DNA of 64,000 nucleotides from Styela clava (Eukaryota > Chordata > Ascidiacea > Stolidobranchia > Styelidae). Made by a program: the position numbers and the translations under genes. The notes beneath the pieces are model-generated. The model made no database searches. It was not told the DNA's origin and saw only the letters and a program-made list of their open reading frames with translations. This document shows, in pieces, positions 1-64,000 of the stretch. The stretch is from contig NC_135258.1 in the NCBI RefSeq assembly GCF_964204865.1, positions 21,417,083 to 21,481,082 of the forward strand, written 5' to 3'. Within the stretch, counting starts at the first letter, position 1; every line of letters begins with the position of its first letter.

Positions 1-3000
1 TGCATCGTTTGATTTATGATGATGATATTTCTGTTTAAAAATCTTCAATCGTCATCGCGATAAAACGCTCTCATCGTATAGTTTTATTGGCGCTACGAAG
101 ACTCGACAAATATTTACTCCTCTTGGATGAAAAGGGTCCATAGAGCCGATTGTAATATGGACGAAGAATTTTTATCAACCAAGTACGTGCCATTGATAAA
201 TGTTGCAAGATTTGTATGAATTCGGAACTATTCGTGTTTGGTATAGAATGTGATGTTCAGATAGCTTAACTCTGGCATATAATCTCAAAAACTGTTAAAG
301 ATTTTCGATGGGGCCATTAATTGTTGCCAACTTCGTGATCTAAATTTTGATATATATTGTATTTGAATGTCTTTTTTAACATAATTTATGTATGATAAGC
401 ATAACTTTGTGATGGATTATGTATTTTGTAAAAGTGGAAAATGGTTCAGTTGAAATAGGTAACCATACGCGAAGTAAGCAGATTGAACGTAAAGGTCAAG
501 TAGAGATAGAAAGAGGAGGGAAAAATATGAAAATATTCTGATAATGAAAACAGTTACATATAGTGTTATATTTTTAAACTAAAATGTGTCTAGGATCAAA
601 ACAAAACTTGTACAGCTGTAAAGAAAGCACAGTACACTACACTATCGTTTATTTCACATATGGCTAATAGAAAACTTTAAATTTGGCAATTTAAAAAAAA
701 AATTATTATCCTATTTCATTCCTACTCTGGTTTCCTCAAAATAGATATTCGTAATATGAGTTGATAAAAATTAAATTAGGTCGATTAGGGAGCAAACAAC
801 CATTCCTACAAAATCGATAGTTAACAATAGTAGATGGTATTCGTAATAAACTAAATATTTTCAAGCCGTCTTTGTTATAAATTTTTTTCAATGATCGTTT
901 CTGTAGACTTATTAACCATTAACTAGACTAGACGAAAAATTGTTTTACTGCTACAAGTTAAGACAGTTTTACGGCGCTCGTAATAATGGTTTTTTGTTTG
1001 CGTAGCCCCCGAAGTGACACACTTCCTTGTCATGTACAAACAACGCTCGCTGCGTTGCTTGGGAATAACAAAACATGTCATGCATCTTGTATTTTCTGAG
1101 TTGGTCTGTGGTTAACTGTGTTTTATACACTTATTTCGAATTTCTAGTATATATGCTTGCAATCACACATATTTATATACATGAACCATCGATTATTTCT
1201 TTGGATTTTAAACATTAACACTAGTTTGACTTCTCCGTTCAAGTTCATTGCTGATTCGATTTGTTTTTCGCGAATGAGAAATTCACGATTGAAGTTCAAA
1301 AAGGTTTTTTTTTTATGCTGAAAAAATTCATCTCGTCCTTATGTTTCTGTGAGGAAAGGCAACGATTCTAATCCAACGATGAAATCGATACGTTACCATT
1401 ACTGTTGTTTTCTCAACTGCGGACGATTAGATATGCATTCGTTCTACTGGTTGGATGTTTCGTGTCACAGGAACGTCCTGTAAATTTTAGAGTACATACT
1501 TCTGATTCATTATGCCATAAAACTTTTATGATTTTCGTTGTTTCATGACTAAACATGTCTTGTCATGTCATTTTATAACGATTTTTTGTCGAGTAGTTTT
1601 GGAAAACATGGCACATTATGTACAGTAGTGATTTGTCTGCGCATATTGGATAACGCCCAAGCCGTTTTCATTCAGAAGCGACAAAAAGGACCGACTCAAC
1701 AATTAAGGTGAAAGATATTTTATTTTCATATTACGGCAATTTTCGAAAATAAAATGACATTAGTGTGATGTTAGATGCTCCAGCAAACCTGGGCACAACA
1801 AGATTCTAAATTTCCTAATTATGGTCTCCGATATTGGACGATGAAAAGACATTTTAAAAACTTCGATTTTTGTTGGCTTAACCAGAAATTATGTCAAATT
1901 CGGAAAGGTTTTGATAGCAGAAACCAATGTTGTATGATAAGGCTCGGGATTCGACGTTTGGGCTATATTTCTTACATTTATATTTTGCTGGTTAGTTCTT
2001 TTGTTCCGGGGTTCAATCGCAGTGGAGCGATAGCCCCTTACAACTTCGCGATTGGATGGTTACATGAGGATTTCAACATTTTCTCGGGCGAAAATTGGTA
2101 TAAATTTATCTGTCCCCCTCCGGCAGTTTTTTGAATATTTTATTCTGTAAAGAATAGAATATGTTAGTATTGAGTAGAAGGCAGCATTGTTTCTGTTCTT
2201 TCCAATACCTAGCGAATTTTAATAGGATCTTTCAGTGATATCTCACTTGTTTTCATTTAAACAAATTTATATAATGAGTCGTATATATTAAACAAGAAAG
2301 GTGTGGCTATAAATTGATGTTCTACGAGTATTTGCCGTCAGTCATTAGTGAATATTTTTGTGTCTACGACTAAGTACCGTGTATATTGACCATTACGGTC
2401 GATAAATAAAATTCTAACGTGTCTATAGAATCAATGGTATTAGAGATACACATAGATGTACTCGTAGATGTTCAGTCCCGAACGACTATACGTCGTTCAC
2501 GTTGCATCGTTGTTATAGAAAAGAGAGGAAAATAGTCTTTGATTGAATGTTTAATGATAAATAATTACTTTTCTGTCCTGACAGAAGAGTCATTATCTTA
2601 ACGAGAGTTCAATGACATGATAAAAGTATATTTGATGAGATAATGTCACTTGTGTTGATGAGGAAATCATTACCGACAATATGGCGTAACTTGGCTTCAA
2701 ACAATATCGGTTTCTGTGCGTATATATACCAGTTTTATACAGAATATACCGCTTATTTGAATAATAATTCAAATTACGGAATTTTTGAAAGTGTATTATC
2801 GGGGTCGACGAGTGCGTCTGTTATCAATATACAAACATGGCGTTATCTTACAGAACACGCGCTTCCGCCGGTAAACGCGGTTCACCGCGTGAGCTTGTCG
2901 GAATACGTTGCAGCGAAATTGTCGTGTCTGTATTGAAAAATTAATACACAAACAATATGGCTATTAAATATACAAATAAATGACATTAGATTCATTCAAT

Positions 3001-6000
3001 ACAAAAGATTTTACACTTTGCTGTGAAATTACAGTGCTTCCTAAAAAGTACTATAAATGTATCGACTTTCAAGCGATTTGGAGCAGTGGTTGTGTCGATA
3101 CCCTCAGTACCGCAGCGATGTGATACGTTAAAATATTCTGAAATCAAACTTGGGCTTGTTGTATGTAGTTGAGTATTTAGTGTTGTTAAAGTAAATAGCT
3201 TGTTAGGGGCATGCTCATATCCATGATATACTTCGTATCAGGTTCTAGATGGACTACATTGAAGTTTGCTAAACTACGGACTGATTATACGGACAGTTTA
3301 ACTGAGAGGCCTGATTCGTGGTTAGGTAATCAAGTAGCATGTAATATTACCAGGTATAATAACACAATTTAATATTGCAGTCATGCGACAAATTTTCAGA
3401 AAAGCGGAACTTAAACAAATATTGCAAGTTAGTAGCAGACATCGCATAGGAGCAAAAGGCGTGAAATTAAAAAAATAAACCTCAGACGATAAAATAAGTT
3501 TAATGCCTGGCCAATATCTTCGGACGTGGGCCATAACAACGGATATTTAATAGGCGTATCCGACGTTCAGGTAAACAGACGTATTTCTAAATTTCTCCGC
3601 GTAAAATCGGTAATGAGGCAGTTTGGTGCATCCGAAAATGATTGCGCATCATCACTCTTGATAAATAATTATGATGAATATCATATTATCATTATAACCA
3701 TTGTGTCAAGATTTGATAAGGTTATCGTGTGCTTCTATTTAAATGTCGACCTGTCCGATAATTACCGATTTATATGTTGAAATCATCAAATATACCGACA
3801 GGTGGACGTTAACCATTGTGAATGGAAGCATTATCATAGTTAAATTTTCTTCCATACCGTTAGTGTTTTTGAGATGATTGATAAAATAGCAAAACGCAAA
3901 TTCAATTTATAGATTCCACCAACTTTTATGAAATGTGGAGTAAATTAATATTTCAGTAATATAATCATATAACATGTAATGATACAATTTTGTTACAATT
4001 AATGTTATTATCCAAATAGTTTGAATATAAATATTTCCCATAAAACTTTCGGATTTGTTCATTTTTTCGTAGATTTTCTGTCAATGAATTGACTTCACGA
4101 GATCTGAAATAACGAGGTGTTTATTCTCTATATTTCGCAAATCCAGTCTGTATATTCTGCAGATGCAACAAACGTTCTATAATTAGTCTGTCTATCCGAC
4201 GTATTAACGTTAGTCAGGTACATGCAATAAAAATTCTGTTAACTTGCAGCGCGTGAGAATATTACGACAGGAGATAATCAGTCTTGCCTTTGAAATTGCC
4301 GCCCAATGGAGTAAACTAAACACTGTACTGCCAGATGTCGCACTTTGGGACGTAAACATTGAAACAAAAAGAGCGATAATTGGACAAGTACACCGGCAGT
4401 CCTGCGGTACAGCACAAAGTAACGTATAGTAGCGAAAAATCTAATTAAACAAGACTAAACGCACCGGATCGGACAGCGAAGTAGACTTTTTCGCTCTGCT
4501 TCTGAGAACGACACCGGAAAAAAGCGAAAGCGACGGCATGGGTTTATAAACAAATACGTACGTCGTGCGGGTGTGAAGAGCATTTCATTCGGCAACTTCC
4601 TCGCCCGGGGCCCGTTCAGTGGATCTACTTGTTTGAGGTTCTAGAGTTAAACAGCGTTGTTTACATATATTTCATATGTACCTCAAAACTTATTTGTTAA
4701 ATTGTTTAAAACAAATTTTAGAGTCAGTGTTACCGAGCTATAGTAACGAAAATGTGATACACTAGTTTTGAATCCAGTCAAGCAATGCAGTTTTTAGCGA
4801 AGTTTATAGTATTATAAAAAGTAGAAACTTATTTTTAATCATAGATCCAATTTTTTGCTTCGACTTTCTCTGAGTTCCACTGTCATTCTAACTGGTTATA
4901 CCTCGGGGCAGCAGTATAGTTATTGTATAATTAGACAGATGAATAGAATAGAAAGGGACCATTCCAAAAGTGTTTATAACATGAAAATATCGTTCAAATT
5001 TATTGTTCGAGTTTCGAACATTTCCTATTCATTTCTGAAACTTAGCTCAAATTTATCATTAATATCCGTATTCAATTAGTTTTTATATGTTATGCAGGGC
5101 AATCGACCAGTAAGATCTCCAATATCGCAATTAAATGGAAATTTAAGAATTAACAATCTGTACACTGTATACTGCACTTGACAGAAAGCGATCAAATTTC
5201 GTGTATATTATATAGCCATTAGAAGTGCTGATTGCTAAGAAGGCCGGTTTTTCCGACAACGCATGAGAATACCAATTTTTGTCGAGCGATATTATTTTGT
5301 ACTTCAATTTTTAGTTGTTAGTTTGATATTTTTATTTAAAATGTTATGTAGGTTTCATGGAAGTTTTACCCATATTGTCTTCTAGTTGTACCGGTATGAA
5401 AGATATACATGTGGAAGTCGAAAAGTCATTGTTTATGAGATATTAGTCGCTTTTTCACACTTTAAATTATGCATGCCGGAATTTTGCGTCGAGCGTCGCA
5501 TTTACGATGGCTATACTTTAGCAATAAATAACCTTTCCAGATCCACAATCATGGGATATTCGAAAATTATACTAAATTTTGAAGTTTTGCTAATCCCAAA
5601 TCTTTGTATTTGTACTACATTCGTAATGATAGAATATTTATTATATTTTGGCAAATGTTTTTAGTCTTGTTAAAGAGATTACTGAGCGGAAAACTTGCAG
5701 TTGTTTACCGTCAAAAATCCCACAGAATAGCAGTCGTAATTAGCTGAGAGCTACCGTGTGCACTGTCTATTATACACCGTTGATCCAATAATGGCTTAGA
5801 GTAGAAGACGCCTTATACGCGTGATTTACGCATGTAACAAACTTGATAAAAAGCTAACCTGAATTTTACGTTTGAAAGTTGATTGCGGTGTTTGCAACGC
5901 AACCCATATTCCAATGAATTATCTATGACACCAACTAAAACTGGATTGGAGGTTACGTGTGATGGATCGTAACATTTTAAATATTTTATTTTCGGGTGAT

Positions 6001-7831
6001 TGACGGTTTCTACGGAGCAAATGTAGACGTGATTGAAGATGTGCAAGATGCGCGTTAGTTTTAATTGTCAGCAGTTTGTAGGGAGGTTTTTATTGTTTGA
6101 AAATAAATTTGTTTTCAATATTTTAATAGTAAGAAAGACACAAACGCCAAATTGAATAAGTATTGAATTCTCATGTTTAGTATTCAGAAATGTGCATCTG
6201 GGCAATAAAGCTTTGGAATGAATAACGAACGAACTAGTTTGTGAAAGTTACCCGATTCCAATCACATGAACTCCGGAGATTATTAATAGGAGAACATAAA
6301 CTTTCAGCATGATATAAAAATGAATTTGGGGGTTGCAACCCGATGGTAATGTTCTTCATCAAAACTATATATTGTTATATTACATCTATGACCCTCGTTT
6401 ATTTGAATTAAAATAATACTTAGTATATATTAGAAAATAATTCACTATTCCACGCCGAGTTGCGCTTACGTCAAGTTCACTTATTGTTCAAAATTTTTGA
6501 CCTTGAATTCACACTTGTTTTTCACACGATTAAAATGAAGTGTCACCTTTTGGATCTAAAAGATGTCATCTCTTAGCAAAAATTGTAACTGTTTATATTG
6601 AAAGGCTTATTGTATTTATGAATGATTTATATCTTGTCAAAAATTATTTAAAACAACAGTATATAATTGGAAGCTACCGTATTTATAAGCATGATCATAC
6701 CAATTTAATTTAAATAAGAAAACGCATCGTGTTGAATTTATTGCGACCTTTGACGGAAAAGAGTATTTTTGCTTGTATAATCTGCTCAGCGTACCGGCAA
6801 TTCCATAACGATTCAAGATTTTTGATAATTTTGTATATGGTGTAACACGATATAGAATTTCACTATAGTGGCCAAACTGGTCATATACTAAATTGGAATA
6901 ATTCAGTAGAAGGCTAATGGATAACCATTGTTGCAAGTTAAATGAAGTGGAGCAGAAAATAATAGCGCTTTTTGTATATAGTCATTAAACATAATGGCGT
7001 CTTTAAAAGCATCAATTGCAATTATGAATTTTATAAGACGTAGAAATAAAGAAAGACTAAGAAAATTTCTTAGCCCATCGGCAAAATAGTACGCTTATCT
7101 TTGCTCTATGTTTATCGAACGAATTTAAATCTTCTATGATTCATATTTTGGCCTTAATTAGATTTGTAAGGTGGGTTAACGGCGATATAGAACGTTAAGT
7201 ATTGACCCTGATATTTTACGCATATATTATCAGCGGGTCGTGGCCGATCCAAACAAATACAAATTTAGTTTCACCGTAAACTCCTGATAGACACTCGGAC
7301 AGAGTGATCATAAAAAAGGTGATAATTATGTTAAAGATAATACAGATAATATTCCGCAGGACATTTTCAGCGAAGTGCTATAGAATAGTACGAAAATTCA
7401 TCTCTGTTTGTCGTTACTCTGCGCATGGTGTAGTAGCACTGGTCTGCATTTATCCCTACTCATTCTATATCGTTGTATTGGTGTAAAATCGTACACATAT
7501 TCATTCGAACGTGGGCAATTAATTTACCGCGCTTTTATTTATGCCCCATGCTTTGTCTGATAGATTCTCTCGAAATATCGTGCTTTATTTAAACACAAAT
7601 ATTTTTTTAAAGTCTAAAATGATATTTGATCACAAAAGACTTATTCACAACAATTTGAGCGCATCATTCCTAACGATGGGTCGTCTACAAATGCAAGTTT
7701 ATTTATTCAATATCTATCTTTATTGACATCTGTGTATAAATTCGCAGCCAATTTATTTCTCAGCCATACAATATAAGAATAATAATTGTGTTGCTATTAT
7801 CGGAGAGTTGGAGAGTGGAATAATATATACA
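1..7831. other. Upstream non-coding DNA, no gene recognised
   Basis: AT-rich sequence. Open frames are short (under 120 codons), have no recognisable domain, and several begin on TTG rather than ATG. I see none of the SINE or hAT termini that fill the rest of the window. A short GC-richer patch at about 4490-4620 contains a TATA-like run near 4540. Just before the protocadherin start there is a CCAAT-like run near 7747 and a TATA-like run near 7768. These are weak promoter hints only. The stretch may hold 5' regulatory DNA of the protocadherin. Confidence 0.5.
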
Positions 7832-10800
7832 ATGCAATGGATGTATATTGCAACGATGGCATTGCTACTCATGGAAGGATTTTACGTTGTTATGGCAAGC
7901 AGGACAGAAGACAGAGTTACAAAATATGTCTCCGAAGATGAACAAGAAGGTTGGTTTTTGTTGTTTGGTCGTGACTGGTTTGCATTCGAATTTGAGGATA
8001 CGTGAATGACATTTTCTAACATAACGTGCCAAACAGGCAAACATTTTATTTCTATGTTTGCAACCCAATATTTCCTTTTCACGAAACACCACCATTAACA
8101 TAAAACAATTTCAATAATGGAAACATTCTGTCATTCAGGATTCATTGTTGCTAACATGGCAAAGATATTCAGCTTAGATTATGATGAAAGAGCGGGAAGA
8201 ACATTCAAGTTATTGAGTCAAAATCTAGTAACTCGAAATCCAACTTCCGAACCATTAGAAGTAGAGTTACTAACCTTAGACAAAAATACGGGAGTTATAA
8301 CGTTGGCAAAACCGATTGACAGGGAAGACTTATGTGAAAGTGCGGAGCAATGCATCATTGAAGTTCAGGTTGGTTTTATTTAATGACATTTTGCTGACAT
8401 TGTCGGGGACAATAACTATTTTTTCCAAATGAATTTGATGTTATTGATTCTTATAATGGGGTTCTCAAAAAACCCAATATTAATAAAAAAAAAAAATTCT
8501 GGATTTTTGCATACACTTTGGGAATATTAATTATTTTAAAGCATGATTTGATGAAATAATAATAAATTCACGAGTGCTTACAACACTAAACAGCTTATAT
8601 ACATTTTCCTTTTAGGCCGTTATGCTTCCAAACCGTTTCTTCACTATGCTCAATATGGACATTATTATTGAAGACGTCAATGATAATCCTCCGATTTTTA
8701 ATAAGAAATTTGAAACAAGTGTACGAGAAGATGACGTCATAGTTGGTGATGTCATCAACCTTGATCAATTTAAAGCTACAGACCCTGACATTGGTAAGAT
8801 ATTTGTGCAAAATTTCGTAAATATTTTCATCACAATAAAGACAGCTGAGAAAACCAATCTTGATATATTTTAAGGTTTGAACGGACAGATTTCATACAAA
8901 TTACAAGAAAATTCATACTTTGCTGTAGAAACATATGAAGACAATCTTGGCATCTCACATCTACAATTCAAAGTCTTAAAAGTACCAGGTATAATAGTAT
9001 TTGTTCGTTTATTTGGTAGCGTTGTTTTAATTTGAGAATCGTTTCATCAAAACACTTTCTACTTTTGATGGAAATCTTACTGTAGGCTATTAAACTTACA
9101 AAATCTTACAATCATATTTTTTTGTTGATGATTCAGATCACGAAGAAATTCAGAAAATAGAACTAAAACTCACAGCCAGAGACGGAGGCAGTGATCCTCT
9201 TTCTAATCATGTGACAGCTGTTATCAACATAGAAGATGCAAATGATCAGGATCCGGTATTCGACCAACAGGTTAGAAAATTTGGTTGATTGTGGTCGTAA
9301 TTTTTGTAAAAATATATTAATGTTTCATAAGCTTACGGTGCCCAATAAATACATTTTGGATACCACATACCAGACAAACCATTTGGAGGTAACCGGCAAT
9401 TTATCCCCGGTTTACATGAACAGAGGAATGCGCTATTGTGAGTGAAAGCAATTGTAGGTGTTGAGCACATTGCGAAAATTCGTAAATTCTGCTATCATAT
9501 TGGAGAAATTATTTTTCATTGTCAACTAAGCGTGTATAATGCTCGAGTCGTTAACGGCCATACCCGATAGAGGATAAAATTTGCGTCTGTTTTTATAAAA
9601 AAAAAATTCACAATTAAATAACAGTAGATTTTCATGACTTTTAAGTGAATACAACCGGTTTTGATGTAAAGATAATTGCGCTCACCTTTGCTATAGCGAT
9701 GCCGCTTTAATATGAATATTTTATGATATATGAATGTTTTCCTTGTAGATAGTGGCGACTGATACGCTAAAGTATGAAGTATGAGTATTGACTTTTATTT
9801 TTTAATGGACAAGTTCGGTAGCGTTTTTAAATTTTGATCGCAAAACATGACGGTATCGACAGGGATGGGCAATTGGTTTATCCCTTATGGAAAGGGTTAA
9901 ACGTCAAAGCGTTTTCGTGTGATGCGGAGACGATCTTTTGAAACTGTGTGACATATAAGAAAATTTTTCACAAAAACAAACTTTGTGGTTAATTTGTAAT
10001 TTATTTACTACAAGTTCATAAACCTTCTACTTTTCATGCACTTTCAGGAATACACTGCCCATTTACGAGAAAATGATGGAGAATCATTGTTAGTAACAAC
10101 CGTTCATGCCGAAGACGCTGATTCTGGCGACTACGGGTCTGTCAGATATTTCATACCCAAGACGTCGTCTGCTGGCAAGTCTGCTACTCTTGCATCCAAA
10201 TTGCTTTCTGTGAACAAATTAAATGGAGAAGTTAGATTGAAAAGAAAGGTTGATCGCGAGATTCATGATGGGTAAGATTTTTTAAATATTTTAGCCTTTC
10301 CTGATCCCTTTTTATATCGATTTTACTCCAAACTAATTTAACATTAATGCCTATGATATATTGAAAAAAAAAATATTTTTTTGTTTCAGACTTCGAGTAC
10401 TGATCGAAGCGCGCGACAGTGATCCTGAAAAACCAAGAGTTGGAAAAACATGGCTCATAATAAACGTCGAGGATGTAAACGACAATGCTCCTATCATTAA
10501 AGTTAATTTTATCGTGGATTCTGTCAACTTTACAGGTGATGTATTGTTTTCTGTTACTCGATTCCATTTACCTTCTACACCATATGTTTCTAAGTTTTCA
10601 CTTTGCTGTGTAAATGAAAATATTTATCATGGAATATTTTTCATCAATTCAGGCTACATTCCCGAATCTGACAGCGTACAAACTTACGTAGCGTACGTCA
10701 GCGCAACTGACGTCGACAATGGACTGAACGGTCAGGTTACATCGACTATTCAGACATACGGAAAACATAAATCAATGAAAGGTATTTAGAAGCTTCAAAA

Positions 10801-13800
10801 TCAATTTATATGTCTTCTAATGTTGATTCAAGAATATATATGACCAACGTTTCTCAATTTACCTAGATCTTGTAGAGTTACATAATGAGTTCAATCTTGC
10901 AACCGACGGACTTCTCACGACTGGCCGACAATTAGATAGAGAGACATTTCAATATTATATAATCAAGTTGAAGTCATGCGACGGAGGCACTCCAGCAAAG
11001 TAAGTATTGTTTGTTCGTTCTTTGCAATTAAAAATAATATGTGGCGCATCATGCTGCGTTTGACCATCTATATAAAATATTCATGAATTTTTCCATCTCT
11101 ACTAGAATCTTTACTTTTATCTTTATCTAATACAGTATCGTTTGTATTTTAATTTGTAGGTTTGTGTGGTCGTTGTTTCCAAGTATAATAGAAAGGTATC
11201 TTTCCAGTTATAATATGAAAAATTTATTATGATCAATTTAGGTGTGCTGTCAAAAACATCACTATCGTCGTGCTAGACATAAACGATAACTCTCCGATTT
11301 TTGACTCTCCTGCAAAAGCTGTCATGATTGCAGAAGACAATAAAATTGGGTCCTTTGTTATCAACGTACAAGCTTTGGATCAGGACGCTGCATACCCTCC
11401 GTCTTTATGGAAAAATAAGGTACACGCTTTGGTTGGGTTACAGTATAGTTTATTTAATTAGCAATTTCGTTTAAATTATAATTTTCTAAAACCTTATTTC
11501 CTGAAGTAAATTATCTCGATCATATTTATAGGAAGGTGAAATCGAGCCATCCAGAAACGGAATTATTCGATACGAAATCATCCATGGTAACACTGATTAT
11601 TTTGGAATCAATGAAGTATCTGGAGACATCAGATTGAAAAAACCACTTGATCATGAAAAGCAAAAAGAATGGAGGGTAAGTTGAGAGCTAGTGCATAGAC
11701 TTGAAAAACAAAAACTACGACTGCTATTAATTTGGAATAACAATCGACGTGGGCAAATTTTTAATTGGTTCGTAAATTATTTTCAGTTGATGGTAGAAGC
11801 GCGAGATGAAGGCTGGGAATCGTCATCGAGAGCGAATTGTTCAATTGTGATAAGAGTTGCAGATGTCAATGATAATCGACCAGTGTTTATCAATCCTGAT
11901 GGTGATAATGCAGAAGTTTATTCGACTATTTTATATGATCAACTTATAATGAAAGTAGAGGTGAGATAAATTAGAATCCTTATAAACAAATGATGGAATG
12001 ACTATCGCAATTCCTATATATTCTGAATGAAAATCACTTGTTCATGAAAGGATTCATAATTGACTGGAAAAATATCACTCGAAAGAAGATCATGATGTAA
12101 ATTAACAAACTATTAGTTGAATATTTTAAAGTACTTTTGTAGTAATGAATAAACTCGTATAATAATAGAAGCTATATACATGCATGAAAATAAAATTGAA
12201 TTTTTAAATATGAAATTCTTATTACAGGCAATAGATTCGGATTATGGGTCCAACTCCAAAATCAATTACAAAATAATAAAAGAAGACGAAAAAGTCATCA
12301 AGCCGAATGCTACTGATCCTACCATATTCATTATGAACCCGATAAATGGTGAATTGAGATTGAACTTCAGCAACGAAAATTTGACAGATATCTTAGGATG
12401 GCATACTGTGGATATTGAGGTAATATATATTGGGCTAAATTTCCATTAGCAATTAGAATATATATACATCGGTTTTCTGAAATATTGTCTTTGACAATAC
12501 ATGATTGCAAGCTGAAGACTAGCAAGGTAGACGACCACCAACACCAATCTTTTCTCTCGCATTAAGTTTAGTAATATCCGGTGTTAAAAGTTTCCGTGTG
12601 ACCAAAAATGAACCAATCGAATGAAAGAAAATTAGCAAAATTAGTTATGTACAATGCGGTAACCAAACTAATCATACATCAATTGTTTTAGGCAAGCGAT
12701 TCCGGCACACCACCTCTCTCTGCAAATATATTAATTCATGTGAAAGTTACTGACGAAAATCTACCCGATCCCTCTGTTCGATACGCAGGATTTGATAAGA
12801 AATATATTCTACTAGCTGTCGTTCTTGGAGCAGCATCTTGTGTTCTTATTATTGTCATTGCTTGCATATTCTTATGCAGAAAACGAAAGGCTAAAAAGGT
12901 GAGGAAATATTTCCCAACATTAGACAGCTTATCATATGATTTATTTGGTATTGAGCAAGATAAACAAAATTACAGACTATCATGGCATTAACCACCAATC
13001 TTCTATATATTTTTTCAGGACCATACATACAACATCAAAACTGCTGAGAGTAAAAAGAGAGCGTGGATTACAGCGCCTGTTAATTTAAACAATACTCCAA
13101 GGCCAGAGCATTCCAGTTATTTCAAACCAAGAAGTCTAAATAACCCATCTTCCACCTCGTCTCCAAATAGGTAAGATTTACACAGTGTTCTCCATTTCTC
13201 CATACAATAAAAATGCAATAACAGACTACAAATGAATAACGAAACTGATAATTTGTATATAAATAGAATTTCAATTTCAGTTTCTCAAATTTTAGACTTG
13301 ATGACGTAACAGGCAGAGATGACGTCATTGTATCCCAATCGTCAATTCTTCAAGCGCAAAGTCAACTCAAGACTTTTAAAGCAGATTCAAAGGTAACTTT
13401 TTTCGCTGATAGATATTTGAGCTTCCACACGCGGAATTTAGATGTAAAAACATAGACAGTATTTTTACAAGATTATACATCCTAATAAGCACCCATAATC
13501 TTGGCACGAATTCCACAAATAATCATATATATTAACTTTCGCAGTCTGCACCGACTACCGTAATATTTTCGTCCGTACGAGCTGCCGATAGAGACAGTGG
13601 ACGTGGTGATAGTGATTCTGAAGCTGGGAATCTTGGAATAACGGACGAACAAGGTATTATTATTATTATTTGATATTGAATTCGATTGCTTGCAGTTTCA
13701 ATCGTATTTTATTTTCCGTCTTCTTCGCACTTTTCCGTAAGTTTCATTGTAATTACCTACATTTCAGCAACTCAAGAACAGATCTTCCCTGTTACGCAAC

Positions 13801-14940
13801 GACAAAATAGTCAACAAGACAATGAAAGTACACGAACAAGTGAATTGGGTCCGCAATGTGATGAAAACTGTAGAAAATATGGACATAGCGACAACTGCTG
13901 GATGCCATCACCAACATCAGGTATGTTGCTGTGATTTTCAGTTGCTTCAAAGATATATATTTCCGAATACCTTCTCGAAAGTAAAATGAAATGTAATATG
14001 CACTACAAAACTTTATATATATATATATACGAAATAACTGAGATGAATTATTTTTGCACATTCGACTTTCTTTAACAACTGTGGAAATGTCAAGTTTGAA
14101 TTCCACAACGTACTTTTTACAGAATTTATATATATATTTTTAGATTCCTACTACCCTTCGAAATTACGTTTTGGAATGACCGCATCAACCCCACAACTCG
14201 ATCATCCTTCATATTTTGACAACGACGGAATCGATCGACGAAAAACTGAATACCCAACTTTGCAACACTTTCCTAAAAGTACTGGATATTATCAAGATCA
14301 ACCCGATTATTACAGGACAATGTCTCCTTCTTTCAGACAGACGCCAGAACAATACTACCAGCACGGTTATGAAAGCGAATTACAGCCTATTGAAGAAATG
14401 ACGCCTTTGAATCCACCGGTAGCCTATCCTAACCACGTAAACTATGATCCAGATGATGTTAGCGCGCAGACTCATCTCACGCTATCAACGTCACCCAGGC
14501 ACCAAGATGAAGCCACAGACAATTTTGCTCGCGCGTCTTCACGTTCTAGTTTAGCATCCTCAAGAGATTATTCCCACCATCAGCATTTTGCGCCACAAAA
14601 CCAACCGCGATGGGACTCCAGGTATTACAATCCTCCGCGCGTACAACGAACCCCAATTCACAGCAGTCAACCAGACTTTCAAAACCAAAATTTCCGCCCC
14701 GCAACGTCACCTATTCCGCGAATGACGTACCCAAGATTGTCGTCAAGTTCTTCAGAAAATTCATCTAAACTAAGTATCTCGACCTCACTGAAGGTTCCAT
14801 CTGCGCACAGAATACAAACGAGTTACCCCACGTCCTATAGTTATTACCCCATTCAGGATGTTAATCAGGGGGGCACTGTGTCTATCCAAGAAGCACAAGA
14901 CATTGTCAGCGATATTGATAATTTACTTTTAAATCAATAA
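7832..14940 (+). CDS. Non-clustered (delta-2-like) protocadherin, 19 coding exons
   Basis: Single-pass adhesion receptor of the plasma membrane that would bind through calcium-rigidified cadherin repeats. Coding exons read by hand with GT/AG borders and matching phase: 7832-7949, 8139-8368, 8616-8793, 8875-8988, 9137-9270, 10048-10271, 10390-10535, 10653-10781, 10867-10999, 11242-11419, 11532-11675, 11787-11960, 12228-12419, 12692-12898, 13019-13170, 13281-13392, 13545-13653, 13768-13920, 14144-14940. They join to about 1,207 codons. The ATG at 7832 opens a signal peptide (residues 1-22, hydrophobic core MALLLM). Repeat-border motifs follow: DVNDNPPIF (about 136), DANDQDPVF (247), DVNDNAPI (360), DINDNSPIF (483) and DVNDNRPVF (601), so six cadherin repeats. 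DRE/DHE motifs are also present. The membrane helix is at 736-760, then a basic stop-transfer run. The tail has SGRGDSDSEAG (about 873) and the Cys-Cys-GHSDNCWMP motif (about 923-940), both typical of delta-2 protocadherins (PCDH10/17/18/19). The last exon is Ser/Tyr/Gln-rich. Family is firm; the orthologue is not. Confidence 0.9.
9271..10047 (+). other. Largest protocadherin intron (intron 5)
   Basis: 777-bp intron, several times longer than the other introns in this gene (most are 80-280 bp). It starts GTTAGA and ends in a pyrimidine tract plus CAG. It contains no coding motif, but its size suggests an old insertion. I could not identify terminal repeats. Confidence 0.6.
13277..13296 (+). 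promoter_or_regulatory. Two in-frame 3' splice acceptors, 15 nt apart
   Basis: The intron before protocadherin exon 16 offers AG at 13279-13280 and again at 13294-13295. Both keep the reading frame. The upstream choice adds five residues (SFSNF-type) to the cytoplasmic tail. Either could be the normal site; transcripts would decide. Confidence 0.5.
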
Positions 14941-15499
14941 TTGTATTTATTTCATAATTGAAAAGTATATTTACAGTAAATGTTTTCAAAGCAATTGTTA
15001 AGTTGAACATAAAGCCTCTTTACACAAATCCATACCCGTCATTATAAAACCGTCTGACTGTTGCGACACTAATATATATTTATTTACCTTGACGACGACT
15101 GTTTGCATCGAAATACTGAAATATTAACTCGTTTGGTTATTATATAGTATTCTGAAGCATATAAAGTCGCTGGGTATCTAATTTTTCTTTTTGACGTTTC
15201 ATTGCCGAACTCCAAAGTTTAAACAAATCCATGTATTTTCAGTACAGTCTTGACATTTATTGTGCATTGCCATTCAGTTGTTTTCATGATAATACGATTT
15301 TATTTTTTATTTTTAAGAAATTGCCATACTTTTTGTTATTTTTGTATCGTCTTGATTTTTTTGCTGGACTTTGTTACAATTTCAATTTATTACAATATAA
15401 ATACATTCCATTCAATGATATATATTCAAAACAGGGCCACCAGTTATTTGTGCACTTCTGAAAAAGCCTATTCGCTCGATTAAGCCTTGGCTGATACTA
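14941..15499 (+). other. Protocadherin 3' UTR and flank
   Basis: Non-coding. Roughly 14941-15156 is also present, diverged, downstream of the duplicated last-exon copy at 19270-19500, which shows that the duplicated block carried the 3' UTR. I saw no canonical AATAAA signal in this stretch. Two short overlapping frames at 15231-15483 are AT-rich and look fortuitous. Confidence 0.5.
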
Positions 15500-17525
15500 A
15501 TAATATTTAAGGGTATAATTATCGGGTAAGCCGATAAGACGGCTTAATCATATGAAGAACCACGGTCTTTCGTCCGGATAGAGGTCCATGTTGGGTATGG
15601 ACTAGATCAGGGGTTCTCAAACTTTTGATGTTACGGAGCCCTTGAAGAGGTTGACCATTCTTCACGGAGCCCCACAAATAAATTTTGAAAATAAAGCAGA
15701 CAAAAAATACATGTTGATATTTAGTGATTAATATTCCTGAGTAAGTTAAAAATACCTTACCTAATTTAAATGCTGAAACTTTTTATTCTAAATTGCACGG
15801 ATAAATTATACATATTAGGCCTGTAAATTTGACACACATATTAATGAATACTCTTTTGATATTTTGGAAGAATGAAGAAGTCGCTCATAACATGCGCGAT
15901 AGCATTTTGCTGCAATCACCGATTGTTTTCGTAGCGATGCGTGTTTTTTAGTTAGACCCTAACATCTATATGTGGTGTTTATTCTCCCTAATCACACATT
16001 TTTCTTGCTTGTTCCGCGAATGCGATAATTACGTTTTTGTCTTTGTGCGTAATTGTGAGTTTAGTATGGAAAACAAGTTAATACAATATAATCATCGGCG
16101 ACGAGATGCTAAAAATAATTAATAAGGGGGTGAATCAGCAACCCAAATTTCTTGATTGGAAAGAGGTATGATAAAATACTAAAACGGAAGAAAACATGAT
16201 AATTTTTATTTTAGCGGACTCGCGACAGATTAAAAACGCTTTTTTAGACATTGTGAATCACAAACTTTGATGTTATGTTAGGTTATCAATGGGTGTTGTA
16301 CCGTAGTTACTGAAATCAATACAATAATTATGCGCTCGATGTACCTTTTTATCCATTCTGAAACTACCGACGGAGCAAAATGCGACTTTTTTCGATATGT
16401 GACGATATACAAGATAATCATAAAGATTATATCAATTAATTTGGTATTGAAAACAAAATAAATTTTCATGCTTTCTTTTTTCGTTTACTTGACTTTATTG
16501 TTTCTCCTTTGAGGTCCGCGAATTGGCGTGGTAATTGTGGGTGATAATGATTTTATATTGTCGTAAGTCAACTCATCCACAGGTTGAATTGAACACAGTG
16601 AACAGACAAACAAGGCATTTGAACATGCGCGCATTGGTCAAGGATTCCGCAATTGTGAATTGTATTCATAGAGATGTGAGAACAACTCAAATTTGATGAA
16701 TCCCAAGATAGCAAAAACACGATTCCAATCTATTTATAATTGGCAGTTTAGCACCTATTTTAAGTTATTTTAGGTCGGGCCTGAAATGTCAATCATTACG
16801 TTCGGGTCGGGCTTCTCTATCGCTGATTTTTTTTTTAAATGAGGCGTTTCGGCTGTGTTTTGGCCACGGTCTGCAAAATACCACAAGTTGCCTTATCAAC
16901 ACGACACATACTGTACTAAACTCTTGCAATGACACGTCAAAGAACTCCTAAATAAGATATGAAAATTTCGGGTTTGCTTCGGTCTCGGGCCTGCAAATCC
17001 AGTCGGGCTTGATACCCACGGGCCTGGTTGCTGGAATTTTTGGGTCCGATCTTACTTCTGACTTATCCACTGAAAAAGTTTATTTTAACCGAGTGGCCTA
17101 ATCGCGAATAATGTTGCCCGGGAATTTCCAATTTCAATTTTGAACCCTCTCCCCTCTCTTAAAAAATTCTGACTGCGCTTCTGCATCTAGATGCTGTCAA
17201 ATTTGAATTACCACCTCGTTGCCATATTTCGACTCTACTGTCGTTAAATTTTATTATTGGTGTTTTTGCTTATTAACAGTTACAGAATAACCAAGTCCGT
17301 ATTTTGATCGAATATCTCGCGGAGCCCCCAGGTTTCTCTCGCGGAGCCCTGGGGCTCCGTACGGAGCACTTTGAGAACCTATGGACTAGATGAGCCACCC
17401 TACGACGGCGAGGAGTCAAGCAATCCTCTCGCACATGATTATCCCATCAAGGGTCCGCCGAATCGAGGTACCGTGGCAAGCGCATTTTCAACGATAAGCG
17501 CGATGCACCACATCGTCAAGCGGCC
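15500..17525 (-). mobile_element. tRNA-derived SINE, minus strand, split by a hAT element
   Basis: The SINE tail and body lie at about 15506-15607 (minus-strand copy of the AAGCCGTCTTATCGGCTT tail hairpin). The body-to-head part resumes at 17392-17525 and contains the segment that matches GTGCGAGAGGATTGC in other copies. The hAT element at 15608-17383 sits exactly between the two halves with an 8-bp duplication. The tRNA-like head is diverged here. Confidence 0.75.
15608..17383. mobile_element. Non-autonomous hAT (Charlie-type ends), 1,776 bp
   Basis: The left end reads CAGGGGTTCTCAAACTTTTG and the right end, inverted, reads CATAGGTTCTCAAAGTG, which are typical hAT-Charlie termini. GGAGCCC-rich subterminal blocks flank both sides. 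The 8-bp target duplication GACTAGAT is exact (15600-15607 and 17384-17391). No transposase frame is visible. The interior at about 16770-17050 has GTCGGGC-rich inverted blocks that may be a second, nested element. The insertion interrupts an older SINE. Confidence 0.88.
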
Positions 17526-18866
17526 AGTGTTCTTCAACCTTTTTTACCGTGGTATACCTTTTAAAATTTTTCAAGAACTTTGTATACCATACAAATATCA
17601 ATGTTTATTCAAGACTCAAATAAACATTAATTTTTATGCACGAATTGAAAACAAAATTAAAACTCACGATACTGCAATATCAACATGCAATCTAATGGAC
17701 TAGTGTCCGCAAGTTGTACGGTTGTAATAAAGGCGGTGCGATCCCAGGCGCCAACCGGTTTCTATAGGGCTGTGTATACTCAGTGGCAGCTTTCAAAAGT
17801 AGAAATCGACGATGCGTAAATTTGTAAACAGAGTCCAATCAAACCAATTCTCAAAAATTTCGGGTATGTGGAATTAATAGATAAGTAAACCACCTTTGTG
17901 ATATTTTAGTTGGGTTTTAAGAACAATGTTAAAACAACAGTGTGCAACATGCAGGACAAGTTTTAGTTGAGCAGGACTAGTGTGAGACAAGCGGGAACAT
18001 GTGGGACAAACAGTAGTATTTATTTAAAATTTAATTAGGCAGGCATCATACTCTAATCTAATTCGGGCTATGCTTGTAAATTCTGACCAAAAATGCTTAA
18101 ATGTGTTGAAATAATCAATTGACACAAATTGTTATTATGGCATGCAAATGGGAAAAGCGTCAAGCATTAGCTATCAACAGCCAAGCAAGTACTAACCGAG
18201 CTCGATGTTGCTTACTAGCTACTAGGATGAAAATAAATTGAACTCAGCTCCATGTTAACAATAATGAAGTTCTATACTTGAGAGTCTTAAAATAACCAAA
18301 TAGCTATGCATCCATATTGGTGATCCCTGGAAATAGATCCGTATTTTTAACTACGTCGCTGGAAAGCTGCCCAGTGCAACGGGAATACTATTTCCACTCA
18401 AATTAATTTCTCACAATGCCACCCCTTCAATTGTTCTATTTTTATCTTTTTTATTCATATTTGCAGTATGGTTATGGGTAGTGCAGCAACAACTCTCCTT
18501 TGAAAGTTAGAAGTTTTACAAACAAAAAAAGCAGTTTGAGACATTCGCAATACGCCATTTCAATCTATCTTCCATGACAAAGATGTGGAATAATTAAATT
18601 TGTCCATATTTGTGGATTCGAGATATTGAAATACATGTACTAAGTCTAAGACAAACTGACAATGACATATACTGAATGTTTCCGAAGCAGGGTTTTACTC
18701 ATTGTTACTCCAGTAGATCAGCTTCAATTCATATCACAAGACACTCATCAAGAAGAACTCGGAAATTCATGGAATACGTGCGTATAAAGCCATGGTATGC
18801 TAAAACTAAAAATATTGATTCTTGGCCCATTTCAAAAGAGTTTTAACAAACAAGTTAGTTCTGATC
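17526..18866. other. Unassigned intergenic DNA
   Basis: A hAT-like start (TTCTTCAACCTTTTTTACCG) at about 17528 has no partner that I could find. The rest shows no coding motif or clear repeat. Confidence 0.4.
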
Positions 18867-19500
18867 GAGCGTCTTCACGTTAGAGTTTGAATCTGGCATC
18901 CTCAAGAGATTATTCCCATCATCAGTTCGTTGTACTCGGTTGGTTTTGCGCCCCAAAACCAACCGAGATGGGACTTCAGGTACTACAACCCCCGCGAGTA
19001 CAACGAACCCCAATTCACAGTATCCGCTCCAAATTTTCAAAACCAAAATTTCCGCCTCGCAAAGTCACCTATTCTGTATCCAAGACATCAAGTTCGTCAG
19101 AAAATTCATCTAAACCAAGTATCTCAATCTCACGGAAGGTCCCACCTGCGCACAGAATACAAACGAGTTAGCCCACGTCCTATAGTTCTTACCCAGTTCG
19201 AGATGTTGAACAACGGAGGGAGGGGGCGTTGGGGGGCTCCAAGAACCACAAGACGTTGTCTGCAATATTGATAATTTACCTTTGAATCAATGACAAAACT
19301 AAAAGTATATTTATTCACAGTAAAATTTTTGTATTTTTAAAATAATTGTATAATTCTGCATAAAGGATATTTTACACAAAGCCATACCCGTCTGAATCGT
19401 GCAACACAAATATATATATATATATTCATTTTCCAAGACGACGACTGTTTACATCGAAATACTTGAATATTAACTTTTTTGGGTATTATATAGTTTACAA
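18867..19500 (+). pseudogene. Decayed duplicate of protocadherin last exon plus 3' UTR
   Basis: Aligns by eye with 14531-15156, the end of the protocadherin coding region and its 3' UTR. Shared anchors include the ASSRDYSHHQ block, the APQNQPRWD block, QNQNFR and the AHRIQTS block. Frame is lost several times: an inserted stretch near 18925-18945, indels around 19060-19080, a stop in the block after AHRIQTS, and a G-rich insertion near 19210. The duplicate ends near 19500, where a LINE relic starts. It is a dead copy that gained no new exon. Confidence 0.85.
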
Positions 19501-20161
19501 GATGCAGATTGTGCTGGACAGTTTGCTGATGATTTTGACAAAACAAGAAAAAAAAAATTTTCTGGTACGAAGCGTTCGAACGAATCTGAAAAATAGAAGA
19601 ATGGTGTATTACGTGGGGAGTGTAGATATCCCCAAAATATATAAGCTCTGTTATTTAAAAAAAAAAAAAATTCAGTGGTTCAGTTACAAATGGGAGTATT
19701 GGAGTATTCGGCGATGATATTTCATAAGAGGATGACTTGAAAAGAACATACAGAAAAGATCGTAAGAAAAGCAAAACAGAGATCAGATATTTTAAAATAT
19801 GTTAATGGTTCCTAATGGAGATCACAATTACAACACAATGTTACTTTTATACCACTCTTTAATTCGTTTGTTGTTTGACTGGGGAACCCAAATCTACAGA
19901 ACAGCATCAGAAACACTTCCAACAAAACAGAATTCAAAACAAAATCAAGCTCTTCGCATTCGCGTTAGAGCTATGAGAAGGACACCTAGAAGATACGCCC
20001 TTGAGCAGATGAAGCCGCCTCGGAAAAATTCAAAATCACCAGAACAACCTCATATTATTACCGGATTTTGGAATGTGTTTACCGATAATATTGTTTGCAA
20101 CTGCTCTGGAATTGACAAAACCAGCAACGCAGGAAATAGAAGTTATACCATATCATTTTGA
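19497..20161 (+). mobile_element. Degenerate non-LTR retrotransposon (Jockey/CR1-like) RT relic
   Basis: Translation in shifting frames gives the landmarks of a LINE reverse transcriptase. The catalytic FADD box is at 19522-19533, then an ALLFKKKK-type region at about 19650. Next come MTWKEH-like and EKIVRKAKQRSDILK at about 19730-19790, and LLLYHSLIR, WGTQIYRTAS and NQALRI at 19840-19970. Frameshifts and stops break it at several points. The 5' part (endonuclease, RT fingers) is missing. The clade is inferred from motif spacing only. Confidence 0.75.
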
Positions 20162-21641
20162 ACCGAGCATAATCATAACTATTTAGCATGCCAGAGTCTC
20201 GTTCGTTATCGGCCCCACCAACTAAGAAATTTATAAAACATCTACTTTAACATCTAAATTTACAAAACGGTATTGGCCCGCGTTTAGCAAAATTCGAAAT
20301 TGAAATAACGTAACTACTTTTGTAACACTTGTCGTTTCTGTGTGTTAGCAAGAGCCGTGGGCAAAATCTCCTAGAATTTACGAGATCAATTCAGTGATAC
20401 ATACGAATACCAGTTCCAACAAATCGGCGCAGGTCAAGCGATATCAGATACTTGAATAGTGAAGTGACATTCTGAATATTCAGGATAATCAAAGGATATC
20501 AGATGTAACAATGTATGAAACACGGCAAATTCCCTAGTGGTGATTTATCGTAGCAAAGACTTGGGATTTTACCCCGCTAACCTGTGTATAATAATACGGG
20601 AGTAAGAATACGCAGATAGAGACACCCATACTACAATATCGAAGAAACAAGTTGCCTGACATAAGTCCCTTTCACATTGACTCATTTACTTCAGGATAAA
20701 ATAACCCAATGCCGAAATGAAATGTATCCACAGTATTATAACATCACTATGTAAAGACACAAACCGTTACGCAATTAAGAAACGCAAGAATTCATTTTAA
20801 TAAAAGCAGTGAAAACAAACGTAGTCAACTGATACTCCAAAATTCAAATCATCAAAGGCCATACTCTTAAAATATTTGATGGCGGGAATTTGAAGCTCAA
20901 AACTGCCGAAACCTATATCATGAGCCTCTTTTCATGGCTCCAGCCCGTAATTTCTAACTTATTGACCAGTGAAATGATATGTTTTTGTTAAATTGTGGTG
21001 GTTTACCACAGATATACAACTTGTTAAAAGTGAATCTGAATTTAATTTTACTCAATGTGAATATTTCATAATGCGCATTGTACAAAAATTATGCTTTGAG
21101 AAATCCATTTTACGACACCTCAAAGACCAATATTCTTTTGTGGGCATGAGACATGATATGTTAAATATGGAATGTGTTAAACGATCTTTTTAGCCTGTAG
21201 ATTCACCAGTAAAATGTCAGTCATCTTCGTTGAAAATTTGCCTTCCAGAATGAACTTTGTTCAACGAAATTGATACAAACTTAAACACGATGATTCCTGG
21301 AGACGTAAATAAGTTCATACTTTTCCTGTTGGAGCTTGGCTTTTCTAACTCAGGAAACATTGTAACTCGAGTGGAGGATCAAGCGGTTGATATTTTCCTT
21401 GTAGGTGTCGTCAGATGTTTTGAATATGTCATCATCCGATCTTTCAAGTAATATGTCTGGTTTGATATGCGTTTCACAATGGAGTATGGGAATCTTCTAC
21501 ATTCCTGTACTTGCAAACCAAGACTTCATTGCCCATGAGAATTGAGTTTCACTCACGTCGACATACAATTTCCCGGCTAATCTGTGTTGCCATTCACGAT
21601 TTCTACTCTCATTATCGATCGAGAAAGTTGGCGGCGTTGTT
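20162..21641. other. Unassigned DNA between LINE relic and MITE
   Basis: Two adjacent plus-strand frames (20993-21193 and 21257-21451) are short and carry no motif I know. It may include the decayed 3' tail of the LINE. No terminal repeats were seen. Confidence 0.35.
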
Positions 21642-21649
21642 CTATACAC

Positions 21650-21962
21650 CAGGGCTACTCAACTGGCGGACCGCGGTCCGAATCCGGACCTTTCGAGTAT
21701 TGGATTTGGACCGCACCTAATTATTTATTTTGGATCATTAGCCTTTTTTGAATTTCCTATTATAAAATGACTTTCATAGTTTTGAATATATACGAAAAGA
21801 ACTATAACACCATAATAAACAATTTTAATTTGCTACTAATCATTAGTCGGTCGAGGAAGTGCTCGTTTAAGGATGCCGAAATATCATTTCTGGAAAGACC
21901 GGACCCAAATATTTTTGAAGTTTTGTTTGCGGACCTTCGATAAAAATAGTTGAGTAGCCCTG
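21650..21962. mobile_element. hAT MITE, 313 bp
   Basis: Left end CAGGGCTACTCAACTGGCGG, right end ATAGTTGAGTAGCCCTG, so the terminal inverted repeats match over at least 13 bases. The 8-bp target duplication CTATACAC is exact (21642-21649 and 21963-21970). Non-coding. A fragment of the same family's right end lies at 37240-37312. Confidence 0.9.
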
Positions 21963-22044
21963 CTATACACCAATAAAAATTTAGACTAACTAAGTTTATT
22001 TCTTTCCACAGAGAACATTTAATTTGATTAAAATCAATCAATAC

Positions 22045-22594
22045 TAGGAATGTGAATTTCAGGAAAAACACTTTAACCGTTAACCGGGTAAAATTAACCG
22101 GTGAACCGCAGCGTGACGTTTGACGTAATAATTTATAATTTCTCCTTGTTACGCCACAATGGTTAAGAGATATGAGCAAGAGATATGCAGCGTGGTTCGG
22201 ACATGCTGAAGCATTTTAGAAAACCCTACTTCGAGATATCATAAAGAAAAACGGCATCATCTGCGCATTTGTTGGATGACATTGTATTTACGACTTTGCA
22301 ATAAAATTGTGAACAATATATTTCGACCAAAAACTGATTCTGAATTAACATTGTAAATTTTCATAATTAGCAATCTTGGTACTTTAACTATTTTTCACAT
22401 TTATTGAGTCTTTACACACACAGTTAGTGATATTCTTTTGAATTAAACGCCACAGGAAATAAATTTGCGATGACGTAATCATTTTTGAAGAAATTGCACA
22501 GTATAAAAATGATCTGTACCTGAAATGCCAGTTAACGGTTAAAATAAATCGTAACCGTTAACCATCTAAAATCGGTTAACCATTCCCAGCCCTA
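22045..22594. mobile_element. hAT MITE with TTAACCG-rich ends, 550 bp
   Basis: Starts TAGGAATGTGAATTTC and ends ATTCCCAGCCCTA, flanked by an exact 8-bp duplication ATCAATAC (22037-22044 and 22595-22602). ACCGTTAACCGG-type motifs lie just inside both ends in opposite orientation. Non-coding. The left end resembles the hAT end at 63196 and the remnant at 50845. Confidence 0.88.
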
Positions 22595-22929
22595 ATCAAT
22601 ACACTGATGGGCCGCGAATTCGTTGCTAAATTATTCCTATTTTCCATATTTTGTGATAGAATTGGCTTTTTAATAGGATAGCAATGCTTTTCTCATTAGG
22701 ATCCCAATCATTTTCCATCAATTTAGGCGCTCAAGCGTGACTATCGGATGCGTCTGCTGTCATTCGTACGCGTCACTCACTCTCCAGGTGACACACACCT
22801 TCGGATTTTTGAGTTAACATGTTTTGATTTACATTCACAGAGCCTTGTCCATTAGCCTCCAGCTTCCCCGTAACTTCTTCGCGATATTCATCAGTATACG
22901 TCAAAACCAAAAAAATCATTTTAAACGAA

Positions 22930-24440
22930 AGAGAGACAATAAGGCATGTTAGCTTCGTTTTCTACCAAGTCGATATCAGCTTTAAGGTATAGCTATATCA
23001 AGAAAATGTTCATAATTGCTGAGGAACTTAGACATTGGAAAAGCCGCTGCATCAAAACTGCAATTAGTGCCACTGATACTATTACGAGGCGTACTATTGG
23101 GATGAGTGACGATATTGAATGTCAGCTGTGGGAAAGAATCAAATCCGCTCATCACTATTCTATTCAAATGGACGAATCCAGGGACGTTAGCAATGCAGCT
23201 TTATTGCTTGTATTTGCAAGGTAGCCTACTATGGGGATGGCAATATCCATGACGATTTGCTCTATTGCAAAGAGCTTCTTATAAGAATGACCGCAGATGA
23301 GATCATTCGCTTTCTTGGTAATCATTTCGATAAGAAATGCATCGAATGGAAGAACTGCGTTGGTATGTGTACAGATAGCGCCGCATCTATGACAGGTATA
23401 CATCGTGACGTTATTAAACAGATTCCTGAGAGAGCAGAGCAAGCAAAATAGACTCACTGCTTCTTGCACTGATACAACTCAGCATCGAGGCAAATGTCAC
23501 CAGAACTGCATGACGTCATGTTTGTAGCTGTAAAGACCGTGAACTATATTAAGAAAAATGCCCTCATGTCGAGATGTTTTGCTGCTCTGTATGATGATAT
23601 CGATGCAGATCACAAGCAACTGCTGTAACGCTGAGTTTAGGTGGTTATCAAAGAGAAGCGCCTTTAATCGTCTTTTCAAATTTAGACGTGAAGTCTACAT
23701 GTTTTTCAGTGATCAATGCTCACCGCTTGTCGAGCATTATACCAACGATTGCTTTTGTGCAAAACTAGCCTACATTTCAGATATTTTGGATAAGTTAAAT
23801 GAGCTCACTTTGTCAATGCAAGGCAGAAATAGCCCTGTATTTTTCAATTGCTGATAACATTGAGGGGTTCCAGAAAAGGATAAATTTTTGGAAAAAAAAT
23901 GGCAGAAGATAAGAGGTTCGAAATGTTTCCACCATACTGTATGAAAACTTGCAATCTTCTTGTGGACATATATCGACCTGTGGTTCAGCATTTGACTCAA
24001 TTGTTGCACAAACTCAATTCTTATTTACCAGAAGATTCACGACCTGGAAACTTATGGATTCTCGATTTATTCAGTGTTTGTTTTGTAGTAGACGAGGTAG
24101 CTCTGCCTTCAAAACGAGAGTGATCTCGAATAACTTTCAGAAGATAGCAGTCTCAAGCTTCAGAATGAAAACGTTGATTTGCCCTCATTTTGGATAGAAG
24201 CAAGCGAAGGGTATCCACCCTTATCGGAGCGCGCCATCAAATTTCCTCTGCCGTTCACAATTATTTACGTATTTGAATCGGGCTTCTCGACCGGGACTGC
24301 AACGAAATCGGGGGAAAGAAGTAGTCTTAGCTTTCACAATCTTGAAGTTGCTTTGTGGGTGAGCCTATTTCCTATAAAACCTCGGTTAAATCTTAGCATT
24401 TCTGGCAAGCAAGCTAAGTTTCGCATTCAGTAAAATTTCA
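22930..24440 (+). mobile_element. Broken hAT transposase (SCAND3/ZBED5/FAM200-like)
   Basis: Successive plus-strand frames read like one hAT transposase. They include GMSDDIECQLWERIK and MDESRDVSNAALLLVF (22946-23224), CVGMCTDSAASMTG (about 23358-23400), a WTHCFLH-type segment near 23450, FRWLSKRSAFNRLFKFRR (about 23635-23690), AYISDILDKLNELTLSMQGR (23770-23830), and a FWIEASEGYPPLSERA-type C-terminal block (24180-24240). At least three frameshifts or stops separate these, so it cannot make an active protein. Terminal repeats were not located. Domestication is unlikely given the breaks. Confidence 0.8.
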
Positions 24441-26198
24441 TGTGTTCTTTTTGTGTTGTCTGTCCGGCACCTAAACTTATTTTAGCCTCTACCTACAACA
24501 GCAAAACAACCCTCAAAGAATGATTACAGAATAATAGCCCTTGTGGGAGATGAGGCAGTTGAGGGTATACCGGGTGCTGCATTAATGGAAAGCTGGCTTT
24601 GTTGAAAAAATGTGATTTCAATAATCATTTCTACAACAAAATATGCCAGATATGGTAAATATCACAATAATCAGTGGTCAAGCCTACACCTGGTAAACCC
24701 GAATTTTTTGAAAACACTGGCGTCTGCCTAAATCTCGATTGGAAATTGGGTCTCCAATATGCAACCCAAGAGTATTTGACAGTATCCGACATTCTGTCAG
24801 TATTCCACCGATTTGGAATTTTATAACGAATCAGATATTCAAGAGACTAATTCTGACGTGCTGTATATGGAATAAAGAAATTTCGAGCTCACGCGGTGTA
24901 GCAAATAGGCTATGCTTTTCATTCCAATGCTTGCAGAAATCCTCGACTTTTCAAGCATTTCAGATTAATTCGATTATTTTGAAAATCACCATTCGGGCCT
25001 TGACATTTCAAATGTTACAGATAACGAGGCACTTATTTATTTATATAAACGATCCTTCTGGTAATTCACGAGTTTATTGCCTATTCAAAAAGCAGTACGA
25101 TGGAGCGGTCATGCCAGAATTATGAAGCATAGTTCCACCTAAGATGTATTTCAGTAATGACTGCAATGCTCCTCAGTCAGCGAGAGGCTCAGAAAGATGC
25201 ATGTTTTGTGCAAAGGGAGCTAGAAAAACGCATTTTTCATAGTGACGAAAAATTATACGGCGGAGTTCACTGGCAAACAACGTCACGGAGATACATAAAT
25301 ATATTACAGTACTTCAGTCCAAAAATCCGCATTACCAATACAACACCCGCCGAGTTTGGTCGATTGTGGCCAACCTACCACGGAATTAAAATCACATATT
25401 AGCAACGATTTTAGACGAAACGATTTGTTCGAAGCATCATATTTTAATTCAAGACTGTGACCAAAATATTGAATTCGCTCGGTTTTGACAACGTCTGCAG
25501 CAAATTTGATCAAACGCAATAAAATGATTTCAGAAGATGACTCTAACTAAATCATCAATAGGAAAAATGAGAAAATATCGATTGGATTGGTATTAGATTC
25601 AAATACTGGATTCAATTCTAGAGGACAAGTTTCATAAGGCCAGTCAGCCGTGCCGCGAGTTAGAGATTCAATCAAAGGCAAAGTCTGATAAAGTCTCGTT
25701 TAGTTAGAACACAAGTTAGGGAACCAGGAATACAACACCAACAGCTTTTCTTAGTCAATTTTATAAAATTTAGCGCGGATGCGTCTTCTGTATATCTTCC
25801 TTCTACCTGCCCAAGTTACAACACGTAGGAATAAAGACGTTGAAAGTGTTCACATTACGAGGATCAGTGGGTAGATACTACAGCCGAAAAAATGTTGTGG
25901 ATGTTAAATGGAAGAATCGGATCTTGGTGAACTTCCCATAGGAGGTATCACTATCTAAATTAAAGGAATATTTTCTAAAGCGAACCACATCAGTTGTATC
26001 GCATATATTAATGGTGCCCGTCAACATCGGTCACATTGCAATCGACGACGACCGGTGCGTAGAAAGAGCAAAGAAAAAAAATGTTAGCACGGCTACAAAA
26101 ATCCAAAGATATAGCAATATCATAGAGTAAAAAAGGTTATAAAATGAAATCTTTTCTTAAATCTTTTAAAAATTCGCTTCAACTGCTTTCTGTCCCTA
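24441..26198. other. Unassigned DNA
   Basis: Frames at 24739-25125 and 25157-25402 have no motif I recognise and no splice context that I trust. No clear terminal repeats. Possibly decayed transposon sequence. Confidence 0.35.
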
Positions 26199-26985
26199 TA
26201 GGGGACTTGCACGGGTCACGTGACCTTGTTTACTGGACGGCAATAAAACAAAAACGTCCATTTGGCTCCTGTCAGTTGCAAGTCGGGTTATACGTTTCCG
26301 TTTTGTTTGGCTGTTGAAAATGGTTATTTCGTATTGTTCCGCTGGCTGTACGTATATAGACAACGAAATGGATCTTCAGTTATATTCCACTGTTTCCAAA
26401 AGATCCGGAACGTCGCGCAATGTGGATATCATCTATTGACAGGACTGCTTGGTGTCAAGTCCAGAAGCCATCTCACTTGTGTTTCACTGTTTGCGAACAG
26501 CACTTCGTTGATGGTAAGTCATAATGTGCCGTTATCATTTTTTTTTTAATATTCATAAGCTCCCTCATTTCAATGGAAAGCAGATGACAAACTACTGTTA
26601 CTGGTAGGCGTAGGCCTACTTGCAGAGTTGCAGACTTGACTCGTGTAAGGTATTAATCAATAATTGCCATAAGGTATTGTTTCCCTAGTTAGCAGGTAAT
26701 CTATTAGTAAGTGTGAAAAGTTTAATAGATAACTAAAGTTTAACGCCAGTGCTAATGCAAAAAATAACCAGAATTCAATTGAATTCTCCATCTAAGAATA
26801 CGCTCGCCACCGCATCTCTGATCCCCCTGGGAGTTTCACAGGTTCCAATCCCATGCGGGGATAGTTATGTGCGAGGGGATTGCAGCTCTCCTCCCACTGA
26901 GGGTGGTTCACACGACCGCTGGTCGAGTACGACATCCCCCACCATCAAGTCCATGCTTCTAAAACAAATAACTGACTAACTAATC
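26199..26985 (+). repeat. Left arm of a large inverted duplication (THAP exon plus SINE)
   Basis: About 790 bp matching, in reverse complement, 29905-30705. Shared landmarks from the outer end inwards are: CACGGGTCACGTGAC, a GGACGGCAATAAAAC segment, the broken THAP exon, a TAGGCCTAC segment, the TTAGCAGGTAAT run, an AATTCAATTGAATTC palindrome and the SINE. Because both arms carry the SINE at the same place, the duplication happened after that SINE inserted. Confidence 0.8.
26311..26517 (+). pseudogene. Broken THAP-domain exon (left arm)
   Basis: THAP is a C2CH zinc-finger DNA-binding domain found in regulators and P-type transposases. From the ATG at 26319 the frame reads VISYCSAGCTY, giving the first two cysteines. 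After about 26370 the match continues in another frame: SYIPLFPKDPERRAMW, then HLCFTVCEQHFVDG, which supplies the last Cys and His. A one-base frame break separates the halves. A GTAAGT donor follows at about 26516. A possible second exon starts after CAG at about 27226 and continues VDG into KREGNPLSAAY before a stop near 27310. The SINE at 26793 would lie in that intron. Confidence 0.7.
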
Positions 26986-27010
26986 CCGACATAGGATGGT
27001 AATCGTACGA
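26793..27010 (+). mobile_element. tRNA-derived SINE copy, 5'-truncated
   Basis: Begins inside the tRNA-like head (AATACGCTCGCCACCGC). B-box-like GGTTCCAATCCC at 26841-26852 has one change from GGTTCGAATCC. The body then reads GTGCGAGGGGATTGC, the CACGACCGCTGGTCG segment, TCAAGTCCATGCTTC and ACAAATAACTGACTAAC. The 3' tail is missing. It is part of the inverted duplication. Confidence 0.82.
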
Positions 27011-28189
27011 TGTTGCACCTTGCAATCTGTCCCCAACCACAGATAAATTCTATCCTAAAAACTACCCACATTGGTAGGCATAGTTGCGTTTTAAATTGAA
27101 AGAAATCTTCATTAATGGTCAGAAGGTGTTGTCTGATTGTTTTGTTAGTTAGCAGGTAATTTATTACTGATCTGATACACAAACTTGGCACTGTCAAATG
27201 ATGATTAGTGTTTAATTTATTTTCAGGAAAAAGGGAAGGTAACCCATTATCAGCTGCTTATATGTCCCATCGATATTTGAATTTTCGCCATCCCCAGAGA
27301 GGAAGAGAATAGTTAGAAAAAGGGGGATTTTGAAGAAAGGCAAAAGGCAGGACCATTTCAACAAATTCTGTTAACTTGTATGCGTTGCAATATTAATTTG
27401 CAGTTGTTAGCATAAACATTTAATGTGTCTTTCGATCAGACCTACCACACTTTAAAAAAAGCCGCCCTTTTCACTAGAACCATAATACTGTAAAATATTT
27501 GATAGAAATTACCCCCGAGGCATCATATCTTCCATTTGAAAGGGCTGTGGAGGCAGATACATTTTTTACTCTAAATTACGGAATGTTACTTCCAGGTTAT
27601 CTTATCCTTGCTTATAGATATCTTGAGGTTAGTGACTCCAACTGACCCATGCATGCCACACTGAAAATTCTCTTGTGTACCCATAAAATAATAAGGCTGT
27701 TGGAACACGTAATATGTATTAAGAGGCAAAAATATCCCATCCTGAGCAGCACCGATCCACAACCTCCTGCTTATGGAATCAAAACATTAGACAAATTGGT
27801 GTACTGTGCGCATTCACAAATCTTTGCGAATCAAGTGTGCCTTTTGAGTAAAGAAAATTTAGCATTGAAATGGTCAATCTCAATATCAACCTAGTATCTG
27901 CAGATAAAACCGATTGTTTTTTAAAAATACATTTTTGATGTGCTTTATTTTTCAAATATAATTTATAACAAGAGAGCAATGCTCAAATATGTGGACACGA
28001 AAACTATTTGCAATAATTGCATCACGCTGTTAAACCGGCAAATATTTTTTGCATTGATGAAACCGCGACCACCATATTTCATAACATGTTGAACACTATT
28101 GGAAAGATTGGAATGCTTCTCCCATACAGCCATACCAGACTTGGAATGGTACCTTACCGGTAACCAGACAAGAGGCAGTGGTTCGCAAT
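27011..28189. other. Left part of the spacer inside the inverted duplication
   Basis: A second, shorter copy of the TTAGTTAGCAGGTAAT run lies at about 27147, echoing 26690. A possible THAP exon 2 is at 27226-27310. The plus-strand frame 27649-27894 has no recognised motif. At 27971-28003 a segment with AGAGAGCAATGCTCAAATAT is an inverted copy of the end of the repeat family at 53700-54090. Confidence 0.4.
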
Positions 28190-28268
28190 ATGGTTAAGCC
28201 GTTCTATAGGCTTTCCTCTCCATCGGGATATTTATGTAAATCTTATCCTTTTTGTAAAGTCTCTTCCT
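28190..28268 (+). mobile_element. SINE 3'-tail fragment
   Basis: Matches only the tail of the SINE family: AAGCCGT, then GGCTTTCCTCTCC, then a CGGGATATTTATGTAAATC-like end. Head and body are absent. Confidence 0.6.
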
Positions 28269-28499
28269 CTGCATATTTCTGTATTTACTGATTTATGTAC
28301 ACTAACCTGCTGCACATGTTGAAATTTTTGTGAAGTTTCTTCCTCTGCATACGGTACCATACGTATTTATGCAAATGTTGTTTCCAAAAAAATGTAACAG
28401 AACAGCCAAAAATTAGAAAGGCATAGCAGCTGTGCAGACATGCTGGCTCATTACAAAAACTCAATTTCAATGCAGGCACACACTCGAAACAAATATAAT

Positions 28500-28870
28500 T
28501 AATGCAACTAGTACAGTAATACTGTACTAGTCTACCGATATCGTACCTGTACAGCGGTATCGGTAAGACGGTACGTAAACCTGTAAACGGTACCGGTACG
28601 TGCCGTACAGGCCACAGGGACTGTCATAGCTTTCCCAGCTATCGTACCGGTACCGGTATCACTTTCGCTTAACACGGGAACATCACTCTACAAATACTGA
28701 AATATATGGAAAGTGAACATTGATTGATTGAACGCCGAGCAAAACAGTACCGGTAGTTTAACTTAACCTCAAAAACCTTTCGAGTTTATTGAAATCGCAA
28801 ACCGTTGCATTGCCGCATTGCGGGTACCGGTAACCCCAAACATCCCGATTCCCCATAAACAACTCTTAGC
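28500..28870. repeat. ACCGGTAC-rich stretch
   Basis: Dense, irregular repeats of TACCGGTA, GTACCG and GGTACC in both orientations, not a simple tandem array. Similar stretches occur at 51820-52125, 40868-40905 and 54010-54040. Function unknown. Confidence 0.65.
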
Positions 28871-28984
28871 GGAGCAAGAATTACGATCGCTTCTCAGTTG
28901 ATATGCCTTCGCGCAATCGCCACAAGGTGTCACTATTTTTTATTCTGATCACTTCTTTGAACACAAAAAACAAATATCTCGAAG

Positions 28985-29175
28985 TCCACAGGAAATTTTA
29001 AAATAAATAAAAGTAATAGCCTTCTGGGGAAAAATTTTATCTTCAACCACTGAAAATTTCAAAGCAATTGGTCCAGTATTCGAAGAGAAAAGCGACTTTT
29101 TAAAAACGTGTCAAAGAACAAGAACAACAACATAATATTGAAACGATCGTTATGTCCACTTCGTGTCCAATAATT
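28985..29175 (-). repeat. Dispersed repeat copy (inverted relative to 53420-53870)
   Basis: Contains AAAAGTAATAGCCTTCTG, AACCACTGAAAATTTCAAAG, a GGTCCAGTATTCGAAGAG segment, ACGTGTCAAAGAACAAG and an AATATTGAAACGATCG segment. All of these appear in reverse complement, in the same order, at 53420-53870. Non-coding, family unknown. Confidence 0.8.
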
Positions 29176-29868
29176 ACTGTAAAGTGTGTGATACATTTGG
29201 TACCATGAATACCATTTGCAAATTAGCTTGGGTACACCCCTTTCAAATAAAAGTTTAGACTCTCAAGTTATATCGCATAATATTCTTTAAACAAAAGGTT
29301 GCGGCTAGCCGGCTACCCATCAGAATTTCCTTCCAGATCACAAAGTCGCAATATTGCGCCTCGGTAAGTTTCATTGGCAACTGTATCTGGTTGTAGTATT
29401 GGTGTCCAACGTTAGACTAAAACCTTCACTCCCAGACCCACCGAAACAATTTTTTTTCTTGATAGGGTCGTCTTGAAGTTGCTTTCGTTAAAGCACAATG
29501 GAAACTTTATCTTCACCAATCCACAGTAATTACAAGTTACTTTGTCATTACGATAAGCATCAATAAATGGATACTGAGGGTGTATTATCAAGTCACGCAA
29601 GCTGAGGTCTTGTGCCACTGTGGTCTTGTTGCAACTTATACTTTGCCATCCATCTATTCCATGGTCGCACCCATATCTGTAAAATAATGGATACAGATAG
29701 AGTTTTCATAAAATCTAACGCTCAAGGAGTGTGAAATTTATGTCCATATCCCACCACAGGCACTAGTCGTAAATAAATTTGATTCCGGGTAGCATATCTT
29801 TTTTACCAATGGCAATAAAAAGACATTTTGGATCAGTTGTACAAGCACCATTAGGATAAGATTTATCT

Positions 29869-29890
29869 GGGGGGGGGGGGGGGGGGGGGG
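29869..29890 (+). repeat. Poly-G tract of 22
   Basis: Uninterrupted run of G, flanked by ATTTATCT and CACTTATT, at the inner border of the right inverted arm. It could form a G-quadruplex. Its exact length may be unreliable in an assembly. Confidence 0.9.
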
Positions 29891-30080
29891 CACTTATTTG
29901 TTTCCACAAGCATGGACTTGGATGGTGGGGAATGGTCGTAACCGTTCAGCGGTCATGTGAACCACCCTCGGTGGGAGTAGAGCTGCAATCCTCTCGCACA
30001 TAACTATCCCCGCATGGGATTGAAACCAGTGAAACTACCAGGGTGATCAGAGAGGCGGTGGCGAGCGTGTTCCTAGATGG
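29891..30080 (-). mobile_element. tRNA-derived SINE copy (right arm)
   Basis: Reverse-complement partner of the SINE at 26793-27010. It carries the same GCATGGACTTGG, GGTGGTTCAC-type and B-box regions, and the same 5' truncation next to the AATTCAATTGAATTC palindrome. It ends at the poly-G tract. Confidence 0.8.
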
Positions 30081-30705
30081 CGAATTCAATTGAATTCTGG
30101 TTATTTTTTGCATGACCACTGGTGTTAAACTTTAGTTATCTATTCAACCTTTCACACTTAGTTATAGATTACCTGCTAATTAGGGAAACAATACCTTATA
30201 GCGATTGATTATTACTTCCTTACTGTCTTACACAAGTCAAGTCTGCAACTGCAAGTAGGCCCACACCTAGGCCTACTAATACCAGTAGTTTGTCATCTGC
30301 TTTCCATTGAAATGAGGGAGCTTGTGAATATTTTAAAAAATTGATAACGGCACACTATCACCACATTATCACTCACCATCAACGAAGTGCTGTCCGCAAA
30401 CAGTGAAACACAAGTAATATGGCTTCTGGACTTGACACCAAGCAGTTCTGCCAATAGGCAATAGATGATATCCACATTGCGCGACGTTCCGGATCTTTTG
30501 AAATCAGGGGAATATAACTGAAGATCCATTTCTTTGTCTATAGTATATTATACGTACAGCCAACGGAACAATACGAAATAACCATTTTCAACAGCCAAAC
30601 AAAACGGAAACGTATAATCCGACTTGCAACTGGAGCCAGATGGACGTGTTTGTTTTATTGCCGTCCAGTAACAAAGTCACGTGACCCGTGCAAGTCCTCT
30701 ATACG
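29905..30705 (-). repeat. Right arm of the large inverted duplication
   Basis: Reverse complement of 26199-26985 with scattered differences. It holds a second broken THAP exon at about 30375-30590 (minus strand), where KDPERRAMWISS is readable but a stop and indels break the finger. Confidence 0.8.
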
Positions 30706-31250
30706 TATGTACCAAAGAAAAAAAACATTGCATAAAATCAAAAGTGAGAGCAAAAAAAACAAAAGAATTCGTCGAGAAAGCTTGAAAAAGCGAGACTTCA
30801 ATTTGTTAGGTGCAGTATCCAACCACGCGGAGTAATTCTTAAGACGAAACAATAGATGATTGCCTAAAATACCATTTCTCTACATGATGTCGTTTATTTT
30901 GACGCAACGGGCAGACTATTGAAAAGGAAAGCTGGAATTAAATGTATATTTTCACTCTCTTGGTTGTCAATCAATAAAAAGGAAATTTGGCTTTCGTGAC
31001 GGATGATCACCATGCGTTAAATATAGGGCATTTTCTGGAGACTTTTATATCTGATTGTTTGCGATGTGTTAACTGCCAACATAAACCTTGTATGATCATT
31101 TTTGACGGATCTATGGCAATGTGGATCGCGACACTTGAAGGATTTTGCAATGTTAGTTAGCAAAGTTAGACTACTATAAGCGGTGTTATCGCATCGTAAC
31201 AGGATATCCTCATGTTTATGACTCAAATCGAACGATTGTGCATAAGTCAT

Positions 31251-31298
31251 CCTATAGGACCTATAGGTCACCCTATAGGACCTATAGGTCACCCTATG
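31251..31298. repeat. 21-bp palindromic tandem repeat
   Basis: Two full units (31251-31271 and 31272-31292) plus a partial third, built on CCTATAGGACCTATAGG. The unit is itself near-palindromic. Confidence 0.85.
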
Positions 31299-33484
31299 CA
31301 AGCTGTCGGGATTTTATGCAACAAGTATTACAACGCTGAATATACGATTACCAAAGAACGATCGCATTAAAATTTGGAGGATTTCGACGCAAACGACAGC
31401 ACCGGGTGCCTGCAGATATACGCTAGATATGTCAATATTTTAAAAATGTTTTGCCAATCAGGGGATTACACGAAGCACCTTAAAGTCGATAAAAATCGAC
31501 CAAAAGCAAACATTTTCTCTTAAACGTTTTTCTCAATATTTCTGAAAGTTATTCTCAGTCGAATACCCTCAACTTCTGATCGGCGACTATCCCACTACGC
31601 GAATAAAACATCTCATACCAAAACTGATTCGAAATTATCGGATAAGTAGATTTACAAAATGTGTATAAGGACAATCTCACACAAGGTATCACTGAACAGC
31701 AAGCATTTTGATCACCTCAAAAGAACATATTTTAAAGAGACAAAGTTTTCAATTCCATACAGAAGCAATTTCCAGACGCTAGTCTGCGCAAAGTGAGAAA
31801 AAAGACACTCCGCGTTTGATACCTTCATTATGAGTCGAACTGCTTCACTTGAATGACAACGAAACTTAGCAAAATTGAGCACGGTAAATCCAACTGCTTC
31901 AAAACAAACATGTTTTGATAGAAAATTCGAATTCTTCCTACAGTATATAAATATATATATTCCAAACGAATGGAACAATTTGACAGGGGGTGGCGCGGAA
32001 TCAAACAAAAAATGCGACTTCATAACTGAAAGTGTTTAATTTATCTTGTCCTGTCCTCCGCTGATTGATGTTTAGCTATTTATTAGCTTTCCATTTCATT
32101 CTCACTAAAGTGTTTCCGAAATCAAATTTTACACAGCACACATCAATTCAGGTTTAGACGACTAAGGACTGTGGTCTCGCGTGACCAGGAAGATACCCAT
32201 AAAACGATTACGAGGTGACAATTAAAGCTGAAAGCAGTTAGCAGCGGTTCGGTATATGTAGCACAACATCGTTCATGCCGACACTTAAGCTACAATTTTG
32301 AAGTTCAAACCACTTTTACAATAATTACCATTCTCCCTAACCAGTAAAAAGTTGTTAAATGACCCATTGGAGGGTCAAAGCACGCGAAAGTCCACGAATG
32401 CAAACTCCATGGATGCAAATGTATACTGATGCTAAAATTCGAGGTTCAAAAGTATGCAGATGAAAATATTCTAGGTGCAGTTTAGGAGTGTAACTGTGCT
32501 GTCATATCGTTCTATCGGGCATAAACAATAAAAACCCACTTGTGCATGATGACGATTCTATTAATAAAAGTAAATTAGTAAAGTAGATACATAGTTGAAA
32601 TTAAACGCAATAAAGAAAAACAAAACTAGCTCATAGAATAATACGAAGAAATGAAATTAGATTGTTTCAATTGGACGGCAATGCCAGTTATATCATGCTA
32701 GTGCTCCAAAAATGGATGAGATTCATTCATTGATAGGGGTGACACATAATCATATAATGCACAAGGTAAATTTCATGAGCCCAAATTAGTGAATATAACC
32801 GGAAGTAATAAAATACTTGATACGGCTGTTCAAGCAAGAAATATATGTAAATAGGAACACCATGCAATGCTGAAATAACCAAAAAATAACGAACAGGAAC
32901 TCATACATGATACAGAACGATTAGAAACTTCAAATTAATAGGGTAATGTTGATCATTAGATAAAATATACAATGTAGTAAAATAATAAATCATTAATGAC
33001 GTTTCTTCTATACATTTCGCATTAATTAATACAGCGGAAGCATGTTTTGTTATTAGCACCACAACTTAGAATTGTCAACTTTTACCCATGGAAGCAACAT
33101 AATCTTATCTTGGTTGATGCTTTAGATTAGTAACATTGTTCATAATGATATTCTCGTATTATAAGTTTTTTCAATTGCAACTATTCAAGCAACAGCAATT
33201 ATGAATATACTTCATTTACCTAGACTAGCTCATTCTCATCAAATCAAAAATATTACTTTTATTGCATGATTTAAGCGGTGTGAATAAGATGTTATTTCAC
33301 CAGGAGATGGGCAGTATATTATCCCACAGTTCATTCTCATATTAATGTAACCTGTAACGTAAGTTGTTACGTCATAAATGCATAAGGCAGGTAATCATTA
33401 TATCAAACATTTTGATAATATGAATACAAAATTAAAGTTTCTACAATGTTGAATTTAAAATATGTTAAAATTATTACTATATAT

Positions 33485-33494
33485 TTTATTTATT
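33485..33494 (-). terminator. Candidate poly(A) signal for the kinase gene
   Basis: Overlapping AATAAATAAA on the minus strand, about 325 bases past the stop codon. Assigned by position only. Confidence 0.4.
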
Positions 33495-33815
33495 TGCATA
33501 TTAACTATTTCAGAACTATAGGAACTCGAGAGTACTCATTGAAGGATTCCAACCAGGGGTTCACAGAAGAACACATAAAAACAAAACAGTGAAATAAATG
33601 ATTCCTTCAAGGCCATTTCTGTAAGCTGCTTTGATGGCAAGCATTGTGTCAGTAGAGACCACTTAGTTGCAAATGACAAAAATCGATATAATCAACAGAT
33701 TCTGTTGAAGGAGTGCAACTTCAATGCAAGTCAATAAAAGGCATGAAGAAATGGGGAACTACAGTATTAGAAATATATAAAAGAATTCAGTCACAAATAT
33801 ATGCTTGATAACTCA

Positions 33816-36398
33816 TTATGTTATCTTTTCTAATTGTTCGGGCTTGATTCCATAACTTTTTCCTTCTCCGAAAGTTACTATCACATCAAAATCATCGTCA
33901 ATTCCTGCAACTACACCAGTTTTCGTCAGTATGTCTACCTTCTCTTCAGAAATTTCAAGTAGTTTGCAAACATGTCTAACTTTGTTCATTGACATGTTTC
34001 TTTCATTATTTAGATCTTCTATCTTCACACGAACTTTATCACCTATCAGAAAGGGAGGCACGTACAAAGGTGGCGGAACAGAACCATCAGTGGATGTGAT
34101 ATCGAGAACCGCAGGATTGAATGTCCATTTGTTTCCAGTGTCAAAGAGAACTTGTACATTATGAGATCCATCAAAATCCTTAACTTTGCCAGTTAAACCA
34201 TATACCTCCAGCATCTGGTAGCACCATCCGCCATGACCTCTTTGCATCTCTATCATTACATCCAAGGGAAGATGAACACGCACAACATCACCAATGGCAA
34301 ACTCGCGGCGATTTATTTTACTCTCAACTACCAATTTTGCGTGTTTCTTCATTTCATCTTTATGGTTTTTAAATCGTCGTATTGCTTCGTTTTCAGATAA
34401 TTTAGTAATTGCAGCTGGATTGAAAACATAACAGCATTTTGAATTGTATGCAACAAAGGTTCTTCCGTGATAATCAGCATAAACTAACTTCCCAACTCTG
34501 CCTTTCAGACTTGACATCTCACTGTTCCACCCTCCGCTCCACTCTTGTAACTCTCGCATGACATCTTCTTCCATATCATGACAGACATAATCACCAATTT
34601 TTATATTGGGATTATCACGGAGACATAACTCTTCAAGGTCACCAGGACCGCTTGTCTTGCATAATACATCTGGATTGAATCGAAAGTACAGTCCATTCTT
34701 ATAAACTGCCAAAATGTCACCCTCTTGCAAGAACCTGAAAATAAGCCCAGTTTGCTTGAAAATGTAGTCCATGTCATTCACCCATCCTCCATGATCTTTC
34801 TGCATTATCTGTACAATCTCTTTGTCCAAAGTGACACAGACAAGATCGCCAATATGAAAATCACTTTCTGATGGAATCTTAACTAATGAACAAGAATTAA
34901 AGCGGTGGCTTTGAACACCTGAAAATGACACTGTAACATCACCATTGTCTTCAACTTTCTTTACAATTCCGATCATATCTCTCAACTGTAACAAAGAATC
35001 ATTCCAACCACCATGTCCAATTTGAGCATTTTTTATGGCAGCAACATCAGTAATCATTCTGACATTATTTCCTTCACGAAGATAGGGGTCAGCAAAGCTT
35101 GCCTCCAATTCCCTAATCCCAGATGGGGACTGGGGATTGGTCGGTTGAGTTGCGGAATGAATTGGAGGACCAGGAATTTGCATATTCCTCATCCTGCTCG
35201 ATAATTCATCAACAGGCTGCACAGGAAAAGATCTTGATAGCTGGGAAGTTGAAGGTTGAGGTTGTTGTTGTTCTGAACGTCTAAATGGGGGATTTGCTTC
35301 AGGTGAGACAGTATGCCATCTTGATTGATGTGGACGGCATACCTCTATTGAGGGATTAGATTCATAATGGCGAAACTTCTGCAGAACACCAATAGGATCT
35401 TGTGGCATGCCACCTCTTGAAAATGCAGGCATTTTACTTTTTAAATTATTTACATCCTGTGACATTGTACTATCAAGAATGTTTCTTAATTCTACATGTA
35501 ATCGAGCACGCACTTTATCCATTGGAAGCCTTTCCTTCGGTTCGGTTTTCCAACAATTTTCCATCAAATCAAAGAAACAGTTAAGTATACTTTGGTCTAC
35601 AGCAATATGTTTCTCTGCTAGTTCAGTTTTAATCTTTTCAAGCCCCTCTCTTGGTCTCTGACCCCCTTTCACACAATGCTCGATCAGATGAGGAGGAACT
35701 GCTCTAAATGGCTGATTTCGGCTGGTAACAACATACATCACTATTGCAAAACTGTATATATCCATATATGGGGTGCGTTTCCCATCCAGCTGACCGAGAA
35801 GTTCGGGTGCTGCATGGCTCAGTGTATACTGAATTAGGCCATCATCCGGTCTATATGAACCCGACCTAGACATTTCGGCCGTTGCTCCTGTATAACTTGA
35901 TAAAGTAGATCCTCCAAAATCAGCAATTTTGGCATGAAGATCGGCACTTAAGAGAATGTTTTCAGCCTTCAGATCGCAATGAATAAATCTTTTATCTTCA
36001 GAAAAGTTGTGGAGGTAAGTCAATGCTGAGGCTGTCTCAAAAAGGACACGAAGTCTGACAGTCCATGGAATTTCTATGTTGTGACTTGTTAACAAACTTG
36101 CTAGATCTCCAAACGGCATGTATTCCAGGACCAAACATACAAATCCACCCTGTTGGGCAATACCATGCAAGCTCAAAATATGTGGAGATGAGTTGGCTTT
36201 CAGATGCATTAATCCTTCTTTATTAAACGAAGTTATAGGGTTTCTACCACATTTCTTGAGAACTTTGACAGCAACATCCCCATGTGCATGATGGTAGCAA
36301 CGAAAAACAGTGCTGAATGTTCCTTGTCCCAAATACCCCTCTGAGTCCTTCCGAGAAGTATACAATGTGTCATATGAGATAGCAGGAATTTCTGCCAT
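33816..36398 (-). CDS. RIPK-like protein kinase with C-terminal Mind bomb/HERC2-type repeats
   Basis: 860 residues in one uninterrupted frame, ATG at 36398. The kinase domain spans about 9-310: glycine loop GQGTFSTV (24-31), catalytic Lys45 in VAVK, alpha-C Glu61, catalytic loop HCDLKAEN (140-147, HRD changed to HCD with Asp142 kept) and IADFGG with Asp160. All catalytic residues are present, so it should be active. The fold and the PELLG-like motif resemble RIPK/TKL kinases. A Gln/Pro/Ser-rich linker (about 315-455) follows. Then come at least four repeats centred on HGGW, HGGW, SGGW and HGGW (about 461, 537, 622 and 724), each ending in an FNPA-like motif, plus a degenerate fifth. These match the SH3-like repeats of Mind bomb ligases. 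No ankyrin or RING domain is present. Plant KEG also joins a kinase to HERC2-like repeats, but with RING and ankyrin. Role inferred: cytoplasmic signalling scaffold. Confidence 0.88.
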   Translation of the reverse strand: MAEIPAISYDTLYTSRKDSEGYLGQGTFSTVFRCYHHAHGDVAVKVLKKCGRNPITSFNKEGLMHLKANSSPHILSLHGIAQQGGFVCLVLEYMPFGDLASLLTSHNIEIPWTVRLRVLFETASALTYLHNFSEDKRFIHCDLKAENILLSADLHAKIADFGGSTLSSYTGATAEMSRSGSYRPDDGLIQYTLSHAAPELLGQLDGKRTPYMDIYSFAIVMYVVTSRNQPFRAVPPHLIEHCVKGGQRPREGLEKIKTELAEKHIAVDQSILNCFFDLMENCWKTEPKERLPMDKVRARLHVELRNILDSTMSQDVNNLKSKMPAFSRGGMPQDPIGVLQKFRHYESNPSIEVCRPHQSRWHTVSPEANPPFRRSEQQQPQPSTSQLSRSFPVQPVDELSSRMRNMQIPGPPIHSATQPTNPQSPSGIRELEASFADPYLREGNNVRMITDVAAIKNAQIGHGGWNDSLLQLRDMIGIVKKVEDNGDVTVSFSGVQSHRFNSCSLVKIPSESDFHIGDLVCVTLDKEIVQIMQKDHGGWVNDMDYIFKQTGLIFRFLQEGDILAVYKNGLYFRFNPDVLCKTSGPGDLEELCLRDNPNIKIGDYVCHDMEEDVMRELQEWSGGWNSEMSSLKGRVGKLVYADYHGRTFVAYNSKCCYVFNPAAITKLSENEAIRRFKNHKDEMKKHAKLVVESKINRREFAIGDVVRVHLPLDVMIEMQRGHGGWCYQMLEVYGLTGKVKDFDGSHNVQVLFDTGNKWTFNPAVLDITSTDGSVPPPLYVPPFLIGDKVRVKIEDLNNERNMSMNKVRHVCKLLEISEEKVDILTKTGVVAGIDDDFDVIVTFGEGKSYGIKPEQLEKIT

Positions 36399-37239
36399 GA
36401 TTTCAACATTCGAACAAGTTATATCATTTGATTACAACTTTTTCAAAATATCCATAGCAGAGTTATCTGAATAAGCCTCCAAAATTTAGAACTTTCTTTA
36501 ATTGAGATAAATACAACTGCTATGTAACCAATTTTGCTAAATCGTGATGCTAGAAATAAAAACAAATTCATTTAAATATGGTTGCTTCGGTGGAACTTGG
36601 GGGAGATGAACTTTAAATAACCTTTGAGAAGCTAAAAGCTATACACGGATTCACTAAGGGCCTTGACGATTAATAAAAGTTGACTTTACCCAGAAGTCAA
36701 AATTTTCTTAACCTGGATCATTTCATGGAAGGCATAACTAAGAGTTAAGATTGTAGTCGAATGGAAATTTTCTCCAGCACTTCAAAGCCTTACCACTGTG
36801 ATATGTACATATTCATCCTGAACTGGAGAGCTAGGTAGTCTGGAGCGTGTCATTTTGTACCTCTAAGCTGGGCTCAGATCCGGCTCCATAGCCTTCGAGT
36901 TTTTTTGTGAAGTTTTTTTAAAATTGAACGTTAACTTTTTTTGTACAAATTTACATTGAAACTTTTAAATTACGGTATGTAAAAAATTCAATCCAAAAAA
37001 ATATTATAAGCTGGAGGATGGATTTTATTATGTTGTGTGATCTTTTAAAAAATTATAAAAACAAAACTGATTAGGAGCAAAAGCCAGAAAGCCACTAAAA
37101 TTTCTGGTAGCTCCGGCTCCATCTATTACAGTAAGCTTGGCTCTGACTCCGATTCCATATATATTTGGAAACATTGCTTTGCTCTTGTGTTTTGTCAAAC
37201 AATGAATTTGTATTTTGTTCCAAAGCTAAAAATATATTC
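36399..37239. other. Kinase 5' flank and unassigned repeat-like DNA
   Basis: About 36850-37170 has GATCCGGCTCCAT and AGCTCCGGCTCCATC blocks in one stretch, suggesting a decayed repeat. No coding content. Confidence 0.35.
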
Positions 37240-37312
37240 TTTGAATGACCGGACCCGGTAATTTTTAAAGTTTGTGTATGCCCCTCTGATGAAAATAGTT
37301 CAGTAGCCCTGC
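37240..37312. mobile_element. Right-end fragment of the 313-bp hAT MITE family
   Basis: Matches the last ~75 bases of the MITE at 21650-21962: GACCGGACCC, then ATTTTTAAAGTTTGTGT, then AGTAGCCCTG. The left half was not found. Confidence 0.7.
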
Positions 37313-37339
37313 TCTGTAGTCAGATAGTATACAAAATAC

Positions 37340-37794
37340 GGGTCTAGTAAAGTTTAGTACCACAAGTACTTCTGGTGGGCGTAGCATAACGAATTTTGCA
37401 TATGCTATTCCTAACCCCCACCTGACTATGCCATCCAAAAATTACGTTACTACGACGTCATCATCTTGTCATAGGGATTGTCAAAGTATAATTACGATCG
37501 CCCGAAATGACATCTGCGCCGCCGATAACGAACTTGCTAAAGCCGGCGATCTCTCTCCTATAGTGATCGTTGTGACGAGAAAACGAGAGAAATTGCTTGC
37601 TCGATTTCGGGTGATCGTCTGCACGTTTTGGACGACCATCCGCATACTTCGGTGGGCCTCATTACGCCACTGTGACGTCGAAATGACGTAATTTTTTCGG
37701 TGATGTAGTCAGTTCGGGGTTAGGATTGACATATGCAAAAATTATTGAGCCAGGTCAACTAGAAGTACATGTGGTACTGAACTATACCAGACCC
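37340..37794. mobile_element. Foldback hAT MITE, 455 bp
   Basis: Starts GGGTCTAGTAAAG and ends TATACCAGACCC, with inverted repeats running more than 100 bases inwards, so most of the element is a palindrome. Exact 8-bp duplication CAAAATAC (37332-37339 and 37795-37802). Several TGACGT/ACGTCA motifs lie in the arms. A related element is at 52134-52582 and a one-ended fragment at 50722-50800. Confidence 0.9.
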
Positions 37795-37941
37795 CAAAAT
37801 ACAATGATTCTATATCTAGACTATAACTGTATAACGATAAATATCTGAATATGAAACACTTAACATTGCAACATCTGCATCGATACCGTATAAGATTTAG
37901 GACCCTGATAAATTATCTATGATAATTTCAATAATAATTTC

Positions 37942-37996
37942 GGTGGCGAGCGTATTCCTAACGCTTAGCCCGTTGAGCCACACCGCCGCGCCAGTT
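37942..37996 (-). mobile_element. SINE head fragment
   Basis: Only the tRNA-like 5' head remains (minus strand): the GTGTGGCTCAACGGG A-box region and the GAATACGCTCGCCACC region. Body and tail are absent. Confidence 0.75.
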
Positions 37997-38399
37997 AATG
38001 GCGGTACAGTACAGAAATACAACGTTTACTCGAGCCCTTTGCTCCAAAAAAGAGTAGATAAAAGCAGCCACTGACTGACTGTAAGCTTCTCAGACTTACT
38101 TCGCTGTCGAAGTTACCGTACCCTCTCAGCCCAGCAACAGCGGTTGTGTGAACGACCGCGACAGCAAGCAGCCCTTCGAACCGGCGGAAACTACGCATAG
38201 TTCAGTAATTGCAGGCCGGGATTTTTTATTTGCACGCTCGATTTCTCGCGGAAAAAAACAGAGTTAAGACAGAATCACAGATTCTATTTTATGATTTTTG
38301 AGTTCCGCTTTCAATAAGCTTCTGCTGAACTGTGTTGTAAGATACCAGTAAAGATAGTCTATGATCGGACTCGCTCTGGTCTGCGAGTGATGGGAGTCG

Positions 38400-38700
38400 A
38401 ATGGCCCTTTCCCCGACCTTTGACCCCCGAAATTTTTTTTCCATACTTTATCATTGCAAAATTTTCGGAGCTATTTTAAGAGTGCTTTTGCGAGTTATTG
38501 CCTGTAAAATGGCGTATGAGTTTCAAATCATCATTATGATTCATCGCATACAACAATCTGTTTTTTAAAAGTACCGGTAAAGAATTTTAGCCTAGTCTAT
38601 CACAGCTATTTCTACACTAATTTTTTACTACTGTAAATAAATTAAAACTCCTAGTAAGACAAAGTGATCATTGAATTATCTGAATTATATTTAGGTTTCC
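38400..38700 (+). repeat. Left arm of inverted repeat pair
   Basis: Matches 40560-40862 in reverse complement. Anchors: GACCTTTGACCCC, ATACTTTATCATTGC, TTTTGCGAGTT, TTAGCCTAGTCTATCACAGC and AGTGATCATTGA. Confidence 0.75.
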
Positions 38701-40206
38701 AAAACACAACTGGAAACTAACGAATAGAGTTCAAAAACGCTAAAACGAGGTAATGTTTACGACCACGCTAGAAAAATCTGTCTGAGCGGATGCGAAAAGG
38801 AAGATTCATGGTTCATCAAGGAAGAAAGGTCCATGGTTTGGTGCAGCTCCAAAACAGCTTTGCTTTGGTAGCAGTTTTCTGCCTCCAACACTTCCGTTAA
38901 AGACATTCGGGGAAAGTCTTTTATGAGGATAGCACTGCTCTATACACACATACTATAAATTTCGGGGAAGATATTACTCTACTCCAGGGGTCAACTCCGT
39001 GTTAACGAAATTTTGAAATGGAATCATGCATGCGAATTGAAAAATATGACTCTTCAAATTACTTGTGGTCAAATTTGAATATTCCTCGTGGAAGTCATTT
39101 GCACCCACGTACATTTGCAGTTTGCACCCGTATTTTGAACCCACGACAATTGCACCTACGGATATTTGAACCCATACTAACCCTGTCCCTAACCCATGGA
39201 TTTTAGCACACGCATATAGATTGAACCCGCTGATATACCGGTGCAAATGTATGGGTTTAAATGTACGTGGAGAGAGAGATTTTATTATTTCGTCAACCAA
39301 AAAACGTAAAAAATAGTCATCAGTAAAATAGCACTAGCAAAAAAAATTTTTTTTTGGTATGGACAGGAGGAAGCGATACGACCATACGGTCATCGAAGTC
39401 AGCTCCCACCATATATGCTGATTTTATTAAGGTAACACTGAAAGATGACCAGTGACAAAACTACTTAAACTATTACATTAATATTTTTACAATAAAATTC
39501 TGAATAAAATTAGGAGACTCGTGGGTAAATGCATTGTTATGAGTATTTTTAAAAGAAAGGAAGTAGAAGAAAACAATAAAGGAAGGGGGGTGTCCTATGT
39601 TAATCTAAAGCGACCTGAATAATGCTATGGAAATTTAATATTTAGCTGAAAACTAAATTCATAAATTCAATTGGGCTTGAAACGATAATAAATAGAAATA
39701 ATAAATAATTGGATATATATAAACAGTGGATCAGGGACAAAATTTTAATGTGACGAGAAAGTGCAGCTATGCAAAATAAATTTATAAGTGAAACTGAAAT
39801 TATGTTCATTCGTCTTAGCAGGCAGAACTTTGATTTCATATTTATGAAGATTTCTGGATGTGTCGGCTGGTGTATTTGAAGCAATTGACATCACATCTGG
39901 TTCACTGCGTCGGTGCCTTCTTGCAACAATAACAAAGAAGAATTTTAGTTGAAAATAGTAATCACGCATTAAAGAATCTTTTGCACTCCCTGCTTGAAAT
40001 TTCGTTTCTTTGTAACACGTGTTCATCGAAGCGATAAGAGTGTGAAACGTTCTCTCAAAATTTTTTGAAATTTCTCTCTTCTTACCGGCGTAGGGTCGAA
40101 CGGTTTGCGCATAAGTCATTTGGGCGCGTTTTAGTAGGAAAACGCGAAAATAAGCTTTTTAAAGAGATATTGGGGAGTGTTCCTTGCACGTTCGGTTAAC
40201 TCAGGG
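38701..40206. other. Spacer between inverted repeat arms
   Basis: Contains a CAGGGGTCAACTCC hAT-like start at about 38986 without a partner. At 39090-39250 irregular repeats of TTGCACC, ATTTGAACCCA and GGTGCAAATG occur in both orientations. The minus-strand frame 39745-40119 (124 codons) has no recognised domain and I do not call it a gene. Confidence 0.4.
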
Positions 40207-40559
40207 GTCTCAAACTCAATTTACCTGGGGGCCGCCGAGACGGAGCCTTAATGAGTCCGGGCCGCATCCGTTTTTTCACAATAAAAGCATTAAACTTAAA
40301 AAGTTAAATCTTTTTCTCTATTTTTCTATACATGTCAAAAACATAAATGTAAGTAATTCCGCGATGGACCTTCCCCCGATCATCTACTTCCTTGTTTATT
40401 ACGTAACATGGGCTAATCAGCAAGACGCAAAAAGTGACGTAACAATAGACTTTTTCGCAAACGCTCAGACACTTGTCACTCAGAAAGATTTTTAGGCATG
40501 TTTGTAAACATTATCTCGTTTTTGCATCCTCGTTTTGTTAGTTTTGGGTTGTGTTTCAG
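40206..40559. mobile_element. Left end of a truncated hAT-Charlie-type element
   Basis: Starts CAGGGGTCTCAAACTC near 40204, followed by GGGGGCCGC and GGGCCGCATCCG, typical subterminal blocks. No matching right end was found before the inverted repeat arm, so the 3' limit given is arbitrary. Confidence 0.55.
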
Positions 40560-40862
40560 AAATTCAAGTATGAATCAAAGAACTCAATGATCATTCTAAT
40601 TGCTTGGGCGTCGTAGCTTATTTGCCGTAATCAAAAATTAGTCTAGAAATAGCTGTGATAGACTAGGCTAAACTTCTTCATCGGTAGGCCTACTGTTGAA
40701 AAATAAGTTGTTGAATGTTTTGAATCAAAATGATGACGTGAAACATATATCCCAGTTTATAGGCTTCAACTCGCGAAGCCACCTCTAAAATGAGCACCAA
40801 GAATTTGCAATGGTAAAGTATAAGAAAACTTTCTTCGGGGTCAAAGGTCCATCGAATACCAT
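40560..40862 (-). repeat. Right arm of inverted repeat pair
   Basis: Reverse complement of 38400-38700, diverged but collinear over about 300 bases. Outer ends of the pair are 2.46 kb apart. Confidence 0.75.
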
Positions 40863-41350
40863 GCCTACAGGTACGGTACTAGTAGATTACCGTACCGCAT
40901 ATTCCTCTCGAGGGATAGATTATAAAAATATTTCGTTTTGCCCTACTTGTCCTGATCATATATTAAATCGATTCACTAATCGGGAAAATGTCATCCCGAC
41001 AAATAGATTTGATTACTTTTCTTATTCTATATCAACGGGACTTCTGCTGCTGCATTACCACTCATAGAGATTTTAAATTGGGTTTATATTTTATAACTTC
41101 CAGAGAAAACTACTGGTTTCATCTTTCAGGCTACTCATATTACAAGACTCAAAAAAGTTCATAACCTAGAACTAAGATTCACAAGCATATGTAGATAAAA
41201 ACATGGAGAGTAATGCAGTTGCAAAGTTTTTCAGTCACGCAATAGTTCTTTTTCTGCACTCCTCTCTTGTATTCCCCTACCTAATTACTTATATTTCATT
41301 CGAAATCAATTTATAACAGTAATTTAGCAAGTAACTCGAGCCAACATAAG
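40863..41350. other. Unassigned DNA
   Basis: A short GTACGGTAC-rich patch lies at 40868-40905. Nothing else recognised. Confidence 0.4.
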
Positions 41351-41358
41351 CTTTACAA

Positions 41359-42179
41359 CAGTGGTTCTTAAAGTATGGGTCGCGACCCAAACATGGGTCG
41401 CGGAAGGTTTAAAAATGGGTCGCGACAAGGTCGTCAATGCAAGGGCAATCTAAGAGGAGAAGGAAGAATTTTCAGCTTTCCCAATGTTTCAATTTAGCTT
41501 CTAAACTCTGGTATTTAAAAATAATGAAATATCAAATTTCATTCACGGAAAGAACTGTCTTGAGCTCATTGTTACATCACAATTCTGATATGCCAGTCAC
41601 GTGTATTACTTTTATGGTATCGGTAACCATGCTTGTCGTTGTGTTGACCGCGTGGACGACGCAATGAAAAAGCTCGCTTCTCGACATTAGATTATTAAAT
41701 ATCTAGAGAAAATGTGACTTCATCTTGAGGCACCATTTACCGCGAACGAAGCAGTGTGTGCACATTTGATGAGTAAAAAGTTGTATATATTGCGAGAGAT
41801 ACCGAAAGCCAGCTAGGATGTCGTGTTTGCGACGGACAGCGGACGCCTTTTCTGCTACAATTCGCGACAAGGCACTTGTGCGAGCGAGGATATTTGGCAC
41901 TGGCGGTTATCAAAACTAAGCTCGCAATCGCCTCGATACCCGTGACAACTTGCGTATTTCGTTAAGTAAAATAGAGCTGTGTATTGAAGATATAATGAAA
42001 AGGAAATTTCAGTTTCATCAATCTCACTGAGTCAATGGACTGTTTCTAATAAATAGTTGTCTGTATTTGAGTCAAACTGTACTAACATTAAAAACACATT
42101 TTGCGTTGTTTAGGATTGGGTCGCGAGTATTCATAAAACTCAGATTTGGGTCGCGCTCGAAAAAGTTTAAGAACCACTG
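41359..42179. mobile_element. hAT-Charlie-type MITE, 821 bp
   Basis: Left end CAGTGGTTCTTAAAGTATGG, right end TTTAAGAACCACTG, with GGGTCGCGACCC-like subterminal blocks at both sides. Exact 8-bp duplication CTTTACAA (41351-41358 and 42180-42187). No transposase frame. Confidence 0.92.
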
Positions 42180-42187
42180 CTTTACAA

Positions 42188-42490
42188 CTTCATAAATCAA
42201 GCAAAAATGGTGGCACAGACGAACTATATTATGTAAGAATGAAGCAAAATGAATGCGGCGCCCTTCTCAAAAGCCCACTCGTTGGTTTCGTCATGATATA
42301 TTTCTGTGTAGCCGTACGCCATGAAAAGACAATAAGAGTTGAAATAAGTAACGGATTGTTAAAAAAACGATAATGAATAAGCGGACACCGAGTTTCATCA
42401 GATAATTCAGAGTCTTGAAACACTTTATCTAAAGGAGAATGATCTCGTTTCCGAGGCCTCGCTCGCGTGCCGAATAAATGGGCTCGCGTC
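42188..42490. other. Short unassigned gap between MITE and SINE
   Basis: Overlapping short frames on both strands, no recognised content. Confidence 0.4.
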
Positions 42491-42682
42491 CTGTTTTCAG
42501 AAGCATGGACTTGATAGTGGAGAAACCGTAACCTATCTGCGGTTACGTGATCGGTGTCGAGGAGTCCAGCAATCAATTCGCACATAATTATCCTCATGGA
42601 ATTCCTTCTTGCGAACCCACACCGGATAATCAGAGGTACGATGGCTTGGGTATTCCTAACGGTTAGCAGGGATGCGGCATAC
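42491..42682 (-). mobile_element. tRNA-derived SINE copy, 3'-truncated
   Basis: Minus strand. Runs from the GCATGGACTTG body region through GGTTACG, the AGGAGTCCAGCAATC region and a diverged B-box to the GTATTCCTAACGGTTAGC head. Lacks the 3' tail. Confidence 0.72.
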
Positions 42683-43093
42683 CAGCGAGATCTCTGAGAA
42701 AAGTTGCGGGTGTACGACTGAAGCTGGTATACTGAAACTACATAGCGTTGAATTACGCTATGAATTACGTTGAATTAGAAATATTAACGATATTGCAAAA
42801 AAGGGACAGAGTAAATATAAAACATCCTTGAGAACTCGAAAGTTTGTGATTTTGGATTAAGTTTGTAATTTGGGGATCATTTGAAAATGTTTCTACCGAG
42901 GCTTTCCATTCTGAGCAAAGTCACAAGACGAAGTCATAAATGATTCACAAATCTATTATTTTCCGAAGTACCGAACGCTCCACGGTTTGAAATCGTCTGC
43001 CTAATTTAGTACACTATGCGTAAGATGGTGGGCTATGGGGTTGGTACCCATAATCTAATAGCTAACGAAACGCTCTAACTCTAACCCATATGT
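42683..43093. other. Unassigned DNA
   Basis: Contains a short local repetition of GTTGAATTACG near 42750-42775. Otherwise nothing recognised. Confidence 0.4.
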
Positions 43094-43406
43094 CAGTGGT
43101 CCCAACCTTTTATGGCTCGTGGACCTCTTCCGGAATCTTTTAGCCCTCGTCATCCCCTGTTTATCATTCCACTGGTATTTATAGTGGTATTTTGATGGGT
43201 ACATTTTAAATCCCATTATGTTCAAACACTACGTGCTCAACAGAAAACAACCTTTGAAATAACCCTCTCGGGCAATGAAACTAAGAATAACGAGGGGGTT
43301 TCTTGTAAAAGGAAAAGTAAAATCTGTTTTGCGTGTAGCATTGTGTCCCCCTCCAAATGTCTGTGGCTCTCTTGCTGGGTCACGGGCCCCCGATTGGGAA
43401 CCGCTG
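43094..43406. mobile_element. hAT MITE, 313 bp, without clear target duplication
   Basis: Starts CAGTGGTCCCAACC with GGCTCGTGGACC just inside, and ends GGGCCCCCGATTGGGAACCGCTG (split as GGGCCCCC and TTGGGAACCGCTG). The flanks CCATATGT and CACTAAGC do not match, so the duplication has decayed or one end was rearranged. Confidence 0.75.
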
Positions 43407-44129
43407 CACTAAGCCATCGCTCACCGAAAAACACCGCTCGAATAGTTAGATTTCTGTGATTTGAGTTACGCACAAAAACAAATTTATCTGTACACAAGTG
43501 AACCACAAATCTCAAACATACATTTCCTACTAACGATCCTGAGTCACTCTTACCATATTTAATTACAAACTTCTGCACGACAAAAATGGCATATGTGGCA
43601 TCTCTATTACAAAGCCCCACCAAAAAAAACATCCGCGCCAACGCTTAAAATAAGAAAATTAGTGATTGTCCAGTTAGGAATTCAGATTGCGGTGGAAATT
43701 CAAATCAATACTAACCCGAACCCCAACTGGGTGATTAGTAATTTGTTATGTTAAAACGGGGCGACATTTTTTTTCTCAAATCTCACATTTTTGCATCAGC
43801 GGCGGGGATTTGTACAAAAGATTCCACCACATATGAACCCTTGAATGTACAATTGCTAATCTTGATTCATTAGTCTACCTATGTATGATACAAGGCTATT
43901 TCCTCAAACGGCCTGTCTTCTTATGCATTCTATCAATTAACTTCAGAACAAAACGCCCTCTTACATGGATTCGTGAATAGCACAGATCCAGCAACGGACT
44001 CCTTATGAAAGAGTGAATATCCGCCGCATTTTTATCTGTAGCTGTATCTCGGAAACTCAAGGTAGTTTCGGAAATTCCCAGCCGTCCTGTTATGATGATG
44101 TTGGTATGGTACCCATAATCGGCGGTGTG
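43407..44129. other. Unassigned DNA
   Basis: Minus-strand frames reaching 43641 and 44135 have no motif I recognise. Possibly older repeat DNA. Confidence 0.35.
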
Positions 44130-44236
44130 GCGCATCCCGACCTGGACACCGGACCAGAGGCGTGGTCCGCCACATGATTAAACTGTCTTTTCGGCTATCC
44201 TTTTCCCCTGGGATAATATAATATGTAAATTTATCC
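44130..44236 (+). mobile_element. SINE body-tail fragment
   Basis: Plus strand. CCCGACCTGGACACCGGACC matches the body, and TTTTCGGCTATCC, CCCTGGGATAA and ATGTAAAT match the tail. Confidence 0.6.
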
Positions 44237-44649
44237 TATAATCAAATGGGAATTTAGGCACGTTTTTCTGAAATATCAATGCCCAACGACCGCCATACGT
44301 CGTACTAGTGATCAACGGTTGCCAAATAATAGACTAAACAAATGCATATGAAATCCAACCGATGAAAAGTTTAATAAATCATTGAAACAAAAATAAAATA
44401 TCCCATTGTAACTTACACTCCAAATGAACCAAAAACACAATGACAAAAAAAAATTTCAGCATGCAGTTTCTTTCACAGTGTATGGCGGACAGTAAAGAAA
44501 CATTTCAAAATACGTATTCAAACCATTTAGTTTTAAGACACATATTCGCTAATTTTGAAGACAGCCAAAACGTTTCATTTACAATTCGATAATTATATAA
44601 AAACATTAGAGTCCATTATCAGGGAGTAATCAAATCATCCCACCGACCA

Positions 44650-44940
44650 TTGATGAATCTCTGAATATTCTTCAGTTGTAACCTCCCTCCCAGACCCATC
44701 TGGGAAGGAGATTCTTCAGTTGGACTCACCTGGAGGGGGGAGGGGGTTTGGGGGATTCTTCAGTTGATCACGTCTCACAACTGAAGAATATCCCCATCCC
44801 CTAACCCGATAATACCAGTTGATCCTTCATTTGACCTGGACTAATTATTTGGTGGGGTTAGATGGTCTTAGTTGGGTTGGATATACTACAGTTGGTCTTA
44901 GTTGGGGTGGAGATTCTTCAGTTGATCCCATTAATGAATC
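44650..44940. repeat. Irregular minisatellite built on ATTCTTCAGTTG
   Basis: ATTCTTCAGTTG occurs at about 44665, 44711, 44755 and 44908, with an inverted copy (CAACTGAAGAATAT) near 44780. G-rich or GTTGGTCTTAGTTGGG-type filler lies between. Non-coding. Confidence 0.75.
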
Positions 44941-45542
44941 AAAATGAATACTTGATAATATATGCAAATTAAACTTATTAAAAACTACTTTTTCGTCACG
45001 TCTGGAACTTTATTCCATAGGTTTTTTTGTACTAATTGTGCACACGATCGTTACTTTTAGAATGTATAGGCGAGGAGTCAAAATAGACTTGCCAAGTCCT
45101 GGCCATATCACACATCGATTTATAATTTCAGTTTTGTTCCAGATTTTTTCTATTGACAGAACTGTATGTTCTTCATAAACTAATATTACACCAAATGGTA
45201 TGGAACAATTAATTAGTAAACCAAGATCGGCTTTATATATCAAGTGAACGGCCTATTTTATAAACATATGAAATAGAAACATAAACATACTAATGATTGC
45301 ACATAAAAAAGACAAAATAATTATTAGAGGACCTTATAGTGTGCCAACTTTAGTATGGACACCCAAATTTAGTATGAATCTTGATGATAAGAAATCAAAT
45401 GAGCTATTATCAATCTCTGGATAGCGCATAAGTCAAACAAAAATAAAATATATGAATGAACAACTAAAGAAAATGGTGCAACAAGAAAGTATGACTGAAA
45501 TAAGAGAAAAAGGGAATAATTTACAGGTAAGCGGTTGCAATA
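44941..45542. other. REXO1 3' flank
   Basis: Probable 3' UTR and beyond. AATAAA on the minus strand at about 45008-45013 is a weak poly(A) candidate. The minus-strand frame 45010-45243 has no recognised domain. Confidence 0.4.
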
Positions 45543-48500
45543 CTATTTGTTAGAAGATGACAATTTACCATCTTCTTCCACTTTCCACAACATTAGTTTC
45601 ATGCATGCTGAGGCATCCTCTGTACTGTCATGCCCTTCACCAGCCATATTTTGTATGACCAGACCCAGAAATTCTGAACAGAGAGTTCGAAGTGCACGCT
45701 TGTATGGGAAACCCCTTTTATGGGGAAAAACAACAGAAGTGTCAATTACTGTCTCATGAATGATTCGTAGAGCGATGAGGTCACTTTCAAGGCTGTGACC
45801 CATTAATATTGTGTCTGCCGAAAATTTTGATAAGAAAACAGCTTGTACATCTCTGATTGTCGTTTTCACATTTGTCATATTGTCTTCGGTTATACCACTC
45901 CATCTTGTGTTATAATCCAGAACTCTCCCACTTGGTTTAACGAGAGTGTCATATATCAATTCACAGTTTGTATCTAGAACGCTTACACGAATCAACTCCA
46001 AACCATTAACGGTATATGACATCTCACAATCCAATGTAAAAATACCAGCATTCCCATCAGATGGAGGTGACTTCATCAATGTCCTAACATAGCCAGATCT
46101 ATCTAATTTGTTGTCTGCATGAACGTGGCTATCACCAACAGTACAACCTTCAGAACCAATTCTTTCTTGGCAGCATGAATATCTTTTCTCCCAACCTCGC
46201 CCTACACGAGTCATATATGCCCTTCCCCAATGATGAACACATTCTTCTTCATGAGCAAAATTACCTTTCTTGTCAAGAAAGAATTCTTTGCCACAGTGGA
46301 CACAAACCTTTTTACTTGTGTTGTTAAAAGGCTTATGCGGTGGGTCGCATTTAAATTCAGCTTTACCTGGCTCATCACAAGGTCTAGGATAACCATTTTG
46401 ATCTAATTGTTCTGGTGTTAAAATATAACGACACATTGTTTCATACAAATCTGAAAGTGTCAATTTTGATTTTTGCTCTCTCTTTTCAATGGTATACCCA
46501 CCTTTACATTTCTTGGTATTGGTATCAAGAAGTCTATCATGTGACATGACTCTTTTGGATTTTTCATTGCTAGTTTGAGAAATTCTATCAGCTTTCTTGC
46601 TGATGCGTTTTTGTGATACAGTTTCTGTGTTTTTTTGTTCAGTTATATTCTTTACTTCACATGCTGGCTTTTCGCGAAGCTTTTTTAGTGTACTCGCTGC
46701 GAGGCTCAGGTAAATATTTTTAGTATTACTTCTCTTTTTAATTTGCTCCTCTTCCATTTGTGCCATAGCATATGCTTTTTCATGATTGTTGTTAAATATT
46801 CTCAAGCATTCATCAATAAAAGTAGTCAAGTATCTTTGCCTAATATTTGTAGGCACTCTACTATATCTATCAACACCAATTCTTGGACGAGATGGTATTA
46901 CATTTCCATTTTTAGTGACAATTGTATCCTTCGATTGGTGTGCAACTCGAGAAACACCCTTTGTAGCGGTCCCGCACACTGTTGGTTCTTCTTTCTTTCC
47001 AGGATACCAAGGATTCTGCTCTATTTTCTTTTCATATTTTGCTAAAGAAGTCATTGGTTTAACTGAACTGTTGATGTTCTTTGCCAATGAAGCCATTTGG
47101 CCACTTAATTTATGTGCTACCCTCGAAGAGCTCGTGGATGTCTCCTTTGTTTTCTCTTGTTCCAAAATTTTGAGACGCTCCATCATTTGCTGAGCGGGAG
47201 TTGAAATTCGCTTTCTGGGAACTAATGGCTTCCGAAGTGAGACTGCTGATATTGAAGCATTAACATGAGCAACTCTGCGCTTCCCTACTGTTGCAGCACT
47301 AGTTTCCTCAACAGTTTCTGGTTTAGTCGTACATTCGATGGACGTATTTGCACTATCTTGCTCATTAGCACTGCTATCACAAGACCCACCCGATTGTTCT
47401 ACCTCTATTGAATCTTCTTGAAATATTCGCAAACACTCTTCGTATCTGTCTCCATTTTCAAGGTCTTTTTCAAGTTCTTTTATCTCATCTCGATCAATAT
47501 AGGTGGCAATATCAATATTTTTGGATGTCACAATTCCATTTTTCTTTTTCATTGACTTCACACCATCTTTGTCTTTTTTTGACATGTTGGGTGACATTTT
47601 ATCATTTTTATTACCAAGCCCACCTATCTTTTTTTTCTTTAAAGTGGAATTTTTATTCTGCTTTTCTATTGTACATTTTGAAGTTATACCAACAACATTT
47701 TTATTACCAGATTTTAAAATTTTAGAAGTTTTATCTGTGGTTGATTTTTTATTTTTCACCTTCAATTTTTTGGATCTTTTTGAAATACTTTTTCGCAATA
47801 TTTCGTCTGATTCATTCAATTCATTAGGATATGTTTTCTTGCTCTCTAAAAAAACAGAGTCATCATCATATACACTTTCATGAACAACACTAACAAAGGA
47901 ATATTCAGATTCCCCAGAATTTTTAATATCAGATGATTCGAATAAAGGTTCGTCCTCTTGGTTTACTTCAAGATCTTCGTTTATCACAAGACCATCTTCA
48001 TCTGCACCTTCATCATTCAGCTCTATTCCGAACTCAGAATATTTATCAATTTTCGATTTCTTATATGAAATTTTAACGTCTTCGCTTGCTGGGTGATTTC
48101 TTTTTTCGGCATTTGAGAGCTTTCTATTTTCTAGAGTAGATGTGCTGTAATTTACAACAGGGTCATATTCCATATCTGTGATGGGTTGTTGAGAATTCAG
48201 TTGATAAATATTTTTTGATTTGTATTTTGGACGTATTTTCTTTACTTTCTTACTTGCTCCCTTTGCGCCATGCAAAACGGATTTCATTACTGTTTCCTGA
48301 CAGTAATCAATTGAATGTTTAGAAGATGTCACACTTGGTGTGTAAAGATTAGCTGCGCTGGTATGTTCATTATATGATAAGTACAGTTCTGGAGTATACG
48401 ACTCATTTATTATAGGATTATACTCATCAATGGATAGTTCACCATTACCAACCCCACTCCCGATATCAGACTTTAGCTTTTCTATAGCATCGTTCACAGA

Positions 48501-48665
48501 TTCTATTGTAATACTCGAATTTGTTACGTTTGCAGCAGAAGTTGAAGGTGCAGCTCGTTTGCTTGGCAATTGATGACGAAAAGGGCAATAAGAACGGGAG
48601 CATCCTTCGCCTCCAGCCTCCGTTGGGCATTCGATACCACTGAAATAACCAGCTGCCTTCAGCAT
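45543..48665 (-). CDS. REXO1: RNA exonuclease 1 homologue
   Basis: 1,040 residues in one exon. I start at ATG 48665 (MLKAAGYF), because REXO1 proteins begin this way and the frame above it opens only on TTG. It starts with a CCCH-like finger: Cys13, Cys22, Cys27, His31. The middle (about 60-700) is low-complexity and Lys/Ser/Glu-rich, including a KPLVPRKRIS basic patch. The C-terminal third has the REXO1 zinc-binding segment CVHCGKEF...ECVHHWG (about 790) and the DEDDh 3'-5' exonuclease domain: FTLDCEM (about 877), GHSLESDL (about 956) and HDSTEDA (about 1014). All five catalytic residues are present. In vertebrates REXO1 is a nuclear protein that binds elongin A; the family trims RNA 3' ends. 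Length is close to the vertebrate protein. A coding region without introns is notable beside the intron-rich protocadherin. Confidence 0.93.
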   Translation of the reverse strand: MLKAAGYFSGIECPTEAGGEGCSRSYCPFRHQLPSKRAAPSTSAANVTNSSITIESVNDAIEKLKSDIGSGVGNGELSIDEYNPIINESYTPELYLSYNEHTSAANLYTPSVTSSKHSIDYCQETVMKSVLHGAKGASKKVKKIRPKYKSKNIYQLNSQQPITDMEYDPVVNYSTSTLENRKLSNAEKRNHPASEDVKISYKKSKIDKYSEFGIELNDEGADEDGLVINEDLEVNQEDEPLFESSDIKNSGESEYSFVSVVHESVYDDDSVFLESKKTYPNELNESDEILRKSISKRSKKLKVKNKKSTTDKTSKILKSGNKNVVGITSKCTIEKQNKNSTLKKKKIGGLGNKNDKMSPNMSKKDKDGVKSMKKKNGIVTSKNIDIATYIDRDEIKELEKDLENGDRYEECLRIFQEDSIEVEQSGGSCDSSANEQDSANTSIECTTKPETVEETSAATVGKRRVAHVNASISAVSLRKPLVPRKRISTPAQQMMERLKILEQEKTKETSTSSSRVAHKLSGQMASLAKNINSSVKPMTSLAKYEKKIEQNPWYPGKKEEPTVCGTATKGVSRVAHQSKDTIVTKNGNVIPSRPRIGVDRYSRVPTNIRQRYLTTFIDECLRIFNNNHEKAYAMAQMEEEQIKKRSNTKNIYLSLAASTLKKLREKPACEVKNITEQKNTETVSQKRISKKADRISQTSNEKSKRVMSHDRLLDTNTKKCKGGYTIEKREQKSKLTLSDLYETMCRYILTPEQLDQNGYPRPCDEPGKAEFKCDPPHKPFNNTSKKVCVHCGKEFFLDKKGNFAHEEECVHHWGRAYMTRVGRGWEKRYSCCQERIGSEGCTVGDSHVHADNKLDRSGYVRTLMKSPPSDGNAGIFTLDCEMSYTVNGLELIRVSVLDTNCELIYDTLVKPSGRVLDYNTRWSGITEDNMTNVKTTIRDVQAVFLSKFSADTILMGHSLESDLIALRIIHETVIDTSVVFPHKRGFPYKRALRTLCSEFLGLVIQNMAGEGHDSTEDASACMKLMLWKVEEDGKLSSSNK

Positions 48666-49036
48666 TTTTTCATTCAAGTATGTTACCTACACAGCTGCAC
48701 CAATAACAAGCTCTGAACAGCAAAGAATTTTGTTAGAATCTATTCCTAATATTTGAATTTTGATGGAAATCTTACAATTTAAATAAGTTTGGAATGTTTT
48801 TCATACTTCATACCTGCCCAGACCAGCATACAGTTTGCAGTTTGACTAAGTGATGATCTGAGATTAGTGAAAGTCTACCTACCGACATTTGGCAGAAAAT
48901 TACAGAATTATATGCTGATATGATAGAGCAAATTACTGGGTAATTAGATTTCATAAAAAATCGAGCATGAGCGATATGAATACTGTTCCTTAGAGCAAAG
49001 ATTTCCATCCTTTTTTGAACCATGAAACACCTATAA
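48666..49036. other. REXO1 5' flank
   Basis: No coding content recognised. The frame at 48808-49101 on the minus strand overlaps a MITE end and is not a gene. Confidence 0.5.
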
Positions 49037-50504
49037 CAGGGTGGTCCAAAGTTGTCGGCTACGCGGGCCACAAAATTATCTTCGCATTGTTCGCAGGCCA
49101 CGATAGTGAATATGAAAAAAATTTACTAAAACCTGCAAACGTCTTCCTATATCTACATATAGTGTAAACAGGGGTCGGGAACCTTTTTGGTCAAGAGAGC
49201 CATGAAAAGCACATATTTTCGATTGCATTTCCGTGCGAGCCATATATAAATTTCTTCCCTCAATCAGGCCTGAAAATTTTACTCAAAAGTCAACACATTC
49301 TGATACTGCATGTTGTCGCTGAGGGCCTTGAACAGCTGCTCACATGCAGCACAAGTAGAAATCTACGATACTCATCAGTGTCATCACCCTTCTTATGTTT
49401 AGGCATCTCCACAGTATTTCAATAACTAGCTTCGCTAGTCCGATCTAAATATGACAAATACTGTAACCAGTACGTATAAACGGACGATAAGCTTTTCTCT
49501 ATTGCTCCGCGACTCTATCGATTTTTGATCCACAATATGTTCCAGAATCCCATAGTTTTGTCACAATGCCTGTCTGGTAATTCTCTCGCATAACATAGAC
49601 ATGCGCTGGGCGCGCGCACGTTCTCAAACTCTTTGGCAAATTTGGCTATAAAAGAGTTTAAAATCTCATAACAATAGTAAGCTTAGCCTAAGAATATTAG
49701 GTTTTTCTGGGAGCCATATACCGTCACCAAAAGAGCCATACATGGCTCGCGAGACATAGGTTCCCGACCCCTGGTGTAAGATTTCAAACTCATCATATTG
49801 GAAAAACTGCTCTCGCAAATGTAGGTGCTATAAACATCGATAGATTTTTAATGTAATGTCTCAACTTTGGAAAATGCTCATTGCTCACAAAAGTCTAAAA
49901 CGTCGATTAAAATTCAATTCTTCTGTTGCAGACATATCAAGAAAGCATTGTGGTTTTCCCCTCCCACAAATAGGTGTTCGAATTCGCCAGCTTTCTTTTT
50001 AAACTCATCTTCACGAAATAACTTACATTTAACTGCAGATTGATTGATTACCAAATGTGAGGTACAGAAGGGTAATTACTAAACTTTCTGACATATAGGC
50101 AGCATTCTTTGTAATACTATTTGGGCTGGTTGGAAAAAAACACCCGGCATGTATCATATTGTTGGGCCATAACATTAAAATATTTAGTTATCAGGCATAG
50201 CCAACTTAGGCTGGATTGCCAAAATTGTTATATATATATATTCCCGACCAAAACGATAGAAAGCCAGATAACAGTTTAGACTGCCAAGCACATCATTCTT
50301 TGCTAGTTACCTCAGCTAGCTATACAACTAGTCAGTTCAGTGACATTATTGATATAACGATATGTCAAATAATTTTTCTAGTTAATTTTATGACAAAACA
50401 ACACAAAACGCGATTTTTCGATTAATCTCTGAATGCGATGCGGGCCACAGAAAATGAAGCGGCGGGCCACATGTGGCCCGCGGGCTTGAGTTTGGACCGC
50501 CCTG
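49037..50504. mobile_element. hAT element with a second hAT element nested in it
   Basis: Left end CAGGGTGGTCCAAAG, with GCGGGCCAC inside. Right end GCGGGCCACATGTGGCCCGC, then GAGTTTGGACCGCCCTG. Flanking octamers ACCTATAA and ACCCTGAA agree only in part. The element is about 863 bp without its nested guest (49169-49773). No transposase frame was identified. Confidence 0.8.
49169..49773. mobile_element. Nested hAT MITE, 605 bp
   Basis: Left end CAGGGGTCGGGAACC with GAGAGCCATGAAAAG inside. Right end AAAGAGCCATACATGGCTC, then GGTTCCCGACCCCTG. The flanks AGTGTAAA and GTGTAAGA are a near duplication that differs by one indel. Confidence 0.88.
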
Positions 50505-51234
50505 ACCCTGAATATTGAGAATTATTTGGGAACACCACATGAAATATTCGGATTTTTTAGAAATATACAATCCAAATATCTCAATAAATTCCTATCTCAA
50601 TCAGTTTAGGCATAGAAAAGGAATAACAAAAAGACTTAATAACAAATTAAAATTCAAGGCTTCGAAGATCTACAGTCGACAGTACAAATAAATATACCTT
50701 TAAAATCTTTGGATAGCGTAGTCAGGAGTGACATATTAAAAAAATTTTGAACCACGCCCACTAGAAGTATATGTGGTACTAAACTATACCTGACCCAATT
50801 CCTATTACTGTTTTATGACAATATGAAGTTATAAAAGGCAAAACTAGGGATGTAAGTTTCAGAATTTCAGAAATATTTTATTATAAAACGTTTCTTCAAA
50901 ATATCTACATAATATTATTATATTAAAACATCATTGCTTTATACCTTATTAAAAACATGTCTGCGACGCTACCCTAGTTATCATTGTTCTTTTAAAACCG
51001 TGGTACATACGGTACTACAGTACTAACTAGACTTTATCATTTGGATGAATTTTGAAGGTCAATTTTAGAAGAAAAATAGCTATACACCCGATATTGTTTG
51101 CAAGCATAATTGTATGTAAGTAAAAAAATAAATCTCAGCCGTAATATATTTGGTAGTTGATACATCCATGCGGTGTATTTTTCTAGTACCTTTTTTCATT
51201 TTAAGGCTCATTATTGTTATTCATTGGTCTAATC
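50505..51234. other. Repeat remnants
   Basis: 50722-50800 is a one-ended fragment of the foldback MITE family (CACTAGAAGTATATGTGG, then ACTATACCTGACCC). At 50845 TAGGGATGTAAGTTTC matches the left terminus of the hAT at 63196 over 16 bases. The rest is unassigned. Confidence 0.55.
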
Positions 51235-51763
51235 CTCATTACAGGATTTACATATTTATCCCGGGGGAGAAGAAAGCCGATAAGACGGCTTATCCATATG
51301 GCGAACCACGGCCTCTCGTCCGGTTACCATTCCAAGTCGGGTATGGGATTAGTTGTATTATTTTTTGTTTTCGGAAGCATGGACTTGGTGGTGGAGGAAG
51401 CTGTAACCGACCAGCGGTTACGTGAACGGCTTTCTAGAGTATATTTATGTATTTTTCTCAACATTTGAGCACTAAAAATATCAAAAACACATTTCTATAG
51501 ACCTAAAACACCACCGTAGAAAATGCCAAAAGACGGACAACTCACCAGGCCGCTAGGTAGTCGAGTTGTCTCTGGTGAGTTGTCCGTGTAGTCAAGTTGT
51601 CCGCCTCCCACGTGAACCACCCAACGACGGCGAGCAGCCCAGCAATCCTCTCGCACATAACCGCCCCTGCATGGGATTCGAACCTGGAACCCACGCAGAG
51701 TAATTAGAGGTGCGGTGGCGAGCGTATTCCTAACGCTTAGCCCGTTGAGCCACACCGCCGCAC
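51235..51763 (-). mobile_element. Most complete tRNA-derived SINE copy, interrupted
   Basis: Minus strand, head at 51763. The A-box region (GTGTGGCTCAACGGG) lies at 51741-51756 and the B-box GGTTCGAATCC at 51674-51684, both as in Pol III promoters of tRNA-derived SINEs. Next come GTGCGAGAGGATTGC, then the body with GCATGGACTTGG-type sequence, then the AAGCCGTCTTATCGGCTTTC hairpin and the ATAAATATGTAAATCC end near 51240. A 182-bp insertion sits at 51428-51609. Without it and its duplication the SINE is about 340 bp. Confidence 0.85.
51428..51609. mobile_element. 182-bp insertion in the SINE, with internal hairpin
   Basis: Bounded by an exact 8-bp duplication ACGTGAAC (51420-51427 and 51610-51617), and other SINE copies read straight through this point. 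Inside, GGACAACTCACCAG and CTGGTGAGTTGTCC form a hairpin around a short loop. The terminal repeats are weak, so the superfamily is uncertain; the 8-bp duplication suggests hAT. Confidence 0.78.
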
Positions 51764-51819
51764 GATTCTTATTATCCTCAAGAGACTTGTCTTAAACATG
51801 TAAATCCTAATACAGTACT

Positions 51820-52125
51820 GTAATACCGGTACCGGTACATGATAATTCATTTTCTGTTTTATTTATTGAATTATGAATATTTAAAAGAAATTTAAAAACT
51901 TCATCAACGTTCCTTGTTCAGGTGTTACAGTGTTCACTGCTCAGGTGCTAGGGTTCAAACCGTGAATGGCAGACATACCGGTACGGTACCGGTACCGTAC
52001 CGTATTTTTTGTCCATTTCAAGAGATTGCAAAAACTTCGTCGCAATCGAAGGAGGAGCAGTCAGTTCTGCAGTTAAACTAAAATCCCATAGCGCAACGTA
52101 CTTTACCGGTACTGGTACGGTAAAG
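51820..52125. repeat. ACCGGTAC-rich stretch
   Basis: Clusters of ACCGGTACCGGTAC, GGTACGGTACCGGTACCGTA and ACCGGTACTGGTACGG separated by ordinary AT-rich DNA. Same motif as 28500-28870. Confidence 0.65.
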
Positions 52126-52133
52126 GAATTCAC

Positions 52134-52582
52134 GGGTCTCGTGTAGTTTCTTACCTAACGTACTCCTAGTAGGCGAAGCATAAAAAAATTTTGACATGCC
52201 AATCCTAACCCTCACCTGACTATGCCATCCAAAAATTACGTCACTACGGCGTCACAACACGTCATAGAGCTTGCCAAATACTCGTACGATCGCCCGAAAT
52301 GGAATCGGTGCCGACGATAAAGAACTGACTAACGTCAGCGATCTCTCTCCTATCGGGATCGTTGCGCCGAGAAAACGAGAGAATGGCTGTTCGATTCTCG
52401 TCTGCGCGTCTTGGATGACAATTCGCATAATTTGAAAGGCTCTATTACGTCACTGTGACGTCTAGTACTGTAATTTTTGGACGGTGTGGTCGGGTGGGGG
52501 TTAGTATTGACACGTGAAAAAATTGTTATGCTACGCCTACTGGGTAGTAGGCGTACGTTAGGTACGAAACTACATGAGACCC
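52134..52582. mobile_element. Foldback hAT MITE, about 449 bp
   Basis: Starts GGGTCTCGTGTAGTTTC and ends GAAACTACATGAGACCC. The GGAATTCAC duplication at both sides (52125-52133 and 52583-52591) is exact. Arms contain CACTATCG-free, CGTCA-rich segments parallel to 37340-37794, with GCCATCCAAAAATTACGT and CGATCGCCCGAAATG shared. Non-coding. Confidence 0.88.
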
Positions 52583-52591
52583 GGAATTCAC

Positions 52592-53417
52592 TTGTGGGAT
52601 TAGAACTTTACTGCAGAACCGCATTTCTCACAGTATTTTTGTCTTCAGTTATAAAATATCCTATGCAGAATAAAATCTTTCGGAACGTTTTCCAAAGCAC
52701 TAGTTGAAAATCAGTGCCTTACGCTTGGTGCATATTGGGAGGTTCTCCAAGGGATGGTTTACTCATTTTAAAATACTGACTGACTAATTTTGCAACTGCC
52801 CTTGGAAACAAAAACGGTATTAATAAAAAAAAATTCATTTTTATAAATTTATTGCGCAACCTCTTCACGAATCTATTCTATAACACCAGAAGTTTGACAT
52901 GTTTTCTTACATAACTCACACTCGCAGCCCTCCTAGCCCTCTGAATAATTATCCTATTTTCAATACCTTCATTACACCAGACCACATGCAAATACAAAAA
53001 TAGTACAGTGAATATTACAGTAAAATACCTTAATATCAGCAAAATAACAGTTAATATGAATTGAATTCACAGTAAAATACCGCAATATCGGCAGCACTTT
53101 TTTTTTTTATCTAAAAGTGACATTTTTCAGATACGTGGTTTACATTTTATTAATCTAGCTACAACGGTAATTAAGTAAATTGCAATACGATAGGAACATA
53201 TTTTTTTAATAAAAACAATGTCTCTTATTGAGGCGATATGTATTTAGGAGAGTTGTTCCTACCAGGGGTGTGTCAAACTTTTCTGCTGCTCGGAGAGAAT
53301 TTCTGATAATGATGACCCTTATACCTGACTTCAAAAATACTTCGTGGAATAAACAAATTATAGATGTTGTTATACATGTGAATGAATAAATTAAAGGTCA
53401 AGTAAGAGTGAAATGTT
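52592..53417. other. Unassigned DNA
   Basis: A CAGGGGTGTGTCAAAC hAT-like start at about 53264 has no partner. AT-rich otherwise. Confidence 0.4.
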
Positions 53418-53419
53418 TG

Positions 53420-54095
53420 TTGGACACGTAGTGGACATAGCGATCGTTTCAATATTATGTTGTTGTTGTTCTTATTGTTGGACACGTAGTGGACATAGCG
53501 ATCGTTTCAATATTATGTTGTTGTTGTTCTTATTGTTGTTCCTAGTGTCCTTGTTCTTTGACACGTTTTGAAGAAATCGTTTTTCTCTTCGGATACTGGA
53601 CCAATTGCTTTGAAATTTTCAGTGGTTAAAGATAAAATTTTTCTTCAGAAGGCTATTACTTTTTTTCAAGCTATGACGTTATCAAAATTATTCCCACTGG
53701 GTGGCGCTACGTGTCCATATATTTGAGCACAGCTCTCTTGTTGTTCTTAGTGTCCTTGTTCTTTGACACGTTTTGAAGAAATCGCCTTTCTCTTCGAATA
53801 CTGGACCAATTGCTTTGAAATTTTCAGTGGTTGAAGATATAATTTTTCTTCAGAAGGCTATTACTTTTATTCATTTTAAATATTTCTGTTAGCTCTGTGA
53901 GATTTGTTTGTGTTTGCTATGACGTCATTAAACGTTCTGCGGACATCGGACGCCAGTTTGTGTCCTACTGTACTGCTTCGCTTGGTGTGAATATATTTGT
54001 AGACTGTGATCTGACGGTACGGTAAACCGTACTGTACTGCGAGCAGACGTGTCCATATATTTGGGCGTAGCTCTCTTGTTATTAGTATAACCGTA
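53420..54095 (+). repeat. Dispersed repeat with 58-bp tandem and an internal direct repeat
   Basis: A 58-bp unit (TTGGACACGTAGTGGACATA onward) occurs twice at 53421-53536. A 130-bp segment containing TTCTTTGACACGTTTTGAAG and GAAATTTTCAGTGGTT occurs at 53535-53662 and again at 53740-53872. GTGTCCATATATTTG followed by GCTCTCTTGTT recurs at 53709 and 54050 and, inverted, at 27971. An inverted partial copy is at 28985-29175. Possibly a decayed transposon family; class unknown. Confidence 0.75.
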
Positions 54096-54119
54096 GTAGT
54101 ATATATTTACGGTATACTA

Positions 54120-54509
54120 CCGTGTTTTCCCGAAAAATAGACCTACCCCGAAAATAATACCTAGCCTGAATTTCACGAATTATTTTAATATAAGCCCTCC
54201 CCTTAAAATAGGACCTAGTCAATAACGCGAAATTTTTACGACCTAGTCTATAGAAAGAAATCTCTCTTACATGTTTTAAATGCTTAATAATCTATGTTTT
54301 GCAGATATTTTGAATCAAAACGTGTTATTCGTAAGTAATTGGATATCGGTTTTTATATTTTGCATATTTTAAAATATCGTAATCCGTTGTACTTTGTTAT
54401 TTTATTTTTGACAAATTAAAATATAAAACATCCCTTGAATAGAAGCCTTAGTGTTATTTTTAGGAAGAGAATTGAAATAAGACACTGTCTTATTTTCGGG
54501 GAAACACGG
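54120..54509. mobile_element. DNA transposon MITE with CCGTGTTTTCCCCGAAAATA-type ends, 390 bp
   Basis: Left CCGTGTTTTCCCGAAAAATA, right TTATTTTCGGGGAAACACGG, so the ends are inverted repeats of about 20 bases. Flanks share TACTA (54115-54119 and 54510-54514). Subterminal AATAAGACACTGTCTTATT is itself palindromic. Superfamily not assigned. Confidence 0.8.
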
Positions 54510-54940
54510 TACTACGGCGGTATAACAAACTCAGACCTATAACGTGCTGCCCGGCGCGGCTGCCCCTGTTCCAACCCCCGCGAGTAGGAAAATAAAACGT
54601 TCTAGATAGCTTGATTTAGGTCAAAATGTTCATATCATTATCAGTCACAAAAATGCCTGGGCTGGTCTAATCTCAACTAATTTAAACCGCGTAGTGGTTT
54701 TTGGAAAGCTTAGTCATGTCTCAAACATCCCTTTGGGTAAGGTTTCGTAACGCTTTGAGATTGAGCCTTGAGCGAATATTTATGCCAAGTTTCATTCATT
54801 ACAGGTGTTGAAAAAATTAAGCAAACTTCGAAATGTTAATGTAGTTAATGTCGAGTTATTTATAGCAGTGTACAACATTTGTAATATAATAATCTTATTT
54901 TACAGGTTTGGTCTATTTTATTGTGAAAGTGCGTCTAAAC

Positions 54941-56387
54941 TAGTGATTGTCAAACTTTAATGCGCCTGCGGATAAAGTTTTTTTTTTTATCAATTCTAAA
55001 AAAACATCATGTTTTAAAACAAGGGCTTGTTTTAAACCTAATTTATTCTGTATATTATGTTTTTTCAATTAATGAAATTCCCCTGGCTGGCATCGCCGTG
55101 AAACTACGTCAAAATGGTGCGTTTTGACAGCTACGCATGTTGCCGGAATAACAATTTCGAATATGTAAGATATATGTTTATCCGAGATACCATGGAGACG
55201 CTTCGAATAAAAAAGGCAAGAAAAATTATGAAATATAGCTCACGGGCCTACTACAATACGAAAACAGTTAGATCAGGGACCCGCTCACCGCCTAAAAATT
55301 GGGCAAAACAAGTGCGTTAATACGATAAAGGATAATACACTTTGCTCGGCATCAACCTTCGCATTTTCGAACGAATGAAGGCCGGATTCAGACGATGAGA
55401 CAAACTGGGGCTAGGCTTTGTGACAAGAACAGCGCAACTGTGTCATAATATGACTATTTCGGTTTATGTATTATGTATCATCATAATTATGTACATCACG
55501 GTTACATTTTTAAATTGCGTGAATTACAAAATTTGGTTTGAAGCCCCTCGGCTTCAGCCTACCGTGTCTTATGATATATCCGGCCCTGCTTCGAATCCCA
55601 TGAGCGATGTGCAAGAAGATTGCTAGTATCGTCGCAGTGCGGTTCACGCAATAACTTATCGGTTGCGTCTTCTTCTACTAACCACGTCATGGGACGCATT
55701 GCGCTACAGCTTGAAAATGCATGTACGGGCAAGTCATCGATATTCGTGGTGGTGTTCGAAGGGTTTATTGCGAATAAGAAGCGATTGGCAAGTTTTCTGT
55801 GTTAGCTTTAACCCATTTAATACTAAAAAATCAAATAACACAGCCATTTAAAACAAAACAGGTAAAAAAGCATGATTTTAAGCAATTGATTTGAAACAAT
55901 TCTTTTCTAACAAATCCCTACCTGCGGACCCCTTATGCTTCCCTGAAGTAACCCCGGACGCCCACAATTTTCAAACCGAAAACACAATAGAAGAACATAG
56001 CATAGAGCTATTCGGACAACATTTAAATTAGCTGCCACTCCTCGCGTACGCAAATAGCTTAATTTATCTCATATGATCTTGCACATCAAGTTTGTTCCTT
56101 GCTTTCGTCTTGATTTGAACAAGTGTAGAAAACCCACGCTCACATAAGTAAGTGGAGACGAAAGGGATAATGATTTTAAATGCGTTATAAGTGACGTTAT
56201 GCTCACAACTACTTGTTTTTGTGCGAATTTTCGTTTTCCGCTTTTTTAAAAACTACTGCAAAAAGTGCAGATGTAATTGAAAAAATATCAGCATTTTTTG
56301 ATACAGGAGACCTGAATTGGGATAAATTTTTCTCGTATTTTCGGCGCCCCTATCATTTCCTCGCGGACTCCAGTTTGAGAACCACAA
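54941..56387 (-). mobile_element. hAT element with a transposase remnant on the minus strand, 1,447 bp
   Basis: Left TAGTGATTGTCAAACTTTAA, right AGTTTGAGAACCACAA, exact 8-bp duplication GTCTAAAC (54933-54940 and 56388-56395). On the minus strand about 56200-56050 encodes an uninterrupted hAT C-terminal segment: CEHNVTYNAFKII, then STYLCERGFSTLVQIK, then TKARNKLDVQDHMR and a stop. This matches the C-terminus of SCAND3/ZBED5-type transposases. The upstream part is gone or scrambled, so this is an internally deleted element. Confidence 0.85.
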
Positions 56388-56578
56388 GTCTAAACATTTT
56401 TTCATGCGTTGCGTTTTTTGTGAACCTTCCCAAATTCTCGGCCTTCTGTCAGTGTTCAATTTCGATTTCATGATTATATTCTACCGAAGGGTTTAAAATA
56501 TACTGTATATACGTAACTTATAAGAATGCAACATTCAAGGCTCACAGAAAAAATAGCAGTGATTTTATGGTTTCTTAC

Positions 56579-56985
56579 GGGCCGAAAAATCAAGGGACGC
56601 GAGATGCTCGAAGGACCTTAAAGCTTACTGTGATCCGAGAAAGGTTTTTGTACAGCGTTTCAACGCAGACGATTCAACATCTGAATAGTCCATTCATTCA
56701 GCAGCATCTGAATTCATTCATTAAAATGCGGTGTTCAAAACCTGATTTTATTTGATTCGCGGAATGACTGTGCAAACCGAGCCGGGCCGAAAAATCAAGG
56801 GACGCGAGATGCTTGAAGGACCTTAAAGCTGACTGTGATCCGAGAAAGGTATTTGTACAGCGTTTTAACGCAGACGATTCAACATCTGAATAGTCCATTC
56901 ATTCAGCAGCATCTGAATTCATTCATTAAAATGCGGTGTTCAAAACCTGATTTTATTTGATTCGCGGAATGACTGTGCAAAATGA
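56579..56985. repeat. Tandem duplication, 205-bp unit, two copies
   Basis: Copies start at 56579 and 56784, each opening GGGCCGAAAAATCAAGGGAC. They differ at few positions, so the duplication is recent. Short frames inside are not genes. Confidence 0.92.
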
Positions 56986-58524
56986 GCTTTAGTTGAAACT
57001 AAGTTTAAGTACAACTAATAAAAATGAAGGCAGTTTTTCAAAGGCGAGTGAAACAGTAGAAAAATGTAAGCAAGGAATAGTCAACGTGGAACCACAGAGA
57101 AAGACCCTCTCTTTCACATACCTAAATCATATTCTCTCAAGCTCCCTTTGGTTAACTGGTGTCATAGTGTAGCGGGCTCTAGTGGTGAATTATGCAAAAC
57201 ACTGAAACTTCATTAATATTTAAAACTTAAAAGCTTTAATTTCCTTTTCATCTGGCGGAAAGAAAATTACTGGAAAACCAAGTCATAAAAGTGTCAAAAA
57301 TGAAAACAATTAAGATAAAAGGTCAAGAATTATCACTTGATGGCGCGTTGTCCTAACGACGGACGATAACCAGCGCTGTTGAGGATTCGTTATCATCAAG
57401 CTTGTACTCAGTTTGCTTCGCTCTGGCTGCGCTTGTGCATTGACGTTTTGTTTTACGGGGAAATACAGCTGGTACCGGTTGACTATGTTTTTAATAGATT
57501 ACTTGAGATTTCAGTATCGTATACTTTGGGATGATTTAATTGTATTTCTTATCCTAAATTTTTAACACGAGAATCGAAGAAACCCGAATTAACGTTACTG
57601 CGTTTTGTAATACCTTTTTCTGTTTTATCTGTAAATTGGTTCGATTACTGGATGGTTAAGGTAATTGAGATAAGCTTGCGAAACTAAAATATTCAACGAG
57701 TGCTCTACCTGAATACTGTAGTGTAAAATTGTATTTCAAGGTTTATGCACTTTCAGACCACAAAATGGCATATCGTTATCTGTATATGGAGCCACTCTGG
57801 ATACAGGGATATCATGGCCTTTCTTCATGAGAAATTTAACACAGATCACAATAACTAGTATGTACTATCCAACTTTTAACTTCTGCGGCGGAGTACGGTA
57901 GTCTACACCATATTTCGGACATCCCACGACTAGACTATATACAGATATATAAACAATATATATTTTTGAATCGCATATACAGGAAACAAATGGTTGGGTT
58001 ATATTTATTACTTATTTCAGGCTTATAGACATTGTTTCCATATAAGGTCTATGATTTGCGAATATCAGTGACATTACGCAGCAATGTGGTTCAATTATCT
58101 AAATTCCACCTGAATGTTCTGCGTCAGGGCGTTGATATACAAATGCAAGTTTGAAGATACTGGTAACGAAGTCAGTTTATACTGTTAGAATTTGTCAGCA
58201 CCGTTTATCAGTGGCTGTTTCATTACACCACCCTTCAGACTGTCAGTTATACTGAGCGAACAATCACAATTTTCCCAACATGCAAGATGGATTTCGCTCG
58301 AATGCATTTTCAGGAAGCGCTAGCGCCCACGGATGTGGTTTCAGGTTCATATATTGCTTCGTTAATTATTTTAAAATAATAACATACAAATGCATGTTGA
58401 TTTATAGGGCATTTGGGCATATTTGCCACAGGGCCAGCATACTTAGGTAACCCGTCGGCACTGGTACAATGCAATTATTAGTTATGTAGAACTCTAACCC
58501 AAAGGTAACTATGTCTTTAAGTCC
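56986..58524. other. Unassigned DNA
   Basis: No gene or clear repeat end recognised. Confidence 0.45.
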
Positions 58525-58655
58525 ATAATCTAAAACAAATAACTGACAAACTAATCCCATACCTGACATGGACAGGTAACCGAAAGACAGACCGTGGTAT
58601 GTCATTAAGCTGTTTCATCAACTTTCCTCTCCCCGGGATAAATATGAAAATCCTA
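58525..58655 (+). mobile_element. SINE body-tail fragment
   Basis: Plus strand: ACAAATAACTGACAAACTAA, CCCATACCTGACATGGAC, the CCGTGGTATGTCATTAAGC region and TTTCCTCTCCCCGGGATAAA. Head missing. Confidence 0.78.
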
Positions 58656-59591
58656 TCTTATAAATCCACATGTGGCCCATTTATATGCTATAATGATTAA
58701 ACTACTCCCAATGCAGCTGAAAAACAAACTCATTACCATCTTAGGTCACCCTCTGCGCTGGAAAGCTGTGTACTGCAGACAGTATTGAAATGCATTATGC
58801 AGTTGCATGTTTTACCCTCATTTGTCAACAAACCTAAAACGGCGCATAGGCCATAAGTGTATATTATTTGTTGGAACAGTCAAATGACACTGAAGGTCCT
58901 AGAGTGATTGTGATACACGCGAGCATAATATCAAGATCATATCAATATCAAGCACATCTGCATGTTGATGTTATCATCGTAGAAAAATTCTTCCCAAATA
59001 TTATCATTCCAAAATTTCATGCTTTATTTTTTAGTGTCTCTGCAAGTTGCCATGTGGAAAATTAGTTCATATCTTCAAAATCTTTATTTCGTTTCAAAAT
59101 ATTCAAGCAGCTGCCATAATATAAAGTTCTGACAATAAATTTTGTTTTGCTCCAGTCTAGCTATTTTTTATATTATTTAGATATCATATTTTATTTAAAT
59201 TTCAGAAATATCGGTGAAAACTCTCATATGAAGAATATTTTTACTGTATTTCGTTTTTCTTACCTGACTAGAGTAGGAAATTATGCTTAATTTATTTCAA
59301 TTCTACATATCAATATTCGGTTCCCAAGTGCCAGATAGTTACCCCGACCTCGGTTTGGTTTGTACAAATAGTATAGATATATGGTTCTGCCTCGTTTCGG
59401 TTCTCGAATCTAGTTCTTTAATAATCGTGAAATATCCCAATTTTATGAGAATTCACTTTTAAGTAAGATTTAGGGTCTGAGCATATGGATATTGCAGAAC
59501 AACTAATCCTATTCAATCAGTTGCGATAAAATTCAGGTAAACCTATATTTTTCTTGTTAAATTTCAGATAAATATTAAAAAAATATTTAGG
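58656..59591. other. DNAJB13 5' flank
   Basis: Non-coding. A TTTAG just before the start codon (59586-59590) and a TTTCAG at 59562-59567 are possible 3' splice sites for an upstream untranslated exon. No firm promoter element. Confidence 0.4.
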
Positions 59592-60527
59592 ATGGGTGTT
59601 GATTACTATTCTGTGTTGGGTGTCACTCGTAATGCTACAGATAGTGACATCAAAAAAGCTTATCGCAAACTAGCTTTGAAATTTCACCCAGATAAAAACA
59701 AAGAGCCAGGTGCATCAGAAAAATTCAAGCAAATAGCAGAAGCGTATGATGTTCTGGCTGATAATAAGAAGAGAGCTACCTATGATCAGTTTGGTGAAGA
59801 AGGCTTGAAAGGTGGAATTCCATCGGATAGAGGGGGATTTACCAATGGGTATACTTTTCATGGCAATGCGGAAAAAGTTTTCAGAGACTTTTTTGGAGGT
59901 TCAAATCCATTCGCTGATTTGCTAGGAGAACCTGATATAATGAATGCATTTGGAGGAATTCATGGGAGAGGGAGAAAGAAGCAAGATTCACCTATTGAAA
60001 GAGAACTTCATTTGACATTAGAGGAAATCTATCATGGATGTACGAAAAAAATGAAAATCTCACGGAGGGTTATGAATGAAGATGGGCACACTTCTAGCAT
60101 TCGAGACAAAATCCTCACCATCAACGTTCGTCCTGGATGGAAAGCAGGAACCAAGATCACTTTTCCACAAGAAGGGGATCAAGGTCCAAACAATATTCCG
60201 GCTGATATAGTTTTTGTCGTTCAGGACAGGCCCCACACTTTATTCAAACGAAGAGGTAATGATTTGGTATATGTTGCAAAGATACCACTCGGAAAAGCAC
60301 TTATCGGGTGCAGCATTGAAGTACCCACACTCGATGGCAGATTTTTGAACATACCAATCAATGACATCGTTCATCCAAAATATGAAAAAGTTGTACCCAA
60401 GGAAGGAATGCCTTTTTCTAAAAGACCATCAGAACGAGGGAATATGGTGATTGAGTTTGATATTCAATTTCCAGAAAAGTTGACCCCAGAAAAGAAACAA
60501 CTTATACGGCAAGCACTTCTGGTTTAA
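59592..60527 (+). CDS. DNAJB13: DNAJB13-type Hsp40 co-chaperone
   Basis: 311 residues in one exon, ATG at 59592 ([10 protein letters not shown]). The J domain spans 1-70, with HPD at 33-35 and [20 protein letters not shown] after it. A short Gly-poor linker follows, with [16 protein letters not shown] and [17 protein letters not shown]. The linker lacks the long G/F region of DNAJB1/4/5. GRGRKKQD and [10 protein letters not shown] mark the two C-terminal beta domains, and [11 protein letters not shown] and [14 protein letters not shown] close the protein; these are DNAJB13 signatures. DNAJB13 is a radial-spoke protein of cilia and sperm flagella in vertebrates. The human protein has HPL instead of HPD and is thought not to stimulate Hsp70. 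This one keeps HPD, so it may retain J activity. It is in a different orientation from its neighbours. Confidence 0.92.
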
Positions 60528-61924
60528 ATTTTACTGAACTCTTAACACAATTTTTCACATGCTTGTATATAATAGTTTATATATTAGTTATACGTATTGT
60601 ACAATTTCTAGTGTTTCATTTTTGTTGTATGACATTCATCTTCATCTGCTTATGAGTACATAAGACACCAGTTCTTTCAGTTTAATAGTTGTTTGTTTTC
60701 TCAATGTGGCACAAGATCAAATCGTACCCACTTTGTAGCTGATTGAGCCAGTTAGAACTGCATACCTAACATATATGCATGGTTGTTTTTGTGAGAGAAA
60801 TACTATTCTTGCATTGGAATAACTTTTAAGATTTGTAATTCCTTTTTAGGTTTGTTTGTTGACACATTGTAAAAGTCAAATGATAACTTGAATTTTTGTG
60901 GCACAGGAATTGTTAGTCCAAAAATTATATTACTGGTAAGAATTCTTCTCAGTAATCAAAAATATTTAGCTTAAACTTCAAATTAAATTCGAAACTACTG
61001 TATTTCACTGTAACATTTGACTTTTTAAACATTTATATTCAAAATGAGACTACATAAATTCCAAAGTGCCAAACTATACTAACCCGGACATTTTTATGTC
61101 TCATGTTCAACGCGAAAGTCAGAGAGACATTCAAACGTCACGGCCTGGATTTTATAAGAAATCTTTGTAACGTTGTAGCATGATGGGGCTACAATTTTAT
61201 GCAGAAAAAGTAAAGAAATTCTAGGAGACTGATGTTATTTCCATCGCATATTTTAAACAGACGGCCTATACTGTCTGCGGCAATTTGCTCAATGTAAAGT
61301 TTCGTCTTGCCGCAGTAGATATTGCAAACGCTAACATTTCAATCCATCCGCACATACCAATCTGTCTCCGGAGATGTTATCTATATTTGACTTTGCCTTC
61401 AGAGGTTTCATTTAAAAGGAAATCGGACTCTGAGGAATACATGAGTTGCAATTAAGGTGGTGGCATTTCGATACTTTTTGCCATGCTGATACTCACCTAT
61501 AAGTCTGACACGCCTCATCGCTAATAGCTTTGCTGTTTTATCACGGTAGTCATCTCATAATCTGATCGTTCACACACAATGAGAAACATGTTTCATCAAT
61601 AACTCACCAGAAAGAAAAGAGTCATATCCAATTGTACATGATAGGATTGGGTAATTATTATTGAAAATATAAAGAATAATTCGAAAAAAAGAAGGAATGT
61701 AATCAAGCATAAACAGTGATGAATGACATCGAAAAAAGATTCGGCGTAAATTGTCGCATGCATAAATTACAAAAGGATTAGGGACGTCATATTGGACAGT
61801 TTTATGGTATTGAATTTTTACAGTTGAAAAAATGATTTTCCCATCGCTCAATTTTTTTTTTATTGAGAAAGCGACACGCATATAATAATCTCAGGTTAAT
61901 TTTAATTCCGCAAGAAACATATTT
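60528..61924. other. DNAJB13 3' UTR and intergenic DNA
   Basis: The first few hundred bases are likely 3' UTR. No canonical AATAAA seen near the stop. The minus-strand frame 61570-61881 has no recognised content. Confidence 0.45.
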
Positions 61925-62560
61925 CTAGTTCACTTTAATTTGCTTTAAAAGCTTTTCGCGGATGGACTCATATTCAAAGACAACCATTCGTAGATGTTGC
62001 CTCGGTAGTTGAATAATGTCCCTTGAAACCGCACGAATGTCGTATATTGTGATAAATTGGTATTTCCAACATTTTTCTTCTTTGTTTCGAGAAGTTTTTT
62101 TCCGCTTTTCCTCATGACCGTTCAATATCGCGGGAGTGATGGAAGATAGTACAGTTTTTCTGTGCAGATGGAAGTATTGAATTTCCCCGATTGTTTTAAT
62201 TGGTTGTCGATATTTGACAGACTCCACAGAAACTGCCATTTGTAACCCAACTTCTTGCAAAAATACAGTTGATGTATCACCCGTGCTTGGCGTACGTAAT
62301 GTTGAGTTTTCATCAACGATTGACTGGGAAATATGCCACATGCTTTTTGTTATTTCCGCATAATTGCTGTAAAAAATGACCGTTTTGGATTTTAAATGAA
62401 GTTGAATAAATGACGATTCATCTCTTACGACATTGTTGGGACACAATACCAGAGATGACATCGCAAAGTTCCATTTACATGTAGGTGAAGTAGAGTCGCC
62501 GTTTGTCAAACGACTGAGTTTTTTCCGTAAATACTCAATTATTCTTCGGAAAAGGCTCAT
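61925..62560 (-). CDS. Hypothetical protein, unrecognised, 211 residues
   Basis: The open minus-strand frame extends up to 62698, but above 62560 it opens only on TTG inside a transposon end. I therefore use ATG 62560 (MSLFRRIIEYLRKK). The protein is Lys/Arg-rich, has no signal peptide or membrane segment, has a basic stretch EEKRKKTSRNKEEK near residue 160, and ends in LLKQIKVN. Length well above the background of random frames here supports coding, but I recognise no domain, and it may be one exon of a larger gene or a transposon remnant. Confidence is low. Confidence 0.35.
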   Translation of the reverse strand: MSLFRRIIEYLRKKLSRLTNGDSTSPTCKWNFAMSSLVLCPNNVVRDESSFIQLHLKSKTVIFYSNYAEITKSMWHISQSIVDENSTLRTPSTGDTSTVFLQEVGLQMAVSVESVKYRQPIKTIGEIQYFHLHRKTVLSSITPAILNGHEEKRKKTSRNKEEKCWKYQFITIYDIRAVSRDIIQLPRQHLRMVVFEYESIREKLLKQIKVN

Positions 62561-62685
62561 CTCGGGTGAAAGGTTTTTGCATTTGATATTTAAACTGCAA
62601 AACGAATATAGTAATATCAAAGAACTATAGCACTGTACAAATAATTTCGTTAGTAGCCTACTGGATGCGGTCCGATAGGCTATTT

Positions 62686-63195
62686 CAGTGGTCGGCAACC
62701 ATCAGACCTGTTGTTGCAGAGATCGTACCGGGGGTCGGCAGCCTACGGCCCGCCGGTCTGATCCGGCCCGCGTAGTAATTTAATCCGGCCCGCGACGCTT
62801 CACTGAATTTGAATTATAGTAATAAAACAGCTGTTTGACGATTATATTCTTTACGTAACAGACTAAACTATATCATAACCTGACAAGTATATAATTCACA
62901 ATTACTCGTTTAATGAGCCTATAATTTAATTATTATTAGACAAATGGCAACAAAATGCAGTAAAGTTGAGGCTAAGTGCAAAGGGTTCAATGACGCCGAA
63001 ATTATTCAAATGAAATTTTTTGAGATAAAATGCAATGAGGAAATAAATCTATATTCTATTCGAGAGATGTATCACTGCTTGATTTTTATTATAAAAATTA
63101 TCATCCGTCCGGTTTTCAACTTTCTAAAAATACGGGCGTCCCGCCAATGACTTGCAACCCCTAATTTTGGCCCGCGAGCGACAAGAGGTTGCCGA
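62686..63195. mobile_element. hAT-type remnants, one truncated by a later insertion
   Basis: A start CAGTGGTCGGCAACC at 62686 is cut short near 62728 by a second start, GGGGGTCGGCAGCC with GGCCCGCCGG, which runs to GGCCCGCGAGCG and AGAGGTTGCCGA at 63195. The expected closing CCCCTG is missing because another hAT begins at 63196. The plus-strand frame 62944-63150 (MATKCSKVEAKCKGFND) resembles the start of hAT transposases of the GTF2IRD2/EPM2AIP1 type, weakly. Confidence 0.65.
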
Positions 63196-64000
63196 TAGGG
63201 ATGTAAGTTTCGAATATTTTTTTTTTCGAATCGAATACCGAATATTTTTTTTTCGAATCGAATATTTCCGAATCGATTCTGATTAATACAACATCACTTT
63301 TTCTTTGACTTTATTCAACACACACAAGGTTATTTTTCAGTAAACACGCATATTAATACATGCACGCATAATAATGTTCAATTGAGGTGAACAATAAACT
63401 AGCAATCATTCACTGCTGCATCAAACTTCGGTTGCAGTGCAAGAAGTTTAACTCATTTACGTGTGTACCACTGAGTCTGGTTCTTAATCTGGAAACTGTC
63501 AAACCAGCAGAAGAGAAGGCTCTCTCCGCTGGTGCTGACGTACACGGTATAGCCAAGTACCGATTGGCCATTTTGTGTAGGGATGGAGAATCAGTTTTTC
63601 GGGCATGCCACCACAATAATGGGTTTAACCGCTCTGTATTTCTGTCCAATTTCTCTTTCAAGTACTGTGAAATTTCCTCCGACACTTTAGATGCATATCC
63701 TTCCGATTCAGACGAGCTTGACTGTTCAATCCCTATCGAAAAGAGTCCTTGGAGAGAATTTTGTTCCACCTCTGGAGCAGTAACCGCAGAAGGTTCAACG
63801 TGTATTTCATCTTGTATTTCTGGCATTGAAGCTTCAGTGGCTTCCATTTCTAGAGAAACTCTGACCTTGAAACACAAAAAAAAAATATTATATGGGTTTG
63901 TACAAGTCTATAAATGATATGAAAGGGATAATGTTAGTTGAACCACTTGTATAACTCACACAATGAACAACAGAATCCAGAATACTACCAACACATGTAA
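63196..64000 (-). mobile_element. hAT element with open transposase C-terminus, cut by window edge
   Basis: The outer end starts TAGGGATGTAAGTTTCG, then TTTTTTCGAATCGAATA repeats. The minus-strand coding frame from about 63867 down to 63410 reads uninterrupted. It includes an acidic lead, PLLWWHARK, then YLAIPCTSAPAERAFSSAG and SRLRTRLSG, then NELNFLH, which is the hAT C-terminal dimerisation domain (ZBED1/Ac-type). A possible 3' splice site (TTTCAAG) lies just above at 63867. The remaining exons lie beyond 64000. No break is visible in the part shown. Confidence 0.85.

What the first reader, a model, noticed from the sequence alone, without database searches (positions are those of the whole stretch)
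33816..36398. Kinase fused to Mind bomb/HERC2-like repeats, without ankyrin or RING
One open frame joins a complete RIPK-like kinase (Lys45, Glu61, Asp142, Asp160 all present) to four or five repeats each bearing a GGW motif and an FNPA-like end, as in Mind bomb. In Mind bomb the repeats bind Notch ligand tails ahead of ankyrin and RING domains. Here a kinase takes that place. Plant KEG joins kinase and HERC2-like repeats but adds RING and ankyrin. This could be a signalling adaptor that phosphorylates proteins recruited by the repeats. The RIPK likeness is by motif only.
Basis: partly seen in the sequence, partly recalled or inferred. Interest (0 to 1): 0.75.

Follow-up and report, generated by a model that had tools for sequence, protein, structure and literature searches.

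The report
RIPK-like kinase fused to Mind-bomb repeats
One uninterrupted animal gene joins a cell-death-type protein kinase to five copies of the docking module that Mind bomb uses to grip Notch ligands, an unusual pairing that may aim the kinase at particular partners.

Summary
Window 33816-36398(-) is one uninterrupted 860-codon frame. Residues 21-296 are a protein kinase with its catalytic residues in place; residues 441-860 are five Mind bomb SH3 repeats (Pfam SH3_15), each above the curated cut-off on its own. Pfam shows no ankyrin, RING, ZZ, MIB_HERC2, death-domain or CARD match.

Two corrections. The repeats are Mind bomb REP repeats, not HERC2-like: repeat 4 models onto the MIB1 REP crystal structure (TM 0.92, 1.1 A), while HERC2 scores E 0.16. 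GGW is in four of five repeats, FNP in three.

RIPK likeness, "by motif only" before, now has sequence support: RIPK2, RIPK1 and RIPK3 are the best solved relatives; it is a non-RD (HCD) kinase. No tree was possible.

The same genome (376.6 Mb) also shows two MIB-like loci, seven standalone SH3_15 genes with no kinase in their frames, and 24 other kinase matches; no second fusion appeared in the searches made.

Best reading: a RIPK-type kinase whose usual death-fold or ankyrin tail is replaced by REP repeats as docking module. Ligands and expression are untested. Plant KEG is an analogue, not the same architecture. No eukaryotic protein database could be searched, so rarity in other animals is unknown.

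The parts
33816..36398 (-). Uninterrupted ORF, 860 aa: kinase - P/S/Q-rich linker - five SH3_15 repeats
   Evidence: longest frame in 50 random versions of the window 175 codons
35511..36338 (-). Protein kinase domain, residues 21-296 (K45, E61, H140-C141-D142, N147, D160-F-G)
   Evidence: PF00069 1.1e-36; RIPK2/1/3 best solved relatives; residues
35085..35438 (-). Linker, residues 321-438, rich in Pro/Ser/Gln, five PxxP motifs, no Pfam match
34875..35078 (-). SH3_15 repeat R1, residues 441-508
   Evidence: 48.5 bits, cut-off 24
34650..34859 (-). SH3_15 repeat R2, residues 514-583
   Evidence: 38.8 bits
34395..34604 (-). SH3_15 repeat R3, residues 599-668
   Evidence: 28.5 bits
34092..34301 (-). 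SH3_15 repeat R4, residues 700-769; 47% identical to MIB1 REP repeat 1 over 64 aa
   Evidence: 59.5 bits; identity; AF2 pLDDT 91.1; 4tse TM 0.92, 1.1 A
33819..34052 (-). Divergent SH3_15 repeat R5, residues 783-860, without GGW/FNP, with an insertion of about 8 residues
   Evidence: 28.9 bits; insertion; groups with repeats 4 and 5 of the standalone genes, support 0.947
36432..36434 (-). In-frame stop (TAA) 12 codons before the ATG
36550..36551 (-). Possible 3' splice (or trans-splice) acceptor AG after a T-rich stretch in the presumed 5' UTR
   Evidence: one of 11 acceptor-like sites listed there, pattern only
33489..33494 (-). AATAAA polyadenylation-type signal 321 nt after the stop (a second one at 33258-33263)
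   Evidence: pattern only

Best explanation
The locus encodes a non-RD kinase of the RIPK type with intact catalytic residues, whose C-terminal recruitment module (death domain, CARD, RHIM or ankyrins in RIPK1-5) is replaced by a tandem of five Mind bomb REP-type SH3 repeats. SHOWN: the joined frame, the kinase motifs, the RIPK affinity among solved kinases, five repeats by profile and the MIB1 REP fold by model for one of them, and no Pfam match to RING, ankyrin or MZM. INFERRED: the repeats bind short linear motifs in partner proteins as REP does in MIB1, the flexible linker lets the kinase reach them, and docking concentrates or clusters the kinase for autophosphorylation and phosphorylation of the docked partner. 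It should not ubiquitylate by itself, having no RING.
For: Domain hits. RIPK1-4 make up 32 of the first 33 rows of the 60 shown of 638 solved-chain matches. Catalytic residues and non-RD HCD. The repeats' solved relatives by sequence at E<=1 are 2 distinct sequences, both MIB1; the R4 model fits 4tse at TM 0.92. Frame intact over 860 codons. In MIB1 the REP domain binds the C-box of JAG1, and in-vivo genetic data support REP-Delta C-box binding (PMC11887331, passages). The KEG repeats alone pulled down a client kinase (GST-KEG-H with MAPKKK18), though so did the ankyrin-containing fragment (PMC11020294, passages).
Against: No expression, ligand or activity data. REP's C-box-contacting residues were not compared. 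The kinase could not be modelled (single-sequence AF2 pLDDT 36.4), so its fold rests on profile hits. R3 and R5 pass the cut-off only narrowly. The closest kinase match in the same genome is 31% identical, so orthology to a named RIPK is not shown. A RIPK survey found RIPK1-5-clade sequences in no invertebrate except amphioxus (PMC9573974, section 14), and a sea cucumber study found RIPK1-4 mainly in vertebrates with three non-vertebrate exceptions (PMC11507063, passages); so a true RIPK1-5 member here would be unusual, and 'RIPK-like' is the safer word.
Confidence: 0.55

Rival explanations
1. Mind bomb/RIPK cross-talk: the repeats compete with or bridge to MIB1/MIB2, so the protein is a RING-less decoy or modulator of Notch-ligand or death signalling, with the kinase phosphorylating MIB clients.
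For: Human MIB2 directly binds and ubiquitylates RIPK1 (PMC5912950, passages). Drosophila Mib1 lacking MZM appears dominant-negative in a REP-dependent way (PMC11887331, passages); the window protein is likewise REP without MZM. Two MIB-type loci sit in the same genome.
Against: MIB2 binds RIPK1 through MZM and through RIPK1's linker, not through REP, so the fusion does not copy that contact. No shared ligand has been shown.
Confidence: 0.2
2. Scaffold use: the repeats and linker oligomerise and the kinase domain is mainly structural.
For: Non-RD catalytic loop; RIPK-type kinases often act as scaffolds (recalled).
Against: K, E, HxD, N and DFG are all intact.
Confidence: 0.12
3. Animal counterpart of plant KEG that has lost RING and ankyrin repeats.
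For: KEG also joins a kinase to SH3_15 repeats (PMC11701565, passages).
Against: RING and ankyrin have no match.
Confidence: 0.04
4. Artefact: two neighbouring genes run together, an assembly join, or a decaying retrocopy.
For: No intron in an animal genome whose window also holds transposase remnants.
Against: One frame through kinase, linker and repeats with no stop. Long uninterrupted frames are not unusual here: five of seven standalone SH3_15 genes of this genome show a single frame of 497-757 codons, and REXO1-like and DNAJB-type genes in the window do too.
Confidence: 0.05

Closest known systems
MIB1/MIB2 (Mind bomb E3 ligases)
   Same: Tandem SH3_15 (REP) repeats with the same fold; R4 47% identical to MIB1 REP repeat 1
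   Different: No MZM, ankyrin or RING match; five SH3_15 repeats instead of the two in human MIB1; an N-terminal kinase (PMC11701565, passages)
RIPK1-5 (receptor-interacting kinases)
   Same: N-terminal RIPK-like kinase, linker, C-terminal module (layouts from PMC9573974, section 14 and passages)
   Different: The C-terminal module is MIB repeats instead of death domain, CARD, RHIM or ankyrin. The amphioxus RIPK table, made with SMART, lists ANK, LRR, Roc/COR, DEATH, Zalpha, ZU5, ARM and one N-terminal SH3, but no Mind bomb repeats; whether SMART could have shown SH3_15 I do not know
Plant KEG (KEEP ON GOING)
   Same: Kinase and SH3_15 repeats in one polypeptide (PMC11701565, passages)
   Different: KEG also has a RING and ankyrin repeats; 7 SH3_15 (ECOD) or 12 'HERC2-like' repeats (PMC11020294, passages) are counted
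Zebrafish ftr97
   Same: Several SH3_15 repeats and no ankyrin (PMC11701565, passages)
   Different: RING domains instead of a kinase
Standalone SH3_15 genes of the same genome (7 loci)
   Same: Window residues 505-860 align along one of them (L012) at 25% identity, 4.8e-17
   Different: No kinase in their frames; most have a further C-terminal region without a Pfam match

Membership tests
RIPK1-5 kinases | Kinase domain closest to RIPKs | tested here: met
   32 of the first 33 PDB rows are RIPK1-4 (RIPK2 98.5, RIPK1 97.3, RIPK3 92.7, RIPK4 75.6 bits); next row a plant lectin kinase, 71.3. Exception: a 678-aa chain labelled EGFR (9p9u, 96.6 bits), unexplained. Solved chains only
RIPK1-5 kinases | Catalytic residues intact | tested here: met
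   K45, E61, D142, N147, D160
RIPK1-5 kinases | C-terminal death domain, CARD, RHIM or ankyrin repeats | tested here: not met
   No such Pfam match at E<=0.01; no [IVL]Q[ILV]G tetrad
RIPK1-5 kinases | Placement in a kinase tree with animal RIPKs | not testable with these tools
   No eukaryotic protein collection on hand
Mind bomb (MIB1/2) | SH3_15/REP repeats | tested here: met
   5 of 5 above cut-off; R4 fold TM 0.92 to 4tse
Mind bomb (MIB1/2) | MZM (MIB_HERC2-ZZ-MIB_HERC2) | tested here: not met
   no hit
Mind bomb (MIB1/2) | Ankyrin repeats and RING fingers | tested here: not met
   no Pfam hit; no match to one RING-type Cys/His spacing pattern
HERC2-type repeats (PF06701) | MIB_HERC2 profile match or HERC2 fold match | tested here: not met
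   no profile hit; HERC2 9l8y E 0.16, TM 0.63 by query length (R4 only)
KEG | RING, kinase, ankyrin and SH3_15 together | tested here: not met
   only kinase and SH3_15 found

The most novel reading that the evidence does not exclude
An animal RIPK-family kinase wired by REP repeats to the Notch-ligand/Mind bomb machinery: it docks on the C-box of Delta/Jagged-type tails, or on other MIB clients, and phosphorylates them. One polypeptide would then join two pathways that in humans are linked by MIB2 binding RIPK1.
Probability: 0.15. Interest if true: 0.75.

Novelty: new variant of a known kind. Interest (0 to 1): 0.45.

Why it matters
RIPKs share a kinase and differ by their other domains. A Mind bomb REP module in that place did not turn up in the papers seen here, and it would give a direct test of whether REP repeats are general peptide-docking units outside E3 ligases. 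The MIB2-RIPK1 link in human death signalling makes the pairing suggestive. The genome also holds a family of standalone SH3_15 proteins of unknown role.

Tried and rejected
HERC2-like naming: rejected. KEG membership: rejected (no RING or ankyrin match). Simple 'MIB2-RIPK1 interface fused' reading: rejected as stated, because MIB2 uses MZM, not REP. Kinase structure: single-sequence AF2 was unusable and was not searched. Relatives by DNA patterns: IMG/VR 1 pattern match, 0 confirmed; GTDB contigs 2 pattern matches, 0 confirmed, as expected for an animal gene. tRNA and Rfam (gathering threshold) scans of the window: 0 hits.

Rows left out: the repeat tree used 6 of the 7 standalone genes (L002 left out) and lacks repeats 3 and 4 of the C6 gene, whose anchor was not found; the profile used the same 6.

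Literature, 10 of 10 searches used: no title or abstract listed reported a kinase joined to Mind bomb repeats in an animal. Several listings were capped (20 of 4,062, 25 of 171, 15 of 1,306, 10 of 1,824, 15 of 36 papers). Papers opened: passages of PMC11701565, PMC11507063, PMC11887331, PMC11020294, PMC2394772, PMC5912950, PMC7815719; passages and section 14 of PMC9573974; PMC4177888 was searched for six terms with 0 hits. Most subscription journals are not held and UniProt/InterPro could not be searched, so a database entry with this architecture may well exist.

Not reached: architecture of the other kinase matches of this genome (for example C2:19691205, 31% identical, ORF 373 aa) and a genome-wide MIB_HERC2 count. 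One unchanged request for 20 stretches was sent, and the MIB_HERC2 search at 67, 82, 87, 93, 100, 102 and 111. All were answered 'busy'. A kinase-only search of the own genome was also busy.

Full report
WHAT IS THERE. The frame at 33816-36398 on the minus strand runs 860 codons from ATG to stop without a break, with an in-frame stop 12 codons upstream. In 50 first-order (dinucleotide) random versions of the window the longest open frame was 175 codons; this one is 871 stop to stop. Two AATAAA signals lie 321 and 552 nt after the stop, and a T-rich acceptor-like AG, one of 11 such sites listed, lies in the presumed 5' UTR; these are patterns only.

KINASE. Pfam gives Pkinase 1.1e-36 at residues 21-296. 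Lys45, Glu61, His140, Asp142, Asn147 and the DFG at 160-162 are present; the residue before the catalytic Asp is Cys, so it is a non-RD kinase. Against all PDB sequences the kinase region gave 638 matches at E<=1e-10, 60 shown. Of the first 33 rows, 32 are RIPK1-4: RIPK2 98.5, RIPK1 97.3, RIPK3 92.7, RIPK4 75.6 bits. The exception is a 678-residue chain labelled EGFR with two matching stretches (9p9u, 96.6 bits), which I did not resolve. The next row is a plant lectin kinase at 71.3. This is stronger than 'motif only' but is not a tree. Against a strict RIPK1-5 label: a survey found no invertebrate sequences in the RIPK1-5 clades except from amphioxus (PMC9573974, section 14), and a sea cucumber study found RIPK1-4 mainly in vertebrates (PMC11507063, passages).

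REPEATS. SH3_15 (PF18346, Mind bomb SH3 repeat) matches at 6e-50 with five stretches. Scanned one by one, 5 of 5 exceed the 24-bit cut-off (28.5 to 59.5 bits) and none matches MIB_HERC2 at E<=10. The solved relatives by sequence at E<=1 are two MIB1 sequences, 4tse and 4xi6. AlphaFold2 on R4 with the other four repeats as its alignment gave pLDDT 91.1. Foldseek puts it on the MIB1 REP structure 4tse at TM 0.92, 1.1 A and 43% identity; HERC2 comes at E 0.16. GGW is in R1-R4 and FNP in R2-R4. R5 lacks both, carries an insertion of about 8 residues, and groups with repeats 4 and 5 of the standalone genes (support 0.947, in a small tree with weak deep nodes and some repeats left out). The linker (321-438) is Pro/Ser/Gln-rich and has no Pfam match.

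THE REST OF THE GENOME. The window lies in an unnamed assembly of 376.6 Mb in 379 contigs. An SH3_15 search gave 16 rows; the same search over 14 control genomes gave none. Three rows belong to this gene (of its five repeats). Eight belong to seven standalone genes, on C13 (2), C10, C6 and C1 (3). One is a broken-looking copy on C6 (L015). Two each lie on C8 and C19. Two exons each of the C8 and C19 loci match MIB_HERC2, beside SH3_15 exons, as in Mind bomb genes; a putative ankyrin exon on C19 gave no Pfam match, and RING was not looked for. Of ten ORFs from these loci scanned against Pfam, eight gave SH3_15 only, two gave nothing, none gave a kinase. Five of the seven standalone genes show one frame of 497-757 codons; the two on C13 show two overlapping frames each, cause unknown. 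Each locus held is only about 3.2 kb, so more distant exons were not seen. Searching the whole protein against the genome gave 26 rows, from 53 scored of 81 candidates: this gene, one standalone SH3_15 gene, and 24 rows confined to residues 10-419 (kinase and linker), one of them with stops inside, the best 31% identical over residues 10-326 (C2:19691205). I did not classify those kinases. No second place joined both parts; the tool warns that counts are lower bounds and that it ignores introns.

HOW IT MAY WORK. Shown: domain make-up and intact catalytic residues. Inferred: docking through REP repeats, followed by phosphorylation of or with the docked partner. Support by analogy: REP of MIB1 binds the C-box of JAG1 and, by genetic evidence, of Delta; Mib1 without MZM appears dominant-negative in a REP-dependent way (PMC11887331, passages). 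The KEG repeats alone pull down MAPKKK18, as does the ankyrin-containing fragment (PMC11020294, passages). Human MIB2 binds the linker of oligomeric RIPK1 directly and ubiquitylates it, but through MZM and not REP (PMC5912950, passages), which counts against a simple fused-partners reading. MIB2 also ubiquitylates cFLIPL, binding it through its N-terminal zinc finger (PMC7815719, passages), again not through REP.

COMPARISON AND NOVELTY. Kinase plus SH3_15 is known in plant KEG, with RING and ankyrins (PMC11701565, passages). RIPKs with varied partner domains are known, especially in amphioxus, but Mind bomb repeats are not among those listed (PMC9573974, section 14 and passages). None of the listings of the ten literature searches showed this architecture in an animal. 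I therefore rate it a new variant of a known kind, with the caution that protein databases could not be searched.

Noticed in passing
L002-L005, L007, L011, L012 (own genome C13, C10, C6, C1): Seven standalone SH3_15 genes; five show one long frame, the two on C13 two overlapping frames. By eye six of seven share a C-terminal region (after a DVGPPNYV-like stretch) without a Pfam match; the L012 frame ends before it.
   Followed up: partly
L015 (own genome C6:2743986-2747114): Broken-looking copy of a standalone SH3_15 gene (by eye), about 23 kb from the one at C6:2.722 Mb.
   Followed up: no
Own genome C3:5546503-5548371: Two kinase matches inside one 749-codon frame, a possible tandem kinase.
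   Followed up: no
window 14047-14940 and 18865-19271, + strand: ORF downstream of cadherin-like exons; a degenerate partial second copy of it lies about 4 kb further on (read by eye).
   Followed up: no
window 45543-48677, - strand: 1044-codon frame with EloA-BP1 domain (4e-35), REXO1-like by eye, mostly one exon.
   Followed up: no
window 59592-60527, + strand: Uninterrupted DNAJB-type gene (DnaJ 3.2e-28, DnaJ_C 4.4e-40).
   Followed up: no
window 63410-63907 (-) and about 22.9-24.2 kb (+): Transposase remnants: hAT dimerisation domain 3.3e-18 at 63.4 kb; ZBED/hAT-like frames at 23 kb by eye.
   Followed up: no
PDB chain 9p9u_A: A 678-residue chain labelled EGFR matches this kinase as well as RIPKs do, in two stretches; the label may not describe the whole construct.
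   Followed up: no
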